From Cellulosimicrobium cellulans (lineage in GTDB: Bacteria; Actinomycetota; Actinomycetes; Actinomycetales; Cellulomonadaceae), in contig NZ_JAMXST010000001.1 in NCBI RefSeq assembly GCF_024124905.1, forward strand, positions 682,001-746,000: a DNA stretch of 64,000 bases. The letters run 5' to 3'. The notes beneath the pieces are model-generated. The model was not told the origin of the DNA, ran no database searches, and worked only from the letters and a program-made list of their open reading frames with translations. Position numbers and translations under genes: made by a program. Position 1 is the first letter of the stretch. Each line of letters starts with the position of its first letter. Below, one piece after another: positions 1 to 64,000 of the stretch.

Positions 1-688
1 CGTCGCCCTCCTGGGCGGCCTGCGTGATCTGAGGGCCGTTGAGCTTCTCGGGGTCGCCGCCGCAGATCTCCAGGAGCCGGGTCGCGCGGTCGGGCTGGGC
101 GATGAGCGCGTTCTGCCCGTCGCGCACCAGGGCGCGGCCCGACGCGTACTGCTCCCAGCAGCCCTCGTGGCCGCAGCCGCAGTAGTGGCCGCCCGGCACG
201 ACGCGCATGTGCCCGACCTCGGCCGCGACGCCCCACTTGCCGCGCACGAGCTCGCGGTCGACGACGATCGCGCCCCCGAGCCCGGTGCCGACCGTGAGCA
301 TGAGCATGTCGGTCGCGTCGCGCGCGACGCCGAACTGGAACTCCGCCCAGCCCGCCGCGTTGGCGTCGTTCTCGACGACGATCGGCACGTCGGTGCCGCC
401 GATGAGCTCGCGCACGTTGCGCGCGAGCGGGTACTCGCGCCATGCGATGTTCGGGGCGAACAGCACCGACGTCCGGTCGGGGCTGACGAAGCCCGCCGCG
501 GCGAGGCCCATCGCGCCGACCTCGTGCTCGGCGGTCAGCTCGGCATACACGTCGGCGATGGCGCGGTCGATGCTCGCGACGTCGTCGGGCTCGGTGTCGC
601 GGCGCGTCTGGACGAGGATCTCGCCCTTCTCGTCGACGACCCCGGCCGCGATCTTCGTCCCGCCGATGTCCACACCGATGGCGTGCAT
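1..688 (-). CDS. glk: ROK-family glucokinase (3' end outside window)
   Basis: Sugar kinase of the ROK family, probably ATP-dependent phosphorylation of glucose in the cytoplasm. The frame is open from the ATG at 688 to the window edge, so about 229 N-terminal residues are seen and the C-terminus is missing. It begins MHAIGVDIGGTKIAAG (phosphate-binding DxGGT), has the catalytic-type segment VENDANAAG and then the ROK zinc signature CGCGHEGCWEQYASG. A purine-rich GAGGACGGGAC precedes the ATG. It is divergent from the acyl-CoA synthetase gene. Glucokinase is the commonest function of this actinobacterial subgroup, but a related hexose or N-acetylhexosamine kinase cannot be excluded. Confidence 0.88.
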   Translation of the reverse strand, partial: MHAIGVDIGGTKIAAGVVDEKGEILVQTRRDTEPDDVASIDRAIADVYAELTAEHEVGAMGLAAAGFVSPDRTSVLFAPNIAWREYPLARNVRELIGGTDVPIVVENDANAAGWAEFQFGVARDATDMLMLTVGTGLGGAIVVDRELVRGKWGVAAEVGHMRVVPGGHYCGCGHEGCWEQYASGRALVRDGQNALIAQPDRATRLLEICGGDPEKLNGPQITQAAQEGD

Positions 689-709
689 GTCCCGTCCTCA
701 CTCGCTCGG

Positions 710-729
710 TAACCGCTGACTAACCGCTG
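710..729. promoter_or_regulatory. Tandem 9-bp direct repeat upstream of glucokinase
   Basis: TAACCGCTG occurs at 710-718 and again at 721-729, one helical turn apart (CAGCGGTTA twice on the glucokinase strand). It lies just upstream of the glucokinase start, where the promoter should be. This spacing suits a regulator binding two adjacent half-sites; the regulator is unknown. Confidence 0.35.
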
Positions 730-908
730 GCTGGAAGCCTCACGCTGCAGGTGCTGCCCGTCGACGGGCGACGCACGACCACGGCTCGCGACCCCGCGCC
801 CGGGTCGTCCCGCCGGAACTCCGCGCCCGCGCGAAACGTTGCGCAAGCAGCGCACAGCACCTGAAGCCTACCGACATCGGCAGGTCCCGGGCACACACCA
901 CCACTGGG

Positions 909-914
909 TAGGGT
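909..914 (+). promoter_or_regulatory. Candidate -10 of the acyl-CoA synthetase gene
   Basis: TAGGGT lies 34 nt before the ATG at 949 and would give a short leader carrying the TGGAG ribosome site. No good -35 is visible. The rest of 689-948 holds no gene that I can support. Confidence 0.35.
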
Positions 915-948
915 TCTCCCACCGTCGACTACTGCCACTGGAGCCAGC

Positions 949-2766
949 ATGGACGAGATCAGCGCCCCACGGATCGTCGAAGTCGATCCCTCGAAGAACC
1001 TCAACGACCTGCTCGCGAGCCGGGTCGCGGCCGACCCGGCCGCGCCGCTGGTCGAGCGCCGCGCCGGCGCCGACGGCACGTGGCAGGCGCTCAGCGCACG
1101 GGACTTCGACGCCGAGGTCGTCGCCGTGGCGAAGGGGCTCGTCGCGCGCGGGATCCAGCCGGGCGACCACGTGGGCATCATGTCCCGCACGCGCTACGAG
1201 TGGACGCTCCTGGACTGGGCCACGTGGGCGGCCGGCGCGGTGCCGGTGCCGCTGTACGAGACGTCGAGCGCGGAGCAGGTCCAGTGGATCCTGTCGGACG
1301 CCGACGTCCGGCTGCTCGTCGTCGAGACGGAGGCGCACGCGGCGACCGTCGGCGAGGTGCGCGACCAGGTCCCCGCGCTCGGTGACGTCCTCGTCATCGA
1401 CTCGGGCGCCGTCGCGACCCTGAGGGCCGACGGGGCCGCCGTCGAGGACGCCGAGATCGCGCGGCGCCGCGGCCTGGCGAACCTCGCCGACGTCGCGACG
1501 ATCATCTACACGTCGGGCACGACCGGGCGCCCCAAGGGCGCCGAGCTCACGCACCAGAACTTCTACTCGCTCACCGTGAACGCGGTGGCCGCGGTGCCGG
1601 AGGTGTTCGGCGAGCCGGGCGGTCGCACGCTGCTGTTCATGCCGCTCGCCCACGTGTTCGCGCGGTTCATCGGCGTGCTGGTCGTGGCCGGCGGGACGGT
1701 CCTGGGCCACACGCCGGACACCAAGACGCTGCTCGACGACCTCGGCACCTTCAAGCCGACGTACATCCTCTCGGTGCCGCGCGTGTTCGAGAAGGTCTAC
1801 AACTCGTCCGAGCAGAAGGCCGCGGCGGGCGGCAAGCTCAAGATCTTCCACTGGGCGGCGGCCACGGCGATCGCGTACTCGCGCGCCCTGGACGAGCCGT
1901 CGGGCCCCGGCGTCGGGCTGCGCCTGCAGCACAAGGTCGCCGACGCGCTCGTGTTCAAGAAGCTGCGCCACGCGCTCGGGGGCCGCGCGAAGTACGCGGT
2001 GTCCGGCGGCGCGCCGCTCGGCGAGCGGCTGGGGCACTTCTATCGCGGCATCGGCGTGCGCATCCTCGAGGGCTACGGGCTCACCGAGTCGACGGCGCCG
2101 ACGTGCGTCAACCGCCCCGCGACCACGAAGATCGGCACGGTCGGCGAGCAGCTCCCGGGCTGTGGGGCGCGCATCGCCGAGGACGGCGAGATCCTGCTGA
2201 AGGGCGACCACATCTTCCGCGGCTACCACAACAACGAGCAGGCCACGGCCGACGCGTTCGTCGACGGGTGGTTCCGCACGGGCGACCTCGGCTCGCTCGA
2301 CGAGGACGGCTTCCTGCGCATCACCGGGCGCAAGAAGGAGATCATCGTGACCGCGGGAGGCAAGAACGTCGCGCCCGCCGTCCTCGAGGACCGCATCCGC
2401 GCCCACGCGCTCGTCTCGCAGTGCGTCGTCGTCGGCGACCAGAAGCCGTTCATCGGCGCGCTCGTCACCCTCGACCCCGAGGGCCTTCCGGGCTGGGCGA
2501 GCATGCACGGCAAGGAGCCGATGTCGATCGAGGACGCGGCCAAGGACCCCGACGTCCTCGCCGCGCTCGACGCCGCCGTCACGCGCGCCAACCAGGCGGT
2601 GTCGCGCGCCGAGTCGATCCGCAAGTTCACCGTGCTCACCACCGACTTCACGGTCGAGAACGGCTACCTCACGCCGTCGCTCAAGGTGAAGCGGAGCGAG
2701 GTGCTCAAGGACTTCGCGGCGGACGTCGAGGCGATCTACGTGGACGGGCCGGCCCCGGTCCGCTGA
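949..2766 (+). CDS. fadD15: Long-chain fatty-acid--CoA ligase (FadD15-like)
   Basis: Activates long-chain fatty acids to acyl-CoA through an acyl-AMP intermediate, at the inner face of the membrane. The 605-residue protein is full length for the AMP-binding family. The P-loop TSGTTGRPKG is at residues 188-197, followed by the adenylate-binding GYGLTEST and the hinge/A8 region WFRTGDLG...ITGRKKEII. The ATG at 949 follows a TGGAG ribosome site. Long-chain rather than short-chain specificity is inferred from resemblance to mycobacterial FadD15, whose gene has the same downstream neighbours (exonuclease, trpD, ctaE-qcrCAB). Confidence 0.88.
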   Translation: MDEISAPRIVEVDPSKNLNDLLASRVAADPAAPLVERRAGADGTWQALSARDFDAEVVAVAKGLVARGIQPGDHVGIMSRTRYEWTLLDWATWAAGAVPVPLYETSSAEQVQWILSDADVRLLVVETEAHAATVGEVRDQVPALGDVLVIDSGAVATLRADGAAVEDAEIARRRGLANLADVATIIYTSGTTGRPKGAELTHQNFYSLTVNAVAAVPEVFGEPGGRTLLFMPLAHVFARFIGVLVVAGGTVLGHTPDTKTLLDDLGTFKPTYILSVPRVFEKVYNSSEQKAAAGGKLKIFHWAAATAIAYSRALDEPSGPGVGLRLQHKVADALVFKKLRHALGGRAKYAVSGGAPLGERLGHFYRGIGVRILEGYGLTESTAPTCVNRPATTKIGTVGEQLPGCGARIAEDGEILLKGDHIFRGYHNNEQATADAFVDGWFRTGDLGSLDEDGFLRITGRKKEIIVTAGGKNVAPAVLEDRIRAHALVSQCVVVGDQKPFIGALVTLDPEGLPGWASMHGKEPMSIEDAAKDPDVLAALDAAVTRANQAVSRAESIRKFTVLTTDFTVENGYLTPSLKVKRSEVLKDFAADVEAIYVDGPAPVR

Positions 2767-2787
2767 CGTCGCGCACTCCGGGACCAC

Positions 2788-2830
2788 CCGCACGGCCCTC
2801 CTCGGCACACCCGCCGGGAGGGCCGTGCGG
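2788..2830. terminator. Bidirectional stem-loop terminator
   Basis: Perfect 14-bp inverted repeat: CCGCACGGCCCTCC at 2788-2801 pairs with 2817-2830 across a 15-nt loop. It sits between the converging acyl-CoA synthetase and NYN genes. No clear T tract follows. Confidence 0.75.
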
Positions 2831-2839
2831 TGCCCCGCG

Positions 2840-4285
2840 TCAGCGGCGCGCGAGCCGCGCCAGGAGCGCCTGCGCCGGGACGCACACGGCGCCCATCGCC
2901 TGCACGTCGTCCGACACGGCACGGTCGCTCGTCACGACGACGACGGGCCGTCCCGCGGGCTCCGCGGCGACCAGTCGCCGGATGAGGTCGTCGGCGATCT
3001 CGCCCGACGAGAACAGCACGCGCACGCCCCGCGGGGCGTGCACGGGTCGGGCGGCGGTGTCCGCGCCGTCGAAGCAGACCGTGACCTCGGTTCCCCCGGC
3101 CGCGACGCGCAGGAGCCCGCTGAGGAGCCGGTCGCGCTGCTCGGCGAGCGTGAGCTCCCCGAAGCCGGTCTTGGTCACGTTGTAGCCGTCGACGACGAGG
3201 TGGGTGCGCGGGACCGACAGGAGGTCGCCGAGCAGCGCCGGGTCGTCGGCGGCCCGACCGCGCGACCCGGGCCTCGGCCGCGCGGTCGCGCCCGGCAGGG
3301 CGGCGGCGACGTCGTCGGCCGGGGTCGTCGTGGCGGGCCCCAGCGCGAGCTCGCGCCGCAGCCCGGACGCCGCCTCGACCACCGTGTCGAGCAGGAGCCG
3401 CGCGCGTGCCGTCGCGACGTCGGCCGCCGACGTCCGCGCCCGACGCGCCTCGTCCCGCTCCGCGCGCGCCCGGGCGAGCTCGACGCCCGCTGCGCGGCGC
3501 TCCTCGCGCGCGTCGCGCAGCGCCCCCTCCGCCTCCGCGCGCTCGGCCGACGCCGCCTCGAGGGCCGCCCGGGCCTCGGCGCGCGCCCGGTCGGCGTCCG
3601 CCCGCAGCCGTCGCTCGGCGCGACGCGCGCCCGCGAGCTCGGCCGTCGCCGCGTCGGCGCGGGCCGCGGCGTCACGAGCCTGCGCGCGGAGCTCCTCGAC
3701 CTGTGCGGCCAGCCGGTCGCGGTCGCGACGCAACCGGGCGACCTCGCTGCGCTCCGAGCGCTCGGTCCGCAGCGTCGTGTCGAGCGCGCGGGCGCGCTCC
3801 ACGGCCGCCTCCCAGCCGTCCGGGCGCAGCAGGAAGGCGCCGGCGGCGCGCTCGCGGACGACGGCTGGCGCGGTGGCCTCCGCGTCCCCCGGTGCCGCGA
3901 CGACGTCGTCGGCCGCTGCCGCCGCACCGGCCTCGGGCGACCCCGGGCCGTCGGGGGCCGGGACCTCCTGCGGTGCGCCCGTCCCGCTCCCGTGCTCGCG
4001 CGACCAGGCGGCGGCGACCGCGTGCCGGAACCCGGCGTCGTCGACCAGGGCGCGCCACAACGGCACCGCCCCGGCCGACGCGCGCCGGCGTGGGGCGAAG
4101 GCCTTGACCCGTTGCAGGGCCACGGGGACGAGGACCGGGTCGAGCGTGCCGAGCACGTCCGCGGCGGCCTCGACGAGCAGCGCGCGCACCGCCGGCGGGA
4201 CGTCGCCGTCGGGTCCCCCCTCGTCCGACCTCTCGGCCACCATCCCCGCCTCCTGCGTCTCCGCCGTCGGGAGCTCCGCGGACAT
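2840..4285 (-). CDS. NYN (PIN-like) domain protein with coiled-coil region
   Basis: The 481-residue protein ends in a YacP-type NYN domain (about residues 358-481): VDGYNVTK, CFDGAD, SSGEIADDLIRRL and VVTSDRAV give the acidic-residue pattern of PIN-fold metal-dependent RNases. The central part (about 165-320) is rich in Ala, Arg and Glu with heptad character, probably a long coiled coil. The N-terminal ~110 residues are not recognised. GGGGAC precedes the ATG. It is divergent from the DEDDh exonuclease fusion. RNA binding or cleavage is inferred from the fold; no substrate can be assigned. Confidence 0.75.
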   Translation of the reverse strand: MSAELPTAETQEAGMVAERSDEGGPDGDVPPAVRALLVEAAADVLGTLDPVLVPVALQRVKAFAPRRRASAGAVPLWRALVDDAGFRHAVAAAWSREHGSGTGAPQEVPAPDGPGSPEAGAAAAADDVVAAPGDAEATAPAVVRERAAGAFLLRPDGWEAAVERARALDTTLRTERSERSEVARLRRDRDRLAAQVEELRAQARDAAARADAATAELAGARRAERRLRADADRARAEARAALEAASAERAEAEGALRDAREERRAAGVELARARAERDEARRARTSAADVATARARLLLDTVVEAASGLRRELALGPATTTPADDVAAALPGATARPRPGSRGRAADDPALLGDLLSVPRTHLVVDGYNVTKTGFGELTLAEQRDRLLSGLLRVAAGGTEVTVCFDGADTAARPVHAPRGVRVLFSSGEIADDLIRRLVAAEPAGRPVVVVTSDRAVSDDVQAMGAVCVPAQALLARLARR

Positions 4286-4318
4286 TTCGTCCCCGATCGT
4301 CCCGATTCCCGTGCACCC

Positions 4319-4324
4319 ACCCTA
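4319..4324 (-). promoter_or_regulatory. Candidate -10 of the NYN gene
   Basis: TAGGGT on the minus strand, 33 nt upstream of the NYN start at 4285, would give a leader of roughly 27 nt carrying the GGGGAC ribosome site. Confidence 0.35.
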
Positions 4325-4379
4325 TGCCGTGCCGAGGGCGTGGCCGCGGGACACGACGGATCGTGTCGGTGGCCGTCGC

Positions 4380-4385
4380 TAGCCT
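4380..4385 (+). promoter_or_regulatory. -10 element, leaderless start of exonuclease gene
   Basis: TAGCCT ends 7 nt before the ATG at 4393, which selects that ATG over the in-frame one at 4324. Confidence 0.5.
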
Positions 4386-4392
4386 CGCCGCC

Positions 4393-6237
4393 ATGTCGTC
4401 CGGTCCCCTCCTCGCCTCCTCCCGCGAGGGGTCCGTGCCGCGGGGCGTGCCCGTCCAGCCCACGCTCGACGACCTCGGGACGCCGCTGCGCGACGTGACG
4501 TTCGTCGTCGTCGACCTGGAGACGACGGGCGGGTCGCCCGCGGGTGCCGGCATCACGGAGATCGGCGCCGTGAAGGTGCGCGGCGGCGAGGTGCTCGGCG
4601 AGTTCCAGACGCTCGTCGACCCGGGCGTGCCCGTCCCCGCCTTCGTCGCCCGGCTCACGGGGATCACGTCGGCCATGGTCGCGACGGCGCCGCGCATCGA
4701 GGCCGTGCTGCCGAGCTTCCTGGAGTTCGCCCGCGGCGCCGTGCTCGTCGCGCACAACGCGCCGTTCGACATCTCGTTCCTCAAGGCCGCGTGCCGGGCC
4801 GCGGGCTACGAGTGGCCCGGGAACCAGGTGCTCGACACCGTCCCGCTCGCGCGCCGCGTCGTGACGCGCGACGAGGCACCGAACCACAAGCTCGCGACCC
4901 TCGCCGCGCTGTTCCGGGCCACGGTGACGCCCGAGCACCGCGCGCTCGCCGACGCGCGCGCCACGGTGGACGTGCTGCACGCGCTCCTCGCGCGGCTCGG
5001 GCCCCTGGGCGTCACCCACCTCGAGGACCTGGCGGGCGCGACGGACCCGGTCCCGCAGGACGTCCGGCGCAAGCGGCACCTCGCGGACGGCCTCCCGGAC
5101 GCGCCGGGCGTCTACCTCTTCCGCGGGCCCGGGGACGAGGTCCTCTACGTCGGCACGTCGACGTCCATCCGGCGCCGCGTCCGGTCGTACTTCACCCGCT
5201 CGGAGAAGCGCAGCCGCATCACCGAGATGGTGCGGGTCGCGCACGCCGTCACCCCGGTCGTGTGCGCGACCCCGCTCGAGGCGCAGGTGCGCGAGCTGCG
5301 CCTCATCGCGGAGCACGCGCCGCGCTACAACCGGAGGTCGCGCCACCCCGAGCGCATGACCTGGGTCCGGCTCACGGACGAGACCTACCCGCGCCTGTCC
5401 GTCGTGCGCGACGTGAGGGCCCCGGCCGCCCACATCGGGCCGTTCGCGTCCAAGCACCAGGCCCAGGCCGCCGTCGACGCCCTCCACGACGCGTTCCCGC
5501 TGCGCCAGTGCACGCGCCGGCTCCCCGTCGTCGCCTCGCCGGGGGCCACGGCGTGCGTCCTCGCCGAGATGGGACGCTGCTCGGCCCCGTGCACGACCGC
5601 CGAGCGCGACACCGGCTACGCGGCCGTCGCCGGAGGCGTGCGGGAGGCGTTCGAGTCAGACCCGTCCCACGTCGTCGCGGAGCTCGGGCGCCGGATCGTC
5701 GCGCTCTCGCGCGACGAGCGGTTCGAGCAGGCGGGAGAGCTCACGCACCGGCTGCGGGCCTTCCTCGCGGGCGCCGCGCGCGCCCAGCGGCTCGCCCCGC
5801 TCGCGGCGTGCGCCGAGCTCGTCGCCGCCCGCGCGACGGACGCGGGCGGGTGGGAGATCGTCGTGGTGCGGCACGCGCGCCTCGCCGCGACCGGGGTGAG
5901 CGAGCCCGGCGCGGACCCGTGGCCCCTCGTGCACGCGCTCGTCGCGACGGCGGAGACGGTCGCACCGCCCGTACCGCCCGCCCCGGCGAGCCACCCCCAC
6001 GAGGCCGAGATCCTGCTGTCGTGGCTCCAGGAGCCGGGCGTGCGGATCGTCGACGTCACCGGCCCGTGGACGTGCCCGGTCCGGTCCGCGGGGTCCCACG
6101 TGGACCTCGCCGCCACGGCCCGTGACGTCGCACGCCACGCCGACCCGGTCGACCGCCCCGACCTGACGCACGCGGCGCCCGCCGTGACCGTAGAGTGGTC
6201 GCCAGTCGACGACCCGACCCCGGAGGAACCATGCTGA
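4393..6237 (+). CDS. DEDDh 3'-5' exonuclease / GIY-YIG (UvrC-like) fusion
   Basis: Two nuclease modules in one chain of about 614 residues. The N-terminal domain is a DnaQ/epsilon-type DEDDh exonuclease: DLETTG near residues 41-46, then HNAPFDISFL and the HRALADARAT motif with the final His/Asp. A GIY-YIG module follows (PGVYLFRGPGDEVLYVGTS...) with a UvrC/Cho-like region containing CTRRLP...CVLAEMGRCSAPC. It is homologous to M. tuberculosis Rv2191. A role in repair or processing of damaged DNA is inferred from the domains. I chose the ATG at 4393 because of the upstream -10; an ATG at 4324 is also open. Its stop overlaps the next start. Confidence 0.85.
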   Translation: MSSGPLLASSREGSVPRGVPVQPTLDDLGTPLRDVTFVVVDLETTGGSPAGAGITEIGAVKVRGGEVLGEFQTLVDPGVPVPAFVARLTGITSAMVATAPRIEAVLPSFLEFARGAVLVAHNAPFDISFLKAACRAAGYEWPGNQVLDTVPLARRVVTRDEAPNHKLATLAALFRATVTPEHRALADARATVDVLHALLARLGPLGVTHLEDLAGATDPVPQDVRRKRHLADGLPDAPGVYLFRGPGDEVLYVGTSTSIRRRVRSYFTRSEKRSRITEMVRVAHAVTPVVCATPLEAQVRELRLIAEHAPRYNRRSRHPERMTWVRLTDETYPRLSVVRDVRAPAAHIGPFASKHQAQAAVDALHDAFPLRQCTRRLPVVASPGATACVLAEMGRCSAPCTTAERDTGYAAVAGGVREAFESDPSHVVAELGRRIVALSRDERFEQAGELTHRLRAFLAGAARAQRLAPLAACAELVAARATDAGGWEIVVVRHARLAATGVSEPGADPWPLVHALVATAETVAPPVPPAPASHPHEAEILLSWLQEPGVRIVDVTGPWTCPVRSAGSHVDLAATARDVARHADPVDRPDLTHAAPAVTVEWSPVDDPTPEEPC

Positions 6238-6512
6238 CCGCCATCGTCCTGATCGACACCGCGCCCGACCGTATCCCCGAGGTCGCGTCGGAGGTCGCGG
6301 ACCTTCGCGGCGTCAGCGAGGTCTACTCGGTCACGGGCAAGGCGGACCTGGTCGCGATGGTGCGCGTCGAGGAGCACGACCAGCTCGCCGACGTCATCGC
6401 GGACCGCATCAGCAAGGTCCCCGGGGTCGTGCGCACGGAGACGTTCATCGCGTTCCGCGCCTACTCGAACGTCGACCTCGAGCAGGCGTTCGCGCTCGGC
6501 CTCGACGACTGA
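6231..6512 (+). CDS. Lrp/AsnC ligand-binding domain protein (no HTH)
   Basis: The 93-residue protein is essentially a stand-alone RAM (regulation of amino acid metabolism) domain: MLTAIVLIDTAPDRIPEVA, then GVSEVYSVTGKADLVAMV and VPGVVRTETFIAFRAYS. There is no DNA-binding helix-turn-helix, so it probably binds a small ligand as an oligomer or modulates a partner. GGAGG at 6222-6226 is well placed before the ATG, which overlaps the upstream stop codon, so it is translationally coupled to the exonuclease gene. The real ligand is unknown; trpD next door is suggestive only. Confidence 0.85.
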   Translation: MLTAIVLIDTAPDRIPEVASEVADLRGVSEVYSVTGKADLVAMVRVEEHDQLADVIADRISKVPGVVRTETFIAFRAYSNVDLEQAFALGLDD

Positions 6513-6552
6513 CGGGCCGCCTGGCGCCGCCGGCCGGCCTGCCGCCGCGGGA

Positions 6553-7650
6553 TCAGTCCCGCGCCGCGGCCTCGGCCCAGCGCGCGAGGACGTCGCGGGC
6601 GGCACCCGTGTCCACGCTGCGCGCGGCGATCTCGTAGGCGGCGCGGAGCCGCTCGGCGAGCGTCCCCTGCGCGGTCCCGGGCAGCGTGCCGTCCGCGACG
6701 AGACCGGCGGCCGCGTTGAGCAGCACGGTCTCGCGCACCGGGCCTGCCTCGCCCGCCAGGAAACGCCGCGCGACCTCGGCGTTGTGCGCCGCCTCGCCAC
6801 CGCGCAGCTCGGCGATCGTCACCGGCGCGAGGCCCAGGTCGGCGACCGGGTCGAGCCGCTGCTCGGTCACGACGCCGTCGCGCACCTCCCAGACGGTCGC
6901 CCCGCCCGTCGCCGCGAGCTCGTCGAGCCCGTCGTCGCCGCGGAACACGAGCGCCGAGGTCCCCCGCCCCGCCAGCACCCCGGCGATGAGCGGCGCCATG
7001 CGCGCGTCCGCGACACCGATGGCGGCCGCACGGGGTTGCGCAGGATTCGTCAGCGGGCCGAGGACGTTGAACGCCGTCGGGATGCCGAGCTCCTTGCGCG
7101 CGACGCCCGCGTGCCGCATGGACGGGTGGAAGACCATCGCGAAGCAGAACGTGATCCCCGCCTCCTGCACGATGCGGGCCACCCGCTCCGGCCCGTGGTC
7201 GAGCCGGATGCCGAGCTCCTCGAGCACGTCCGCGGCGCCCGACGACGAGGTCGCGGCGCGGTTGCCGTGCTTGACGACCCGCACGCCCGCGCCCGCGATG
7301 ACGAGCGACGCCATGGTCGAGATGTTGACCGTGTGCGCGCGGTCGCCGCCCGTGCCGACGATGTCGACCGCCGGACCGTCCACGGCGAACCGGCTGGCGT
7401 GGGCCAGCATCGCGTCGGCGAGACCGGTCAGCTCGGCGACCGTCTCGCCCTTCGCGCGCAGCGCCACGAGGAAGCTCGCGAGGCGCACGGGCGACACCTC
7501 GCCCGACATCACCTGGTCCATCGCCCACGCGGTGGAGTCGGCGTCGAGGTCGTGCCCCGCGACGAGCTCGGTCAGCAGGCCGGGCCACGTGAGCCCCGTG
7601 CCCGTCGAGTCGCTCGTGGTCGAGGCGGCGGGGTGCGGGGTGGCGGTCAC
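6553..7650 (-). CDS. trpD: Anthranilate phosphoribosyltransferase
   Basis: Second step of tryptophan biosynthesis: anthranilate plus PRPP gives N-(5-phosphoribosyl)anthranilate. The 365-residue protein has the diagnostic PRPP loop GTGGD at residues 99-103, followed by [12 protein letters not shown] and [13 protein letters not shown], and later [20 protein letters not shown]. The GTG start has GAAGGG 6 nt upstream. No other trp gene is in the window, so this is an orphan trpD as in mycobacteria (Rv2192c). It converges with the Lrp-like gene over about 40 bp. Confidence 0.95.
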
Positions 7651-7683
7651 GGGCGGCCCTTCGGCTGGTCGGTCTCCTGTCGG

Positions 7684-8130
7684 CTACCGCGTGCCGGCGG
7701 CACGCAGCAGGTCGGCGACGGCGCGCTGGAGGGCGACCGCGTCGAACGGCCGGGGCACCGCGTCGTCGGCGAGCGACCACGATGCTAGCCAACCGTCCTG
7801 CGGCCTGCCGGTGAGGACCAGGACCGGCGGGCAGCGGTAGACCTCGTTCTTGAGCTGCCGGCACAGGCCCATGCCGCCGGCCTTGTCGGCCTCCCCGTCG
7901 AGGACGAGCAGGTCCCAGCCGCCCGCGTCCGCCGCGGTCACGACCGCCGCCGGCGTCGCGACCTCGAGCCACTCGATGTCCGGCTGACCCGCACCCAGCC
8001 GCCGCCCCACGGCGAGGCGCACCTGCTCGCGCACCGTCACGTCGTCGCTGTAGAGGAGGATGCGCGGCGCGCGCGGGGTCACGCTCGTGTCCCCGTGCGT
8101 CGTCGTCACGGTCGTCGTCATCGTCGTCAC
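7684..8130 (-). CDS. Response-regulator receiver-like protein, degenerate
   Basis: About 148 residues forming one receiver-like domain without an output domain. [14 protein letters not shown] provides the acidic pocket, LLVLDGEA the possible phospho-acceptor Asp and VLVLTGRP the Thr. The invariant Lys of the usual KPF motif is Arg (VPRPFD), so classical phosphorylation signalling is doubtful. The start is uncertain: GTG at 8130 with GAAGG five bases upstream is preferred, ATG at 8121 is the alternative. No histidine kinase is nearby. The gene lies 33 bp upstream of trpD on the same strand and is divergent from ctaE. Confidence 0.65.
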
Positions 8131-8434
8131 CGTCGCCTTCGTGGTTCCCTCAGGGTGGTCGGGGAAGGCGCGCCACGGCACCGCGGCGCGCACGTCCCGA
8201 CTGGCATCTTGGCACGTCGGAGCGGATCGCAGCACCCCCTCGCGCGGTACCGACGCCGACCGGCGCGGGGCCCGGGACCAAGGGCCCTGGCCACCCTCGG
8301 GCGCATGCCAGTTTCATGGCACTTAGCAGCGATCCGTCACCAAGTGCAGGTCTCCGTGGGAAGATCTGGAGACATTGTGAGATTCACCGCCTCCGGGCGG
8401 CCGTCTGCGTGCCGCAGACCGGCCGTTCGTCGGC
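8131..8434. promoter_or_regulatory. Divergent intergenic region rich in inverted repeats
   Basis: No gene is supported here. Short dyads are visible: TGCCA at 8306-8310 with TGGCA at 8317-8321; GTCTCC at 8350-8355 with GGAGAC at 8368-8373; and the operator-like dyad at 8403-8419. The base composition is less GC-rich than the flanks. It carries the promoters of the receiver-like gene and of ctaE. Confidence 0.5.
8403..8419. promoter_or_regulatory. Operator-like dyad over the ctaE -35 position
   Basis: GTCTGCG-TGC-CGCAGAC is a perfect 7-bp inverted repeat. It lies where the -35 of the ctaE promoter should be (the -10 begins at 8435), and no -35 consensus is present. A repressor or activator site is inferred. 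Confidence 0.45.
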
Positions 8435-8440
8435 CATAAT
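8435..8440 (+). promoter_or_regulatory. -10 element, leaderless start of ctaE
   Basis: CATAAT ends 7 nt before the GTG at 8448. There is no Shine-Dalgarno sequence before that GTG, which fits a leaderless message. Confidence 0.55.
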
Positions 8441-8447
8441 GGCTCCT

Positions 8448-9089
8448 GTGTCGACCGCAACGGCTGCCCCCCACGCCCATCAGCACGTGAGCGTCAACCG
8501 ACCGAACCCCGTCTCGGTCGGGACGATCGTGTGGCTGGCCAGCGAGCTCATGTTCTTCGCCGGCCTCTTCGCCATGTACTTCACGGTCCGCGCCGTGATG
8601 CCCGCCGACGAGTGGGCCCTGCAAGCGGACAAGCTCAACCTGACCTTCGCGGCGATCAACACGACCGTCCTGGTGCTGTCGTCGGTGACGTGCCAGATGG
8701 GCGTGTGGGCCGCCGAGCGCTTCCAGCCCGTGCGCACCGGCTCGATCTTCCAGGTGAACCGCTGGGGGATGAACGAGTGGATGACGCTCACGTTCCTCAT
8801 GGGTGCGTTCTTCATCGGTGGTCAGATCTTCGAGTACGCCGAGCTCGTCGAGCACGGCGTCTCGATCTCCTCGACGCCCTACGGCTCCGTCTTCTACATC
8901 ACGACCGGCTTCCACGGCCTCCACGTCGTCGGTGGCCTGATCGCCTTCCTGTTCCTTCTCGGCCGCTCGTTCTCGGCCAAGAACTTCGGGCACCACGAGG
9001 CCACGACGGCCATCGTGACGTCCTACTACTGGCACTTCGTCGACGTCGTGTGGATCGCGCTGTTCTTCGTGATCTACATCTTGCGCTGA
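8448..9089 (+). CDS. ctaE: Cytochrome c oxidase subunit III
   Basis: Subunit III of the aa3-type oxidase in the bc1-aa3 supercomplex. About 213 residues with five apparent membrane segments, including [21 protein letters not shown] and the C-terminal [19 protein letters not shown]. The start is inferred at GTG 8448 ([19 protein letters not shown]), because homologues begin near there and a -10 precedes it by 7 nt; an ATG at 8439 and earlier codons are also open. It is followed 73 bp later by qcrC, giving the conserved ctaE-qcrC-qcrA-qcrB order. Confidence 0.93.
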
Positions 9090-9162
9090 CGACCCGCCCG
9101 GGGTCCGCCCCGGCCCGCCCATCCGCCCCCTGCTCCCCCACCTGCGAGACGAGGATCATTTC

Positions 9163-9942
9163 GTGAAGGCACTCGCCGCCCGCAGACACCACCGCCTCGC
9201 GCCGGTCGTGCTGCTGCTGCTGGCGCTGCTGGTCACCGGTGGCGTCTACGCCGCCTTTGCACCGACTCCGGCCAACGCCGAGACCGCCAGCACCGAGGAC
9301 ATCGAGACCGGCCAGAAGCTGTTCCAGGCCAACTGCGCCACGTGCCACGGCCCGAACGCCGAGGGCTCGGACACGGCTCCGTCGCTCGTCGGCGTCGGCG
9401 CGGCGTCGGTCGACTTCCAGGTGTCCACCGGCCGCATGCCCATGCAGATGGACGGTCCGCAGGCCATCCAGAAGCCTCGCCAGTTCGACGAGGAGCAGAC
9501 GGCGCAGCTCGCCGCCTACGTCGCCTCGCTCGGCGCCGGCCCGGCGATCCCGACGGACGAGCAGGTCGACGCCTCGCTCGGCGACGTCGCGAACGGTGCC
9601 GCGATCTTCCGCACCAACTGCGCGATGTGCCACAACGCCGTCGGCGCGGGCGGCGCGCTCTCGGAGGGCAAGTTCGCGCCCCCGCTGTGGGAGACGTCGG
9701 AGCGCAACATCTACCAGGCGATGCTCACCGGCCCGCAGTCGATGCCGGTCTTCAACGACGCGACCGTCACGCCCGAGGAGAAGCGCGACGTCATCGCGTT
9801 CCTCGAGTTCCAGCGTGAGGGCTCGGCCGGTGGCCTGTCGCTCGGCTCGCTCGGCCCGGTCAGCGAGGGTCTGTGGGCCTGGATCGTCGGAATGGGCCTC
9901 CTCATCGGGGCCGCAGTGTGGATCGGAGCGAAGTCCTCGTGA
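9163..9942 (+). CDS. qcrC: Diheme cytochrome c subunit of bc1 complex
   Basis: Membrane-bound cytochrome cc subunit that carries electrons from the bc1 complex to the aa3 oxidase without a soluble cytochrome c. 259 residues: an N-terminal membrane/signal segment (about 12-32), heme c motifs CATCH (58-62) and CAMCH (153-157), and a C-terminal membrane anchor (WAWIVGMGLLIGAAVWIG). The GTG start at 9163 has GAGGA about 7 nt upstream. Its TGA overlaps the qcrA GTG. Confidence 0.95.
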   Translation: MKALAARRHHRLAPVVLLLLALLVTGGVYAAFAPTPANAETASTEDIETGQKLFQANCATCHGPNAEGSDTAPSLVGVGAASVDFQVSTGRMPMQMDGPQAIQKPRQFDEEQTAQLAAYVASLGAGPAIPTDEQVDASLGDVANGAAIFRTNCAMCHNAVGAGGALSEGKFAPPLWETSERNIYQAMLTGPQSMPVFNDATVTPEEKRDVIAFLEFQREGSAGGLSLGSLGPVSEGLWAWIVGMGLLIGAAVWIGAKSS

Positions 9943-11000
9943 GCGACTACCAGAACCCCCGGTCGCCCGAGTCCTCGCACCGCGAGGTCGGGCACCGCGA
10001 GGAGCACGGCACCCTCGACACCTTCCCGGACCCGGGGCTGCCCGAGCACAAGAGCCGCATGGCGGACCGCGACCCGAAGGCGTCGAAGCGCGCCGAGCGT
10101 CAGGTCGCGACGCTCTTCGGCATCTCGGTGATCGGCACGATCGCCGCGCTCGTCGTGTACTTCGTCATCCCGCCGGACGGGACCACGGCCGGCGTGCGCC
10201 TGTCGACGCTCTCGCTCGGCGTCGCCATCGCCTTCGCGCTGCTCGGCATCGGGCTCGGTGCCGTGCACTGGGCGAAGGTGCTCATGTCCGACCACGAGAA
10301 GGTCGACGAGCGCCACCCGATCGCGAGCGACGCGGAGACCCGCGCCGGCGCGATCGCCGAGCTCGAGGCCGGCGCCAAGGACTCGGGCATCGCCCGTCGC
10401 GGCGTCCTCAAGGGCGCGGTCATCTCCGCGCTCGCGCTGTTCCCGCTCACCATCGCCGTCCCGCTCGTCGGGAGCGTCGGCGGCGACTGGAACGTCTCGA
10501 AGTTCAAGCACACGCTCTGGAAGCCCGGGACGCGCCTCGCGATCGACCCCTCGGGTCGGCCCATCAAGGCGGCGGACGTGACGATCGGCTCGGTCGTGCA
10601 CATCATCCCCGAGGCCTCCCAGGAGGAGATGCAGTCCCACGAGTGGATCACGGAGAAGGCCAAGGCCGTCGTCCTGCTGGTCCGTCTCGACCCGCGCGAC
10701 ATCGTGTCCGAGCAGTCCCCTCCGGGAGAGAGCTGGTCGTACGACGGCATCGTCGCGTTCTCCAAGATCTGCACGCACGTCGGCTGCCCCGTGGCGCTCT
10801 ACGAGCAGCAGACGCACCACCTGCTGTGCCCGTGCCACCAGTCGACGTTCGACGTGGCCGACAGCGCGAAGGTGGTCTTCGGCCCCGCGAAGCGGCCCCT
10901 GCCGCAGCTGCCGATCACCGTTGATGACGAGGGCTACCTGGTCGCCCAGAGCGACTTCCACGAGCCCATCGGCCCGAGCTTCTGGGAGCGTCTGAAGTGA
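9939..11000 (+). CDS. qcrA: Rieske iron-sulfur subunit of bc1 complex
   Basis: Carries the [2Fe-2S] Rieske cluster that takes electrons from menaquinol. 353 residues with an actinobacterial N-terminal extension and three apparent membrane segments. Cluster ligands are C278 and H280 (CTHVGCP) and C297 and H300 (CPCH), with C283/C299 as the expected disulfide. The GTG at 9939 overlaps the qcrC stop, so the first codons are translationally coupled. The cluster is a likely client of the Fe-S machinery encoded at 17-19 kb. Confidence 0.95.
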   Translation: MSDYQNPRSPESSHREVGHREEHGTLDTFPDPGLPEHKSRMADRDPKASKRAERQVATLFGISVIGTIAALVVYFVIPPDGTTAGVRLSTLSLGVAIAFALLGIGLGAVHWAKVLMSDHEKVDERHPIASDAETRAGAIAELEAGAKDSGIARRGVLKGAVISALALFPLTIAVPLVGSVGGDWNVSKFKHTLWKPGTRLAIDPSGRPIKAADVTIGSVVHIIPEASQEEMQSHEWITEKAKAVVLLVRLDPRDIVSEQSPPGESWSYDGIVAFSKICTHVGCPVALYEQQTHHLLCPCHQSTFDVADSAKVVFGPAKRPLPQLPITVDDEGYLVAQSDFHEPIGPSFWERLK

Positions 11001-12760
11001 CCACCAGCACCGGAACCGCCGCACCCAAGGCGGCCGCACCGAAGGCAGCCGCGCCGACGACCCCCGCCGGCAAGGCCGCCGACTACCTGGACCAGCGCAC
11101 GAGCATCGGCGTCGCCGTCAAGGAGTTCGCGCGCAAGGTCTTCCCCGACCACTGGTCGTTCCTCCTGGGCGAGATCGCCCTGTACTCGTTCGTCGTCCTG
11201 ATCCTCACGGGCATCTTCCTGACCATGTTCTTCGTGCCGAGCATGTCGCTCGTCACGTACCACGGCGAGCCGGCGTCGATGAACGGCGTGCTCATGTCGG
11301 ACGCGTTCGCGTCGACGCTGCACATGTCCTTCGAGGTGCGCGGCGGTCTGCTCATGCGGCAGATCCACCACTGGGCCGCGCTCATCTTCCTCGCCGCGAT
11401 CGTCACGCACATGATGCGCGTGTTCTTCACCGGCGCCTTCCGCAAGCCGCGCGAGGTCAACTGGCTCGTGGGCATGCTGCTCATGATCATGGGCCTCGCC
11501 GCCGGCTTCTCGGGCTACTCCCTCCCGGACGACGTCCTGTCCGGCAACGGCCTGCGCATCACCGACGGCGTCGTGAAGTCGATCCCCCTCATCGGGTCGT
11601 ACCTCTCGTACTTCATCTTCGGCGGCGAGTTCCCGGGCGAGCACATCATCCCCCGACTCTTCACGGTGCACATCCTGCTGGTGCCGGGCCTGATCCTCGC
11701 GCTCGTCGCGCTCCACCTGTTCTTCGTCGTGCTGCACAAGCACACGCAGTACCCCGGTGGCGGCCGCACGGACACGAACGTGGTCGGCTACCCGCTGTTC
11801 CCGGTGTACGTGGCCAAGGCCGGCGGCTTCTTCTTCGTCGTGTTCGGCATCCTCGCCCTCATGGGCGGCACGATGGCGATCAACAACGTCTGGAACTACG
11901 GCCCGTTCGACCCGTCACCGGTGTCCGCGGGAGCCCAGCCCGACTGGTACATGCTCTTCCTCGAGGGCTCGCTACGACTGATGCCCGGCCAGGCGGAGTT
12001 CGTGACGTGGGGCGACTACACCGTGCCCCTCAACGTCCTGATCCCGGCCGTGGTCGTCCCGGGCCTGCTGTTCACGTTCCTGTTCGTCTACCCGTTCCTC
12101 GAGGCCGCGGTGACGAAGGACAAGCGTGAGCACCACGTCCTCGACCGCCCGCGCAACGTCCCGGTCCGCACGGGTCTGGGTGTCGCGTTCCTCACGGCGT
12201 TCATCATCCTGGCGCTCGCCGGGTCGAACGACCTCATCGCGACGCACTTCCACATGTCGATCAACACGATCACGTGGGCGTTCCGGATCCTGTTCTTCGT
12301 CGGCCCGTGGTTCGCGTTCTGGATCACCAAGCGCATCTGCCTCGGCCTGCAGCGCAAGGACCGCGAGCTCGTGCTCCACGGCCACGAGACGGGCCGGATC
12401 GTGCGGTTCGCGCATGGCGAGTACATCGAGGTCCACCGTCCGCTCGACGAGCAGGAGCGCTGGCTCCGGGTCAACTACCAGGCCCACGAGCCGCTCGAGA
12501 TCGAGCCGGCGACGGACTCGCGCGGCGTGCGCCGCAAGGGCTACAAGAAGGACAAGCGTCTCCAGCGCCTGTCGCGGTTCTTCTACGAGGACCGGATCGA
12601 GCCCGTGACGCCCGCCGAGCTCGCGGCCGCGCACTCGCACGGCGAGCACGACGCACTCGAGGGCGAGAGCCACGAGCAGATCGAGGCCGGTGCCGCGACC
12701 GTCGGTGGTGGGCGCGACCTCGTCGAGCCGGAGAAGGGCGCCGACGAGCGTCGACGCTGA
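10997..12760 (+). CDS. qcrB: Cytochrome b subunit of bc1 complex
   Basis: Di-heme b subunit that oxidises menaquinol. 587 residues with an Ala/Pro-rich N-terminal stretch and the usual eight membrane helices; HMSFEVRGGLLMRQIHHWAA carries heme-ligand histidines of the second helix. The C-terminal cytoplasmic extension of about 150 residues is long, as in other actinobacteria. The GTG at 10997 overlaps the qcrA TGA. A strong stem-loop closes the operon. Confidence 0.95.
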   Translation: MTTSTGTAAPKAAAPKAAAPTTPAGKAADYLDQRTSIGVAVKEFARKVFPDHWSFLLGEIALYSFVVLILTGIFLTMFFVPSMSLVTYHGEPASMNGVLMSDAFASTLHMSFEVRGGLLMRQIHHWAALIFLAAIVTHMMRVFFTGAFRKPREVNWLVGMLLMIMGLAAGFSGYSLPDDVLSGNGLRITDGVVKSIPLIGSYLSYFIFGGEFPGEHIIPRLFTVHILLVPGLILALVALHLFFVVLHKHTQYPGGGRTDTNVVGYPLFPVYVAKAGGFFFVVFGILALMGGTMAINNVWNYGPFDPSPVSAGAQPDWYMLFLEGSLRLMPGQAEFVTWGDYTVPLNVLIPAVVVPGLLFTFLFVYPFLEAAVTKDKREHHVLDRPRNVPVRTGLGVAFLTAFIILALAGSNDLIATHFHMSINTITWAFRILFFVGPWFAFWITKRICLGLQRKDRELVLHGHETGRIVRFAHGEYIEVHRPLDEQERWLRVNYQAHEPLEIEPATDSRGVRRKGYKKDKRLQRLSRFFYEDRIEPVTPAELAAAHSHGEHDALEGESHEQIEAGAATVGGGRDLVEPEKGADERRR

Positions 12761-12776
12761 GGTTCCTGCACAGTAG

Positions 12777-12832
12777 GACGATGACCCGCGACCAGTCCCC
12801 TCATCGAGGCGGACAGGTCGCGGGTCATCGTC
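12777..12832 (+). terminator. Terminator of ctaE-qcrCAB
   Basis: Perfect 17-bp inverted repeat, GACGATGACCCGCGACC at 12777-12793 pairing with 12816-12832 over a 22-nt loop, 17 nt after the qcrB stop. No T tract follows. Confidence 0.75.
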
Positions 12833-12932
12833 GTCTCGGCACCCGGGCGCGGGCGGCCGCGCCCGCCTGAGGCTGTCGAGGCACCGCCAGTCCACCGCAC
12901 ACAGCGGCCGCCGGACCCCTTCCTGCGGCCCG

Positions 12933-12946
12933 GTACCAGGAGGTAC
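12933..12946 (+). promoter_or_regulatory. Mini-hairpin around the sodA ribosome site
   Basis: GTACC-AGGA-GGTAC places part of the AGGAGG ribosome site in the loop of a 5-bp hairpin, 5 nt before the sodA ATG. It may affect translation initiation; the stem is short. Confidence 0.3.
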
Positions 12947-12951
12947 TCCGG

Positions 12952-13578
12952 ATGCCCGTCTACACCCTGCCCGAGCTGTCCTACGACTACGGTGCGCTCG
13001 AGCCGCACATCTCCGGGCGGATCATGGAGCTGCACCACTCCAAGCACCACCAGGCCTACGTCACCGGCGCGAACACCGCCCTGGAGAAGCTCGCCGAGGC
13101 CCGCGAGACCGGCGACTTCGCCGCGATCAACCTGCACGAGAAGAACCTCGCGTTCAACCTCGGCGGCCACGTCAACCACTCCGCCTTCTGGACCAACCTC
13201 TCCCCCGAGGGCGGCGGCGAGCCCACCGGCGAGATCGGCGCCGCGATCGACGAGCACTTCGGCTCCTTCGACGCCTTCAAGAAGCAGTTCGCCGCCGTCG
13301 CCGCCGGCGTCCAGGGCTCGGGCTGGGCCATCCTCGCCTGGGACTCCATCGGCTCCAAGCTCGTCACCGTCCAGCTCTACGACCAGCAGGGCAACCTCAC
13401 CCTCGGCCTCACCCCGATCGTCCTGCTCGACGTCTGGGAGCACGCCTACTACCTCGACTACCAGAACGTGCGCGCCGACTACGTCACCGCCTGGTGGAAC
13501 CTCGTCAACTGGTCCGACGCCGAGGCCCGCCTCCAGCGCGCCAAGACCCAGACCGCCGGGCTCATCGTCCCCGCCTGA
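12952..13578 (+). CDS. sodA: Superoxide dismutase (Mn/Fe type)
   Basis: Converts superoxide to oxygen and hydrogen peroxide. 208 residues, full length for the Fe/Mn family. Metal ligands are visible as His in [14 protein letters not shown], His in GHVNHSAFW, and Asp/His in [20 protein letters not shown] lies 7 nt upstream of the ATG. Alanine, valine, leucine and threonine codons end almost uniformly in C, more than in the neighbours, which suggests very high expression. The gene is inserted between the qcr and cta gene groups, so it may protect the respiratory chain; Mn versus Fe use cannot be told by eye. Confidence 0.95.
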
Positions 13579-13597
13579 CGCCCCGCCAGACGACACC

Positions 13598-13625
13598 CGG
13601 CGGGCGAACACGACACCGCCCGCCG
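13598..13625 (+). terminator. Short stem-loop after sodA
   Basis: CGGCGGGC at 13598-13605 pairs with GCCCGCCG at 13618-13625. Its 12-nt loop contains GAACACGACA, which recurs in the arm of the large palindrome that follows. Confidence 0.5.
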
Positions 13626-13626
13626 G

Positions 13627-13681
13627 CGAACACGACATGAGGGTCGTTATCCGATGGATAACGACCCTCATGTCGTGTTCG
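13627..13681. repeat. Perfect 26-bp palindrome with 3-nt loop (REP-like?)
   Basis: Arms at 13627-13652 and 13656-13681 are perfectly complementary around GAT. Key parts are CGAACACGACATGAGG at the outer end and GTCGTTATCC at the tip. GC content is only about half, far below the surroundings. GGCGAACACGACA also occurs as a direct repeat at 13603-13615 and 13625-13637. It may be an intergenic repetitive palindromic element, a strong terminator or a protein site. No ORF or transposase is associated. Confidence 0.8.
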
Positions 13682-13760
13682 ACAGCCTGACGGGGGCGGC
13701 GGCTCAGTCAGCCGTCACGAAGAGGTGGCGCGCGACGTCGTCGAGCCGGTCGACGAAAGA

Positions 13761-13798
13761 CGAACGGCCCGGTCCCCGGACGGGGATCGGGCCGTTCG
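13761..13798 (-). terminator. Terminator of ctaCDF
   Basis: 17-bp stem (13761-13777 with 13782-13798, one G:T pair) and a GGAC tetraloop, 25 nt past the ctaF stop. On the minus strand it is followed by TCTTTCG, a weak T tract, so it looks like a normal intrinsic terminator. Confidence 0.8.
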
Positions 13799-13822
13799 GA
13801 CGTCGCGAGGACGTCGGGTCGA

Positions 13823-14221
13823 TCAGTGGGCGTGCTGGCCGCGGGAGAACTCGAAGACCCAGCCGACGAGGGCGACCGCGGCGAGCGCGATCCCCACGTA
13901 GACGAGCCACCAGCCGACGGCGAGGCCGAGGAAGACGATCGCGGCCGAGCCGGCGATGGCGAGCGGCCACCAGCTCCACGGGGCGTACACGCCCTGGTCG
14001 CCGGCGCCCTGCTCGATGAGGCCCTCGGGGTCGTCCTCAGGGCGGGCGTCGATGCGCTTCGCCGTGAGCATGAGGTAGGCACCGATCATCGCGACCAGCG
14101 CGCCGGTCAGGAGGATGGCGACCGACCCGACGGGCTCCCAGTGGCTCCAGAAGCCGTAGACGAGCCCTGCGGCGATGAAGAACGGCGTCCCGTAGAGGAA
14201 CAGCTTGTACTCGACCTTCAC
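13823..14221 (-). CDS. ctaF: Cytochrome c oxidase subunit IV (actinobacterial)
   Basis: Small actinobacterial subunit of the aa3 oxidase. 132 residues with about four hydrophobic segments ([37 protein letters not shown], and a [20 protein letters not shown] pair near the end). The ATG at 14221 overlaps the ctaD stop by 4 bp, so it is coupled to subunit I. It is equivalent to M. tuberculosis Rv2199c. Confidence 0.9.
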
Positions 14222-16041
14222 TTCCCGGCCTCCTCGTCCGTCGTGCCCGTGCGGGGTTCGTCGACGATCGTGGTCGTCGTGGAGTCGCTCGCGGCCTCCG
14301 AGCCGCTCAGGCGGTCGAGCGCGACGCTCTTCTCACCGCGACGGTCCGCCTCGCCGTAGACCTGCTCGAGGACGTTCGGGTTCGGCTCGGCGTGGTCCAT
14401 CGCCGCGACCTCGGGGTGGTGCAGGTCGAACGCGGGCGACTCGGAGCGGATGCGCGGCAGCGACGTGAAGTTGTGGCGCGGGGGCGGGCTGGACGTCGCC
14501 CACTCGAGCGAACGGCCGTAGCCCCACGGGTCGTCGACCTCGACCTTGGGCGCGTTGCGCCAGGTCGTGTAGACGTTCCAGAGGAAGGGCAGCGTCGACG
14601 CGGCGAGGATGAACGCCCCGACCGTCGAGACCTGGTTCTCCCACGTGAAGCCGTCCGACGGCGCGTAGTCCGCGTAGCGGCGCGGCATGCCCTCGACGCC
14701 CAGCCAGTGCTGGATGAGGAACGTCATGTGGAAGCCGATGAACAGCAGCCAGAAGTGCAGCTTGCCGAGGCGCTCGTTGAGCATCCGGCCGGTGAACTTG
14801 GGCCACCAGAAGTAGAAGCCCGCGAACATCGCGAACACCACGGTGCCGAACACGACGTAGTGGAAGTGCGCCACCACGAAGTACGAGTCGGAGATGTGGA
14901 AGTCCATGGCCGGGCTCGACAGGATGACGCCCGTCAGGCCGCCGAAGAGGAAGGTCACGAGGAAGCCGATCGACCACAGCATCGGTGTCTCGAACGTGAG
15001 CTTGCCTCGCCACAGCGTGCCGATCCAGTTGAAGAACTTCACGCCGGTCGGGACAGCGATGAGCATCGTCATGAACGCGAAGAACGGCAGCAGGACCGCG
15101 CCGGTCACGTACATGTGGTGCGCCCACACCGTGACGGACAGCGCCGCGATGGCGATCGTCGCGTAGACGAGGCCCTTGTACCCGAAGATCGGCTTGCGGG
15201 CGAAGACCGGGAAGATCTCGGACACGATGCCGAAGAACGGCAGCGCGATGATGTACACCTCAGGGTGCCCGAAGAACCAGAACAGGTGCTGCCAGAGGAT
15301 CGCTCCCCCGTTCTCGGGGTTGAAGATCTGGGCACCGAAGCGCCGGTCGGCGCCGAGCGCGAAGAGCGCGGCGGCCAGCGGCGGGAACGCCATGAGCACG
15401 AGGAGGCTCGTGATGAGCGTGTTCCACGTGAAGATCGGCATGCGGAACATCGTCATGCCGGGCGCGCGCATGGTGATGATCGTGGTGATGAAGTTGACCG
15501 CACCGAGGATCGTGCCGAAGCCGGCGAGCGCGAGGCCGAACACCCACAGGTCTCCCCCGAGACCTGGACTGAACGTCGTGTTCGACAGCGGCGCGTAGGC
15601 GAACCACCCGAACGAGGCCGCGCCCTGCGGCGTGAAGAAGCCGGCCGAGGCGATGAGACCGCCGAAGAGGTAGAGCCAGTACGCGAACATGTTCAGTCGC
15701 GGGAACGCGACGTCCGGCGCACCGATCTGCAGCGGCATGATGACGTTGGCGAACCCGGCGAACAGCGGGGTCGCGAACAGCAGCAGCATGATCGTGCCGT
15801 GCATCGTGAAGAGCTGGTTGTACTGCTCCTTGCTCTGCACGATCTGGATCCCGGGCTCGAAGAGCTCCGCGCGGATCACGAGGGCCATGAGGCCGCCGAT
15901 GCAGAAGAAGATGAACGACGTGATCAGGTACATGTACCCGATCGTCTTGTGGTCGGTGGACGTGACCCACTTGATCACGGTTCGACCGAGGGTCTGACGC
16001 CGAGGGGCGAGACCGGGGATGACTTCGGCCTGCGCGACCAT
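14218..16041 (-). CDS. ctaD: Cytochrome c oxidase subunit I
   Basis: Catalytic subunit holding heme a, heme a3 and CuB. 607 residues with twelve expected membrane helices. The hallmark helix [17 protein letters not shown] contains the CuB His and the cross-linked Tyr region; HHMYVTG and [17 protein letters not shown] supply further heme/CuB histidines. Its ATG touches the ctaC stop and its own stop overlaps the ctaF start, so the three genes form a tight operon. In M. tuberculosis ctaD lies elsewhere in the genome. Confidence 0.97.
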
Positions 16042-16961
16042 CAGTGCTCACCCTCCGTGCTAGCGGGGACGGGGTTCGGGTCCTGGAGGCGGCTGAATCC
16101 CTCGACCGGGATCTGGCCCTCCTGCCCCTTCTCGCGGAGCGCCTCCATCTGCGCGTCGAACTCGGCGCGGTCGACGATCTCGACGTTGAACAGCATCCCG
16201 GAGTGGTGCTCGCCGCAGAGCTCGGCGCACTTGCCGGCGTAGACGCCCTCGCGCTGCGGGGTGACCACGAACTCGTTGGTGCGGTGGGGGATCATGTCGA
16301 GCTTGTAGAGGAACGCCGGGATCCAGAACGAGTGGATCACGTCGCGCGAGTCCAGGACGAAGCGGATGCTCTCCCCCGCCGGCAGGTACAGCGTGGGCAG
16401 CGCCTCCGACGTACCGGGCGCGCCGTCGATCTCCGCGTCCACGGTCATGGTGCCGCCGACGTCGGCGAGGTGCTGGCCGGTCTCGTAGACGTCCTCGTCC
16501 ACGTAGTTGAAGTCCCAGCTCCACTGCTTGCCGATGACCTGGACGGTCATGTCCGACTCGACGTCCTTGTCCACGATCGCGGACATGTCGCGGTCCGTGT
16601 AGAAGAACAGGACGAGGACCATGATGATCGGCACGGCCGTGTACATGATCTCGAGCGGCAGGTGGTACCGCGTCTGGACCGGGAGCCGGTGGTCGTCCTT
16701 GCGCTTGCGGTACGCCGCGACGCACCACAGCATGAGGCCCCACGTGATGACGCCGACGATGAGGGCGGCGATCCACGAGCCGGTCCACAGCGACGTGATC
16801 CGGGCGGTCTGGTTGGTCACCTCCCCGTCCTCGTAACCGGGCAGGAACCCGCGCTGGACCGTGTCGCTGGCGCAGCCGGACGCCACCGCAGCGACGGCGA
16901 CGGCGAGGGCCGTCGCCCGCAGGATGGTGCGCCGTGTGCGGCTAGGGGGTTGCGAGTGCAA
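16041..16961 (-). CDS. ctaC: Cytochrome c oxidase subunit II
   Basis: Lipoprotein-anchored subunit with the CuA electron-entry centre. 306 residues: signal peptide ending in the lipobox VASGC with Cys30, two membrane segments, and the CuA site [12 protein letters not shown] near the C-terminus. The start is an unusual TTG at 16961, supported by GAAAGG six bases upstream; no better start lies nearby. It is the first gene of ctaC-ctaD-ctaF. Confidence 0.95.
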
Positions 16962-17361
16962 GGGGGGCCTTTCACGTCACGTCCTGCCCGAACCCGTCTT
17001 TACGAGCCCAGCACAGGACCTTCGTCCTCGACACACGAAGCCTAGCGCGGGATTCCGCCCTTCGTGCCCCGGAACGCGCGCTGGACGGGCGAGATGCGGC
17101 ACACGTCGCCGCCGGTCAGGGCGGGTTCACCACACCCGCGCCAGGTCTGTCAGATCCTTGCCACACCGACGCTCCGCCCGGCAGGGCGGTACCGTGCCGG
17201 TGGAGCGTCCGGGCTCGCGCCGACGCCCCGTCGCGGTCCGCGCGAGCGCAACGATCCGGCGCCCCGCGGGAGACCCGCGACGCGCCACCCCGGCGCGGTC
17301 GACCGGCTCGCCCGCCCGCGCCGCGCCCACGCGGCCCGACCGCCAGCGCCCAGGAGGCCAT
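16962..17361. promoter_or_regulatory. Divergent promoter region ctaC / NifS-like gene
   Basis: A 400-bp stretch without a credible gene. On the ctaC strand TAGGCT (17039-17044) is a possible -10, giving a leader of about 70 nt that holds a small dyad AGGAC-CTTC-GTCCT (17015-17028). On the other strand TTGCCA (17158-17163) and TACCGT (17190-17195) are promoter-like but 26 bp apart, too far to act together. Confidence 0.4.
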
Positions 17362-18507
17362 GTGACACACACCACCCCCGTCCGCCGGGCCCGGCTCGAC
17401 AACGGCGGGCGCGCGCCCTGGCACCCCCTCGCGCGCGAGGCCTTCGACCGTGCGCTCGACGACGGCTGGGCCGACCCCCGCCGCCTGCACGCGGAGGGTC
17501 GTCGTGCCGCCGCGCTGCTCGACGGCGCACGCGAGGCCGTCGGTGCCGCGCTCGGCGTGCGGACGGAGGAGGTGCACTTCACGCCCTCCCACACGGCGTC
17601 GTTGCACACCGGCGTCGCCGCCCTGTCCGGCGCACGCGCACGCGTCGGCCGACGGGTCGTCGTCGGCGCCGTCGAGCGTGCCGCCGTGCTGCACGCCGCC
17701 GAGCACGGCGGGCTCGAGCGCGAGGTCGTCGACGTGGACCGCACCGGCCGGGTCGACGCGGCCGCGATGTCCGACGCCGTCGCGCGCCCGGGGGTCGCGC
17801 TCGCCGCGCTCCAGCTCGCCAACGGCGAGGTGGGCACGCGCCAGCCCGTCGTGGCGGTGCACGACGCCGCGCGCGCGGCCGGGGTCCCGCTCCTCGTCGA
17901 CGCGGGGGCGAGCGTCGGCCACGACGAGGTCCCCGCGTCGTGGGACGCTCTCGCCGCCGACCCCGCCGACTGGGGCGGAGGTCCCGGGGTCGGGGTGCTC
18001 GCGGTCCGCTCCCGCGTCCGACGGCGCAGCGCGTTCCCGGAGGACCCCGACCCGTGGGCACCCGGAGGGGTGTCCGTGCCCGCGGCGTTCGCGGCCGCCG
18101 TCGCGCTCCAGGCGGTGCTGGCGGACCGGGAGGCCGAGGACGCGCGCCGCCGTGCGCTCGTCGACCGGGTCCGGGCGCGCGTCGCCGAGATCCCCGACGT
18201 CGAGGTGGTCGGCGACCCGGCCGACCGCCTGCCGCACGTGGCGACGTTCTCGTTCCTCTACGTGGACGGCGAGGCCCTGCTCACCGACCTCGACCGCGAG
18301 GGTGTCGCCGTCGGGTCGGGGTCCGCGTGCACGTCGAGCTCCCTCGAGCCGTCGCACGTCCTGGCCGCGATGGGCGTGCTCACGCACGGGAACGTGCGCA
18401 TCGCGCTCGACCGGTCGACGAGCGCGGCGGACGTCGACCGGCTGCTCGACGCGCTGCCCGGGGCGGTCGCGCGCGTGCGCGCGACGCTGGGGGTGCAGGG
18501 CCTGTGA
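17362..18507 (+). CDS. NifS/IscS-fold protein lacking the PLP lysine
   Basis: Class-V aminotransferase fold, 381 residues, aligned to cysteine desulfurases over its full length (LDNGGRAPWHP, ANGEVGTRQPV, LLVDAGASVGH). The substrate-cysteine loop GSGSACTSSSLEPSHVL is intact (C323). The catalytic segment SGHK of IscS is replaced by DPAD, putting Asp203 at the PLP-lysine position, and the PLP-stacking His is Arg106 (VERAAVL). It is therefore unlikely to work as a normal PLP desulfurase and may be a persulfide carrier or scaffold. The GTG start follows AGGAGG with 4-nt spacing; an open frame continues upstream without a better start. The tusA-like gene overlaps its stop. Confidence 0.8.
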   Translation: MTHTTPVRRARLDNGGRAPWHPLAREAFDRALDDGWADPRRLHAEGRRAAALLDGAREAVGAALGVRTEEVHFTPSHTASLHTGVAALSGARARVGRRVVVGAVERAAVLHAAEHGGLEREVVDVDRTGRVDAAAMSDAVARPGVALAALQLANGEVGTRQPVVAVHDAARAAGVPLLVDAGASVGHDEVPASWDALAADPADWGGGPGVGVLAVRSRVRRRSAFPEDPDPWAPGGVSVPAAFAAAVALQAVLADREAEDARRRALVDRVRARVAEIPDVEVVGDPADRLPHVATFSFLYVDGEALLTDLDREGVAVGSGSACTSSSLEPSHVLAAMGVLTHGNVRIALDRSTSAADVDRLLDALPGAVARVRATLGVQGL

Positions 18508-18758
18508 CGGGCGACGCTCCCGACGTGGTCGACGCACGCGGTCTGCGCTGCCCGCTGCCGGTGATCCGGCTCGCCGCGGCGGCGCGCGACCGGGACCCGG
18601 GCACGCGCCTGACGGTGTGGTCGACCGATCCGGCCGCGCGCCTCGACGTCCCGGCCTGGGCACGGATGCGCGGGCACACGGTCGTCGGCGACGAGCCGCT
18701 CGCGCGCGACGACCAGGACGAGGGCGCCTGGGCGATCACGGTCGAGCTCGGCGCCTGA
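18504..18758 (+). CDS. TusA-like sulfurtransferase
   Basis: 84-residue TusA/SirA-fold protein. DARGLRCPLPVIRLA carries the CPxP motif with persulfide-accepting Cys16. The GTG overlaps the TGA of the NifS-like gene, so the two are coupled. In other actinobacteria, as I recall, the two modules can be a single fusion protein, which supports a shared job: sulfur passing from a desulfurase or a low-molecular persulfide to an acceptor. The acceptor is unknown; erpA lies just downstream in the opposite orientation. Confidence 0.85.
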   Translation: MTGDAPDVVDARGLRCPLPVIRLAAAARDRDPGTRLTVWSTDPAARLDVPAWARMRGHTVVGDEPLARDDQDEGAWAITVELGA

Positions 18759-18788
18759 CGTCTCGCCGGGCTCGCCGCCGGGACGACG

Positions 18789-18825
18789 CGAGCCCGGCCA
18801 CCCGCGGTGCGGGTGGCCGGGCTCG
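18789..18825. terminator. Bidirectional stem-loop terminator
   Basis: Perfect 17-bp stem: CGAGCCCGGCCACCCGC at 18789-18805 pairs with 18809-18825, loop GGT. It lies between the converging tusA-like gene and erpA. Confidence 0.8.
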
Positions 18826-18862
18826 TGCGGTCCGGTGCGGCGTGCGGGGCACGCCGGGCGGG

Positions 18863-19213
18863 TCAGCTGAAGGAGCCGCCGCAGGCGCAGGCGCTGCCCG
18901 CGTTGGGGTTGTCGATCGTGAAGCCCTGCTTCTCGATCGTGTCCGCGAAGTCGATCGTCGCGCCCTCGAGGTACGGGACGCTCATCTTGTCGACCACGAC
19001 CTCGACGCCGTCGTAGTCGCGCAGCGCGTCGCCGTCGAGCACGCGCTCGTCGAAGTAGAGCTGGTAGATCAGGCCGGAGCAGCCGCCGGGCTGCACCGCG
19101 ACGCGCAGGCGCAGGTCGTCGCGACCCTCCTGCTCGAGGAGGGTGCGGACCTTGTCCGCGGCCCCGTCGGTCAGGTTGACGCCGTGCGTGGCAATGTCGG
19201 TGGTCTCGCTCAT
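18863..19213 (-). CDS. erpA: A-type iron-sulfur carrier (ErpA/HesB)
   Basis: Carrier that inserts Fe-S clusters into apoproteins. 116 residues with the three conserved cysteines: C45 (GGCSGLIYQL) and C109/C111 (CACGGSFS). GGAGACGAG precedes the ATG. It corresponds to M. tuberculosis Rv2204c, which also lies downstream of the cytochrome genes. Likely clients in this window are the Rieske protein, NadA and LipA; this is inference from cofactor content. Confidence 0.92.
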   Translation of the reverse strand: MSETTDIATHGVNLTDGAADKVRTLLEQEGRDDLRLRVAVQPGGCSGLIYQLYFDERVLDGDALRDYDGVEVVVDKMSVPYLEGATIDFADTIEKQGFTIDNPNAGSACACGGSFS

Positions 19214-19403
19214 CTCGTCTCCGCGCTGTCGGGGGCAGTGCTGCCCCGGTGGTGGCCGGCTTCTACGGACCTCTCGAGAGAGATCCCGTCAGGTCCTCAA
19301 CACCACTCGTGCCGGTCGTGTTCCCGAGTCTACGACCACGCGACGGCGTACGGTCGAACGGAGCCCGCGCCGCACCGGTGGCGCGGCCCCCGACGGGAGA
19401 CGC

Positions 19404-19832
19404 ATGGACCAGTCGTTGCACTTCGTGACGGTCGCGACGCGCGACCTGGACGCCGCGCGGGCCTTCTACGGCGCGCTCGGCTGGACCGCGCAGCTCGACG
19501 TGCCGGGCGAGATCGTCTTCTACCGCTCGGCGGCGGGCCAGCTCCTCGGCTTCTTCGAGGAGTCGGCCTTCGCGCGCGACGCCGGAACCCCGGGCGCCAC
19601 GCCGACCACGACGGGCCTCACGCTGTCGCACAACGTCGGTTCCCGGGCCGCGGTCGTCGAGCTCGTGCAGGCGATGGTCGACGCGGGCGGGACCGTCCGC
19701 AAGGCGCCGCAGGAGGGCGAGTTCGGCGGCGTCTTCCACGCTCACGTCGCGGACCCCAACGGACTGGTGTGGGAGGTCGCGCACAACCCGGCCTGGTCCG
19801 TCCGCGCGGACGGGACCGTCGACCTCGGCTGA
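19404..19832 (+). CDS. VOC (glyoxalase/bleomycin-resistance fold) protein
   Basis: 142 residues, one VOC domain of two beta-alpha-beta-beta-beta modules: LHFVTVATRDLDAARAFYGA at the start and HVADPNGLVWEVAHNP at the end, where the Glu could be a metal ligand. GGGAGAC precedes the ATG. A TACGGT about 50 nt upstream (19349-19354) is a possible -10. Substrate unknown. It converges on the glycerate kinase gene with only 12 bp between stops. Confidence 0.8.
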   Translation: MDQSLHFVTVATRDLDAARAFYGALGWTAQLDVPGEIVFYRSAAGQLLGFFEESAFARDAGTPGATPTTTGLTLSHNVGSRAAVVELVQAMVDAGGTVRKAPQEGEFGGVFHAHVADPNGLVWEVAHNPAWSVRADGTVDLG

Positions 19833-19844
19833 GGCGCCCCGCCG

Positions 19845-21062
19845 TCAGCCGCGCGACCAGGTGCGCGCGACGCGCTCCACGAGCGCGCGCGGGTCGCCGT
19901 CGCCCCACGCGTACGCGCCGCTGAGCCCCGCGGCGGCCTGCTCGCGCCGCCCCGCGACGACCGCGCGCGCCACCACGACGACGGGGAGCGCGTGGTGCGC
20001 GGCGCGGACCGCGACCTCGCGCACCGTCCCGTCCCCCAGCTCGTGGGCGCCGAGCTCGTCCGCGAGCACGACGACGGCCTCCGCACCCGCCAGGCGCGCG
20101 TCCAGGCCCAGGTCGTCGGCGACGACGCGCAGCCCGGGCACGAGCCGACCGCCCAGCGCCGCGACCGCGTAGGCGAGCCCGCCCCCGCTCCCGGCCCCGG
20201 GCAGTCCGGCCAGGCGACGGCCTGCCGTCGCCGCGGCGAGGAGGTCCCGGCCCGCGAGCGCACGGCCCGCTCCCCCGGTCTCCGCCGCGTGGTCGACGGC
20301 GGACGCCACGCCGTGCGCGACGGCGCCGAGCGCGCGCTCGAGGTGCTGGGCCACCGCGGGGTCCACGCCGCGGGCGTCGAGCACCGCGCTCGCCCCGTGC
20401 AGGCCGAGCAGCGGGACGTCGGACGCGACGGCCGCCACGAGGTCGGCGCCCCCGAGCGCCGCCCGCGCGGCGCGCACGACGTCGGTCGGGACCGCGGTCC
20501 CCGGGTCGCCGGCGAGCGACGCCGCCCCCGCGAGCGCCAGGAGCGCCCCGCGCCCGGCGTCGTGGCTCGTGCTCCCGCCGGTGGCGAGGACGACCCGCCC
20601 GGGCGCCCCGTCGGGTCCGCGTGCGGCGTCGGCCGCGAGCGCCAGGAGGTGGCCGACGGCGGTCGAGGACCGCGCGGGCACGGTCACCGCTCCCGCGTCG
20701 CCGTCGAGCGCCTCGCCGGCGCCGGTGGCGGGCACCTGGGAGGCGTCGACGTAGACGGTCCGGCGCGTGCCCGTGCCGTCGCCGCCCGGCGTCCGACGGC
20801 GGACCGCGACCGGGACGTCGTCCCCGTCCGGCCTCGGGACCGCCCCGGCGAGCACCTCGGGCGCGACGGGCGCGACCGCGTCGAGGAACGCGGGCCCCGA
20901 CGCTGCGAGCGGCACGGTCTCGACCTGGGCGTGCGGCGCCCACCAGCCCGCGACGTCGTCGAGCGAGGGCCCTGCCGGGACGGGTGGCGACGCGGCCGCC
21001 GCGGCCGGCCACGCGCCGTCGGGCACGGGTGGGACGGCGGACCCGGTGAGCAGCACGCGCAT
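19845..21062 (-). CDS. Glycerate kinase family protein, divergent N-terminus
   Basis: 405 residues. The C-terminal half matches glycerate kinases: VVLATGGSTSHDAGRGALLAL, PGAGSGGGLAYAVAALGG and RLVPG with the following nucleotide-binding region. The usual N-terminal substrate motif (APDSFKG type) is missing; the protein starts MRVLLTGSAVPPVPDGAW, so activity on glycerate is uncertain. The gene is in the position of M. tuberculosis Rv2205c. The ATG is preceded by CACAAT ending 6 nt upstream, a leaderless arrangement. It is divergent from nadA with 84 bp between starts. Confidence 0.8.
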   Translation of the reverse strand: MRVLLTGSAVPPVPDGAWPAAAAASPPVPAGPSLDDVAGWWAPHAQVETVPLAASGPAFLDAVAPVAPEVLAGAVPRPDGDDVPVAVRRRTPGGDGTGTRRTVYVDASQVPATGAGEALDGDAGAVTVPARSSTAVGHLLALAADAARGPDGAPGRVVLATGGSTSHDAGRGALLALAGAASLAGDPGTAVPTDVVRAARAALGGADLVAAVASDVPLLGLHGASAVLDARGVDPAVAQHLERALGAVAHGVASAVDHAAETGGAGRALAGRDLLAAATAGRRLAGLPGAGSGGGLAYAVAALGGRLVPGLRVVADDLGLDARLAGAEAVVVLADELGAHELGDGTVREVAVRAAHHALPVVVVARAVVAGRREQAAAGLSGAYAWGDGDPRALVERVARTWSRG

Positions 21063-21068
21063 GCCCGG

Positions 21069-21074
21069 ATTGTG
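21069..21074 (-). promoter_or_regulatory. -10 element, leaderless start of glycerate kinase gene
   Basis: CACAAT on the minus strand ends 6 nt before the ATG at 21062. Confidence 0.5.
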
Positions 21075-21134
21075 CCAGGGCGCACGCCCGTCCGGTCCCC
21101 GCGGGACGCCCGCTCGGCCGCGGCGGCGCTGTGC

Positions 21135-21140
21135 GACGAT
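21135..21140 (+). promoter_or_regulatory. -10 element, leaderless start of nadA
   Basis: GACGAT ends 6 nt before the GTG at 21147; there is no ribosome site before that GTG. Confidence 0.4.
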
Positions 21141-21146
21141 GGTGCC

Positions 21147-22385
21147 GTGAGCACTGGTAGCACCTTGCTGTCGTCCGTGGACGGGCCGAACACCTCGCGC
21201 CAGGGCGGGTTCGCCGAACCCAGTCCTTCCGCCCTGCTCCTGCTGGGCCAGGGCCGCGACCTCGCGTCCGAGCGCGGGGTCGAGTGCGTGGGCGAGCTGC
21301 CCGCGCCGAGCGACCCGGACCTCGTGGAGCGCGCCCGGGCCGCCCGCGCCGCGCTGGGCGAGCGGGCGTTCGTGCTCGGTCACCACTACCAGCGCGACGA
21401 GGTCATCGACTTCGCCGACGTGACGGGCGACTCGTTCAAGCTCGCGCGCGAGGCCGCGGCGCGGCCCGAGGCGGAGTTCATCCTCTTCTGCGGCGTGCAC
21501 TTCATGGCGGAGAGCGCGGACATCCTCACGTCCGACGCGCAGCAGGTCGTGCTGCCGGACCTCGCGGCCGGCTGCTCGATGGCGGACATGGCGGCGATCG
21601 ACCAGGTCGAGGACGCGTGGGACGTGCTCGAGGAGGTCGGCATCGCCGACTCCACGGTCCCCGTGACGTACATGAACTCCTCGGCGGCGATCAAGGCGTT
21701 CACGGGTCGCCACGGCGGCACCGTGTGCACCTCGTCGAACGCGGAGGTCGCGCTGCGCTGGGCGTTCGACCAGGTGGGTGGCGTGGACGGCACGGGCAAG
21801 GTGCTGTTCCTGCCGGACCAGCACCTCGGTCGCAACACGGCGGTGCTGAAGCTCGCGATGTCGCTCGACGACTGCGTCGTGTTCGACCCGCGCAAGCCGA
21901 ACGGCGGCCTCACGGACGCCGAGCTGCGCGACGCGCGCATGATCCTGTGGCGCGGGCACTGCTCGGTCCACGGCCGGTTCTCGGCGAAGAACGTGAGCGA
22001 CGTGCGCGCCGCGGTGCCGGACGTCAACGTCCTGGTGCACCCCGAGTGCAAGCACGAGGTCGTCACGGCGGCGGACTTCGTCGGGTCGACGGAGTACATC
22101 ATCGCGATGCTCGACGCCGCCGAGCCGGGCTCGTCGTGGGCGATCGGGACCGAGCTCAACCTGGTGCGCCGCGTCGCGCGCGCCCACCCGGACAAGCAGG
22201 TGCACTACCTGGACTCGACGGTGTGCTTCTGCTCGACGATGAACCGGATCGACCTGCCCCACCTCGTGTGGGCCATGGAGTCGCTCGTCGCGGGCCGCGT
22301 CGTGAACCGGATCGTCGTGGACGCGGACGACGCGCACTGGGCGCGCGTCGCGCTCGACCAGATGCTCGCCCTGCCGGGCATCTAG
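21147..22385 (+). CDS. nadA: Quinolinate synthase A
   Basis: Condenses iminoaspartate with dihydroxyacetone phosphate to quinolinate in NAD synthesis; a [4Fe-4S] enzyme. 412 residues, the long NadA form. FVLGHHYQRDEV opens the first domain; cluster cysteines are seen in AAGCSMAD, ECKHEVV and VCFCSTMN. The GTG start is inferred from the upstream -10 and from homologue length; the frame is open far upstream. nadB and nadC are not adjacent. ErpA, 2 kb away, could supply its cluster. Confidence 0.95.
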   Translation: MSTGSTLLSSVDGPNTSRQGGFAEPSPSALLLLGQGRDLASERGVECVGELPAPSDPDLVERARAARAALGERAFVLGHHYQRDEVIDFADVTGDSFKLAREAAARPEAEFILFCGVHFMAESADILTSDAQQVVLPDLAAGCSMADMAAIDQVEDAWDVLEEVGIADSTVPVTYMNSSAAIKAFTGRHGGTVCTSSNAEVALRWAFDQVGGVDGTGKVLFLPDQHLGRNTAVLKLAMSLDDCVVFDPRKPNGGLTDAELRDARMILWRGHCSVHGRFSAKNVSDVRAAVPDVNVLVHPECKHEVVTAADFVGSTEYIIAMLDAAEPGSSWAIGTELNLVRRVARAHPDKQVHYLDSTVCFCSTMNRIDLPHLVWAMESLVAGRVVNRIVVDADDAHWARVALDQMLALPGI

Positions 22386-22437
22386 CCCGACGGGAGCCGA
22401 GGTCCCTCGAGCAGCCGGGGGCACGCGGAGGTATGGC

Positions 22438-23037
22438 ATGAGCACCGGGAACGGCATGAACGTCGGCATCTTCGTGTTCGACGAGGCGGAGGAGCTCGAC
22501 GTCGCCGGGCCGTTCGAGGTGCTGTCCGCGTGGGCCGAGCACTCGGCGCTCAAGCCGCACGTGTCCACGTTCTCGTGGGACGGCGGCGGCGTGCGGCTCG
22601 CGAAGGGGCTGCGGCTGCTCCCCGACCGCTCGGCGGACGACGTCGGCCCGCTCCACCTGCTCGTCTACCCGGGCGGTTGGGGGACGCGCTCGCTGCTCGC
22701 GGACCGCGTGCACCTCGAGTGGCTGCGCGCGATGCGCGCCCAGACCCCCGTCATCGCGAGCGTGTGCACGGGGTCGCTCGTGCTCGCCGCGGCGGGGCTG
22801 CTCGCGGGGCGGCCCGCGACGACGCACTGGGCGCACTACGACGAGCTCGCGGAGATCGACCCGAGCGTCGTGCTGGACACCGAGGCGCGTTTCGTGGACG
22901 ACGGCGACGTCGTCACGTCCGCGGGCGTGTCCGCGGGGATCGACATGGCCCTGCACCTCGTCGCGCGCCTGGAGAGCGACGACGTCGCGCGCGCCGTGCG
23001 CCGCGGGATCCAGTACGACCCCGACCCGCCGGTCTGA
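22438..23037 (+). CDS. DJ-1/PfpI family protein
   Basis: 199-residue class-I glutamine-amidotransferase-like protein. The nucleophile elbow ASVCTGSLVLAAAG has Cys110, the acidic partner lies in FDEAEELD, and TTHWAHY resembles isonitrile hydratase-type members. The ATG at 22438 follows GGAGGTATGGC. It is 52 bp downstream of nadA and might be co-transcribed. Hydratase, glyoxalase or chaperone activity cannot be separated by sequence alone. Confidence 0.8.
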   Translation: MSTGNGMNVGIFVFDEAEELDVAGPFEVLSAWAEHSALKPHVSTFSWDGGGVRLAKGLRLLPDRSADDVGPLHLLVYPGGWGTRSLLADRVHLEWLRAMRAQTPVIASVCTGSLVLAAAGLLAGRPATTHWAHYDELAEIDPSVVLDTEARFVDDGDVVTSAGVSAGIDMALHLVARLESDDVARAVRRGIQYDPDPPV

Positions 23038-23188
23038 GGCGGCCGCGTCCCCCTGACGCCGACGGAGTCGGGCTCCGGCGACGACCGCCCGGCTCGCCGC
23101 GCGGACGGGCACGAGGCGCCGTGGCGGGCCGAGACCTCCACGCCCCGCTCGCCGGCCGAAGGTACCTGATACCGCCCGTGCGAGGTAG

Positions 23189-23194
23189 TAGCCT
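23189..23194 (+). promoter_or_regulatory. -10 element, leaderless start of thioesterase gene
   Basis: TAGCCT ends 6 nt before the GTG at 23201. The remainder of 23038-23200 shows no gene. Confidence 0.55.
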
Positions 23195-23200
23195 GCCCGG

Positions 23201-23731
23201 GTGACCCGCCAGATCCAGCTCCTCGTCGCCAGCACGCTGCCGCGCAAGGCCGTGCAGGGCCGGGGCGTCCTCGAGCCGTCCGTCACCCGCATGCGCGTGC
23301 ACCCCGGCGACCTCGACTTCTACCTGCACGTCAACAACGGGACGTATCTGCAGATGATGGACGTCGCGCGCAGCAACTTCATCGCCGACCTCGGCGGGTT
23401 CCCCCTGCTCAGGGACAAGGGCTGGTACCCCGTCGTCGCGGCGTCGACCATGAAGTACCGCCGCTCCCTCCAGCTGTGGGACCGCTTCGAGATCACGACG
23501 CGCGTCCTCGGGTGGGACGAGCGCGTCGTCTACCTCGAGCAGGTGTTCACGCGCGGCGCCGACCTGTGCGCGCGCGGCCTCGTCGCGGGCCGGTTCCTGG
23601 CGCGCGGGTCGGGCGACCGGATCGCCGCCCCCGACGTCGTCGGGCTCCTCGGCGGCGACGTCACCTCTCCCGAGCTCCCGGACGACGTCGACCGGTGGTC
23701 CCGGGCGGTCGACGTCGCGCACCGCGGCTGA
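23201..23731 (+). CDS. Hotdog-fold acyl-CoA thioesterase family protein
   Basis: 176 residues. RVHPGDLDFYLHVNNGTYLQMMDVARSN matches the active-site helix of 4-hydroxybenzoyl-CoA-type thioesterases (Asp and His-Val-Asn-Asn-Gly), and YRRSLQLWDRFEITTRVLGW is the long central strand pair. It probably hydrolyses an acyl-CoA thioester; the chain length is unknown. The GTG start is set by a -10 six bases upstream. The VOC gene follows 48 bp later. Confidence 0.8.
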   Translation: MTRQIQLLVASTLPRKAVQGRGVLEPSVTRMRVHPGDLDFYLHVNNGTYLQMMDVARSNFIADLGGFPLLRDKGWYPVVAASTMKYRRSLQLWDRFEITTRVLGWDERVVYLEQVFTRGADLCARGLVAGRFLARGSGDRIAAPDVVGLLGGDVTSPELPDDVDRWSRAVDVAHRG

Positions 23732-23767
23732 CGACCGGCACCCTGGTCCCGCGCGGGGGTCGGGTGC

Positions 23768-23773
23768 TTCGAT
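23768..23773 (+). promoter_or_regulatory. -10 element, leaderless start of second VOC gene
   Basis: TTCGAT ends 6 nt before the GTG at 23780. The first base pair departs from TANNNT, so this is a weaker case. Confidence 0.35.
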
Positions 23774-23779
23774 GGCACG

Positions 23780-24604
23780 GTGACCGCCGACCGAGCCCCT
23801 GACCCCGACCCGCACCCGGACCACCCCGCCACCGACCCGTTCGACGCGACCATGGTCCCGGCCCTTCCCTGCCGGGACATCGACGAGCTGCGCGACTTCT
23901 GGACCGCGCTCGGCTTCGACGTGACGTACCGCCAGCTCCGGCCGAACCCGTACCTCGCGGTGCGGCGCGGCGGCGTGGACATCCACTACTTCGGGCTCGA
24001 CGGGATCGAGCCGCAGGACAGCTACAGCACGTGCATCGTCGTCGTGGAGGACACGGCGCCCGTCTTCGAGGCGTTCGCCGCGGGGCTGCGCGCCCGCTAC
24101 GGGCGCCTGCCGCTCACCGGGTTCCCGCGGATCACCCGACCCCGACGGCGCGCGAACGCGGGCGGCACGACGGGATTCAGCCTCGTGGACCCCGCCGGCA
24201 ACTGGGTCCGCGTGATGCGCCGCCCTCCCGCCGCGGCGGCGCCGACCACGGACGCGGCCGGGGCGTCCGCCGTCGACGCGTACGCCGCGCGGCCCGAGGG
24301 ACGGCTCGCCCGGGCCCTGGACGACGCCGTCGTGCAGGCGGACTCGCACGGCGACCCCGTCCAGGCGCGCAAGATCCTCGCGGGCGCGCTGCGGCGTGCC
24401 GGGGACGACGCCGACGTCGCCGACCGCGTGCGCGCCCTCGCCTACCTCGCCGAGCTCGCCGTCCGCGCGGACGATCCCGACGCTGCCCGCACGCACCTCG
24501 ACGACCTCGACGCGCTGGCGGCCGCCCTCTCCCCTGACGTGCGCACCGTCGTCGAGCACGCCCTCGCCGAGGCCGCCGACCTGCGGGCGGCGCTCCCCGG
24601 CTGA
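23780..24604 (+). CDS. VOC protein with helical C-terminal extension
   Basis: 274 residues. Residues ~25-150 form a VOC domain (VPALPCRDIDELRDFWTALGF at the start, SLVDPAGNWVRVMRR at the end), like bleomycin-binding proteins. A further ~100 residues are alpha-helical and Ala-rich (ARKILAGALRRAGDDADVAD and following), resembling a short TPR-like bundle. The extension is unusual for this family and may mediate dimer or partner contact. Substrate unknown. Its end is 40 bp from the converging dipeptidase gene. Confidence 0.75.
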   Translation: MTADRAPDPDPHPDHPATDPFDATMVPALPCRDIDELRDFWTALGFDVTYRQLRPNPYLAVRRGGVDIHYFGLDGIEPQDSYSTCIVVVEDTAPVFEAFAAGLRARYGRLPLTGFPRITRPRRRANAGGTTGFSLVDPAGNWVRVMRRPPAAAAPTTDAAGASAVDAYAARPEGRLARALDDAVVQADSHGDPVQARKILAGALRRAGDDADVADRVRALAYLAELAVRADDPDAARTHLDDLDALAAALSPDVRTVVEHALAEAADLRAALPG

Positions 24605-24644
24605 CCGGTCGAGCGCCGCCGCGCACGGACGGACGGTCCCCGGG

Positions 24645-26066
24645 TCAGGCGACCGCGCCGCCGAGCCGGGCGAGCAGGAGCGCCTCGGCGAGCACCACCT
24701 TCTCCAGCTCGCCGAGGTGCACCGACTCGTTCGCGCCGTGCGCGCGCGAGTCCGGGTCCTCGACGCCCGTCACGAGGATCGCCGCGTCGGGGAACACCTC
24801 GAGCAGGTCGGCGATGAAGGGGATCGACCCGCCCACGCCGATGTCGACCGGGTCGGCGCCCCACGACGTCGTGAACGCCCACCGCGCGGCCCGCATCGCC
24901 TCGGAGTCACCCGGGGCGAGGAACGGCTTGCCCTGCTCGCCGTCGCGGACCGTGACGCGCGCGCCGAGCGGAGCGTTCCCCTCCAGGTGGGTACGCAGCG
25001 CCGCCATCGCGGCCGCCGGGTCCTGACCCGGCGCGAGCCGCATCGAGAGCTTCGCGGTCGCGCGGGGCGTGAGGGTGTTCGACGCGTGCGCGACGCTCGG
25101 CGCGTCGAGCCCGATCACGGCGATCGCCGGCTTGGTCCACAGCCGGCCCGCGATGCTGCCCTCGCCTGCGAGGACGGTCCCGTCGAGCAGCGAGGAGTCG
25201 GCGCGGAAGTCGGCCTCGGCGTAGTCCACGGTCGGCTCGTCCGCCGTGACGAGCCCGGGCACGGCCACGTTGCCCGCGTCGTCGTGCAGGGTGGTGATCA
25301 GCCGCGCGAGCAGCGTCACCGCGTCGAGCACGGGACCGCCGAACATGCCCGAGTGCACCGCGTGGTCGAGCACGGCGACCTCGACCTCGCAGTCGACGAG
25401 GCCGCGCAGCGACGTCGTGAGCGCGGGGACGCCGACCTTCCAGTTCGACGAGTCCGCGACGACGATGACGTCCGCCGCGAGCAGGTCGCGGTACTGCGTG
25501 AGGAACGGCAGGAACGTCGGCGAGCCGATCTCCTCCTCGCCCTCGACGAAGACCGTCACGCCGACAGGCAGGTCACCGACCTCCGTGAGCGCGCGCAGCG
25601 CACCCAGGTGCGCCACGACCCCCGCCTTGTCGTCCGCCGCACCGCGCCCGTACAGGCGCCCGTCGCGCTCGGTCGGCTCGAACGGGTCGGACTCCCAGGT
25701 CGCGGCGTCGCCCGGGGGCTGCACGTCGTGGTGCGCGTACAGGAGGACGGTCGGGGCGCCGTCGGGCGCAGGGCGGCGCGCGACGACGGCCGGCGCGCCC
25801 TCCGTGCCGTCGGCGGCCCGAGCGCGCAGCACCTGCACCTCGGGCAGACCGGCGTCGCGCAGCAGCGCCGCCACGGCATCGGCGCTCGCCGCGACGTGCG
25901 CCTGGTCGAACGCGGCGTTCGACACGCTCGGCACGCGCACGAGGGACTCGAGGTCCGCACGCAGCGCGGGGAAGAGGCGCGCGACGGTCTCGCTGAGCGT
26001 GGTCGCGAGCTCGGGGTCGGTCGCGGTGCCGGGCGCGGGGACGGTGGGTTCAGGTGAGTTCGTCAC
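24645..26066 (-). CDS. M20-family dipeptidase
   Basis: Zinc peptidase of the M20 (PepV/CNDP-like) family, 473 residues, probably cleaving dipeptides in the cytoplasm. Metal-site segments are VLLYAHHDVQPPGD, GRGAADDKAGVVAHLGAL and VEGEEEIGSP; GVEDPDSRAHGANESVHL carries the last His. The start is GTG 26066 (VTNSPEPTVPA), chosen because TACCGT ends 7 nt upstream; the frame is open further up. Confidence 0.9.
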   Translation of the reverse strand: MTNSPEPTVPAPGTATDPELATTLSETVARLFPALRADLESLVRVPSVSNAAFDQAHVAASADAVAALLRDAGLPEVQVLRARAADGTEGAPAVVARRPAPDGAPTVLLYAHHDVQPPGDAATWESDPFEPTERDGRLYGRGAADDKAGVVAHLGALRALTEVGDLPVGVTVFVEGEEEIGSPTFLPFLTQYRDLLAADVIVVADSSNWKVGVPALTTSLRGLVDCEVEVAVLDHAVHSGMFGGPVLDAVTLLARLITTLHDDAGNVAVPGLVTADEPTVDYAEADFRADSSLLDGTVLAGEGSIAGRLWTKPAIAVIGLDAPSVAHASNTLTPRATAKLSMRLAPGQDPAAAMAALRTHLEGNAPLGARVTVRDGEQGKPFLAPGDSEAMRAARWAFTTSWGADPVDIGVGGSIPFIADLLEVFPDAAILVTGVEDPDSRAHGANESVHLGELEKVVLAEALLLARLGGAVA

Positions 26067-26073
26067 GACGAGC

Positions 26074-26079
26074 ACGGTA
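26074..26079 (-). promoter_or_regulatory. -10 element, leaderless start of dipeptidase gene
   Basis: TACCGT on the minus strand ends 7 nt before the GTG at 26066. Confidence 0.5.
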
Positions 26080-26140
26080 CGACAACCGGACGTGCGGTGA
26101 GCTCTGCCGCATCCCCGAGACTCTTCCCTCGCGGGTCGAG

Positions 26141-26824
26141 TCAGCCCGGGAGGTGGACGTGCGGCGCGTCCGGCCCGCCCCGGTGCTCGAGCTCGAGCGC
26201 CGCGCTGCGCGCGAGGAGCGCGTCGTAGTCGACGGCGAGGCCACGGAGGACGAGCTCGATCGCGCTCTCGGCCTCCGTGTCGCTCAGGTGCGTGTCGCCG
26301 AACAGCGCGCGGTACTGGACGAGCGACGCGAACAGGTCCACGACCTGGTCCTGGTCGACGTCCTCGCGCAGGTCGCCACGCGTCGCCGCGTGGGCGAGGG
26401 TCGCGGCGACGGCCCGCCGCGACGGCTCGACGACCACGGCGAGGTAGCGCTCGCGCAGCGCCGGGTCGGGCGCGCACTCCGCGTACAGCGCAGCGAGGAC
26501 GTCCGGCCTGGTCGCGCGGTACGCGCCCAGGAACACTCCGAGGCTCTCGCCGAGGTCGCACAGGGTGCATCCGGTGTCCGGCGCCTCGGGGACGCTCAGC
26601 CGGGCCGCGATCGCGGCGAGGGCCAACGGCGCGCGCCCCGCCCAGCGGCGGTAGATCGCGGGCCGCGTGGTCCCGGCACGGCGTGCCACCTTCTCGAGCG
26701 TCAGCTGCGCGTAGCCCCCGGAGTCCAGGAGCGCGGACGCCGCGTCGAGCACCGCGCGGTCGATCTGGCGGTCACGCGGCCGGCCACCACCGCCCGGGGT
26801 CGGGATGCCGGAAGCGCTGGACAT
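26141..26824 (-). CDS. TetR/AcrR-family repressor
   Basis: 227 residues with an N-terminal TetR helix-turn-helix: LTLEKVARRAGTTRPAIYRR with the recognition helix ending in the typical AIYRRW. The C-terminal ligand domain is not recognised; CTLCDLGE contains two cysteines. It lies 24 bp after the MFS exporter gene on the same strand, so it most likely represses that exporter and itself from the dyad at 28327-28344. Confidence 0.88.
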   Translation of the reverse strand: MSSASGIPTPGGGGRPRDRQIDRAVLDAASALLDSGGYAQLTLEKVARRAGTTRPAIYRRWAGRAPLALAAIAARLSVPEAPDTGCTLCDLGESLGVFLGAYRATRPDVLAALYAECAPDPALRERYLAVVVEPSRRAVAATLAHAATRGDLREDVDQDQVVDLFASLVQYRALFGDTHLSDTEAESAIELVLRGLAVDYDALLARSAALELEHRGGPDAPHVHLPG

Positions 26825-26848
26825 GGTCGTGATCGTATCCGCGGACCG

Positions 26849-28306
26849 TCAGCCGCGACGGTCCGGGCGCACGAGGACCCGGAGCACGAACGTCGCCGCG
26901 AGACCCACGAGCAGCGCCGCGACGACCGCGTAGGCCGGGAGCCCCTGGGCGGGCGCGCCGCCGTCCTCCGCGAGGGCCGCGCCGTCACGGAGCGCCGAGC
27001 GGTGCACGACGACGGACAGGACCCCGGCCGCCGCGATGCCGAGCGCCGTACCGAGCTCGGCGGACACCTCCTGCGTCGCGGCGGCGGAACCCGTCTGCTC
27101 GGGTGGCGCCGACGAGATGACGAGGTCACTCACGAGCGCCGCCGCGGCACCGTGCCCGAGGCCGAGCACCGCGACCGACCCCGCGAGCGCCGGCACGGGT
27201 GCCCCCGCCCACCCGACGACCACGGTCAGCACGGCCCCCGCGACGATCACGACCAGGCTGACGGCGACGACCACCTCGGGGCGGAACCGGGAGGCGAGAC
27301 CAGGAGCGAGCAGCGCGCCGAGGATGTTCACCGCGACGTACGGCAACGTCCACAGGCCCGCCTCGAGCGGGTCCAGACCGGCCGCGCGCTGCAGGTGCTG
27401 GGTGAACAGGTAGTACACCCCGACGACGCCGATCCCGGTCAGCAGCAGCGTGCCGAGGGCGGCGGCCGGCCGCCGCGCCGTGACGAGGCGCAGGTCGAGC
27501 AACGGGTCGGGGAGCCGTCGCTGGCGTCGGGCGAAGAGCCCGAGCAGCAGCGCTCCGGCGACCATCACGGCGGCGTCACGCACCGCCGTCGTGCCTCCGG
27601 AGGGACCGGCCGCGAGCTCCTGGAGACCGAAGACGACGGCGAGCATCCCCACGACGGACAGTGCGACGCTCGTCAGGTCGAGCCGCCCCGCGTCGTTCGT
27701 CCCGCGTGGCCTCGGTAGGAGCCACGGTCCGAGGAGCACGAGCGCGAGCATGGGCGGCACGTTGACGAGGAAGACGGAACCCCACCAGAACCGCTCGAGG
27801 AGTGCACCGCCCAGGACCGGCCCGATCGCGGCGCCGACCGAGAAGGCGCTGAAGAGGATCGCGATCGCGAGGCGCCGCTGCGCATCGGCACGGAACATCT
27901 GGCGCAGGAGGGAGAAGAGCGCGGGCATGAGGGTCGAGCCCGCGACGCCGAGCAGTGCCCGGGCGAGGATCAGCGTCTCCGCGCTCGACGCGGTCGCGGC
28001 GAGCACGGACAGGGCGGCGAACGCGGTCGCCCCGACGAGCAGAAGCCGACGTGCGCCGACGCGGTCCGCGAGCCGCCCGGCGGTGACGAGCGTCCCGCCG
28101 ATGAGGAAGCCGTAGACGTGGGAGATCCACAGCGCCTGCGTGGCCGAGGCGTCCAGGTCCACGATGATCGAGGGCAGCGCGAAGAACAGCACGGTGAGGT
28201 CGGTCGCGACCATGAGCATCGGGAGCACGAGCAGGACCAGCCCCGCCCACTCCTGGGGTCCTGCCCGGACGGTCGTCGTCACGGTGGCTTCGGTCGTGCG
28301 GCTCAT
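26849..28306 (-). CDS. MFS drug exporter (DHA2 / QacA-like)
   Basis: 485 residues with about 14 hydrophobic segments, as in DHA2 proton antiporters for cationic or amphipathic drugs. Conserved MFS loop motif A-like segments are AGRLADRVGARRLLLVG near the third helix, and motif C-type glycines occur in GPVLGGALLERFWWGSVFLVN. The ATG at 28306 is preferred because GGAGGAGAG precedes it; an ATG at 28327 is also open. Paired with a downstream TetR gene. The substrate is not predictable. Confidence 0.85.
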   Translation of the reverse strand: MSRTTEATVTTTVRAGPQEWAGLVLLVLPMLMVATDLTVLFFALPSIIVDLDASATQALWISHVYGFLIGGTLVTAGRLADRVGARRLLLVGATAFAALSVLAATASSAETLILARALLGVAGSTLMPALFSLLRQMFRADAQRRLAIAILFSAFSVGAAIGPVLGGALLERFWWGSVFLVNVPPMLALVLLGPWLLPRPRGTNDAGRLDLTSVALSVVGMLAVVFGLQELAAGPSGGTTAVRDAAVMVAGALLLGLFARRQRRLPDPLLDLRLVTARRPAAALGTLLLTGIGVVGVYYLFTQHLQRAAGLDPLEAGLWTLPYVAVNILGALLAPGLASRFRPEVVVAVSLVVIVAGAVLTVVVGWAGAPVPALAGSVAVLGLGHGAAAALVSDLVISSAPPEQTGSAAATQEVSAELGTALGIAAAGVLSVVVHRSALRDGAALAEDGGAPAQGLPAYAVVAALLVGLAATFVLRVLVRPDRRG

Positions 28307-28326
28307 GGCTCTCTCCTCCGGCAACA

Positions 28327-28344
28327 TTACGTATCGCCTTGTAA
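28327..28344. promoter_or_regulatory. TetR-type operator candidate before the MFS gene
   Basis: TTAC at 28327-28330 and GTAA at 28341-28344 form an inverted repeat with a 10-bp centre in an AT-richer patch, 21 bp upstream of the MFS start. It is the expected place for the TetR site of the MFS-tetR unit. Confidence 0.4.
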
Positions 28345-28421
28345 CGCTACTGGCGGATGCTGCTCCTGACCACCCCTACCGGAGGAGGGATCGACGACGC
28401 CGAGCACTCGTCCGGCTCGAC

Positions 28422-28427
28422 TACGCT
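28422..28427 (+). promoter_or_regulatory. -10 element, leaderless start of DUF3043 gene
   Basis: TACGCT ends 6 nt before the GTG at 28434. A GGAGGGG is present but directly abuts the GTG, too close to serve as a ribosome site. Confidence 0.55.
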
Positions 28428-28433
28428 GGAGGG

Positions 28434-29027
28434 GTGTTCTCCCGCAACAAGTCCGCCGCGACCCCCGCCGCCCCCGACCCTGTCGAGCAGGCGGCCGAGA
28501 TCGAGCGGGCCGGCAAGGGCCGCCCGACGCCCAAGCGCAAGGTCTCCGAGGCCGCGAACAAGCGCCCCCTGGTGCCGAACGACCGTCGCGCCGCCGCGAA
28601 GTCCGCGCGGGAGAAGCAGCGCGAGATGCGCGACCGCCAGTACCAGGCGATGCAGACGGGCGACGAGCGCTACCTGCCGCCGCGCGACAAGGGCCCGGTC
28701 AAGCGCTACGTGCGTGAGTACGTCGACGCGCGCTGGAACCTCGGCGAGTTCTTCCTGCCCGTCGCGCTGGTGTTCATCGTCTTCTCGTTCCTCACCGCGC
28801 AGAACCAGGACCTGGCGTTCCTCACGGTGATGACGCTCTACGTCATCGTGCTGCTGACCGTCGTGGACGGCTTCATCATGTGGCGTCGCCTGCGCAAGCG
28901 CCTGCTCGCGAAGTTCGGCGAGATCCCCAAGGGCACGACGATGTACGCCGTCATGCGGGCCTTCCAGCTGCGCCGGGCGCGCCTGCCCAAGCCGACGCAC
29001 AAGAAGCACGGCGTCTTCCCGGAGTGA
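28434..29027 (+). CDS. DUF3043 membrane protein
   Basis: 197 residues: a highly charged N-terminal half (RPTPKRKVSEAANKRPLV, then many Lys/Arg/Glu), two membrane segments (about 100-120 and 126-145; FFLPVALVFIVFSFLTA and VMTLYVIVLLTVVDGFIMW) and a basic tail ending KKHGVFPE. It matches the DUF3043 family of actinobacteria (M. tuberculosis Rv2206). The function is not known. The GTG start is set by the leaderless promoter; the frame extends upstream. Confidence 0.85.
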   Translation: MFSRNKSAATPAAPDPVEQAAEIERAGKGRPTPKRKVSEAANKRPLVPNDRRAAAKSAREKQREMRDRQYQAMQTGDERYLPPRDKGPVKRYVREYVDARWNLGEFFLPVALVFIVFSFLTAQNQDLAFLTVMTLYVIVLLTVVDGFIMWRRLRKRLLAKFGEIPKGTTMYAVMRAFQLRRARLPKPTHKKHGVFPE

Positions 29028-29061
29028 GCCGGAGCGGTTCCTGAGGCAACCGTCCGGCGGT

Positions 29062-29067
29062 TAGGTT
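29062..29067 (+). promoter_or_regulatory. -10 element, leaderless start of aldo/keto reductase gene
   Basis: TAGGTT ends 6 nt before the ATG at 29074. Confidence 0.55.
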
Positions 29068-29073
29068 GAGCCC

Positions 29074-30087
29074 ATGCCCACCTACCGCTACCTCGGCAAC
29101 TCGGGTCTCAAGATCTCCGAGATCACCTACGGCAACTGGCTCACCCACGGCTCCCAGGTCGAGAACGACGTCGCGACGGCGTGCGTCCACGCGGCGCTCG
29201 ACGCCGGCATCTCGACGTTCGACACCGCGGACGTCTACGCGAACACGAAGGCCGAGCAGGTCCTCGGCGACGCGCTCAAGGGACAGCGGCGCGAGTCGCT
29301 CGAGATCTTCACGAAGGTCTACTGGCCGACCGGCCCCGGCGGCCCCAACGACACGGGCCTGTCCCGCAAGCATGTCATGGAGTCGATCAACGGCTCCCTC
29401 CAGCGGCTCGGCACCGACTACGTGGACCTCTACCAGGCTCACCGGTACGACACCGAGACGCCGCTCGAGGAGACGATGCAGGCGTTCGCCGACATCGTCC
29501 GGCAGGGCAAGGCCCTGTACATCGGCGTCTCCGAGTGGACCGCCGACCAGATCCGCGCCGGCGCCGCGCTCGCGAAGGAGCTCGGCTTCCAGCTCATCTC
29601 CTCCCAGCCCCAGTACTCGATGCTGTGGCGCGTCATCGAGGACGAGGTCGTGCCGACCTCGCGCGAGCTGGGCGTGTCGCAGATCGTCTGGTCCCCGATG
29701 GCCCAGGGCGTGCTGTCCGGCAAGTACCTGCCCGGCCAGGCGGCACCGGCCGGGTCGCGCGCGGCCGACGAGAAGGCGGGCCGCGGTGGGATCTCGCAGT
29801 TCATGACCGACGACGTCCTCACGCGCGTGCAGGGCCTCAAGCCGGTCGCGGACGAGCTGGGGCTCACCATGCCGCAGCTCGCCATCGCGTGGGTCCTGCA
29901 GAACGACAACGTCGCGGCGGCCCTCGTGGGTGCGTCGCGGCCCGAGCAGGTCGCCGAGAACGTCAAGGCGTCGGGGGTGACGATCCCGGCCGAGCTCCTG
30001 GCGCGCATCGACGACGTCCTCGGGGACGTCGTCGAGCGCGACCCGGGCAAGACCGCCGAGAACGCACCGCAGACGCGCGTCGCCTGA
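29074..30087 (+). CDS. Aldo/keto reductase (KCNAB/YghZ-like)
   Basis: NADPH-dependent carbonyl reductase of the AKR superfamily, 337 residues, full length. The catalytic tetrad is visible as Asp and Tyr in FDTADVYANTKAE, Lys in IFTKVYW and His in YQAHRYD. The subgroup resembles potassium-channel beta subunits and YghZ (methylglyoxal reductases). The substrate is not predictable. A strong bidirectional terminator follows. Confidence 0.9.
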   Translation: MPTYRYLGNSGLKISEITYGNWLTHGSQVENDVATACVHAALDAGISTFDTADVYANTKAEQVLGDALKGQRRESLEIFTKVYWPTGPGGPNDTGLSRKHVMESINGSLQRLGTDYVDLYQAHRYDTETPLEETMQAFADIVRQGKALYIGVSEWTADQIRAGAALAKELGFQLISSQPQYSMLWRVIEDEVVPTSRELGVSQIVWSPMAQGVLSGKYLPGQAAPAGSRAADEKAGRGGISQFMTDDVLTRVQGLKPVADELGLTMPQLAIAWVLQNDNVAAALVGASRPEQVAENVKASGVTIPAELLARIDDVLGDVVERDPGKTAENAPQTRVA

Positions 30088-30104
30088 CTCCGGCACACCG
30101 CGTG

Positions 30105-30144
30105 CGACGACGGCCCCGGCGGCGTTCCGCCGGGGCCGTCGTCG
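30105..30144. terminator. Bidirectional stem-loop terminator
   Basis: Perfect 18-bp stem (30105-30122 with 30127-30144) and CGTT loop; core CGACGACGGCCCCGGCGG. It separates the converging aldo/keto reductase and YczE-like genes. Confidence 0.85.
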
Positions 30145-30149
30145 TCTCC

Positions 30150-30863
30150 TCACCGGCCGGGCTCGGGCATGCCTCCCTCGCCCGGCCGGAGGCCTGTGGT
30201 CGCGGCGACGGGCTCCCGCGGCTCCGACTCGGCGTGCGCCCGACGACGCACCCGGGCGGGGCGCGGGTCCGCGAGCCCCCGCGGGGCGAACCAGCGCGCC
30301 GTGAGCTGGACGATCGGCCCCACGCCCAGCGCGTAGGCGACCGTCGCCCAGCCCAGCGTGCCGCCGAGCACCCAGCCCAGCGACACGACGACGACCTCGA
30401 TGAGCGTGCGCACGAGGCGCACCGACCACCCGGTGCGCGCGACGAGGCCGGTCATGAGCCCGTCGCGCGGGCCGGGCCCGAGGCGCACCCCGAGGTACGC
30501 CGAGGTCGCGAGCCCGTTGAGCACGATCCCGCCGACGGCGAGCGCGACGCTCGCGACGACGCCGGGGTCGGGCACGAGGCGGGTCACGAGCGCGATCGCC
30601 GGGTCGATGGTCAGGGTGATGACGACGACGTTCGCGATCGTCCCGATCCCCGGGCGCTGCCGCAGCGGGATCCACGCGAGCAGCGCGAGCACGCTGAGCG
30701 ACCCGACGACGACGCCGAACGGCAGCCCGGTGCGCAGCACGACGCCCTGGTGCAGGACGTCCCACGGCATCCCGCCCTGGCCCGCGTGGAGCAGCATCGC
30801 CATGGACAGCGCGTAGGCGAGGAGGCCGAGGAGGAGCTGGACGGCACGACGGGTGGGGCTCAT
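30150..30863 (-). CDS. YczE/YitT-like membrane protein
   Basis: 237 residues with about five or six membrane helices (LLLGLLAYALSMAMLLHAG, GVVVGSLSVLALLAWIPL, NVVVITLTIDPAIALVT and others) and a charged C-terminal tail. The early LHAGQGGMPWDVLHQG and GPGPRDGLMTGL motifs are typical of the YczE family. A start 9 bp upstream (30872) is equally possible. It is divergent from a MocR-type regulator, a pairing known for the YczE/YczR group; transport of a B6 vitamer or related compound would be speculation. Confidence 0.8.
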   Translation of the reverse strand: MSPTRRAVQLLLGLLAYALSMAMLLHAGQGGMPWDVLHQGVVLRTGLPFGVVVGSLSVLALLAWIPLRQRPGIGTIANVVVITLTIDPAIALVTRLVPDPGVVASVALAVGGIVLNGLATSAYLGVRLGPGPRDGLMTGLVARTGWSVRLVRTLIEVVVVSLGWVLGGTLGWATVAYALGVGPIVQLTARWFAPRGLADPRPARVRRRAHAESEPREPVAATTGLRPGEGGMPEPGR

Positions 30864-30885
30864 GCGAGCCATCCTGACGACCAAG

Positions 30886-30906
30886 TGGCATCGACATCCA
30901 TAGCCA
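30886..30906. promoter_or_regulatory. Imperfect dyad between YczE-like and MocR genes
   Basis: TGGCAT at 30886-30891 and ATAGCCA at 30900-30906 form an imperfect inverted repeat in the 53-62 bp shared promoter. It is the candidate site for the MocR-type regulator. Confidence 0.35.
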
Positions 30907-30925
30907 ATCGCGAGAGAGTGGCCCC

Positions 30926-32437
30926 ATGAGCCTCGCGCCGCCCGGGTCCGTCGACGTCCACCGGCACCTCTCCCCCGCCGCCGCGGCGCGGCTGCTGGGA
31001 CGGTGGCACGCGGGCGGCCCCGCGTACACCGCGCTGGCCGACGCGCTGCGCGCCGCCGTCCTCGCCGGCACGCTCGCCCCGCACACGCGGCTCCCGTCCG
31101 AGCGCGACCTCGCCGTCGCGCTCGGCGTCTCCCGCACCACCACGGCGGCCGCGTACGGGCGGCTGCGCGAGCTGGGCTTCGCGCGCTCCCGGACGGGGTC
31201 GGGGACCGTCGTCGTGCTCCCCCGCGCGACCCGGCCCCGGACCGCGCCCCGTGCCCGCGGGGGCGACGCCCCGCCCGCACCGGCCCCGCACGTCGCACCG
31301 ATCGACCTCGCCGACCTCTCCCAGGCGACCTCCGCCGCCCCGAGCGGGCTGCACGGCGCGTACTCGCGCGCGCTCGAACGCCTCCCCGAGTACCTGTCCG
31401 GCGGCGGGTACGAGCCGTACGGCGTCGGCGTCCTGCGCGAGGCGATCGCCGACCACCACACCCGGCGCGGCACGGCGACGACGCCCGACGAGGTCCTCGT
31501 CACGACCGGCGCCCAGCACGCGATCACCACGCTCGCGGGCACGCTCCTCGGCGGCGGCGACCGCGCCGTCGTGCAGTCGCCCACCTACTACCACGCGATG
31601 GAGGCGCTGCGCCGCGCCGGGGCGCGGCTCGTCCCGGTCCCCGTGGGGCGCGGCGACCGGGGGTCGCACCCCAGTCGCGAGCAGGACGCGCCCGGGTTCG
31701 ACGTCGACCTCTTCGGCTCGACGCTGCGCCAGGTCTCGCCGCGGCTGGTGTACCTCGTACCGGACTTCCACAACCCCACCGCGTACACGCTCACCCCCGA
31801 GGAGCGGGCCGGGGTGCGCGAGGCCGCCGCGCGCCACCGCGTGACCGTCGTCGGGGACGAGACCCTCACGGACCTCGACCTCGACGGCGACCCGGACGCC
31901 GTCGGCCCCGTCGCCGAGCCGCTCGCCGGGGACGGGGCCTCGCCGTACGTCGTCACCGTCGGGTCGGCGTCCAAGTCGTTCTGGGGCGGGCTGCGCGTCG
32001 GGTGGGTCCGCGCGCACCCCGACCTCGTCGCGCGGCTCGCGCGCACCCGGCAGTCCGCCGACATCGCGACCGCGGTGCTCGAGCAGCTCGCCGTCGTCGA
32101 GCTGCTCGACGACGCGGGCAGCGTGCTCGCCGAGCGCCGCAGGACGCTGCGCGCGCAGCGCGACCTGCTGTGCGGGCTGCTGGGCGCGGCGCTCCCCGAC
32201 TGGCGCGTGCACGTGCCGGAGGGCGGGCTGTCCCTGTGGGTCGACGTCGGCGCGCCCGTCGCCCAGGCGTTCGCCGCCGCGGCCGCCGCGGAGGGCGTCC
32301 TGGTCAACGCCGGCCCGACGTTCACCCCCGACGGCAGCGCCGCGGACCGGCTGCGCCTCACGTTCTCGCGACCGCCCGAGGAGCTGGAGCGGGCGGTGCC
32401 CCGGCTCGCCGCGGCGTGGGCGCGCGTGGCCGGCTGA
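30926..32437 (+). CDS. MocR-type PLP-dependent transcriptional regulator
   Basis: 503 residues: N-terminal GntR winged helix (LPSERDLAVALGVSRTTTAA; about 30-95), a linker, then a class-I aminotransferase-like domain. The PLP-lysine is K350 in VGSASKSFWGG; LVPDFHNPTAYTLT is the Asn/Tyr pocket. In this family PLP or an amino-acid adduct acts as the signal rather than for catalysis. It is divergent from the YczE-like gene, its likely target. GAGAGAG precedes the ATG. Confidence 0.88.
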   Translation: MSLAPPGSVDVHRHLSPAAAARLLGRWHAGGPAYTALADALRAAVLAGTLAPHTRLPSERDLAVALGVSRTTTAAAYGRLRELGFARSRTGSGTVVVLPRATRPRTAPRARGGDAPPAPAPHVAPIDLADLSQATSAAPSGLHGAYSRALERLPEYLSGGGYEPYGVGVLREAIADHHTRRGTATTPDEVLVTTGAQHAITTLAGTLLGGGDRAVVQSPTYYHAMEALRRAGARLVPVPVGRGDRGSHPSREQDAPGFDVDLFGSTLRQVSPRLVYLVPDFHNPTAYTLTPEERAGVREAAARHRVTVVGDETLTDLDLDGDPDAVGPVAEPLAGDGASPYVVTVGSASKSFWGGLRVGWVRAHPDLVARLARTRQSADIATAVLEQLAVVELLDDAGSVLAERRRTLRAQRDLLCGLLGAALPDWRVHVPEGGLSLWVDVGAPVAQAFAAAAAAEGVLVNAGPTFTPDGSAADRLRLTFSRPPEELERAVPRLAAAWARVAG

Positions 32438-32473
32438 CCACGCCCTGGGCCGTCCGCGAGCGGGCAACCGCGG

Positions 32474-32683
32474 TCAGCGCGAGCGGAGCTCCACGGGCGC
32501 GGTCGCCTGGGTCCCGTCGTGCAGGAGACGCGCGACCACGGCGCCCTCGGCCGCGAGGGCCCGCCAGGTCTCGCCGAGCCACTGCTCCGCGTCGTACTGC
32601 GTCGTGAAGACGGGGCTCACGGGCGTGGCGAGGACGCTCCCCTCGGCGTCGTCGAGCTCCCAGACCCACTGCGGCCGGATCAT
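32474..32683 (-). CDS. Small conserved protein downstream of pyrD
   Basis: 69 residues, acidic, with two tryptophans in PQWVWELDD and DAEQWLGETWRALAAEG, a predicted small beta-beta-alpha-type fold. Its ATG at 32683 overlaps the pyrD stop by 4 bp, so it is coupled to pyrD. I do not recognise a named family; similar small ORFs occur in related actinobacteria. The function is unknown. Confidence 0.7.
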   Translation of the reverse strand: MIRPQWVWELDDAEGSVLATPVSPVFTTQYDAEQWLGETWRALAAEGAVVARLLHDGTQATAPVELRSR

Positions 32684-33792
32684 CGTGCCTCCCTCGCCTC
32701 GGCGCCGCGCACGTGCTCGCCCGGCTCCGGGTGGCGCACGAGCGACCGGTTGATGCGCGCCGCCCAGAGCGGGCCCTGGTAGAGGAACCCGGTGTACCCC
32801 TGGACGAGGTCGGCGCCCGCGTGCAGGTAGTCACGGGCGTCGTGCGCGGTCGTGATGCCCCCGACGCCGATGATGGCGCGACGCGGGCCGAGGCGCTCGC
32901 GCAGGCGCGCGACCACGGCGAGGCCCCGGGCGCGCACCGGCGGTCCGGACAGTCCGCCGGGCCCCCGGTCGTGCCCGATCGTCGTGTTGACGGCGACGAC
33001 GCCGTCGAGGTCGAGCTCGTCGACGAGGTCGGCGACCGCGTCCACGTCCTCGTCCGCGAGGTCGGGCGCGATCTTGACGAGCAGCGGCACGCGGGCGGCT
33101 CCCGCGTCCGTGGTCGCGGCGTCCGCGGCCTCGCGGACCGCCACGAGGATCGGGCGCAGCGACGCGACCTCCTGGAGGTCGCGCAGGCCCGGGGTGTTGG
33201 GTGAGGACACGTTGACGACGAGGTAGTCGGCGTACGGCGCGAGGAGGCTCGCGCTCGTCGCGTAGTCCCCCGCGGCCTCGGACGCGGGCGTGACCTTGGT
33301 CTTGCCGATGTTCGCGCCCACGAGCACGGCCCGGCCCGCGCGGGTCGAGCGCAGCGCGGCGAGGCGCCGGGCGGCCGCCGCGGCACCCTCGTTGTTGAAC
33401 CCCATGCGGTTGCGCACGCCCGACACGTCGAGCTCGCGCCACAGCCGCGGCTTCTCGTTGCCGGGCTGCGCGTGCGCGGTGACCGTACCGATCTCGACGA
33501 ACGCGAAACCGAGCATGGTCAGGCCGCGCACGGCGCGCGCGTCCTTGTCGAACCCGCCCGCGAGGCCGAAGGGCGCGGGGAAGACCCTGCCCAGGACCTC
33601 GACGCTGCCCCGGCCCCCGGCCGCGCGGCCCAGGTAGGGCGCGAGCGCCCCCTGCACGACGTCGCGCAGCACCGGCACGCGGCCGACGGCGCCGATCAGG
33701 TCGAACGCGACGTGGTGCGCGCGCTCCGGGTCCATGCGGCGGAAGACGGTGTCGAAGAGCAGTCCGTAGAGGAGCGGGCGGCGGCGGGTCAT
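32680..33792 (-). CDS. pyrD: Dihydroorotate dehydrogenase (quinone), class 2
   Basis: Oxidises dihydroorotate to orotate in pyrimidine synthesis and passes electrons to membrane quinone. 370 residues with the class-2 N-terminal membrane-docking helix region (RRRPLLYGLLFDTVFRRMDPERAHH). FMN-domain markers are AGGFDKDARAVRGLTMLGF, NRMGFNNEG, VNVSSPNTPGLRDLQ and VGGITTAHDARDYLHAGADLVQGYT. The catalytic Ser lies in SSPNTPG. The ATG overlaps the upstream membrane-protein stop, so these genes form one unit. Other pyr genes are not in the window. Confidence 0.95.
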   Translation of the reverse strand: MTRRRPLLYGLLFDTVFRRMDPERAHHVAFDLIGAVGRVPVLRDVVQGALAPYLGRAAGGRGSVEVLGRVFPAPFGLAGGFDKDARAVRGLTMLGFAFVEIGTVTAHAQPGNEKPRLWRELDVSGVRNRMGFNNEGAAAAARRLAALRSTRAGRAVLVGANIGKTKVTPASEAAGDYATSASLLAPYADYLVVNVSSPNTPGLRDLQEVASLRPILVAVREAADAATTDAGAARVPLLVKIAPDLADEDVDAVADLVDELDLDGVVAVNTTIGHDRGPGGLSGPPVRARGLAVVARLRERLGPRRAIIGVGGITTAHDARDYLHAGADLVQGYTGFLYQGPLWAARINRSLVRHPEPGEHVRGAEAREAR

Positions 33793-34289
33793 GCGGCGTC
33801 CTCCGGGGTGTCGGTGTCGGTGCGGGTGCTGGTGGCGCTCGGGGTGGCGACGGTCGCCGACGTCCCGCCGGGGCGGGTGCGCCAGAGCCACCACAGGCCG
33901 ACGAAGGGCAGGACGAGGGGCACGTAGCCGTAGCCCTGCCCGAAGCCGGACCAGACGGTGGCGCGGGGGAACGCCTCGGGGTCGGCGAGCGAGAAGGCGC
34001 CGACGGCGAGCACCCCGACGAGCTCGACGCCCACCGCGACCCACGCGACGCGCCGCGCGACCTGGCCGCCCCGCGCGAGCGCGATCGTCGCGACGACGTA
34101 CACGGCCGCCGCGAGCCCCGACAGCGCGTACGCGAGCGGCGCCTCGTGCCAGTCGCGCAGGAGCTGCACGGCGGCCCGGGCCGAGGCCGCGAGCGCGAAG
34201 ATCCCGTACACGGCGACGAGGACCCGGCCGAAGCCGGCGTTCGTGCGACGCGGGTGCGGCGTCCCGTCCGGGGCGGCGGGTGCGCTCAT
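33789..34289 (-). CDS. Integral membrane protein, upstream of pyrD
   Basis: 166 residues with four apparent membrane helices (GRVLVAVYGIFALAASARAA; LAYALSGLAAAVYVVATIAL; RRVAWVAVGVELVGVLAVGAF; YGYVPLVLPFVGLWWLWR). The C-terminal tail is Thr/Ser/Asp-rich. It is coupled to pyrD by a 4-bp overlap. The function is unknown; the conserved WRTRP after the last helix is the only striking motif. Confidence 0.75.
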   Translation of the reverse strand: MSAPAAPDGTPHPRRTNAGFGRVLVAVYGIFALAASARAAVQLLRDWHEAPLAYALSGLAAAVYVVATIALARGGQVARRVAWVAVGVELVGVLAVGAFSLADPEAFPRATVWSGFGQGYGYVPLVLPFVGLWWLWRTRPGGTSATVATPSATSTRTDTDTPEDAA

Positions 34290-34305
34290 GGCGAGGACCT
34301 CCAGG

Positions 34306-34662
34306 TCAGGCGTTCCAGATCTGCCACAGGCGCCACTCGAGGAACGCGACGGTGAGCGCGGCGACCGCGAGCACGACGGAGCTCCAGCGCGAGCGCTCCG
34401 CGAAGGCCCACAGGGCGGCGACGGGCAGGATGAAGAGGGTGGTCACGAGGTAGCCCCACAGCAGCACGGGGTCGCTCGGCGCGGTCCCGGTGGCGCCGAG
34501 CACGCCCACCACGACCGCCTGCACGAGGATCAGCCCCTCGATCACGGCCGCACCCCAGAGCTGGCGCAGGATCACCGCGCGGTCGCGCACGACGAACACG
34601 AGAGCCCAGCCGGCGAGCGCGACGCACGCCGCGACCACGAGCAGCAGGAGGGGAAGGACCAC
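34306..34662 (-). CDS. Small integral membrane protein
   Basis: 118 residues with about four hydrophobic segments: LPLLLLVVAACVALAGWALV, WGAAVIEGLILVQAVVVGVL, LLWGYLVTTLFILPVAALWA and SVVLAVAALTVAFLEWRLW. The GTG at 34662 is chosen because TACGCT ends 7 nt upstream. It is the first gene of a four-gene unit leading to pyrD. The function is unknown. Confidence 0.7.
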   Translation of the reverse strand: MVLPLLLLVVAACVALAGWALVFVVRDRAVILRQLWGAAVIEGLILVQAVVVGVLGATGTAPSDPVLLWGYLVTTLFILPVAALWAFAERSRWSSVVLAVAALTVAFLEWRLWQIWNA

Positions 34663-34669
34663 GCGGCCG

Positions 34670-34675
34670 AGCGTA
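34670..34675 (-). promoter_or_regulatory. -10 element, leaderless start of pyrD-group operon
   Basis: TACGCT on the minus strand ends 7 nt before the GTG at 34662. Confidence 0.5.
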
Positions 34676-34753
34676 CCGGGGGCGGCCCGCGGCCACGGAA
34701 TCGGTCCACAGGCCCCGCCGACCTCACGGGGGCAGGGGCGCCGTCGCCGGGGA

Positions 34754-34759
34754 TAGCAT
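34754..34759 (+). promoter_or_regulatory. -10 element, leaderless start of pepA
   Basis: TAGCAT ends 6 nt before the GTG at 34766, with no ribosome site between. Confidence 0.55.
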
Positions 34760-34765
34760 CGCGGG

Positions 34766-36271
34766 GTGGCTGAACTGACCGTCTCCAGCAAGAATCCCGC
34801 CGGTGCCAAGGTCGACGCGCTCGTCGTCGGCACCCACACGACGTCCGACGGCGTCGCGATCGTCGGGGGCGACCTGCCCCGTCCGGTGGTCGCCGCCCTC
34901 GAGGACCTCGCACCCGCGCTCGGCATCACGGGCGCCGCCGACGAGGTCCGCAAGGTGCCCGCCGGGCCCGAGCTCAAGGCCGACGTGCTCGTGCTCGTGG
35001 GCCTCGGCGCACGGCGCGCCGACGGCACCTTCAGCGCCGAGGCGCTGCGCCGCGCCGCCGGTGCCGCGCTGCGCGCGCTCGCCGGGACGACGTCGGTCGC
35101 GGTCGCGCTCCCCGTCGAGGACGAGGCCGAGCTCGGCGCCGTCGCCGAGGGAGCGCTGCTCGGTGCCTACGCGTTCGCGCGCTACCGCACGGGCGAGGCC
35201 GCGTCGTCGGCCGCGAACCGCCCGCCGGCGACCGTCGAGGTCCTCGCCGGGAGCACGCGCAGCTCCGCGGCCAAGGCCGCCGTCGAGCGGGCCAAGGTCG
35301 TCGCGGCGGCCGTGAACGCGACGCGCGACCTCGTCAACGCCGCGCCCAACGACCTCTTCCCCGCCGCGTTCGCCGACGTCGCGAAGCAGGCCGTCAAGGA
35401 CTCGGGCGCCAAGGGGCTCAAGGTCACGGTGCTCGACGACAAGGCGCTCGTCGCGGGCGGGTACGGCGGCCTCGTCGGCGTCGGACAGGGCTCGGCGCGC
35501 GGCCCGCGCCTCGTCAAGGTCGCCTACGCGCCGTCGCGCCCCGCCGCGAAGGTCGCGCTCGTGGGCAAGGGCATCACGTTCGACTCGGGCGGCATCTCGA
35601 TCAAGCCCGCCAAGGGCATGGAGGCGATGAAGTCCGACATGGCCGGCGCCGCCGCCGTGCTGCAGACCGTCGTCGCCGCCGCGCGCCTCGGGCTGCCCGT
35701 GGCCGTGACGGGCTGGCTGTGCCTCGCGGAGAACATGCCGTCGGGCACGGCGCAGCGTCCGTCCGACGTCATCACGATCCGTGGCGGCAAGACCGTCGAG
35801 GTGCTCAACACCGACGCCGAGGGCCGCCTCGTCATGGCCGACGGCCTGGTCGCCGCCGTCGAGGAGAAGCCCGACGTCGTGCTCGACGTCGCGACGCTCA
35901 CCGGCGCCCAGATGGTCGCGCTCGGCAACCGCGTCTCCGCGGTCATGGGCGCCGACGACGTGCGCGCCGAGGTCGTCGCGGCGGCCGACGCCGCGGGCGA
36001 GCAGTTCTGGCCGATGCCGCTGCCCGAGGAGCTGGGAGCGTCCTTGAAGTCGAAGGTCGCCGACCTCGCGAACATCGGCGACCGGTTCGGCGGCATGCTC
36101 GTCGCGGGCCTGTTCCTGCAGGAGTTCGTCGGCGAGACGCCGTGGGCGCACCTCGACATCGCCGGCCCCGCGTTCAACGAGGGCTCGGCCCACGGCTACA
36201 CCCCGGTCGGAGGCACAGGCGTCGCCGTCCGCACCCTGCTCGGCCTCGTCGAGGGCCGCGCCCGCCGCTGA
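34766..36271 (+). CDS. pepA: Leucyl aminopeptidase (M17)
   Basis: Cytosolic two-zinc aminopeptidase, normally hexameric. 501 residues. The family signature NTDAEGRLVMADGL is present; the metal residues are also in VGKGITFDSGGISIKPAKGM. The N-terminal macro-like domain (about 1-170) precedes the catalytic domain. It corresponds to M. tuberculosis Rv2213 (pepB). A GTG leaderless start is inferred. Confidence 0.95.
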   Translation: MAELTVSSKNPAGAKVDALVVGTHTTSDGVAIVGGDLPRPVVAALEDLAPALGITGAADEVRKVPAGPELKADVLVLVGLGARRADGTFSAEALRRAAGAALRALAGTTSVAVALPVEDEAELGAVAEGALLGAYAFARYRTGEAASSAANRPPATVEVLAGSTRSSAAKAAVERAKVVAAAVNATRDLVNAAPNDLFPAAFADVAKQAVKDSGAKGLKVTVLDDKALVAGGYGGLVGVGQGSARGPRLVKVAYAPSRPAAKVALVGKGITFDSGGISIKPAKGMEAMKSDMAGAAAVLQTVVAAARLGLPVAVTGWLCLAENMPSGTAQRPSDVITIRGGKTVEVLNTDAEGRLVMADGLVAAVEEKPDVVLDVATLTGAQMVALGNRVSAVMGADDVRAEVVAAADAAGEQFWPMPLPEELGASLKSKVADLANIGDRFGGMLVAGLFLQEFVGETPWAHLDIAGPAFNEGSAHGYTPVGGTGVAVRTLLGLVEGRARR

Positions 36272-36284
36272 CCCGGTCTCGTCG

Positions 36285-36336
36285 AGCAGGTGGTCCTGGT
36301 CGGTCCCGTCGCCCGGACGAACCAGGACCACCTGCT
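36285..36336. terminator. Bidirectional stem-loop terminator
   Basis: Perfect 16-bp stem: AGCAGGTGGTCCTGGT at 36285-36300 pairs with 36321-36336; 20-nt loop. It separates pepA and the converging small gene. Confidence 0.8.
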
Positions 36337-36366
36337 TGCGCCGGAAGATCGCCGGGTCGGGCGGTG

Positions 36367-36729
36367 TCAGGAGGTGCGGCGACGGCGCTGGCGGGAGTTC
36401 CAGTCGCGCATGCGCTGCGGGTAGCCGGTGAAGCGCACGTTGTAGACGGGCACGCCCAGCGAGCCGGCGACGTCGAACGCCGTCTTCTCGTCCGGGACGC
36501 GCCGGCGCGTCCACTCGCCCGTCGTCGCGATGAGCAGCAGCGTCGCCCCCGTGTCCTGCGTGGGCGGCTCGACGTACGCCTCGACCCCGACGCGCGTGCG
36601 CACGAAGTCCTGGAGGTGGGCGAGCGTCGCGCGGCGGGCGTCCGACGGCGCGGCGGCGGCGCCGCCCGGCGACGAGGTCGTCGCGGGGCGGCGGGAGAAC
36701 AGGCTGGACAGCTTGGGCAGCCGGGGCAC
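36367..36729 (-). CDS. Conserved small basic protein, function unknown
   Basis: About 120 residues. The start is GTG 36729 (MPRLPKLSSLFSRR), supported by TACCCT ending 6 nt upstream; an ATG at 36759 is also open. The C-terminal half (RTRVGVEAYVEPPT, LLLIATTGEWTRRRVP, VYNVRFTGYPQRMRDWN) is conserved in actinobacteria as far as I recall, often labelled oxidoreductase without evidence. I do not assign a function. Confidence 0.65.
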   Translation of the reverse strand: MPRLPKLSSLFSRRPATTSSPGGAAAAPSDARRATLAHLQDFVRTRVGVEAYVEPPTQDTGATLLLIATTGEWTRRRVPDEKTAFDVAGSLGVPVYNVRFTGYPQRMRDWNSRQRRRRTS

Positions 36730-36735
36730 AGCGGC

Positions 36736-36741
36736 AGGGTA
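36736..36741 (-). promoter_or_regulatory. -10 element, leaderless start of small basic protein gene
   Basis: TACCCT on the minus strand ends 6 nt before the GTG at 36729. Confidence 0.5.
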
Positions 36742-36809
36742 CAGCGTGACCCTGGTCATACGGTGGCCCCGCTGTCTGCAGCGTCACAGCCGCGAGGCCC
36801 TGGTTTCGA

Positions 36810-36839
36810 TTGGGGAGCCCGTGCCCGAGGTGCCAAGAT
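36810..36839 (+). promoter_or_regulatory. Candidate lpd-sucB promoter
   Basis: TTGGGG (36810-36815), an 18-bp spacer and CAAGAT (36834-36839). The -10 lies inside the dyad at 36829-36845. The leader to the lpd GTG would be about 100 nt. Confidence 0.4.
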
Positions 36840-36845
36840 GGCACC
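36829..36845. promoter_or_regulatory. Operator-like dyad before lpd
   Basis: GGTGCCA-AGA-TGGCACC is a perfect 7-bp inverted repeat overlapping the candidate -10. A repressor of the lpd-sucB unit is inferred; its identity is unknown. Confidence 0.5.
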
Positions 36846-36944
36846 CGGAGAACGTTCACGCACCGTGGGCCAGCGGTTCCCGTCCGGCCCGTCGACGTGC
36901 CGTGCACGTCCGCCCTCGCTCTCCCCTCGCTGAAGGAGTCGCAC

Positions 36945-38327
36945 GTGGCCGAACCCGGCACACCATTCGACGTCGTCGTCCTGGGCGGAGGCAGCGCCGG
37001 CTACGCCACGGCGCTGCGTGCCGCCCAGCTCGGCCTCTCCGTCGCGCTCGTCGAGTCGGGCAAGCTCGGTGGTACCTGCCTGCACAACGGGTGCATCCCC
37101 ACCAAGGCCCTGCTCCACGCGGCCGAGCTCGCCGACGGCGCCCGCGAGGGCGCGAGGTTCGGCGTCCGCAGCTCGTTCGACGGCATCGACATGGCAGGCG
37201 TCAACGGCTACAAGGACGGCGTCGTCGCGGGCCTCTACAAGGGCCTCCAGGGGCTCGTGGCCTCGCGCGGCATCACGTTCGTCGAGGGGCACGGCCGGCT
37301 CGTCTCGCAGGACACCGTCGAGGTCGACGGCACCCGGTACACCGGCCGCCACGTCGTGCTCGCGACCGGCTCGTACGCGCGCTCGCTGCCCGGTCTCGAG
37401 ATCGCCGGCCGCGTCATCACCTCCGACCAGGCGCTGCGGCTCGACCGCGTCCCGAAGTCGGTCGTGGTGCTCGGCGGCGGCGTCATCGGCGTCGAGTTCG
37501 CGAGCGTGTGGAAGTCGTTCGGCGCCGACGTCCAGATCGTCGAGGCGCTGCCCCACCTCGTGCCCAACGAGGACGAGGCGCTGTCGAAGTCGCTCGAGCG
37601 GGCGTTCCGCAAGCGCGGCATCCAGTTCTCCCTGGGCGACCGGTTCGCGGGCGTCAAGGAGACCGACTCGGGCGTCACCGTCACGCTCGAGTCCGGCAGG
37701 ACCTTCGAGGCCGAGCTGCTGCTCGTCGCCGTCGGGCGCGGGCCGCGCACCGCCGACCTCGGGTTCGAGGCGCAGGGCATCACGCTCGACCGCGGGTTCG
37801 TGATCGTCGACGAGCGCCTGCACACGGGCGTCGGGAACATCTGGGCCGCGGGCGACATCGTGCCCGGCCTCCAGCTCGCGCACCGCGGGTTCGCGCAGGG
37901 CATCTTCCTCGCGGAGCAGATCGCCGGGCTCGACCCGACGCCGATCGTCGAGTCGTCGATCCCGCGCGTCACGTACTGCGAGCCCGAGGTGGCGTCCGTC
38001 GGCGTCACGGAGGCCGCGGCGATCGAGACGTGGGGGGCCGACCAGGTCGAGTCCCTCGAGTACAACCTCGCCGGCAACGGCAAGAGCAAGATCCTCGCGA
38101 CCAGCGGCTTCGTCAAGCTCGTGCGCCGCAAGGACGGTCCCGTCGTCGGCGTGCACATGATCGGTGCCCGCGTCGGCGAGCTCGTCGGCGAGGGCCAGCT
38201 CATCGTGGGCTGGGAGGCGTACCCCGAGGACGTCGCCGCCCTGGTCCACGCCCACCCCACCCAGAACGAGGCACTCGGAGAGGCGCACCTGGCCCTGGCC
38301 GGCAAGCCTCTGCACGCCCACAACTGA
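36945..38327 (+). CDS. lpdA: Dihydrolipoyl dehydrogenase (E3)
   Basis: FAD flavoprotein that reoxidises the lipoyl groups of E2. 460 residues. The FAD motif is VVVLGGGSAGYATALRAAQ; the redox disulfide is in GGTCLHNGCIPTK; the NAD-binding motif is VVVLGGGVIGVEFASVW; the C-terminal HAHPTQNEALGEAH carries the catalytic His-Glu pair. The GTG follows GAAGGAG with 7-nt spacing; the open frame continues upstream but without support. sucB begins 30 bp later, so E3 and E2 are co-transcribed. Confidence 0.95.
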   Translation: MAEPGTPFDVVVLGGGSAGYATALRAAQLGLSVALVESGKLGGTCLHNGCIPTKALLHAAELADGAREGARFGVRSSFDGIDMAGVNGYKDGVVAGLYKGLQGLVASRGITFVEGHGRLVSQDTVEVDGTRYTGRHVVLATGSYARSLPGLEIAGRVITSDQALRLDRVPKSVVVLGGGVIGVEFASVWKSFGADVQIVEALPHLVPNEDEALSKSLERAFRKRGIQFSLGDRFAGVKETDSGVTVTLESGRTFEAELLLVAVGRGPRTADLGFEAQGITLDRGFVIVDERLHTGVGNIWAAGDIVPGLQLAHRGFAQGIFLAEQIAGLDPTPIVESSIPRVTYCEPEVASVGVTEAAAIETWGADQVESLEYNLAGNGKSKILATSGFVKLVRRKDGPVVGVHMIGARVGELVGEGQLIVGWEAYPEDVAALVHAHPTQNEALGEAHLALAGKPLHAHN

Positions 38328-38357
38328 CCCCAACGATCGAAGGAGACCAGGCAGGTC

Positions 38358-40163
38358 ATGTCTGAGAACGTGCAGATGCCGGCCCTCGGCGAGTCCGTCA
38401 CCGAAGGCACCGTCACCCGTTGGCTCAAGTCGGTCGGCGACACCGTCGCCGTCGACGAGCCGCTGCTCGAGGTCTCGACCGACAAGGTCGACACCGAGAT
38501 CCCGTCGCCCGTCGCGGGCGTGCTCGAGCAGATCCTCGTCCAGGAGGACGAGACCGTGGAGGTCGGTACCGACCTCGCCGTGATCGGCGACGGTTCCGGC
38601 GGCGGCGACGCCGCGCCCGCCCCCGCGGCGGCCGAGGAGCCCGCGCCCCAGGCCGCGCCGGAGCCCGAGCCGGAGCAGCCGGCCGCGCAGGAGGCCCCCG
38701 CCGAGCCCGCCCCCGCCCAGCAGGCCGCTCCCGCGCCGCAGTCCTCCGGCGGTGAGGAGATCAGGCTCCCCGCGCTCGGCGAGTCCGTCACCGAGGGCAC
38801 CGTGACCCGGTGGCTCAAGTCGGTCGGCGAGACCGTCGAGGTCGACGAGCCGCTGCTCGAGGTCTCGACCGACAAGGTCGACACCGAGGTCCCCTCGCCC
38901 GTGGCCGGCACCGTCCAGCAGATCCTCGTCCAGGAGGACGAGACGGTCGAGGTCGGCACCGTGCTCGCGATCGTCGGCTCGGGCGCCGCCCCGGCCGCCG
39001 CCCCCGCGGCACCGGCCGAGCCCGCCCAGGAGGCCCCGAAGCAGGAGGCTGCTCCCGCCCCGGCCCCGACCGAGGCGCGCACCCCGGCGAGCGAGGCGGA
39101 CGTCCCGGCCCAGGCCGCGCAGGAGGGGACGCCGGCCCCCGCCACGAGCGCCCCGGCTCCCGCGGCCGAGAAGCCCGCCGCGCCGTCCGCACCGGGTGCG
39201 ACCCCGGCCCCGGCCGCGAAGGCCGGCGGCACGTACCTCACCCCGCTCGTGCGCAAGCTCGCGGCGGACAAGGGCGTCGACCTGTCGACCCTCACGGGCA
39301 CGGGCGTCGGCGGCCGCATCCGCAAGGAGGACGTGCTCGAGGCCGCCCGCAAGGCCGAGGAGGCCAAGGCCGCCCCCGCAGCCGCCGCTCCCGCGGCTCC
39401 CGCCGGTGGTGCCCCGAAGAAGGCCTCCGTCCCGGCCGTCTCGCCGCTGCGCGGCACGACCGAGAAGACGAGCCGTCTGCGCAAGCTCGTCGCGAGCCGC
39501 ATGGTCGAGGCGCTGAGCACGCAGGCCCAGCTCACGACGGCGGTCGAGGTCGACGTCACCCGCGTCGCCGCCCTGCGCAACCGCGCCAAGGCGGACTTCA
39601 AGGCGCGCGAGGGTGCGAACCTCACGTTCCTGCCGTTCTTCACGCTCGCCGCGGTCGAGGCGCTCAAGGCCTACCCGAAGATCAACGCGACCTTCGGCGA
39701 GGACGAGATCACCTACCACGGCCAGGAGAACGTCGGCATCGCGGTCGACACCGAGCGCGGCCTCGTGGTCCCCGTCATCAAGGACGCGGGCGACCTCAAC
39801 CTCGCCGGCATCGCGCGCAAGATCGCCGACCTCGGCGCACGCACGCGTGCCAACAAGGTCGGTCCGGACGAGCTCGCGGGCGCGACGTTCACGATCACCA
39901 ACACCGGCTCGGGCGGCGCCGTCTTCGACACGCCGATCGTCCCGGTCGGTCAGGTCGCGATCCTCGGCACGGGCACCATCACCAAGCGCCCGGTCGTCGT
40001 GACGGACGCGGACGGCAACGACACGATCGGCATCCGCTCGACGTGCTTCATCTTCCTGTCCTACGACCACCGCCTGGTCGACGGTGCGGACGCCGCGCGC
40101 TTCCTCACCACGATCAAGAACCGCATCGAGGAGGGCGCGTTCGAGGCCGAGGTCGGCCTCTGA
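38358..40163 (+). CDS. sucB: Dihydrolipoamide acyltransferase E2 (SucB/DlaT type)
   Basis: Core of a 2-oxoacid dehydrogenase complex. 601 residues: two lipoyl domains (about 5-75 and 135-205, each with lipoyl-Lys in STDKVDTE), Ala/Pro/Glu linkers, an E3-binding domain ([14 protein letters not shown]...GGRIRKEDV, about 292-330) and the catalytic domain with [15 protein letters not shown] near the end. The two lipoyl domains are nearly identical at DNA level. In M. tuberculosis the orthologue DlaT (Rv2215) serves pyruvate dehydrogenase and peroxynitrite reductase, so succinyl versus acetyl transfer is not certain. The lipoyl groups come from LipB/LipA, also encoded here. Confidence 0.93.
38385..38578 (+). 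repeat. Lipoyl-domain repeat, copy 1
   Basis: First of two direct repeats offset by 390 bp (130 codons). Long stretches such as the segment coding for [15 protein letters not shown] match copy 2 base for base. Confidence 0.9.
38775..38968 (+). repeat. Lipoyl-domain repeat, copy 2
   Basis: Second copy. Differences from copy 1 are few and mostly synonymous or conservative, suggesting recent duplication or gene conversion. Confidence 0.9.
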
Positions 40164-40183
40164 CGCTCCGCGCTCCCTGACGC

Positions 40184-40227
40184 ACGCCGCGAGGCCCCGA
40201 CCACCCACGGTCGGGGCCTCGCGGCGT
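40184..40227 (+). terminator. Terminator after sucB
   Basis: Perfect 19-bp stem around a 6-nt loop ACCCAC; core CGCCGCGAGGCCCCGACC at 40185-40202. It lies 20 nt after the sucB stop. Confidence 0.85.
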
Positions 40228-40299
40228 TCCCGTGACCTGGCGCGGGCCGGGTCGCGGAGAAGTTCCCGGCCACGGGTGCGCGGGACGGTCGCGGCCCCG

Positions 40300-40305
40300 T
40301 AGCGT
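40300..40305 (+). promoter_or_regulatory. -10 element, leaderless start of TIGR01777 gene
   Basis: TAGCGT ends 6 nt before the ATG at 40312. Confidence 0.55.
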
Positions 40306-40311
40306 GGCCCC

Positions 40312-41205
40312 ATGGACATCGTCGTGGCGGGCTCGCACGGATTCATCGGTGCGGAGCTGCTCGAGCGGCTGCGCGAGGAGGGCCACCGCGTGCGCCGGCT
40401 CGTGCGGCGTGCCCCGCAGACGTCCGACGAGCACGAGTGGGACCCCGACGCCGGGGTCCTGGACCCCGGCGTGCTCGCGGGGGCCGACGCCGTCGTGAAC
40501 CTCGCGGGCGCAGGGATCGGCGACCACCGCTGGACGACCGAGTACAAGCGCACCCTGGTCACGTCCCGGACCCGGACCACCGGCCTCCTGGCCCGGACCA
40601 TGGCCGGCCTCGACGCGCCACCGCCGGTCTGGGTCCAGGGCTCCGCGATCGGCTACTACGGCGACCGGGGCGCGCAGGTGCTCACCGAGACGTCGGCGTC
40701 GGGCGACGGGTTCCTCGCCCGGCTGGTCCGGGAGTGGGAGGCCGCGACCGCGCCGGCCGAGCAGGCGGGCGTCCGCGTGGTCCACGCCCGGACGGGCATC
40801 GTGCTCTCCTCCGAGGGCGGCGCCCTCGGCCGGCTCCTCCCGCTGCTGCGGCTCGGCGTCGGCGGACGCCTCGGCCCCGGCACGCAGTACTGGAGCTGGA
40901 TCACGCTGCGCGACGAGGTCGACGCGCTGCGCCACCTGCTCACCGCGCCCGTGCACGGGCCGGTCAACCTCTGCTCCCCCCACCCGGCCACGAACGCGGA
41001 GATCACCCGCGCGCTCGCGCGAGAGCTCCACCGCCCGGCCGTGCTGGCCGTCCCCTCCGTCGCGCTGCGCGTCGTGCTCGGCGAGCTGGCCTCGGACATC
41101 CTCGGCTCCCAGCGCGCCCTCCCCACCGTGCTCGAGGCGAGCGGGTTCACCTACTCCGACCCCCTCCTCGACGACGCCGTCCGGCGGGTCGCCGAGCGGC
41201 GCTGA
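40312..41205 (+). CDS. TIGR01777-family SDR epimerase-like protein
   Basis: 297 residues of the extended short-chain dehydrogenase fold. The NADP motif is VVAGSHGFIGAEL; GSAIGYYGDRG has the catalytic YxxxK-like region of this subfamily and VNLAGAGIGDHRWT is characteristic. It is orthologous in position to M. tuberculosis Rv2216 between sucB and lipB. The substrate is unknown. Confidence 0.88.
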   Translation: MDIVVAGSHGFIGAELLERLREEGHRVRRLVRRAPQTSDEHEWDPDAGVLDPGVLAGADAVVNLAGAGIGDHRWTTEYKRTLVTSRTRTTGLLARTMAGLDAPPPVWVQGSAIGYYGDRGAQVLTETSASGDGFLARLVREWEAATAPAEQAGVRVVHARTGIVLSSEGGALGRLLPLLRLGVGGRLGPGTQYWSWITLRDEVDALRHLLTAPVHGPVNLCSPHPATNAEITRALARELHRPAVLAVPSVALRVVLGELASDILGSQRALPTVLEASGFTYSDPLLDDAVRRVAERR

Positions 41206-41258
41206 CGCCTCGCCCCGACGTCCGAGCCAGGTCGGACCGGGGCCCGCGGCGGTGCGCC

Positions 41259-42707
41259 TCAGCGCACCTCGACGACACGCCACCCGGCGTCGGTCCAGCG
41301 GAGCACGAGCACGACGGTCGTCCGCGGCGTCGCGGGCACCTGCAGCTCGTCGCCGTCCGTGCGCTGCCGGTGCGCGCTGACGGCGTAGTCGACCTCGACG
41401 ACCGCGTCGGCGGGCACCGTGCCCGCCCCGGCCGCCGCGGGTGACCAGCCCTCGACGGGTCGGGCGTCGAAGACCTCCGCCCGCGCGTCGAGCACGTCCA
41501 CGCCCTCGAGCGCCGCCAGCACCGCGGCGTCCCGCGCCTCCGCCGACGAGCCCGCGACCACCACCGACGACAGGTCGCCCGTGCCCTCGGTGAGCAGCGC
41601 GAGCCGGCGCGCCGTGAGGGCCCGTGCGGCCCCGGCCGGGTCGTCCGGGTCGAGCACCCTCGTGTCCTCGGCCGGCTCGACGGCGGTCGCGGCCGTGCTC
41701 GGCGCCCTCTCGCCGCCGTCGGGCGCGGCCGTCCGCGACGGTCCCAGGTGCACCAGGAGCACCACGAGCGCCGCGCACCCGGTGAGGATCGCCAGGCTCG
41801 TGCCGACGGCACGAACCGCCCGTCGCCGTCGGCCCCGCGCGCCCCGCCCACGGGGCCCGGTCCCACCACGCGCGGCGCTCCCGGACACCGTCCGTACCGC
41901 GACGCCGGGCCGCACGGTCCGCCGACCGCCGAGAGCACCGGCCACGAGACGCGCGGGGTCGGGCATCACGACCGGTCGCGGCACCACGGCGTCGTAGCAG
42001 CGCGCGGCGAACGTCCCCGCGGCAGGTCGCGCGGACGGTTCGTCGCGCAGCGCCACCGCGAGCTCGGCGTGGAGCGCCGCGAGGTCGCGCGCCTCCTCCG
42101 GGTCGCCGGTCGCGCGGTAGGACGGGTGGCTCGACGCCGGGGGCGGCACGAGGTCGAGCACGACCCGGGCGAGGTCCCGCACGTCGTCCGCCGCGGTCCC
42201 GCGCGCGGGCGCCAGCGCCGGGCGCAGGACGGCCCTCCCGCTCGGCGTGACGACCACCGACGCCGCCTCGAGGCTCCCGTGCGCGCGCCCGTCCCGATGG
42301 AGCCGCGCCAGGCCCTGCGCGACGGGGACCAGCACCGTGACCGCCTCGGCAGCCCGGAAGGGCTCCCGTGCCGCCGCCAGCTCGTCGAGACGCAGCCCGT
42401 CGACGTGGTCGGTGAGCACCACGAGCGACGACTCCCCCGCCTCGACGACACCACGCACCGCCACGACGTGCTCGTGCTCCTCGGAGAGCGCGTGCAGGTG
42501 CTCGACCAGCACCGCGCGAGCCCCCGGGCCCTCGGGGACCTCCAGCCGGGCGATCTCGCACACCGTGCCCGCGTCGTCGTACGCGACGGACCCACCGCTC
42601 GCGCCGGGCTCCCGCCGCACCGACCATCCCGCGGCCGCGAGCACGGGTACCAGGTCGGCGACGGACTCCACGGGCGGTCGCGCGCGGCGCGACGTCGACG
42701 ACGACAT
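41259..42707 (-). CDS. Membrane-anchored pseudokinase with extracytoplasmic domain
   Basis: 482 residues. Residues ~15-240 resemble the small lobe and helical lobe of serine/threonine kinases, but the VAIK lysine is absent, the HRDxxxxN loop is HGSLEAAS (143-150, no catalytic Asp or Asn), and DFG is replaced by VLRP. A basic stretch (RGRGARGRRRRAV) leads into one membrane segment at about 300-321. The remaining ~160 residues would be outside and look like an NTF2/DUF4440-type or TPR-free beta-rich domain. The fold suggests a binding or scaffolding role. No cell-wall genes adjoin it. Confidence 0.7.
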   Translation of the reverse strand: MSSSTSRRARPPVESVADLVPVLAAAGWSVRREPGASGGSVAYDDAGTVCEIARLEVPEGPGARAVLVEHLHALSEEHEHVVAVRGVVEAGESSLVVLTDHVDGLRLDELAAAREPFRAAEAVTVLVPVAQGLARLHRDGRAHGSLEAASVVVTPSGRAVLRPALAPARGTAADDVRDLARVVLDLVPPPASSHPSYRATGDPEEARDLAALHAELAVALRDEPSARPAAGTFAARCYDAVVPRPVVMPDPARLVAGALGGRRTVRPGVAVRTVSGSAARGGTGPRGRGARGRRRRAVRAVGTSLAILTGCAALVVLLVHLGPSRTAAPDGGERAPSTAATAVEPAEDTRVLDPDDPAGAARALTARRLALLTEGTGDLSSVVVAGSSAEARDAAVLAALEGVDVLDARAEVFDARPVEGWSPAAAGAGTVPADAVVEVDYAVSAHRQRTDGDELQVPATPRTTVVLVLRWTDAGWRVVEVR

Positions 42708-42798
42708 GCCCCCATCTCACCGCGTGCCGGACCCCGCCGTGCCGTTGTCCACAGGCCGGATCCTCCGTCCGGTGCCGCGTCCCGGGCGCGGGCGGGTC

Positions 42799-42847
42799 GG
42801 GACGCCGGGGCCGGACCCGAGCGCTCGGGTCCGGGTCCGGGCGTCCC
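42799..42847 (-). terminator. Terminator after the Gfo/Idh-type gene
   Basis: A 24-bp perfect palindrome without loop (CCGGACCCGAGC and its complement, 42811-42834) is flanked by a second 8-bp stem (GGGACGCC, 42799-42806 with 42840-42847). It lies 26 nt past the stop of the oxidoreductase gene. Confidence 0.7.
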
Positions 42848-42872
42848 CCGGCCGGCTCCGCCCCGAGGGCGG

Positions 42873-43913
42873 TCAGACGTCGAGGAGGCGACCCTCGCGG
42901 GCGCTGCGACGGGCGGCGTCGAGGACCTCGGCGGTGCGGACGGCGTCGTGCGGGTCGACGGGGACGGGCCCGTCGTCGAGGATCCAGTCCGCGACGGCAC
43001 GGTAGAAGTCGGCGTGACCGCCCGGTGCCTGCGGGACGGGCTCGCGCTCGCGACCGCGCGTGACCCAGCCGAGCGTGCCCTCGGGGGCGGCGTCGTCGAA
43101 GACCTCGAAGGGCGACGCGTCGTTCTCGAACGTCGTGACGACGTACGCCCCGGTCGTCCCGAGCACGCGCGTGCGCGGCCCGGGGGCGCCGACGACGGAG
43201 CCGGCCCAGAGGCGGCTCACGACCGCGTTCCCGTCGGCGTCGGGCGCGTGGTGGAGCACGAGGAAGACGTCGTCCTCGGTGGGGGTGGTGTGCGAGCGCA
43301 GCTCGGCCCACACGCCGGTGACGCGCCCGAAGAGCTGGGTCGCGGAGTCGACGAGGTGCGGCCCGAGGTCGAGGAGCAGGCCGCCGCCGACGAGGTCGTT
43401 CTCCTTCCAGCGCTGCTGCGGCACGGGGCGCCATCGCTCCCACCGGCGCTCGAACGTGTGCACGCGCCCGATCACGCCGCGGTCGAGCACGGAGCGCAGG
43501 GTGAGCTGCTCGGGGTCCCAGCGGCGGTTCTGGAAGACGGTGAGGGGCGTGCCCGCTGCCTCGGCCGCCTCCACGACGGCGCGGGACGACGCCGCGCCGA
43601 GCGCGAGCGGCTTGTCGACGACGACGGGCACCCCCGCCCGCGCGAGCGCGGTGGCGTGGTCGGCGTGCAGGGCCGACGGGCTCGCGACGACGACGACGTC
43701 GTAGGCGGCGCGGTCCGCGAGGAGCGCGTCGAGGTCGTCGTGCAGGTGCACGTCCGGCCAGTCCTCGGCGGCGGCGGCCCGACGCTCGGGCGACCGGACG
43801 ACGACCGCCGTGACCACGTGCCCGGCCTCGCGGACGAGGCGCGCGTGGATGCCCCGGCCTGCTCCCCCGTACCCGACGATCCCGACCCTGAGCGTGCGCG
43901 CGGCGGTGTCCAT
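42873..43913 (-). CDS. Gfo/Idh/MocA-family oxidoreductase
   Basis: 346 residues. N-terminal Rossmann fold (VGIVGYGGAGRGIHARLV), VVVVASPSALHADHATALA and the family Lys in VVVDKPLALGAA, which is the usual proton donor region; the C-terminal alpha/beta domain has DLGPHLVDSATQLFG with the second catalytic residue region. Probably acts on a sugar or inositol-like substrate with NAD(P). The ATG at 43913 is chosen because TAGATT ends 7 nt upstream; the frame continues further. Confidence 0.88.
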   Translation of the reverse strand: MDTAARTLRVGIVGYGGAGRGIHARLVREAGHVVTAVVVRSPERRAAAAEDWPDVHLHDDLDALLADRAAYDVVVVASPSALHADHATALARAGVPVVVDKPLALGAASSRAVVEAAEAAGTPLTVFQNRRWDPEQLTLRSVLDRGVIGRVHTFERRWERWRPVPQQRWKENDLVGGGLLLDLGPHLVDSATQLFGRVTGVWAELRSHTTPTEDDVFLVLHHAPDADGNAVVSRLWAGSVVGAPGPRTRVLGTTGAYVVTTFENDASPFEVFDDAAPEGTLGWVTRGREREPVPQAPGGHADFYRAVADWILDDGPVPVDPHDAVRTAEVLDAARRSAREGRLLDV

Positions 43914-43920
43914 GCCGACC

Positions 43921-43926
43921 AATCTA
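43921..43926 (-). promoter_or_regulatory. -10 element, leaderless start of Gfo/Idh-type gene
   Basis: TAGATT on the minus strand ends 7 nt before the ATG at 43913. Confidence 0.5.
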
Positions 43927-44003
43927 GCCGTGACCGTGACGGGCGCCGGAGGTGTCCGTCGGGATGGTCCGAGCACCCCCGCGAACCTGGCAGAATGTGC
44001 GCG

Positions 44004-44032
44004 TTGGTCCGGTATGGAGCGCTGCGTACCGT
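44004..44032 (+). promoter_or_regulatory. Promoter of the HNH-protein gene
   Basis: TTGGTC (44004-44009), a 17-bp spacer and TACCGT (44027-44032). Transcription would start near 44039, giving a leader of about 38 nt that contains GGGAAGG. Confidence 0.5.
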
Positions 44033-44076
44033 CTCGCGCGGGTCGGGCCGAGAATCGGTTTCGGGAAGGTCGTCCC

Positions 44077-44790
44077 TTGAGCACCACGAGCCGCCGCGTC
44101 CCTCGTCGGAGCGTCCTGCGCTACGTCCTGATCGCCCTGGCGGTCGCCATCGTGGTCGCGAACGTGATCAACCAGCAGTCCGTCGCCGCCGACGACGAGC
44201 CGGCCCCGACCCCGGGCAGCGCGCTCGAGGCGCTGGCGCGGCTCGAGGTGAAGGGGCCTGGCCCGGACACGGGCTACGAGCGGGGGCTCTTCGGTCCCGC
44301 GTGGGCGGACGTCGACAGCAACGGCTGCGACACCCGCAACGACATCCTCGCGCGCGACCTCACCGACCTCACGTTCTCGACCCGGGGCGAGGTCTGCGAG
44401 GTGCGCACGGGCACGTTCCAGGACCCGTACACCGGCGAGACCATCGACTTCCGCCGCGGCAACGCGACGAGCATGGCGGTCCAGATCGACCACGTGGTGC
44501 CGCTGCTCGACGCGTGGCGCAAGGGCGCGCGCGCCTGGGACGACGAGACGCGTCGGCAGTTCGCCAACGACCCGCTCAACCTCCTCGCGTCCGACGGCCC
44601 CGCGAACCAGGCCAAGGGCGCGCGCGACGCGTCCGCGTGGCTGCCCCCGAACCACGCGTTCCGCTGCCCGTACGTCGCACGGCAGGTCGCGGTGAAGACC
44701 GCCTACGAGCTCGCGGTGACGCCGTCGGAGTCCGAGGCGATGGCGCGCGTGCTCGCGGACTGCCCGGCCGAGCCGCTCCCCGCCGGCTGA
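44077..44790 (+). CDS. Exported HNH endonuclease family protein (DUF1524-like)
   Basis: About 237 residues. A basic N-terminus and one hydrophobic segment (VLRYVLIALAVAIVVANVI, ~14-31) imply export or membrane anchoring. The HNH region has DH at 138-139 (QIDHVVPL), N168 (NDPLNLLASDG) and N192 (SAWLPPN), with cysteines C84, C107 and another near the end. It may be an extracellular nuclease. The start TTG at 44077 is supported by GGGAAGG seven bases upstream. The 3' end overlaps the end of the MMPL gene on the other strand by 88 bp. Confidence 0.8.
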   Translation: MSTTSRRVPRRSVLRYVLIALAVAIVVANVINQQSVAADDEPAPTPGSALEALARLEVKGPGPDTGYERGLFGPAWADVDSNGCDTRNDILARDLTDLTFSTRGEVCEVRTGTFQDPYTGETIDFRRGNATSMAVQIDHVVPLLDAWRKGARAWDDETRRQFANDPLNLLASDGPANQAKGARDASAWLPPNHAFRCPYVARQVAVKTAYELAVTPSESEAMARVLADCPAEPLPAG

Positions 44791-47090
44791 CCCGGCTCCC
44801 CCGGGCACCGGTCCGTACGCCCGAGCGCGCTCGGCCACCAGGCCCGACGGCCGACGTCGTGCACGAGCGCGGGCACGAGCAGCGACCGCACCACGAGCGT
44901 GTCGACGAGGACGCCGAACGCGACGATGAACGCGAGCTGGGCGAGGAACAGCAGCGGGATGATGCCGAGCGCGGCGAACGTCGTGGCCAGCACGACCCCC
45001 GCCGACGTGATGACCGACCCCGTGACCGCGAGGCCCCGCAGGACGCCGCGCCGCGTCCCGAACCGCAGGCTCTCCTCCCGCACGCGCGTCATGAGGAAGA
45101 TCGAGTAGTCGACCCCGAGCGCGACGAGGAAGCAGAACGCGTAGAGCGGGACGGCCGGGTCGGCGCCCGGGAAGTCGAGCACGTGGTCGAACACGATCGC
45201 GGCGACGCCGAGCGCGGCGCCGAACGACAGCACGTTGGCGAGCATGAGGAGCACCGGCGCGACGACGGACCGCAGCAGCAGGATCAGGATGAGCAGGATC
45301 ACGGCGAGGACGACCGGCACGATGGTCCGCAGGTCGCGCTGGCCCGCGAGCTGCGTGTCGAGCCGCTCGGCGGCGGCGCCCCCGACCATCGCGTCGGGCG
45401 AGACGTCGTGCACGGCGTCACGGAGCGCCGAGACGGTCTCGACGGCCTCCTGGCTGTCCGACGGCGCGTCGGTCGTGACGTCGACCCGCACCTGTCCGTC
45501 GACGACGAGCGGTTCGCCGCGCGCGGGTGCGCCCGGCGCGGCGGCAGGCTGGTCGGTGACCGGCGTGGCGGCGGCGACGCCCTCGGTGCCCTCGGCGGCC
45601 GCGACGACCGCGTCGAGGTCCTCCTCGGGGGCGATCACGATCGCGGGCTGCGCGGAGACGCCCTCGAAGTGCTCCGTGAGCGCCGCCTCGCCGGCGACGG
45701 AGTCGACGTCCGCGAGGAACACCTCCGAGTCGCCCGTTCCCTCGGCGTCGAGCGTCGGGACGAACGCCGCGCACGCGGCGAGGACCAGCGCCGTGACGAC
45801 CCACACGCGCCGGTCGTGCCGACCGACGAAGCTCGCGACGCGCGACCACACGCCGTGCCCGTCGACGCGCACCGCGTCGTCGCTCTCGACGGGCGCGGTC
45901 TGCGCGTCCGTCGCCCCGCCGTCGTGCTCGGCGTGCGCGCCCTCGTACCGGGGCATGCGCGGCCAGAACAGCGCGCGCGACCGCTGGCCAGCGACGAGCA
46001 GGAGGGCGGGGAGGAGCGTGAGCGCGGCGACGAACGCCGCGGCGATGCCGATCGCGGCGACCGGGCCGAGGCTGCGGTTGGACGACAGGTCGGACAGGAG
46101 CAGGCACAGCAGGCCCGCGATGACGGTCCCCGCGCTCGCGGCGACGGGCTCGACCGAGGCGCGCACCGCCCGCCGCAGCGCCACCGTGGTGGAGCGGACG
46201 AGGCGCAGCTCCTCCCGGTACCGGGCGACGACGAGCAACGAGTAGTCGACCGCCGCGCCCACGACGAGGATCGAGAGGATGCCCTGCGACTGCCCGTTGA
46301 GCGTGAGGACGTCGGCGGCGGCGAGGTGGTAGACGACGAGGCCCGCGAGGGTCAGCGCGAGCACGGCCGTGAGGATCACGAGGAACGGCAGGATCGGCGA
46401 CCGGTAGACGATCGCGAGGATGACGAGCACGGCGCCGAGCGCGACGAGCAGGAGGACGGTGTCGATCCCGCCGAACGCGGTGACGAGGTCGGCCACGAAC
46501 CCGGCCGGGCCGGTGACCCAGACGTCGAGCGAGGTCCCGGCGAGCCCGCCCTCGGACGCGTCCGCGGCGGCGAGGTCGCGCAGCGCGCCGACCGCCAGCT
46601 CGCTCACGCTGTCCTCGTCGGCGCCGATCCGGTCGGACGCGACGGACGCGTCGAGCGAGACGACGACGAGCGCCGCCTCGCCGTCCTCGGACGGCACGAC
46701 GACGGGGTCGGCGACGGAGACGTCGCCGACGGTCGCGGGCTCGTCGCCCGACGTCCCCGCGAGCGGGGCGTCCGGGACCGCCCGGGCGAACGCGTCGAGC
46801 GCGGCGAGGTCCTCGGGCGTCAGGGCGCTGCCGTCGCCCGTCGTGGCGACGACGAGCGCGGGCAGGGTCTCGGAGTCGGTGAACTCCTGGGCGACCTCGG
46901 CGGCGCGCGTGGACTCGGCGCTCGCTGGGAGGAACGCGGCGGCGTCGTTCGTCTGCACGCTGCTCAGGCGCCCCTGGGCCTGCCCGCCCAGCGCGCCGAT
47001 CGCCATCCACAGACCGATGACTGCGACAATGATCAGCCCGCGGAGGAACCCGCCCGTCCTATTGCTCAGCATGCTGAGGAATGGTGCCAT
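44703..47090 (-). CDS. MMPL-family (RND) exporter
   Basis: 795 residues with the two-fold MMPL layout: one membrane helix, a large extracytoplasmic loop, a five-to-six helix bundle, and the same again. Motifs are VVGAAVDYSLLVVARYREEL and CFLVALGVDYSIFLMTRVREES (the GxDYxxF proton-relay helices). Probably exports lipids or hydrophobic compounds using the proton gradient. The ATG at 47090 (MAPFLSM) is preferred; 47072 is possible. It is divergent from a MarR regulator. Its last ~30 codons overlap the HNH gene. Confidence 0.85.
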   Translation of the reverse strand: MAPFLSMLSNRTGGFLRGLIIVAVIGLWMAIGALGGQAQGRLSSVQTNDAAAFLPASAESTRAAEVAQEFTDSETLPALVVATTGDGSALTPEDLAALDAFARAVPDAPLAGTSGDEPATVGDVSVADPVVVPSEDGEAALVVVSLDASVASDRIGADEDSVSELAVGALRDLAAADASEGGLAGTSLDVWVTGPAGFVADLVTAFGGIDTVLLLVALGAVLVILAIVYRSPILPFLVILTAVLALTLAGLVVYHLAAADVLTLNGQSQGILSILVVGAAVDYSLLVVARYREELRLVRSTTVALRRAVRASVEPVAASAGTVIAGLLCLLLSDLSSNRSLGPVAAIGIAAAFVAALTLLPALLLVAGQRSRALFWPRMPRYEGAHAEHDGGATDAQTAPVESDDAVRVDGHGVWSRVASFVGRHDRRVWVVTALVLAACAAFVPTLDAEGTGDSEVFLADVDSVAGEAALTEHFEGVSAQPAIVIAPEEDLDAVVAAAEGTEGVAAATPVTDQPAAAPGAPARGEPLVVDGQVRVDVTTDAPSDSQEAVETVSALRDAVHDVSPDAMVGGAAAERLDTQLAGQRDLRTIVPVVLAVILLILILLLRSVVAPVLLMLANVLSFGAALGVAAIVFDHVLDFPGADPAVPLYAFCFLVALGVDYSIFLMTRVREESLRFGTRRGVLRGLAVTGSVITSAGVVLATTFAALGIIPLLFLAQLAFIVAFGVLVDTLVVRSLLVPALVHDVGRRAWWPSALGRTDRCPGEPGQPAGSGSAGQSASTRAIASDSDGVTASS
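47065..47078. promoter_or_regulatory. 14-bp perfect palindrome between MMPL and MarR genes
   Basis: CTCAGCATGCTGAG is its own complement. It lies in the first codons of the MMPL gene and about 33 bp before the MarR start, a plausible MarR binding site controlling both. Confidence 0.45.
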
Positions 47091-47110
47091 GGCGGAGGGA
47101 GGAATGCACG

Positions 47111-47617
47111 TTGGAGCACGCGTCGAGCAGCGGCAGCACCGGGCGGTACGCCGGCCCGGACGTCGGCGACCCCACACCCACCGACCCCCGGGAGTGGGCC
47201 ACCGGCCGCCTCCTGTTCGCCGTCGCCCGCCGGATCGAGCGGGAGTGGAACGCCCATCTCGGGCAGTGGGACCTCAACCATGCGGGCTTCCCCGTGCTCA
47301 TGCACCTGCTCGCCGGACCTCGCTCGCAGCGGGCCCTCGCCGAGGAGTCGGGCGTGACCGAGCAGACCATGAGCAGGGTCGTCGCCCGGCTCGAGCGCTC
47401 CGGGTACGTGACCCGCACCGACGACCCCGCCGACCGCCGCCGTCGCGCCGTCGCGATCACCGCGGCCGGGCGCGAGGCGGGCCTGGCCGCCGCGCGGCGT
47501 CGTCCCGCCGAGGAGCTCGCGACCCGCGGGCTCGACGACGCCCAGATCGCGGCGCTGCGGGACGCCCTCCTCGCGCTGCTCGAGACGTTGCCGCGGACTC
47601 CCCACGACGAGGGCTAA
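47111..47617 (+). CDS. MarR-family transcriptional regulator
   Basis: 168 residues with a winged helix: RALAEESGVTEQTMSRVVAR is the HTH and RSGYVTRTDDPADRRRRAV the wing. The TTG at 47111 is preferred because GGAGGGAGG lies about 8 nt upstream; an ATG at 47081 is open but poorly served. It is divergent from the MMPL exporter, its likely target. Its TAA stop doubles as the start of the lipB -10. Confidence 0.85.
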   Translation: MEHASSSGSTGRYAGPDVGDPTPTDPREWATGRLLFAVARRIEREWNAHLGQWDLNHAGFPVLMHLLAGPRSQRALAEESGVTEQTMSRVVARLERSGYVTRTDDPADRRRRAVAITAAGREAGLAAARRRPAEELATRGLDDAQIAALRDALLALLETLPRTPHDEG

Positions 47618-47620
47618 CCT
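47615..47620 (+). promoter_or_regulatory. -10 element of lipB overlapping the marR stop codon
   Basis: TAACCT contains the TAA stop of the MarR gene and ends 6 nt before the lipB ATG at 47627. Confidence 0.6.
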
Positions 47621-47626
47621 GAGCCG

Positions 47627-48313
47627 ATGGACCTGCTCGCGCTGCCCGGGATCACGGAGTACCACGAGGCCTGGGACCTCCAGCGCGCGGTGCACGACGA
47701 CGTCGTCGCGACCACCCGGCCGGACACCCTGATCCTCGTCGAGCACCCCTCCGTCTACACCGCCGGCCGCCGCACGCGCCGTGACGAGCGGCCCGACGAC
47801 GGCACGCCCGTCGTCGACGTGGACCGCGGCGGGAAGATCACGTGGCACGGCCCGGGCCAGCAGGTCGCCTACCCGATCGTGCGGCTCGTCGAGCCGGTCG
47901 ACGTCGTCGCGTACGTGCGCGCGCTCGAGGAGGCCGTCATGGGTGTTTGCGCGCGGCTCGGCCTCGCGACGATGCGCGTCGAGGGACGCAGCGGGGTCTG
48001 GGTCGCTGCCGACGCGACGCGCCGCGAGCGCAAGGTCTGCGCGATCGGCGTGCGCGTCGCGAAGGGCGTGACGATGCACGGTCTCGCCCTCAACTGCGTG
48101 CCCGACCTCTCCCGCTTCGACCGGATCGTCCCGTGCGGGATCGAGGACGCCGACGTGACGTCGCTCACCGCCGAGCTCGGGCGCGAGGTCACGCTCGCCG
48201 AGGTCGCGCCGCTGCTCGTCGCCGCGCTGGGGGACGCGCTCGCGCCGCTGCTCGCCGCGACCGCGTGGGACGACGCGCACCCGACCTCCCCGCAGGACGC
48301 GCTCGCGGGCTAG
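47627..48313 (+). CDS. lipB: Octanoyl-[ACP]:protein octanoyltransferase
   Basis: First step of lipoate assembly: moves octanoyl from ACP to E2/H proteins such as SucB here. 228 residues. The motif [21 protein letters not shown] and the catalytic Lys/Cys region [22 protein letters not shown] are all present. A leaderless ATG start is indicated. lipA lies 1.5 kb downstream after one inserted gene. Confidence 0.95.
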
Positions 48314-48396
48314 GCTGGGGACTCCAGGGAATCCTCGCGCGCCGGAGTACGGGTGGGTCGGCGCGCGGTAGGACGTACCCCGAGGACCTGGACCGC
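48311..48396 (+). promoter_or_regulatory. Promoter and structured leader of the lipB-lipA MFS gene
   Basis: TAGGCT (48311-48316) contains the lipB TAG stop and can act as a -10. The following ~75-nt leader holds a GC-rich stem GCGCGCCG (48337-48344) with CGGCGCGC (48359-48366) before a GAGGA ribosome site. I cannot match it to a known riboswitch. Confidence 0.4.
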
Positions 48397-49749
48397 ATGA
48401 CCACCACCCCCGCGCGCCCGACGTCGCGCGCCCGCAACTCCCCGCCCCTGCCCGCTCCTCCCCGCCCCGACGCGCCGGGGCGCAGCGGCTACGCCCGGCT
48501 GCCGCAGCTCGCGGGCCGCGCGTTCCTCCCCGTGGCGTTCCTCGCCCGGCTCCCGTTCTCGATGCTCACCATCGGGACCCTGCTCCTGGTGTCCTCGACG
48601 ACCGGGTCCGTCGCGATCGGCGGGCTCGCCTCGGCGGCGACCGCGCTCGGGACGGCGCTCGGCGGCCCGACCCAGGGCGCGCTCGCCGACCGCGTCGGTC
48701 AGCGCCGGGTCCTGCTCGTCGCCGTCCCCGTCGCGACGCTCGCCGTGCTGGGTCTCGTCCTCGCCGCCTCCGCGCCCGGTGCGACGGCCGCCGTCCTCGC
48801 CGCCGCGGCGGTGACGGGAGCGAGCGCGCCGCAGGTCGGCCCTCTCGCGCGCGTGCGCTGGCTCCGGCTCGCCGCCGACGAGCCGCGCACCGTCGAGGCC
48901 GCGATGAGCTACGAGAGCACCGCCGACGAGGTGAGCTTCGTGCTCGGCCCCGCGCTCGTCGGCGTCCTCGCGTCGGCCGGCTCGCCGCAGGTCGCGGTCC
49001 TCGTCGCTGCGGGCGGCATCGCCGTCTTCGGCACCGCGTTCGCTCTCCACCCGACGGCGCGCGCGACCCTCCACGCCCCCGCCACCTCGTCCGACGCGGG
49101 AACGGGCACGGGCACGACGAGCCCGGCCACCGACACCGTCGGGACGCTCGCGCTCGTACGGCGCGAGGCCGTCGTGCTCGTCGGGATGCTCGCGATGGGC
49201 CTCCTGTTCGGCGGGACCCAGTCCGCGCTCACCGCGCTGACCCGCGACGCGGGCGTGCCCGGGAGCGCGGGTCTCGTCTACGCCGTGATGGGGGTGGGCT
49301 CCGCCGTCACCGCGCTGTCGGTCGTCGCACTCCCCCGCCGCTGGGGCCTGCGCAGCCGGTGGATCACGTTCGCCGCCGGGCTCGTGGCGGGCACGGTCGC
49401 CCTCATCCTCGCCGCCGCGAGCGGCTCGCTGACCGCCGTCGTCGTCGCGGTCGCCGCGACCGGCCTGTTCGTCGGGCCGGTGATGGTCACGGTGTTCACC
49501 GTCGCCGGCGAGCGCGCACCCGCCGGGCGCACGGCGTCAGCCATGACGCTCGTGGCGAGCGCGAACGTCGTCGGTGTGGCGGTCGGCGCCTCCGGTGGCG
49601 GCGCGCTCGCCGACGCCGTCTCGACGACGACCGCCTTCTGGCTGCCCGTCGTCGCGGCGGTCCTGCTCGTCGCGACCGGGGTGTCGTTGACGTCACGTCC
49701 ACAGGGTGAGCGACGCGCGGGAGACGACGAGCGCGAGCGCGTAGTCTGA
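48397..49749 (+). CDS. MFS transporter between lipB and lipA
   Basis: 450 residues with about twelve helices (AFLPVAFLARLPFSMLTIGT, VAIGGLASAATALGTALGG and others); the loop after the second helix is QGALADRVGQRRVLLV, a good MFS motif A. The N-terminus is a Pro/Arg-rich ~30-residue tail. The ATG follows GAGGACCTGGACCGC. The substrate is unknown; its position between lipB and lipA does not by itself indicate lipoate transport. Confidence 0.82.
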   Translation: MTTTPARPTSRARNSPPLPAPPRPDAPGRSGYARLPQLAGRAFLPVAFLARLPFSMLTIGTLLLVSSTTGSVAIGGLASAATALGTALGGPTQGALADRVGQRRVLLVAVPVATLAVLGLVLAASAPGATAAVLAAAAVTGASAPQVGPLARVRWLRLAADEPRTVEAAMSYESTADEVSFVLGPALVGVLASAGSPQVAVLVAAGGIAVFGTAFALHPTARATLHAPATSSDAGTGTGTTSPATDTVGTLALVRREAVVLVGMLAMGLLFGGTQSALTALTRDAGVPGSAGLVYAVMGVGSAVTALSVVALPRRWGLRSRWITFAAGLVAGTVALILAAASGSLTAVVVAVAATGLFVGPVMVTVFTVAGERAPAGRTASAMTLVASANVVGVAVGASGGGALADAVSTTTAFWLPVVAAVLLVATGVSLTSRPQGERRAGDDERERVV

Positions 49750-49857
49750 CCGGAGTCCGGCGTCGTACCCGGGCGCGCGCACCCGAACGGTGCGCCCGCC
49801 CACTGCCTGCTCGGCGCGACGTCGGCGCTCACTCGCCACGACGACCGGGAGACACCC

Positions 49858-50868
49858 GTGACGATCGCACCTGAAGGACGGCGCATGCTGCGGGTCGAGG
49901 CCCGCAACGCCGCGACGCCGATCGAGAAGAAGCCCGAGTGGATCAAGACCCGCGCGACGATGGGTCCTGAGTACTCCGAGCTCAAGGGCCTCGTGAAGCG
50001 CGAGGGCCTGCACACGGTCTGCGAGGAGGCGGGCTGTCCCAACATCTTCGAGTGCTGGGAGGACCGCGAGGCGACGTTCCTCATCGGCGGCGACCAGTGC
50101 ACGCGCCGGTGCGACTTCTGCCAGATCGACACGGGCAAGCCGGCCGACTTCGACGCGGACGAGCCGCGCCGCGTCGCGGAGTCCGTCCAGGCGATGGGCC
50201 TGCGCTACTCGACGATCACGGGCGTCGCACGCGACGACCTGCCCGACGGCGGCGCCTGGCTCTACGCGGAGACCGTCCGCCAGATCCACGCGCTCAACCC
50301 CGGCACGGGCGTCGAGCTGCTCATCCCCGACTTCAACGCGATCCCCGAGCTGCTCGACGAGGTGAACGGCTCCCGGCCCGAGGTGCTCGCGCACAACCTC
50401 GAGACCGTGCCCCGCATCTTCAAGCAGATCCGCCCGGGCTTCCGCTACGAGCGCTCGCTGTCGGTCCTCACGCGGGCGCGCGAGGCCGGGCTGGTGACCA
50501 AGTCGAACATCATCCTCGGCATGGGCGAGACGATCGCGGAGGCCAAGGAGGCGCTGCAGGACCTGCACGACGCAGGCTGCGACCTCGTGACGATCACGCA
50601 GTACCTGCGCCCGTCGCTGCGCCACCACCCGGTGGACCGGTGGGTCAAGCCCGAGGAGTTCGTCGAGCTGTCCGACGCCGCGGAGGAGATCGGCTTCCTC
50701 GGCGTCATGTCCGGCCCGCTCGTACGGTCGTCCTACCGCGCGGGACGCCTGTGGGGCCAGGCCATGACACGCCGCGGCATGGAGATCCCGGCGGCTCTCG
50801 CGCACCTCGCCGAGCCGACGACGTCCCGCCAGGAGGCCGCGAGCCTGCTGGCCCGTTCGCCCCACTAG
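49858..50868 (+). CDS. lipA: Lipoyl synthase
   Basis: Radical-SAM enzyme that inserts two sulfurs into octanoyl chains, sacrificing an auxiliary cluster. 336 residues with auxiliary-cluster cysteines C55, C60 and C66 ([12 protein letters not shown]) and SAM-cluster cysteines C81, C85 and C88 (CTRRCDFC). The conserved end RSSYRAG holds the final cluster ligand Ser. The GTG follows GGGAGACACCC. Needs Fe-S carrier proteins such as ErpA. Confidence 0.97.
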
Positions 50869-50871
50869 ACT
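50866..50871 (+). promoter_or_regulatory. -10 element of DUF4191 gene overlapping the lipA stop
   Basis: TAGACT contains the lipA TAG stop and ends 7 nt before the ATG at 50879. Confidence 0.55.
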
Positions 50872-50878
50872 GACCGGC

Positions 50879-51622
50879 ATGGCCCGCAAGAACTCGGACA
50901 GCACCGGCGCGCCCGCCGCCGGCGAGCAGGTCGCGAAGCAGAAGAAGCCCAAGAAGCAGCGCTGGTACCACCAGGTCTGGGCCGCGTACCAGATGACGCG
51001 CAAGCAGGACCCCGCGGTCACGTGGGTCATGCTCGGCGTGTTCGTCGGCATCCTCGCCGTCGCGCTCGGCATCGGCCTGTGGTGGGGCCAGTGGGTCTAC
51101 ACCCTCATCGTCGGCATCCCGTTCGCCGCGCTGGGCGCGATGTTCGTCCTCACGCGTCGCGCCGAGCGCGCCGCGTACCAGCAGATCGAGGGCCAGCCCG
51201 GCGCGGCGCGCGCCGCGCTCGGGACGATCCGCCGCGGCTGGACGTTCGACGAGGAGCCCGTCGCGATCGACCCGCGCACGCAGGACCTCGTGTTCCGCGG
51301 CGTCGGCCGGGCCGGCGTCGTGCTGGTGAGCGAGGGCCCGGCGCACCGCGCGAAGCGTCAGCTCGACGCCGAGCGCAAGCGCGTCGCGCGCGTGCTGCCG
51401 AACGTGCCGATCACGACGATCCAGGTCGGAGACGAGGAGGGCCAGGTCGCCCTTCCCAAGCTCCCGCGCGCCGTCCAGAAGCTCAAGCCGTCGCTCACCA
51501 AGCCGGAGACGGCCGAGGTGTCCAAGCGTCTGCGCGCCCTCGGGGTCTCGCGCCTGCCGATCCCCAAGGGGATCGACCCGACGCGCGCCCGCCCCGACCG
51601 CAAGGGCCTCAAGGGGCGCTGA
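50879..51622 (+). CDS. DUF4191 membrane protein
   Basis: 247 residues: a Lys-rich N-terminus (QVAKQKKPKKQRWYHQVW), two membrane segments (about 46-66 and 71-92: VMLGVFVGILAVALGIGLWW and YTLIVGIPFAALGAMFVL) and a cytoplasmic C-terminal domain of ~150 residues (RRGWTFDEEPVAIDPRTQD, GVGRAGVVLVSEG). It matches DUF4191 (M. tuberculosis Rv2219), always next to lipA as far as I recall. The function is unknown. Confidence 0.88.
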   Translation: MARKNSDSTGAPAAGEQVAKQKKPKKQRWYHQVWAAYQMTRKQDPAVTWVMLGVFVGILAVALGIGLWWGQWVYTLIVGIPFAALGAMFVLTRRAERAAYQQIEGQPGAARAALGTIRRGWTFDEEPVAIDPRTQDLVFRGVGRAGVVLVSEGPAHRAKRQLDAERKRVARVLPNVPITTIQVGDEEGQVALPKLPRAVQKLKPSLTKPETAEVSKRLRALGVSRLPIPKGIDPTRARPDRKGLKGR

Positions 51623-51636
51623 CACGCACTCCTCCT

Positions 51637-51693
51637 GCACGACGACGCCCGGCCGGGCGAGGCTCGCTCCTCACCGGCCGGGCGTCGTCGTGC
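51637..51693. terminator. Bidirectional stem-loop terminator
   Basis: Perfect 20-bp stem (51637-51656 with 51674-51693) and a 17-nt loop; core GCACGACGACGCCCGGCC. It separates the converging DUF4191 and RDD genes. Confidence 0.85.
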
Positions 51694-51749
51694 CGGGTGA
51701 GCTTCCGGCCCGGGCGACCCGCTGAGCGGGACGCGGGTCGGAGCCGCCG

Positions 51750-52226
51750 TCAGGTGCGGACCAGGACGGTGCCCGCAGCGCGGTCGTGGAGACCGCGCCC
51801 GTCGGCGTCCCACACGACCGCGGGGATGACGAGGCACAGGAGCACGGTGCGCAGCGCCCCGCGGCCGATGCCGACCATGCGGGCGGGCTCGGCGAGACGG
51901 CGGACCCGCATGCCCATCACGCGGTGCCCGACCGTGAACCCCAGCGTGCTCACGAGCAGGACGTTCTCGATCGCGAAGACCAGCGGCTGCGACCACACCG
52001 GCAGCGCGGAGATGCCCTCGAAGAAGCCCGGCACGGCAGGCCGGAAGAAGAGGAACGCGACGAGCGTCGCGAGCACCCAGTCGATGACGAGCGCGACGAC
52101 GCGCCGTCCCAGGGTCGCGAGCGAACCCGGTCCGTCCGGCGGGAGACCGAGCCGCGCGCCGCGACCGCCCTGCTGACCGCCCGGGGTGCCCTCGAGCCAC
52201 GAACCCATGTCCTCGCGTGAAACCAC
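51750..52226 (-). CDS. RDD-family membrane protein
   Basis: 158 residues. [20 protein letters not shown] has the Arg-Asp pattern of the RDD domain; three to four membrane helices follow, and the C-terminus is [12 protein letters not shown], typical of the family. The start is GTG 52226 ([10 protein letters not shown]), because TACCCT ends 6 nt upstream; the ATG at 52208 lacks a proper ribosome site. A small RDD gene before glnA is also found in mycobacteria. The function is unknown. Confidence 0.8.
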
Positions 52227-52232
52227 GGGACC

Positions 52233-52238
52233 AGGGTA
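52233..52238 (-). promoter_or_regulatory. -10 element, leaderless start of RDD gene
   Basis: TACCCT on the minus strand ends 6 nt before the GTG at 52226. Confidence 0.5.
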
Positions 52239-52365
52239 CGTGCCGGTCGGTGGACGACCTCGACGGTTCGGGCACCCACGGCGGTATCGTGCCGAACGGC
52301 ACACCGCCCGCCGGCGGCTGCCGCGTGCCCTCGTGTAGCACGAACGTCACACGGGGACGCGGGAC

Positions 52366-52403
52366 GTAACACGACGGAAACAATGGGTACACGGCGGGGA
52401 AAC
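52366..52403 (+). promoter_or_regulatory. GlnR box upstream of glnA
   Basis: Four half-sites at exact 11-bp steps: GTAAC (52366), GAAAC (52377), TACAC (52388, weak) and GAAAC (52399). This is the actinobacterial GlnR pattern GTnAC-n6-GAAAC in tandem. It ends 10 bp before the -10, so bound GlnR would sit over the -35. Confidence 0.7.
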
Positions 52404-52413
52404 CGCCTCGGCC

Positions 52414-52419
52414 TAGGTT
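52414..52419 (+). promoter_or_regulatory. Candidate -10 of glnA
   Basis: TAGGTT, 68 nt before the glnA ATG. No -35 consensus is present; the GlnR box takes its place, as expected for an activator-dependent promoter. Confidence 0.5.
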
Positions 52420-52487
52420 CGTGGGCGCCACGTCAGCGGCAGGTTCGCCGCGCAGCCCGACGGCACCACCCGATCAAGGAGCAACGG

Positions 52488-53912
52488 ATGTTCAACAACG
52501 CGGAGGAGGCAATCGCCTTCACGCGGAACGAGGGCGTCGAGTTCGTCGACGTCCGGTTCTGCGACCTGCCCGGCATCATGCAGCACTTCAACATCCCCGT
52601 CTCGCAGTTCGACGAGAAGGCGTTCGAGGACGGCCTGATGTTCGACGGGTCGTCGATCCGCGGCTTCCAGGCGATCCACGAGTCGGACATGAAGCTCGTG
52701 CCGGACGTCAAGACCGCGTTCGTGGACCCGTTCCGCAAGCGCAAGACGCTCGTCGTGAACTTCTCCATCGTCGACCCGTTCACGGGCGAGCCGTACTCGC
52801 GCGACCCCCGCAACATCGCGGCCAAGGCCGAGGCGTACCTGCGCTCCACCGGCATCGCCGACACCGCGTTCTTCGCGCCCGAGGCCGAGTTCTACCTCTT
52901 CGACGAGGCGCGGTTCGCGACGAACCAACACTCCAGCTTCTACTACCTCGACTCCATCGAGGCGGCGTGGAACACGGGCCGTGAGGAGGAGGGTGGCAAC
53001 CTCGCGTACAAGACGCGCTACAAGGGCGGCTACTTCCCCGTCTCCCCGTCCGACCGCTTCGCGGACCTGCGCGACGACATGTGCGCCACGCTGGAGCAGG
53101 TCGGCCTCGAGGTCGAGCGCGCGCACCACGAGGTGGGCACCGCGGGCCAGCAGGAGATCAACTACCGCTTCAACACGCTGCTGCACGCGGCCGACGACCT
53201 GATGAAGTTCAAGTACGTCATCCGCAACGAGGCGTTCGAGGCCGGCAAGTCCGTCACGTTCATGCCGAAGCCGATCTTCGGCGACAACGGCTCGGGCATG
53301 CACTCCCACCAGTCCCTCTGGAAGGACGGCAAGCCGCTGTTCTTCGACGAGAAGGGCTACGGCGGTCTCTCCGACATCGCGCGCTGGTACATCGGCGGCC
53401 TGCTCAAGCACGCCCCGTCGCTGCTCGCGTTCACCAACCCGTCGGTGAACTCCTACCACCGCCTGGTCCCCGGTTACGAGGCCCCGGTCAACCTGGTCTA
53501 CTCGGCCCGCAACCGCTCGGCGTGCATCCGCATCCCGGTGACCGGCTCCTCCGCCGCCGCCAAGCGCGTCGAGTTCCGCGTGCCGGACCCGTCGGCCAAC
53601 CCGTACCTCGCGTTCGCCGCGCAGCTCCTCGCCGGCATCGACGGCATCAAGAACCGCATCGAGCCGCCGGAGCCGATCGACAAGGACCTCTACGAGCTGC
53701 CGCCCGAGGAGCACGCGCAGATCCAGCAGGTCCCCGCGTCCCTCGGCGAGGCGCTCGACGCGCTCGAGGCCGACCAGGAGTACCTCACGGAGGGTGGCGT
53801 CTTCACGCCGGACCTCATCCAGACGTGGATCGACTACAAGCGCACCAACGAGATCGACCCGATCCGCCTGCGCCCGCACCCCCACGAGTTCGAGCTCTAC
53901 TACGACATCTGA
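52488..53912 (+). CDS. glnA: Glutamine synthetase type I (adenylylatable)
   Basis: Makes glutamine from glutamate, ammonia and ATP; dodecamer. 474 residues, GSI-beta length. Active-site segments are [49 protein letters not shown] and NRSACIRIP. Tyr402 in [12 protein letters not shown] is the adenylylation site, so GlnE encoded 6 kb away can regulate it. AAGGAG precedes the ATG. Transcription is probably controlled by GlnR. Confidence 0.97.
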
Positions 53913-53966
53913 CCAGTTCTCTGCGTCTGACCTGCGTCGACGCGAGCGGGACGATGCTCTGGTCCG

Positions 53967-54020
53967 CAGAGTCCGCACGAGCCGCCAGCACCCTACCGGC
54001 GGCGGCTCGTGCGGACTCTG
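53967..54020 (+). terminator. Terminator of glnA
   Basis: Perfect 20-bp stem, CAGAGTCCGCACGAGCCGCC at 53967-53986 pairing with 54001-54020, with a 14-nt loop, 55 nt after the glnA stop. Confidence 0.85.
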
Positions 54021-54084
54021 TCGTCTCCTGCCACCGGTCGGCGCAGGGATGGTCGTGGACGAGGTCGGTGCCGCGAGGGTGAAT

Positions 54085-54111
54085 TCTGGCGCTCGCCTTG
54101 CCAGAGAGCGC
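54085..54111 (+). promoter_or_regulatory. Two mutually exclusive hairpins before the HTH orphan
   Basis: TCTGGC (54085-54090) can pair with GCCAGA (54100-54105), while the overlapping GCGCTC (54089-54094) can pair with GAGCGC (54106-54111). Both cannot form at once. It lies 22 nt before the ATG at 54133. Confidence 0.3.
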
Positions 54112-54132
54112 TTACCGCCGAGACTGGTACTC

Positions 54133-54519
54133 ATGAGGCTGGACTGGGGACGGTCGGAGGACGGCAGCTATCAGGCGAGCGCGCGCGAGGGGCAGTACCG
54201 CATCGTGCCCCGCGGGGACGAGTGGTGCCTGGAGAAGCCGTACCCCACCCCGGGACGGATCGGCGGTTTCACGACGCCGGCCGAGGCGATGGCGTGGGGA
54301 CAGGACCTGCACCACGCCGCGATGGGCCCTCGCGTGCGGACACCACAGCCCTCATGGCCCACGGTCGAGGAGTTCGCCGAGATCGTCGATGTACACCCCA
54401 CCGCCCTCAGAAGGTGGCTCGCCGCCCACGACGTCGGCGCGCCCAGCCGACGACGACGCCTCGACCCGACCACCCAGCAGCGCATCCGGGCGTTCTACGG
54501 GACGCACGCCCACCGGTAG
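54133..54519 (+). CDS. Orphan protein with C-terminal HTH
   Basis: 128 residues, not recognised. The N-terminal half is beta-rich (GSYQASAREGQYRIVPRG, EWCLEKPYPTPGRIGGF) and reads like a small substrate- or DNA-mimic domain. The C-terminal TVEEFAEIVDVHPTALRRWL resembles a MerR/excisionase-type helix-turn-helix with a basic RRRRLD after it. No partner gene is obvious. The ATG lacks a clear ribosome site. Confidence 0.6.
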   Translation: MRLDWGRSEDGSYQASAREGQYRIVPRGDEWCLEKPYPTPGRIGGFTTPAEAMAWGQDLHHAAMGPRVRTPQPSWPTVEEFAEIVDVHPTALRRWLAAHDVGAPSRRRRLDPTTQQRIRAFYGTHAHR

Positions 54520-54642
54520 GCCGTGCTCTCGCTCGCCGGCGGCGCGCCGCGGGCACCCCGATCTCGGCACGGCCCCGCGTGCGCCGGCGCTCCTCCCCGC
54601 CGCCGTGGGCTCGACCGCCGGGCGCGGGTGTCCCGGACGTCT

Positions 54643-54674
54643 TGCTTGTCGTGGTGCCCCGCGCGCGCTAGGTT
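54643..54674 (+). promoter_or_regulatory. Candidate promoter of the chitinase gene
   Basis: TTGCTT (54643-54648) and TAGGTT (54669-54674) with a 20-bp spacer, slightly long. The leader would be about 37 nt and contains AGCAGGGGG. Confidence 0.4.
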
Positions 54675-54717
54675 TGTGAGCGGCGGTAACGATGCCGCCC
54701 ACAGAGCAGGGGGATTC

Positions 54718-55629
54718 ATGAGCACACGCTTCCGGCGCGCCCTCACGGCCGTCGCGTCCGCGCTGGTGTCGACCGTCGTGGTGGCGTCGCTCGCCGCTCC
54801 GGCGAGCGCGTCCGCGGCGCCCGCGACCGCCGACCCGTCCGCGAGCGCCGCCACGTGCGCCGCGACGTGGTCGGCCACGACGGCGTACTCGGGCGGCCAG
54901 ACGGCGTCGCACCACGGGCGGAACTGGACGGCTCGCTGGTGGACGCAGCGCGAGACGCCGGGGTCGACGAGCGTCTGGGTGGATGCCGGCCGGTGCGTCG
55001 GGGGTGGGGACGACTTCGTCGTGAGCCGCGCGGAGTTCGACGCGATCTTCCCGAACCGGCACCCGTTCTACACGTACGACGGGTTCGTCGACGCGCTGGG
55101 CGCCTACCCCGCGTTCGCGAGCACGGGCACGCCCGAGACGCGGACGCGCGAGGTCGCCGCGTTCCTCACGCACGCGGACTTCGAGTCGGTCGGGCTGCGG
55201 TACGTGAAGGAGATCAACGAGGCCAACTACTGGATCAAGTGCGACGACGAGCAGCCGTTCGGCTGCCCCGCCGGCCAGACGGCGTACTACGGCCGCGGGC
55301 CGATCATGTTCAGCTGGAACTTCAACTACAAGGCCGCGGGCGACGCGCTCGGGATCGACCTGCTGAACGACCCGTGGCTCGTCGAGGAGGACCCGTCCGT
55401 CGCCTGGCAGACGGCGCTCTGGTACTGGAACACGCAGAACGGCCCCGGGGTGATGACGTCGCACCAGGCGATGGTCTCGGGTGCCGGGTTCGGCCAGACG
55501 ATCAACTCGCTCAACGGTGCGCTCGAGTGCAACGGCGGCAACCCGGCGTCCGTGCAGTCCCGGGTGGACCGGTACGTGCGCATCACCGAGGTCCTGGGCG
55601 TGGCCCCGGGCTCGGGCCTGTACTGCTGA
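54718..55629 (+). CDS. Secreted GH19 chitinase with N-terminal CBM5/12
   Basis: 303 residues. A Sec signal peptide (about 1-33, ending ASASA) is followed by a small chitin-binding module (CAATWSATTAYSGGQ, with aromatic residues W70, W74, W75 and a final Cys93). The GH19 domain has E156 (FESVGL) and E165 (VKEINEANYW) as the acid/base pair and YYGRGPIMFSWNFNY. In most GH19 enzymes the residue before the first Glu is His; here it is Phe155. Probably hydrolyses chitin outside the cell. RBS AGGGGG precedes the ATG. Confidence 0.9.
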   Translation: MSTRFRRALTAVASALVSTVVVASLAAPASASAAPATADPSASAATCAATWSATTAYSGGQTASHHGRNWTARWWTQRETPGSTSVWVDAGRCVGGGDDFVVSRAEFDAIFPNRHPFYTYDGFVDALGAYPAFASTGTPETRTREVAAFLTHADFESVGLRYVKEINEANYWIKCDDEQPFGCPAGQTAYYGRGPIMFSWNFNYKAAGDALGIDLLNDPWLVEEDPSVAWQTALWYWNTQNGPGVMTSHQAMVSGAGFGQTINSLNGALECNGGNPASVQSRVDRYVRITEVLGVAPGSGLYC

Positions 55630-55651
55630 CCGGTTCGTCCCGCGGGCAGCG

Positions 55652-55692
55652 AGGCGGGTGCGGTGCGCGCAGGGGGCGCACCGCACCCGCCT
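55652..55692. terminator. Bidirectional stem-loop terminator
   Basis: Perfect 17-bp stem (AGGCGGGTGCGGTGCGC at 55652-55668 with 55676-55692), 7-nt loop, between the converging chitinase and monooxygenase genes. Confidence 0.8.
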
Positions 55693-55693
55693 G

Positions 55694-57400
55694 TCAGCCT
55701 GCGGCAGGGACTGCGGCGGTCTCCGCGGCGGTCGCGGGCACGTGGACCGTCGGCAGCCCGGAGCCCGGGCGGAACCCGGCGTACTGCTCGGCCGCGGCCC
55801 GCGCGCACGCGTCCTGGTAGGCCGGTCCCCCGCCCAGGTACACCGCCATCTCCGCGCGCTTGCCGGGGACGTTGCCGCCGACGAACCAGGCGCCGGCCTT
55901 CTTGCCCTCCTCGTACATGACCGTGGCCCGGGCCGCGCGCTCGGTCTCCTCGTACCACCACTCCTCGGCCTCGCGCGTCGCCTCGAGCTGCGCGACGCCG
56001 TTCTCCCGCGCGTAGGCCAGCGCGCGCTGGAGCCACTGCGCGCCGCGCTGGACCGGCACGGTGAGGTTGGACAGCGGCGTCTGCGGCCCGAGCGACAGGA
56101 AGAGGTTGGGGAACCCGTGGACGGAGATCCCCAGGTACGTCCGCAGGCCGTCGCGCTCCCACCGCTCGCGCAGCGTGACGCCCTCGCGACCGACGACGTC
56201 GAACGCGGTGAGCGCCCCGGTCATGGCGTCGAAGCCCGTCGCGAGCACGAGCACGTCGAGGTCGTGCTCGGCCTCCTCCGTCCCGTCCTCGGAGGCGACG
56301 ACGACGCCGCGCGGCGTGACTCGCGCGATCGGGTTCGCGAGGACGTCGACGAGCTCGACGTTCTCCCGGTTGTACGCGGCGTAGTAGCCGTGCCCGGTGG
56401 GCGGGCGCTTGCCCATGAACGTGTAGGTGGAGGGGCTGAGCGCCTCGGCGGTCCGGGGGTCGGTGACGATCTCGCGGATCTTGCCGCGGAGGAAGTCGGA
56501 CGCGAGCGCGCTCGCCTCGGGGCTGGAGACCAGGTCCGTGAAGCACTCGTTGGCGAACCGGAAGCCCCCGGCCTCCCACCGTGACTCGAACACCCGGCGG
56601 CGCTCGTCGTCGTCCACCTCGAGCGCCGACCGCGTCGGGATCTCCATCGGCACGCCGAACGGGTGCTGGGCCGCGCGCTCGAAGACGGCGTCGTAGTCCG
56701 CCCGCAGCGCGGCGAGCTCGTCGGCGGTCACCGCGGGGCTCGTCGTCTCCAGGACGTAGTTCGGGGTGCGCTGGAAGACCGTGACGTGGGCCGCCTGCGC
56801 GGCGAGCTCCGGGAGCATCTGGATCCCGGACGCGCCGACGCCGATCAGCCCGACGCGCTTGCCGGACAGGTCCACCCCCTCGTGCGGCCACCTCGCCGAG
56901 TGGTACGCAGGCCCGGCGAAGGTGTCCAGCCCGGGGAGGTCGGGGTACACGGGGCGGGAGAGCAACCCGGTCGCCGACACGAGATAGGTGGCCCGCAGCG
57001 TCGACCCGTCGGCGAGGGTGAGCGTCCACAGGTTCGTGGCGTCCGAGTGCTCCGCCCGCTCGACGGCCGTGCTCAGCCGGATGTCGCGCCGCAGGTCGAG
57101 CCGGTCGGCGACGAACTCCAGGTAGGCGCGGATCTCCTCGCCGCGCGGGTAGCGCTCGCTCCAGTCCCACTCGTCGCGCACCTCGCGGGAGAACGAGAAG
57201 GCGTACGCGAGGTACTCCGAGTCGGTGCGCACGCCCGGGTAGCGGTTGGCCCACCACGTCCCGCCGACTCCCGCGGCGGCGTCGACCACGAGGACGGAGA
57301 GCCCGACCTCCCGGAGATGGTGGAGCATCGCCAGCCCCGAGAAACCCGCCCCGATCACGACCGCGTCGTACGTCCCGCCGCCGCTCGCCACATCGTCCAT
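55694..57400 (-). CDS. Baeyer-Villiger-type flavin monooxygenase
   Basis: 568 residues. FAD motif GAGFSG at 17-22, BVMO fingerprint FAGPAYHSARWP at 161-172 (FxGxxxHxxxW) and NADPH motif GVGASG at 187-192 place it with cyclohexanone/phenylacetone-type Baeyer-Villiger monooxygenases, which turn ketones into esters or lactones using NADPH and O2. The start ATG follows GGGGAG. The natural ketone is unknown and no catabolic genes adjoin it. Confidence 0.9.
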   Translation of the reverse strand: MDDVASGGGTYDAVVIGAGFSGLAMLHHLREVGLSVLVVDAAAGVGGTWWANRYPGVRTDSEYLAYAFSFSREVRDEWDWSERYPRGEEIRAYLEFVADRLDLRRDIRLSTAVERAEHSDATNLWTLTLADGSTLRATYLVSATGLLSRPVYPDLPGLDTFAGPAYHSARWPHEGVDLSGKRVGLIGVGASGIQMLPELAAQAAHVTVFQRTPNYVLETTSPAVTADELAALRADYDAVFERAAQHPFGVPMEIPTRSALEVDDDERRRVFESRWEAGGFRFANECFTDLVSSPEASALASDFLRGKIREIVTDPRTAEALSPSTYTFMGKRPPTGHGYYAAYNRENVELVDVLANPIARVTPRGVVVASEDGTEEAEHDLDVLVLATGFDAMTGALTAFDVVGREGVTLRERWERDGLRTYLGISVHGFPNLFLSLGPQTPLSNLTVPVQRGAQWLQRALAYARENGVAQLEATREAEEWWYEETERAARATVMYEEGKKAGAWFVGGNVPGKRAEMAVYLGGGPAYQDACARAAAEQYAGFRPGSGLPTVHVPATAAETAAVPAAG

Positions 57401-57462
57401 GCACCGCTCCCCTGTCTCAGGTCCGTCCGGACGCCGCAGGGGCGGACGGCCCCGCGCGACGC

Positions 57463-57470
57463 GGTATACC
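57463..57470 (-). promoter_or_regulatory. GGTATACC, candidate -10 / dyad of the monooxygenase gene
   Basis: A self-complementary 8-mer in a GC-rich stretch, about 63 bp before the start at 57400. It can be read as a TATACC -10. Confidence 0.35.
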
Positions 57471-57524
57471 GTCCCACGCGCGGCGGCTTCCCGCCACGGC
57501 ACGCCGGCGGTGCCGTGAAGCGCG

Positions 57525-59120
57525 TCAGAACGGCCAGACGAGCGGCACGTAGAGGACCGCGGCGGCGAGGAACACGACCGCGAGGGGCAGGCCCAGGCGC
57601 CAGTAGTCGCCGAACCGGTAGCCGCCCGGCTGCAGGACCATGAGGTTGACCGGCGTGGCGATCGGGGTCAGGAACGCGGCGGCGCCCGCGACCGTGAGCG
57701 CCATCATGAACGGCTGCACGCTCACCCCGAGCGTCTGCGCGAACGACACCGCGACCGGCGCCATCACGAGGACCGTCGCGACGTTCGAGATGAACTGGCC
57801 GAGCACGAGGGTGAGCACGCATACGACGAGCAGCGCGAGGTGCGGGGAGCCGCCGCCGGTGAGCCGGAGCACGACGTCCGCGATCGCGTCGGCCGCGCCC
57901 GAGGAGACGAACGCCGCGGACAGCGGGATGAGGGCCGCGATGAGCACGACGGTGTCCCACGAGATCGCGCGGAACGACTGCGGCACGGTGACGACCCGCA
58001 GGAGCACGAGGGCGCCCGCCGCGAGCAGGCCCACGATGACCGGCGGCACGACCCCGGTCGCGAGCAGCACGATCGTCGCGACCAGCACCCCGAGGCAGCG
58101 CCGCCAGCCGCGTCCGAGCGGGACGCCGCGCTGCAGGCTGCGCGGGGAGTCGACGGCGATGACGTCGGGCGACTGGGTGTACCGGTGGAGCGCGTCCCAC
58201 GGCCCGCGCACGAGCACGGCGTCGCCGGGCTGGAGGATCATCGGACCCGAGGGGGCCTCGGACTCGGGGCCCGTGGTGCTGCCGTCACCGCGGCGGATGG
58301 CGAGCACGACGAGGCCCTCGTCCCGCGTCGTCATGCCGGGGCTCACCCGGCGCCCCACGAGCGTGGAGCGGGGCGCGATGAGCACCTCGACGACCCCTGT
58401 GCCGCCCGTGAACAGGCGACCCGTGTCCAGGTCCGCGGGGTAGCTCTCGCGCCACGAGCGCACCCGCTCGCGCGGGTCGGTGGCCGTGTCCGCGAGGTGC
58501 TCGGGGACACGCTCCGGCAGCAGCCGGTCGCCGAGCGTCACGACGAGCACGGCCGTGGCGAGCACGAGCGGGATCCCCACCAGCGCGAACTCGAAGTAGC
58601 CGAACTCCTGACCGCCCGCCTCGGCCGCCGCCTCGGACACGATGATGTTCACGGGCGTGCCGGTCAGCGTCAGGAGCGATCCGGCGCCCGCGGCGAACGC
58701 GAGCGGGACGAGCATGCGCGAGGGGACGATGCCGGCCCGGGCTGCGGCCACGACCGCGACCGGGAGCAGCGCCGCGACGGCGCCGTTGATGCTGATGACC
58801 GCCGCGAGGAGCGCCGCGACGCCCACCATCAGCGCGAGCAGCCCGGCCCGCCCCAGCGAGGCGCGCCGCTCGAGCCACTGTCCGATCCACGCGGTGATCC
58901 CCGTGGAGTCCAGCGCGTCGCTGAGCACGAACAGGGTCGCGATGAACAGGACGATCGGGTCGCTGAAGCCACCCAGCGCGGCGTCGAGCGGAAGCACCCC
59001 CGTCGCCCAGAGCGCGACGGGCACGAAGAGCGCGACGACCACGAGCGGGAGCCGGTTCGTCATGAAGCCGACGACCGCCAACGCGAGGATCACGAACGTC
59101 GCGACCAGCGGATCGATCAT
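57525..59120 (-). CDS. SLC13/DASS permease with RCK_C-like domain
   Basis: 531 residues. Two transport halves with about eleven helices (VATFVILALAVVGFMTNRL, FIATLFVLSDALDSTGITAW; the second half ends with PVNLMVLQPGGYRFGDYWR) resemble divalent-anion:Na symporters. A cytosolic RCK_C-type domain lies between them (VEVLIAPRSTLVGRRVSPG and LQPGDAVLVRGPWDAL, about 220-305). SNVATVLVMAPVA and SINGAVAALLPVA are the paired Ser-Asn-X motifs. Transport of dicarboxylates or sulfate is inferred. The ATG at 59120 follows AGGGGGGTG. Confidence 0.85.
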   Translation of the reverse strand: MIDPLVATFVILALAVVGFMTNRLPLVVVALFVPVALWATGVLPLDAALGGFSDPIVLFIATLFVLSDALDSTGITAWIGQWLERRASLGRAGLLALMVGVAALLAAVISINGAVAALLPVAVVAAARAGIVPSRMLVPLAFAAGAGSLLTLTGTPVNIIVSEAAAEAGGQEFGYFEFALVGIPLVLATAVLVVTLGDRLLPERVPEHLADTATDPRERVRSWRESYPADLDTGRLFTGGTGVVEVLIAPRSTLVGRRVSPGMTTRDEGLVVLAIRRGDGSTTGPESEAPSGPMILQPGDAVLVRGPWDALHRYTQSPDVIAVDSPRSLQRGVPLGRGWRRCLGVLVATIVLLATGVVPPVIVGLLAAGALVLLRVVTVPQSFRAISWDTVVLIAALIPLSAAFVSSGAADAIADVVLRLTGGGSPHLALLVVCVLTLVLGQFISNVATVLVMAPVAVSFAQTLGVSVQPFMMALTVAGAAAFLTPIATPVNLMVLQPGGYRFGDYWRLGLPLAVVFLAAAVLYVPLVWPF

Positions 59121-59202
59121 GGGCACCCCCCTGGGACGGAAGGATGCCACACGACCCCGTCCGGGTGGTCACCGGAATAGCGGGCGCGCCGGTGCGTTGT
59201 CG

Positions 59203-59850
59203 ATGACCATGACGACTCTCGGGATCATCGGCGCAGGCAACATCGGCTCTCAGGTCGCCCGGGCGGCGATCGCCCACGGCTACGACGTGGTCATCGCGAA
59301 CTCGCGGGACCCCCGGACCCTCGACGACCTCGTCGCCGAGCTCGGCCCGCGGGCGCGGTCGGCGACGGCGGAGGACGCCGCGCGGGCCGCGGACGTCGCC
59401 GTCGTGGCGGTGCCCTTCGGGGCGTACCGCAAGGTCCCGGTCGAGCCGCTCGACGGGAAGATCGTGCTCGACGCGAACAACTACTACTGGGAGCGCGACG
59501 GCCACGTCGAGGCGCTCGACCGCGGCGAGGCCACGTCGTCGGGCCTGCTCCAGGAGCACCTGGCGGGGTCCAAGGTGGCCAAGGCGTTCAACCACATCCG
59601 GTCGACGGACATCACGACCGACGGGACCCCCGCGGGCACGCCGGGACGCCGCGCCCTGGCGACCGCGAGCAACTTCCCGGAGGCGGCGGACTGGGTCGCG
59701 AGCTTCTACGACGAGCTCGGCTTCGACACCGTCGACACGAGCCCGCTCGCGGAGTCGTGGCGGGTGGAGCGGGACCGGCCGGCCTACGTCGCGCGCCAGG
59801 ACGCCGACGAGCTGCGCGAGAACCTCGCCCGCGCTCCCCGCACGATCTGA
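59203..59850 (+). CDS. NADP(F420)-type oxidoreductase, coenzyme-binding family
   Basis: 215 residues. LGIIGAGNIGSQVARAAIAHG is a Rossmann motif; VIANSRDP with Ser/Arg suggests NADP; KVAKAFNHI and WRVERDRPAYV fit the NADP-dependent F420 reductase family (or an NADP-binding imine-reductase relative). It starts MTMTTLGIIG and a second ATG six bases on is possible. It is inserted between glnA and glnE relative to mycobacteria; no link to nitrogen metabolism is visible. Confidence 0.8.
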   Translation: MTMTTLGIIGAGNIGSQVARAAIAHGYDVVIANSRDPRTLDDLVAELGPRARSATAEDAARAADVAVVAVPFGAYRKVPVEPLDGKIVLDANNYYWERDGHVEALDRGEATSSGLLQEHLAGSKVAKAFNHIRSTDITTDGTPAGTPGRRALATASNFPEAADWVASFYDELGFDTVDTSPLAESWRVERDRPAYVARQDADELRENLARAPRTI

Positions 59851-59862
59851 CCGCGCGCGACG

Positions 59863-59902
59863 CGCGCGACGGGCAGCCCGGGCCGAGCTCGTCCGTCGCG
59901 CG
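59863..59902. terminator. Stem-loop between reductase and glnE genes
   Basis: CGCGCGACGG (59863-59872) pairs with CCGTCGCGCG (59893-59902), loop 20 nt, between converging genes. Confidence 0.5.
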
Positions 59903-59911
59903 GCGTCGGGC

Positions 59912-62900
59912 TCAGTCCTCGCCGTAGAAGACGCGCTCCATGACGGTCCGGGCGCGCCGCGCGGTGCGCAGGAAGTGCTCCTCGAGCTCCGCGCCCGTGT
60001 CGACGTCCGGCAGGTCGAGCACGCGCGCGAGCCCGGTGAGCGCGAACCGGTCGTGCGGCAGCACGTCCACGGTCGTGCCGGTCGTCCGGCCCGACCACAG
60101 CACGAGCGCGCTGCGCAGCCGGGACGCGAGGTGCCAGGCCTCGCCGAGGACCGCGGCGTCGTCCGCCTCGACGAGCCCGGCCGTCACGGCGGCCTCGAGC
60201 GCGTCGACGGTCGACGTGGTGCGCAGCCCGGCCACGTCGTGGGCGTGCTGGAGCTGGAGGAGCTGGACGGTCCACTCGACGTCCGACACTCCCCCGCGGC
60301 CGAGCTTGAGGTGGCGCGAGGCCTCGACGCCTCGCGGGAGCCGCTCGGACTCGACGCGCGCCTTGATGCGCCGCACCTCGCGCACCTCCGCGACGTCGAG
60401 CCCGCCCTGCGGGTAGCGGCGGCCGTCGACGACGTGGGTGAGCTCCGCGCCGAGCCCGTCGAGGTCGCCCGCGACCGGGCGCGCACGCAGCAGCGCCTGC
60501 GCCTCCCAGACGCTCGACCACCGCTCGTAGTACTCGGCGTACGACGCGAGCGAACGCACGAGGGGGCCGTTGCGCCCCTCGGGCCGCAGGTCGGCGTCGA
60601 CCGGGAGCGCGGGCTCCGGGCCGACGGCGGACAGGAGCTGGCGCAGCCGCGTCGCGACGGCGAGCGCGTACGCCTGGGCGTCGCTGCTCTGGACGCCGGG
60701 CCGCGGGTCGTGCACGAACATCACGTCGGCGTCGGAGCCGTAGCCCATCTCGCGCCCGCCGAGGCGTCCCATCGCGACGACGAGCAGGCGAGCCGGGGCG
60801 GACCCGGGGTCCTGGGCATCGTACCCGAGCTCGCCGCGCGCGACGAACTCGGCGATCCGGAGCGCGCCCGCGAGCACGACGTCCGCGGCGTCGGAGATGC
60901 TCCGGGCCGCGTCGACCGCGTCGACGACTCCCAGCAGCTCGGCGGCGCCGGTCCGCGCGAGCTCACGCCGGCGCACCGCGCGCAGGCTCACCGTCGCGGG
61001 CTCGACCTCGTCGGCGCGCGTGAGGATCGCGTCGGTCTCGGCCGTGAGCCGCTGGATGCCGCGCGGCGCGAGGTCGGCGTCGTCCGCGAGCCACCGGACG
61101 GACTCGGGCGACCGGGCGAGCGCGTCGGCCATGTAGCGCGAGTTCGAGAGCAGGTGCGCGAGCCGCTGCGCCGCGGAGCCGGAGTCGCGCAGCAGCTTGA
61201 GGTACCAGTGGGTCGCGCCGAGCGTCTCGGAGAGCGTGCGGAACGCGAGCAGGCCCGCGTCGGGGTCCGCGCCCTCGGCGAACCAGCCGAGCATGACGGG
61301 CAGGAGCTGTCGCTGGATCGCCGCGCGTCGGCTCACGCCCTCGGTGAGCGCCGTGACGTGGCGCATCGCGCCCGCGGGGTCGCGGTAGCCGATCGCCGCG
61401 AAGCGCGCCTTCGCCGCCTCCGGGGCGAGGCTCACCTCGTCCGGGGAGAGCTGCGCGACGGCGGGCAGGAGCGGGCGGTAGAAGATCTCCTCGTGCAGGC
61501 CCCGCACCTCGCGGCGCGTCGCGCGCCAGCGCTCGGTGAGGCCCTCGGCGCCCTCGGCGCGCATCCCGAGCGACCGCGCGAGACGGCGCAGCTCGTCCTC
61601 GGCGGTCGGCACGAGGTGGGTGCGCCGGAGCCGGTAGAGCTGGATGCGGTGCTCGAGCGAGCGCAGGAACCGGTAGCAGACCCCGAGCCGGGCCGCGTGC
61701 TCGCGGCCGACGTACCCGGCGGCGGCGAGCTCGGCGAGCGCCGTGAGCGTGCCCCGGCTGCGGATCGACTCGTCCGACCGCCCGTGCACGAGCTGCAGGA
61801 GCTGGACGGTGAACTCGACGTCGCGCAGCCCGCCCTTGCCGAGCTTGAGCTGACGGTCGGCCTCGGCCGCGGGCACGTGGTCCTCGACGCGCCGGCGCAT
61901 CGCCTGCGAGTCCTCGACGAAGTTCTCCCGACCCGCCGCCGACCACACGAACGGCGCGATCGCCTCCTCGTACGCGCGCCCCAGGTCCCGGTCCCCTGCG
62001 ACCGTGCGCGCCTTGAGCAGCGCCTGGAACTCCCAGGTCTTGGCCCACCGCTCGTAGTACGCGACGTGGCTCGCGAGCGTGCGCACGAGCGGGCCCTGCT
62101 TGCCCTCGGGACGCAGCGCGGCATCGACCTGCCACAGGGCGGGCTCCCCCGAGGTGCCCCAGCACACGCGCGCGAGACTCGTCGCGAGCCGGGCCCCCAC
62201 CGTCGTCGCGTACGCCTCGTCGTGCCCCTCGGCGGGCTCGACGACGTAGACGACGTCCACGTCGGAGATGTAGTTGAGCTCGCGCGCCCCGCACTTGCCC
62301 ATGCCGATGACCGCGAGCCGCACGCCCGCACCGTGGTCGTCGAGCTCCGCGCGGGCGATCGCGAGCGCGCCCTCGAGCGCCGCCGCGGCCAGGTCCGCGA
62401 GCGCCGCCCCGACGGCGGGCATGCGCGTGAGCGGGTCGGGCACGGTGAGGTCGGTGGCGGCGATGCGCAGGATCCGCTCGCGGTAGGCGCGGCGCAGCGC
62501 GTCCACCCGCTCCGGTCCGGGCTGGTCGGCGACGGGCACCGCCGCGTCCGGGTCGGCGCCCGCCGCGCGCAGGAGCTCGGCCCGCACGTCTCGCGCGTCC
62601 ACCCCGGTCCCGGGGGTCGGGTCCGCGAGGATCTCGAGCAGCGCGGGACGACGCACGACGTCGTCGCCGAGCGCGACCGAGGCGCCGAGCACCGCGAGCA
62701 GGCGGTCACGTGCCTCGCCGGGCCGCAGGGTGCGCCGGGCGAGGTCCGCGAGCGGCGAGCGCTCCTCGACGTCGGGCCGCAGCGCGCCGGCCAGCCGCAC
62801 GACCTGCAGGAGCGCGAGGTCCGGGTCGGCTGCCCCGCCGAAGGCGGCGAGCAGCTCGTCGTCCACCGCGGACGCCGGCTCCTCCGTCTCCCCGTCCGCT

Positions 62901-63055
62901 CCCGGCGGTCGTCCGCCGTCGAGCAGGAGCGCGAGGTCCGGGTCCGCGAGCAGGCCCGCCGAGCGCGAGATGTCGGCGAAGCCGATGCGCGCGAGGCGCC
63001 CCGTGAGCGACGGCCGGCGGGAACCGCCGGACCGGCCCGACGTCGTCGCGCTCAC
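59912..63055 (-). CDS. glnE: Glutamine synthetase adenylyltransferase/deadenylylase
   Basis: Adds AMP to, and removes it from, the Tyr of GlnA. 1047 residues, two nucleotidyltransferase domains: the N-terminal one has YISDVDVVYVVEP and the C-terminal one GSDADVMFVHDP (metal-binding DxD), each followed by helical GlnE and GlnD-UR-type domains (VEDHVPAAEADRQLKLGKGG; ESERLPRGVEASRHLKLGRG). The start is GTG 63055, overlapping the second GS stop by 4 bp. In mycobacteria glnE and glnA2 are arranged in the same way. Confidence 0.95.
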   Translation of the reverse strand: MSATTSGRSGGSRRPSLTGRLARIGFADISRSAGLLADPDLALLLDGGRPPGADGETEEPASAVDDELLAAFGGAADPDLALLQVVRLAGALRPDVEERSPLADLARRTLRPGEARDRLLAVLGASVALGDDVVRRPALLEILADPTPGTGVDARDVRAELLRAAGADPDAAVPVADQPGPERVDALRRAYRERILRIAATDLTVPDPLTRMPAVGAALADLAAAALEGALAIARAELDDHGAGVRLAVIGMGKCGARELNYISDVDVVYVVEPAEGHDEAYATTVGARLATSLARVCWGTSGEPALWQVDAALRPEGKQGPLVRTLASHVAYYERWAKTWEFQALLKARTVAGDRDLGRAYEEAIAPFVWSAAGRENFVEDSQAMRRRVEDHVPAAEADRQLKLGKGGLRDVEFTVQLLQLVHGRSDESIRSRGTLTALAELAAAGYVGREHAARLGVCYRFLRSLEHRIQLYRLRRTHLVPTAEDELRRLARSLGMRAEGAEGLTERWRATRREVRGLHEEIFYRPLLPAVAQLSPDEVSLAPEAAKARFAAIGYRDPAGAMRHVTALTEGVSRRAAIQRQLLPVMLGWFAEGADPDAGLLAFRTLSETLGATHWYLKLLRDSGSAAQRLAHLLSNSRYMADALARSPESVRWLADDADLAPRGIQRLTAETDAILTRADEVEPATVSLRAVRRRELARTGAAELLGVVDAVDAARSISDAADVVLAGALRIAEFVARGELGYDAQDPGSAPARLLVVAMGRLGGREMGYGSDADVMFVHDPRPGVQSSDAQAYALAVATRLRQLLSAVGPEPALPVDADLRPEGRNGPLVRSLASYAEYYERWSSVWEAQALLRARPVAGDLDGLGAELTHVVDGRRYPQGGLDVAEVREVRRIKARVESERLPRGVEASRHLKLGRGGVSDVEWTVQLLQLQHAHDVAGLRTTSTVDALEAAVTAGLVEADDAAVLGEAWHLASRLRSALVLWSGRTTGTTVDVLPHDRFALTGLARVLDLPDVDTGAELEEHFLRTARRARTVMERVFYGED

Positions 63056-64000
63056 AGGACCTGGAGGAACCGCTTCAGCTCGAACGGCGTGACCTGCGCG
63101 CGGTAGCCGTCCCACTCCTGACGCTTGTTGCGCAGCACGAAGTCGAAGACGTGCTCGCCCAGCGTCTCCGCCACGAGCTCTGACCTCTCCATGACCGCGA
63201 TGGCCTCGTCGAGGGACTGCGGGAGCGGCTTGATGCCCAGGGCACGACGCTCGGCGTCGGTGAGCTCCCAGACGTCGTCCTCGGTCTCCTCGGGCAGCTC
63301 GTAGCCCTCCTCGATGCCCTTGAGACCGGCGGCGAGCATGACGGCGAACGCGAGGTACGGGTTGGTGGCCGAGTCGAGCGCACGGTACTCGACGCGGCTC
63401 GAGTTGCCCTTGCCGGGCTTGTACATCGGCACGCGCACGAGCGCGGAGCGGTTGTTGTGGCCCCAGCACACGTAGCTCGGCGCCTCGGCTCCGCCCCACA
63501 GGCGCTTGTACGAGTTCACGTACTGGTTGGTGATCGCGGTGATCTCCGCCGCGTGGACCAGGAGCCCCGCGATGAACTGGCGCGCCGTCTTGGACAGCTC
63601 GAACTGGGCGCCGGGCTCGTGGAACGCGTTGCGGTCGCCCTCGAAGAGCGACAGGTGCGTGTGCATGCCGGAGCCGGGGTGCTCGGCCATCGGCTTGGGC
63701 ATGAACGACGCGAACACGCCCTGCTCGAGCGCGACCTCCTTGACGACCGTCCGGAACGTCATGAGGTTGTCCGCCGTGGTGAGGGCGTCGGCGTAGCGCA
63801 GGTCGATCTCGTTCTGGCCGGGCCCCGCCTCGTGGTGGGAGAACTCGACCGAGATGCCCATGGACTCGAGCATCGTGATCGCGGCGCGGCGGAAGTCGTG
63901 CGTCGATCCCCGCGCGAGGTGGTCGAAGTACCCGCCCTGGTCGACGGGCACGAGGCCGTGCTCGGCGTCGGCGGGCTGGTTGAACAGGTAGAACTCGACC
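63052..64000 (-). CDS. glnA2: Glutamine synthetase type I, GlnA2-like (5' end outside window)
   Basis: C-terminal ~315 residues of a second glutamine synthetase; it is open to the window edge. HHEAGPGQNEIDLRYADAL, HPGSGMHTHLSLF and NRSALVRVP are active-site segments; VEYRALDSATNPYLAF follows. At the position of the adenylylation loop (KDLYELP in the other GS) it reads DDVWELT, with Trp for Tyr, so it should not respond to GlnE. Coupled to glnE. Confidence 0.93.
   Translation of the reverse strand, partial: VEFYLFNQPADAEHGLVPVDQGGYFDHLARGSTHDFRRAAITMLESMGISVEFSHHEAGPGQNEIDLRYADALTTADNLMTFRTVVKEVALEQGVFASFMPKPMAEHPGSGMHTHLSLFEGDRNAFHEPGAQFELSKTARQFIAGLLVHAAEITAITNQYVNSYKRLWGGAEAPSYVCWGHNNRSALVRVPMYKPGKGNSSRVEYRALDSATNPYLAFAVMLAAGLKGIEEGYELPEETEDDVWELTDAERRALGIKPLPQSLDEAIAVMERSELVAETLGEHVFDFVLRNKRQEWDGYRAQVTPFELKRFLQVL

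Follow-up and report, generated by a model that had tools for sequence, protein, structure and literature searches.

The desulfurase homologue and its neighbours

The window, a stretch of 64,000 nucleotides from Cellulosimicrobium cellulans, carries a cysteine-desulfurase homologue (P0001) followed by a TusA-like gene (P0002). The pair and the features around it are as follows.

10997-12760: qcrB, in the oxidase cluster
12952-13578, plus strand: open reading frame for an Fe/Mn superoxide dismutase, within the oxidase gene cluster between qcrB and ctaF
13823-14221, strand opposite to the pair: ctaF
16041..16961, minus strand: ctaC (cytochrome c oxidase subunit II; Pfam COX2), a divergent neighbour conserved at most of the class's loci inspected
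17362..18507, plus strand: lysine-less cysteine-desulfurase homologue P0001 (a pseudo-desulfurase), 381 aa, GTG start
17677..17679, plus strand: codon of Arg106, at the position of the PLP-stacking His by alignment
17968..17970, plus strand: codon of Asp203, at the position of the PLP lysine (DPADWGG against SGHKLGG of an active-type paralogue in the same genome)
18313..18351, plus strand: class I cysteine loop GSGSACTSSSLEP of P0001, holding Cys323 (codon 18328-18330)
18504..18758, plus strand: TusA-like sulfur carrier P0002, 84 aa, with a CPLP motif and C16 as sole cysteine; Pfam TusA
18863..19213, minus strand: erpA-like A-type Fe-S carrier (Pfam Fe-S_biosyn), a convergent neighbour conserved at most of the class's loci inspected
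49858-50868: LipA-like open reading frame, about 31 kb from the pair

A sequence-only reading had placed the pair at 17362..18758, with an overlap and the carrier cysteine at C16, all of which is correct: the two frames share the 4 bp GTGA, and P0001 has AGGAGG upstream of its GTG at 17362 and a stop codon at 18505-18507. Its assignment of Arg106, Asp203 and C323 to the PLP-stacking His, the PLP lysine and the persulfide cysteine was confirmed by alignment with solved desulfurases and with the genome's own SGHK paralogue. Of the neighbours it had named, the oxidase (as CtaC, CtaD and CtaF), an ErpA-type protein, NadA and the Rieske protein (QcrA) were all found in the window, with erpA, ctaC, ctaD and ctaF on the strand opposite to the pair; the placing of the pair next to lipA was overstated, given the distance. 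A scan for promoters and terminators over 16900-19000 found none.

Of the representatives, 77 have flanks of 3 kb or more on each side. In 74 of them ctaC is encoded on the strand opposite to the desulfurase gene, in 70 an ErpA-type gene likewise, and in 61 TusA on the desulfurase strand itself, an arrangement that marks the family members as positional orthologues. In L098 (Streptomyces), L093 (Nocardioides) and the lysine-less L039, the genes for TusA and ErpA are separated by a PfkB-family kinase gene on the opposite strand, for which the window locus has no space; in L025 (genome G028) the pair is apparently inverted relative to ctaC and erpA.

P0001 has the class V aminotransferase domain of fold type I and an SSGSAC-type cysteine loop as in class I desulfurases (IscS/NifS), for which SSGSACTS is given as the loop signature (PMC8300815, in excerpt). 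It has no PLP-forming lysine, with Asp203 in its place and 0 lysines among 381 residues, and carries Arg106, His77 and Asp200 where lysine-keeping relatives have the stacking His and the phosphate-site Gly and Ser; Cys323 is its single cysteine. A lysine elsewhere in the chain, named beforehand as the observation that would overturn the claim that no internal aldimine can form, was looked for, and the count of zero rules out such an aldimine. P0001 scores below the NCBIfam cut-offs for NifS (194.7 against 530.75) and IscS (127.2 against 548), a weak test, as the SGHK paralogue L051 also falls below the NifS cut-off (388.5); its identity to the IscS-like paralogue of its own genome is about 38-41%. 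The predicted model is confident overall and low in the cysteine loop (mean pLDDT 56 over residues 321-330), as expected of a mobile loop. A Foldseek search against BFVD gave 27 matches at E <= 0.001, and all but one or two of the named ones are NifS-like or other proteins of the PLP fold. We read P0001 as a pseudoenzyme whose ancestor was a cysteine desulfurase of class I (IscS/NifS-type), presumably dependent on PLP. A role in DNA phosphorothioation was considered and dropped: the PADLOC models of SspA and DndA match at E 1.3e-52 and 6.8e-51, as they should for any relative, and the score is below the curated DndA cut-off (130.8 against 480).

P0002 passes Pfam TusA (62.7 bits, cut-off 28.6), retains C16-P17, contains no lysine and one cysteine, and was the only PF01206 match found in a search of the genome. 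It lies below the NCBIfam TusA equivalog cut-off (39.9 against 78); the sequence assigns it to the TusA family, and its equivalence to the E. coli TusA of tRNA modification stays putative.

Distribution and ancestry of the lysine loss

In the close-relative set, 56 of 59 matched in some way, and the family was separated from the IscS paralogue by score. The class-wide search matched 308 of 394 genomes at 1e-60, a threshold that paralogues also pass; within the window's order, a threshold of 1e-68 was passed by 110 of the 396 genomes (7 of them below 250 bits) and missed by 286. The 213 loci with a complete family sequence include 27 that repeat genes, leaving 186 distinct sequences (the incomplete L041 and L045 were dropped), from which 119 representatives at less than 80% identity were taken, 37 lysine-keeping and 82 lysine-less.

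Cys323 is present in all 186 distinct sequences. Position 203 is Asp in 89, Lys in 65, Ser in 17, Ala in 8, Thr in 4, and Glu, His and Gly in one each, so that the PLP lysine is absent from 121. The sequence-only reading had asked whether the loss is family-wide, and the answer divides by order. Lysine occurs in none of the 78 sequences from the window's own genome, genus, family and order and in none of 38 Micrococcales records, against 30 of 31 from other orders of the class and 32 of 33 records from Kitasatosporales, Micromonosporales, Propionibacteriales, Frankiales, Streptosporangiales and Nanopelagicales, where each of these sets may contain close strains of one another; it is absent from one record placed only to Actinomycetales, and five unplaced records comprise three with and two without it. 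Homologues that keep the lysine at this locus, which had been named as a refutation, do exist (SAHK, 65 of 186), and they belong to other orders, which identifies the lysine-less form as the derived state. Two sequences outside the order also have no Lys203, L106 of Nocardioides sp. AX2bis (His) and L222 of genome G264 (Ala); in both the lysine was lost in isolation with His106 still in place, and they are possibly earlier stages of the same decay. Lysine is missing from the whole aligned protein in 64 of the 82 lysine-less representatives.

In trees built without the pocket columns and without L046 and L194, two long lysine-less rows, 78 lysine-less rows form one clade with support 95, the two exceptions standing apart, and the lysine label changes 3 times, against a mean of 34 in shuffles. 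With L046 and L194 included, 4 changes were needed and the outgroup root fell inside the lysine-less group; this first outgroup-rooted placement accompanied the long row L046, and since the clade is clean without these two rows, it was read as long-branch attraction and rejected. A smaller rooted tree of 50 random family rows nests the lysine-less clade among the keepers with support 89, near Nocardioides and Kribbella, whose keepers, nearest to the clade, have already lost Gln183. This nesting makes the lysine most likely ancestral, and the sequences are most likely explained by one main loss of the PLP lysine, in the ancestor of the window's order.

For 12 genomes of the order, chosen for absent or paralogue-like best scores, the locus was read directly. 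In 10, the interval from ctaC to erpA is at most 1.3 kb and a relative of the pair was not detected in it, although in four of these the gap of 0.9-1.3 kb would be enough for another gene; the other two have no ctaC in the 1.5 kb read. In those 10 genomes, the lysine-less protein is dispensable. Two further loci depart from the usual pattern. Genome G555 has two lysine-less copies, one near erpA with no TusA and one elsewhere with a TusA-like gene and a long branch (L193, L194). The copy of the record Cellulosimicrobium cellulans DE0111 (L080) shares only 62% identity with that of the window, has no TusA beside it and falls in a group with Cellulomonas denverensis. In this it differs from the other Cellulosimicrobium records, and it reads as either a misnamed record or a swapped gene.

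Pocket, cysteine loop and TusA after the loss

Residues conserved in the 37 keepers and lost in the 82 lysine-less representatives are Thr74, Gly77, His106, Ser107, His155, Ser200, Ala201, Lys203 and Ser348, together with seven others. Asp180, Glu156, Arg346 and Cys323 are invariant in both groups; Asn154 is invariant among the lysine-less and replaced by Ser in 4 of the 37 keepers, and Gln183 is retained in just 20 keepers, which are thus themselves not textbook enzymes. Columns contacting PLP were assigned from the contacts in E. coli IscS, where the residue at Asp180 contacts the pyridine nitrogen.

For a retention test, the 122 columns at least 90% conserved in keepers were scored as kept when at least 80% conserved in the lysine-less group. 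One of 7 columns of the PLP set was kept (1 of 6 without Lys203), 17 of 18 of the cysteine loop, and 70 of 97 others; by Fisher's test without Lys203, the PLP set differs from the rest (p 0.011) and the loop from the PLP set (p 0.0008), where the PLP set was named after the list of lost residues had been seen and was not blind to it. The loop did not differ significantly from all other columns (p 0.07). This pattern of loss and retention fits selection for the cysteine loop and a docking surface, not for PLP chemistry. Covariation between positions 106 and 203 was set aside; Arg106 accompanies Asp203 in 53 of 53 rows, with too few independent pairs for a test.

The same residues bear on whether P0001 might still bind PLP without a Schiff base and catalyse with another base. 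Invariance of Asp180, Asn154 and Arg346 in the lysine-less group would suit such an enzyme, but with the phosphate-site residues Gly77 and Ser200, the stacking His106 and Lys203 all changed, and with zero lysines in the chain, we regard it as highly improbable; Archaeoglobus fulgidus IscS, with fewer losses, is reported to be inactive (PMC7585200, in excerpt).

Selection was estimated by a simple counting method, the window genus being represented by 14 same-genus orthologues. There the desulfurase homologue has a median dN/dS of 0.17 (91 pairs), next to 0.25 for TusA (66 pairs), 0.223 for ctaC (91) and 0.08 for erpA (89). P0001 is under purifying selection in the genus, which, with the cysteine found in every distinct sequence, bears out the earlier claim that the protein is maintained. 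An artefact or pseudogene limited to the strain is ruled out by this value and by the presence of both Arg106 and Asp203 in every orthologue read from the genus. The constraint on the lysine-less protein is not uniformly strong: in lysine-less Demequina the desulfurase homologue stands at 0.224, against 0.092 for ctaC and 0.071 for erpA. Among keepers, the values are 0.12 for Kribbella and 0.32 for the Streptomyces/Kitasatospora type.

The P0001/P0002 coupling is widespread. An in-frame [AG]TGA overlap is kept in 75 of 94 unfused pairs of the non-redundant set, which, together with the 121 lysine-less sequences, takes the observation beyond chance. TusA is adjacent in 36 of 37 keeper representatives (3 fused) and 62 of 82 lysine-less ones (1 fused), and the adjacent copy retains its cysteine in 36 of 36 and 61 of 62 cases, respectively; Asp42 and Asp48, the equivalents of Asp45 and Asp51 (PMC2854127, in excerpt), are retained in every copy (36 of 36, 62 of 62). 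Fusions at this locus, which the sequence-only reading had suggested looking for, exist: all six named Streptomyces and Kitasatospora members are single chains (domains checked for L098), and the lysine-less L195 is a natural fusion of 486 aa with no lysine, whose predicted model has a pTM of 0.79 and a low-confidence linker.

The proposed coupling to TusA holds for those 62 lysine-less representatives and fails for the other 20, which have no TusA next door and still have Cys323 (20 of 20); in 16 of these loci erpA follows after an aligned gap of 172 bp or less, which leaves no room for a tusA gene. TusA adjacency changes about 10 times on the tree, never with a loss of Cys323. TusA can therefore not be the only reason for the cysteine, and a relay serving TusA alone is weakened. 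Conservation of the TusA-docking helix, tried as a test of the partnership, was uninformative, as Arg47, Arg57 and Arg220 are present with or without TusA. In the Demequina-type genomes G044, G482, G684 and G555, a TusA domain forms part of open frames, about 850-910 aa long, at other places in the genome, and in the first three of these TusA is gone from beside the desulfurase.

The tally of losses could also suggest a relic, an enzyme no longer needed whose cysteine loop persists by inertia: one main loss of the lysine was followed by the changes in TusA adjacency, a match is absent from the majority of the order's genomes, and the Demequina protein is less constrained than its neighbours. 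Against this stand the dN/dS of the window genus, below that of neighbouring ctaC by the same method, the universal Cys323 amid changed pocket residues, and the 4-bp coupling of most unfused pairs, so that we consider a relic improbable.

Possible roles of the lysine-less protein

The nearest known cases are A. fulgidus IscS (PDB 4eb5, 4eb7 and 4hvk; D199K mutant 4r5f) and Methanosarcina acetivorans IscS1, the two sources of lysine-less IscS described; the former is reported to have no desulfurase activity, its cysteine being a ligand to the [2Fe-2S] cluster of IscU (PMC7585200, in excerpt). It shares the Lys-to-Asp change and the fold with P0001, but its pocket still has His and Ser, a Leu takes the place of the family's invariant Arg346, and the partner reported for it is IscU rather than TusA. 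In a quick tree with 50 family rows it groups with the IscS outgroup, the branch between outgroup and family having support 100; a common origin of the two lysine-less states is thus ruled out, and the losses are independent.

By analogy, P0001 could be a scaffold for cluster assembly, in which Cys323 would be a ligand to an Fe-S cluster on SufU, ErpA or another partner and would carry no sulfur. Such a role would account for a cysteine that outlives TusA and would suit the ErpA-type carrier near most of the loci, besides the precedent itself. It leaves the coupling and fusion to TusA unexplained, the archaeal protein is not close kin, and no IscU or SufU gene was found at the P0001 locus, the single PF01592 match of the genome sitting beside SufS; we think a scaffold unlikely.

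In E. coli IscS (3lvj), PLP is bound on Lys206, and in the dimer a TusA docked on one subunit looks towards the Cys328 loop of its partner subunit (PMC2854127, in excerpt); its docking helix has Trp45 and Glu49 where the alignment gives Arg47 and Ala51 in P0001. This geometry would allow P0001 to act as a regulatory subunit of a heterodimer, pairing with an active IscS-like protein or SufS, steering the flow of sulfur and offering its cysteine loop in trans. The kept fold and the other desulfurase genes of the genome agree with it; the interaction is purely hypothetical and P0001 is distant in sequence from the IscS-like paralogue, which leaves the idea rather doubtful.

The lysine-keeping orthologues at the same locus, in Kribbella, Nocardioides and Micromonosporaceae and, fused to TusA, in Streptomyces and Kitasatospora, share with P0001 the synteny, the cysteine loop, Arg346 and TusA, and differ in keeping a SAHKWGGP-type motif and His106, by which they are presumably active. 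P0001 goes back to a class I desulfurase of the kind that other orders of the Actinomycetes have between ctaC and erpA, either coupled to TusA or fused with it. When the window's order arose, its ancestor lost the PLP lysine, and constraint was lifted from the part of the pocket that serves phosphate binding, stacking and the Schiff base, while the mobile cysteine loop, the substrate-side Asn154 and Arg346, Asp180 and the fold were retained. Cys323 may then be charged by an outside donor (the cell's SufS, an IscS-type desulfurase or a small persulfide), and its sulfur may pass to Cys16 of TusA where TusA is present, perhaps to other acceptors, for a product presumed to need it. Candidate donors encoded in the genome are SufS (together with SufU), another SufS-like protein and, with MnmA, an IscS-like protein, so that Fe-S cluster assembly and tRNA thiolation probably draw their sulfur from elsewhere than P0001.

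A persulfide relay or docking platform is the role we favour for P0001, with a little less confidence than would let us call it probable. Absence from most genomes of the order and the Demequina values count against a relay, and the invariant Asp180 and Arg346, on the PLP and substrate side, against a mere cysteine carrier, which has no obvious need of them. Of the original proposal of a sulfur carrier or scaffold rather than an enzyme, the loss of the aldimine, the maintenance and the usual TusA partner stand; its version as a relay to TusA only is the part weakened by the loci that have no TusA.

Since a bare relay does not explain the invariance of Arg346, Asn154 and Asp180, there is room for a bound small persulfide. 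These residues and Cys323, with the newly favoured Arg106 and Asp200/Asp203, might bind such a molecule by its carboxylate, and P0001 would then be a PLP-free transpersulfidase, its half-pocket holding a small persulfide such as cysteine persulfide, whose sulfane sulfur would move directly to Cys323 and on to TusA. We rate this as quite unlikely; if true, thiol exchange would have replaced cofactor chemistry in a desulfurase fold throughout a bacterial order.

Compared with the archaeal lysine-less IscS, the present case is new in being independent and bacterial, in extending across the members of the order read, and in its association with TusA. The literature searched yielded no publication about the pairing of desulfurase and TusA in actinobacteria, a module that lies beside the aa3 oxidase genes in many Actinomycetes. 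The locus amounts to a natural experiment on the scale of an order: a PLP enzyme has given up its cofactor site and kept the sulfur-handling cysteine and, usually, the carrier partner. With keepers and lysine-less orthologues in one and the same gene neighbourhood, and with fusions of both kinds, carrier, scaffold and partner roles can be separated from catalysis, which is the question posed by A. fulgidus IscS.
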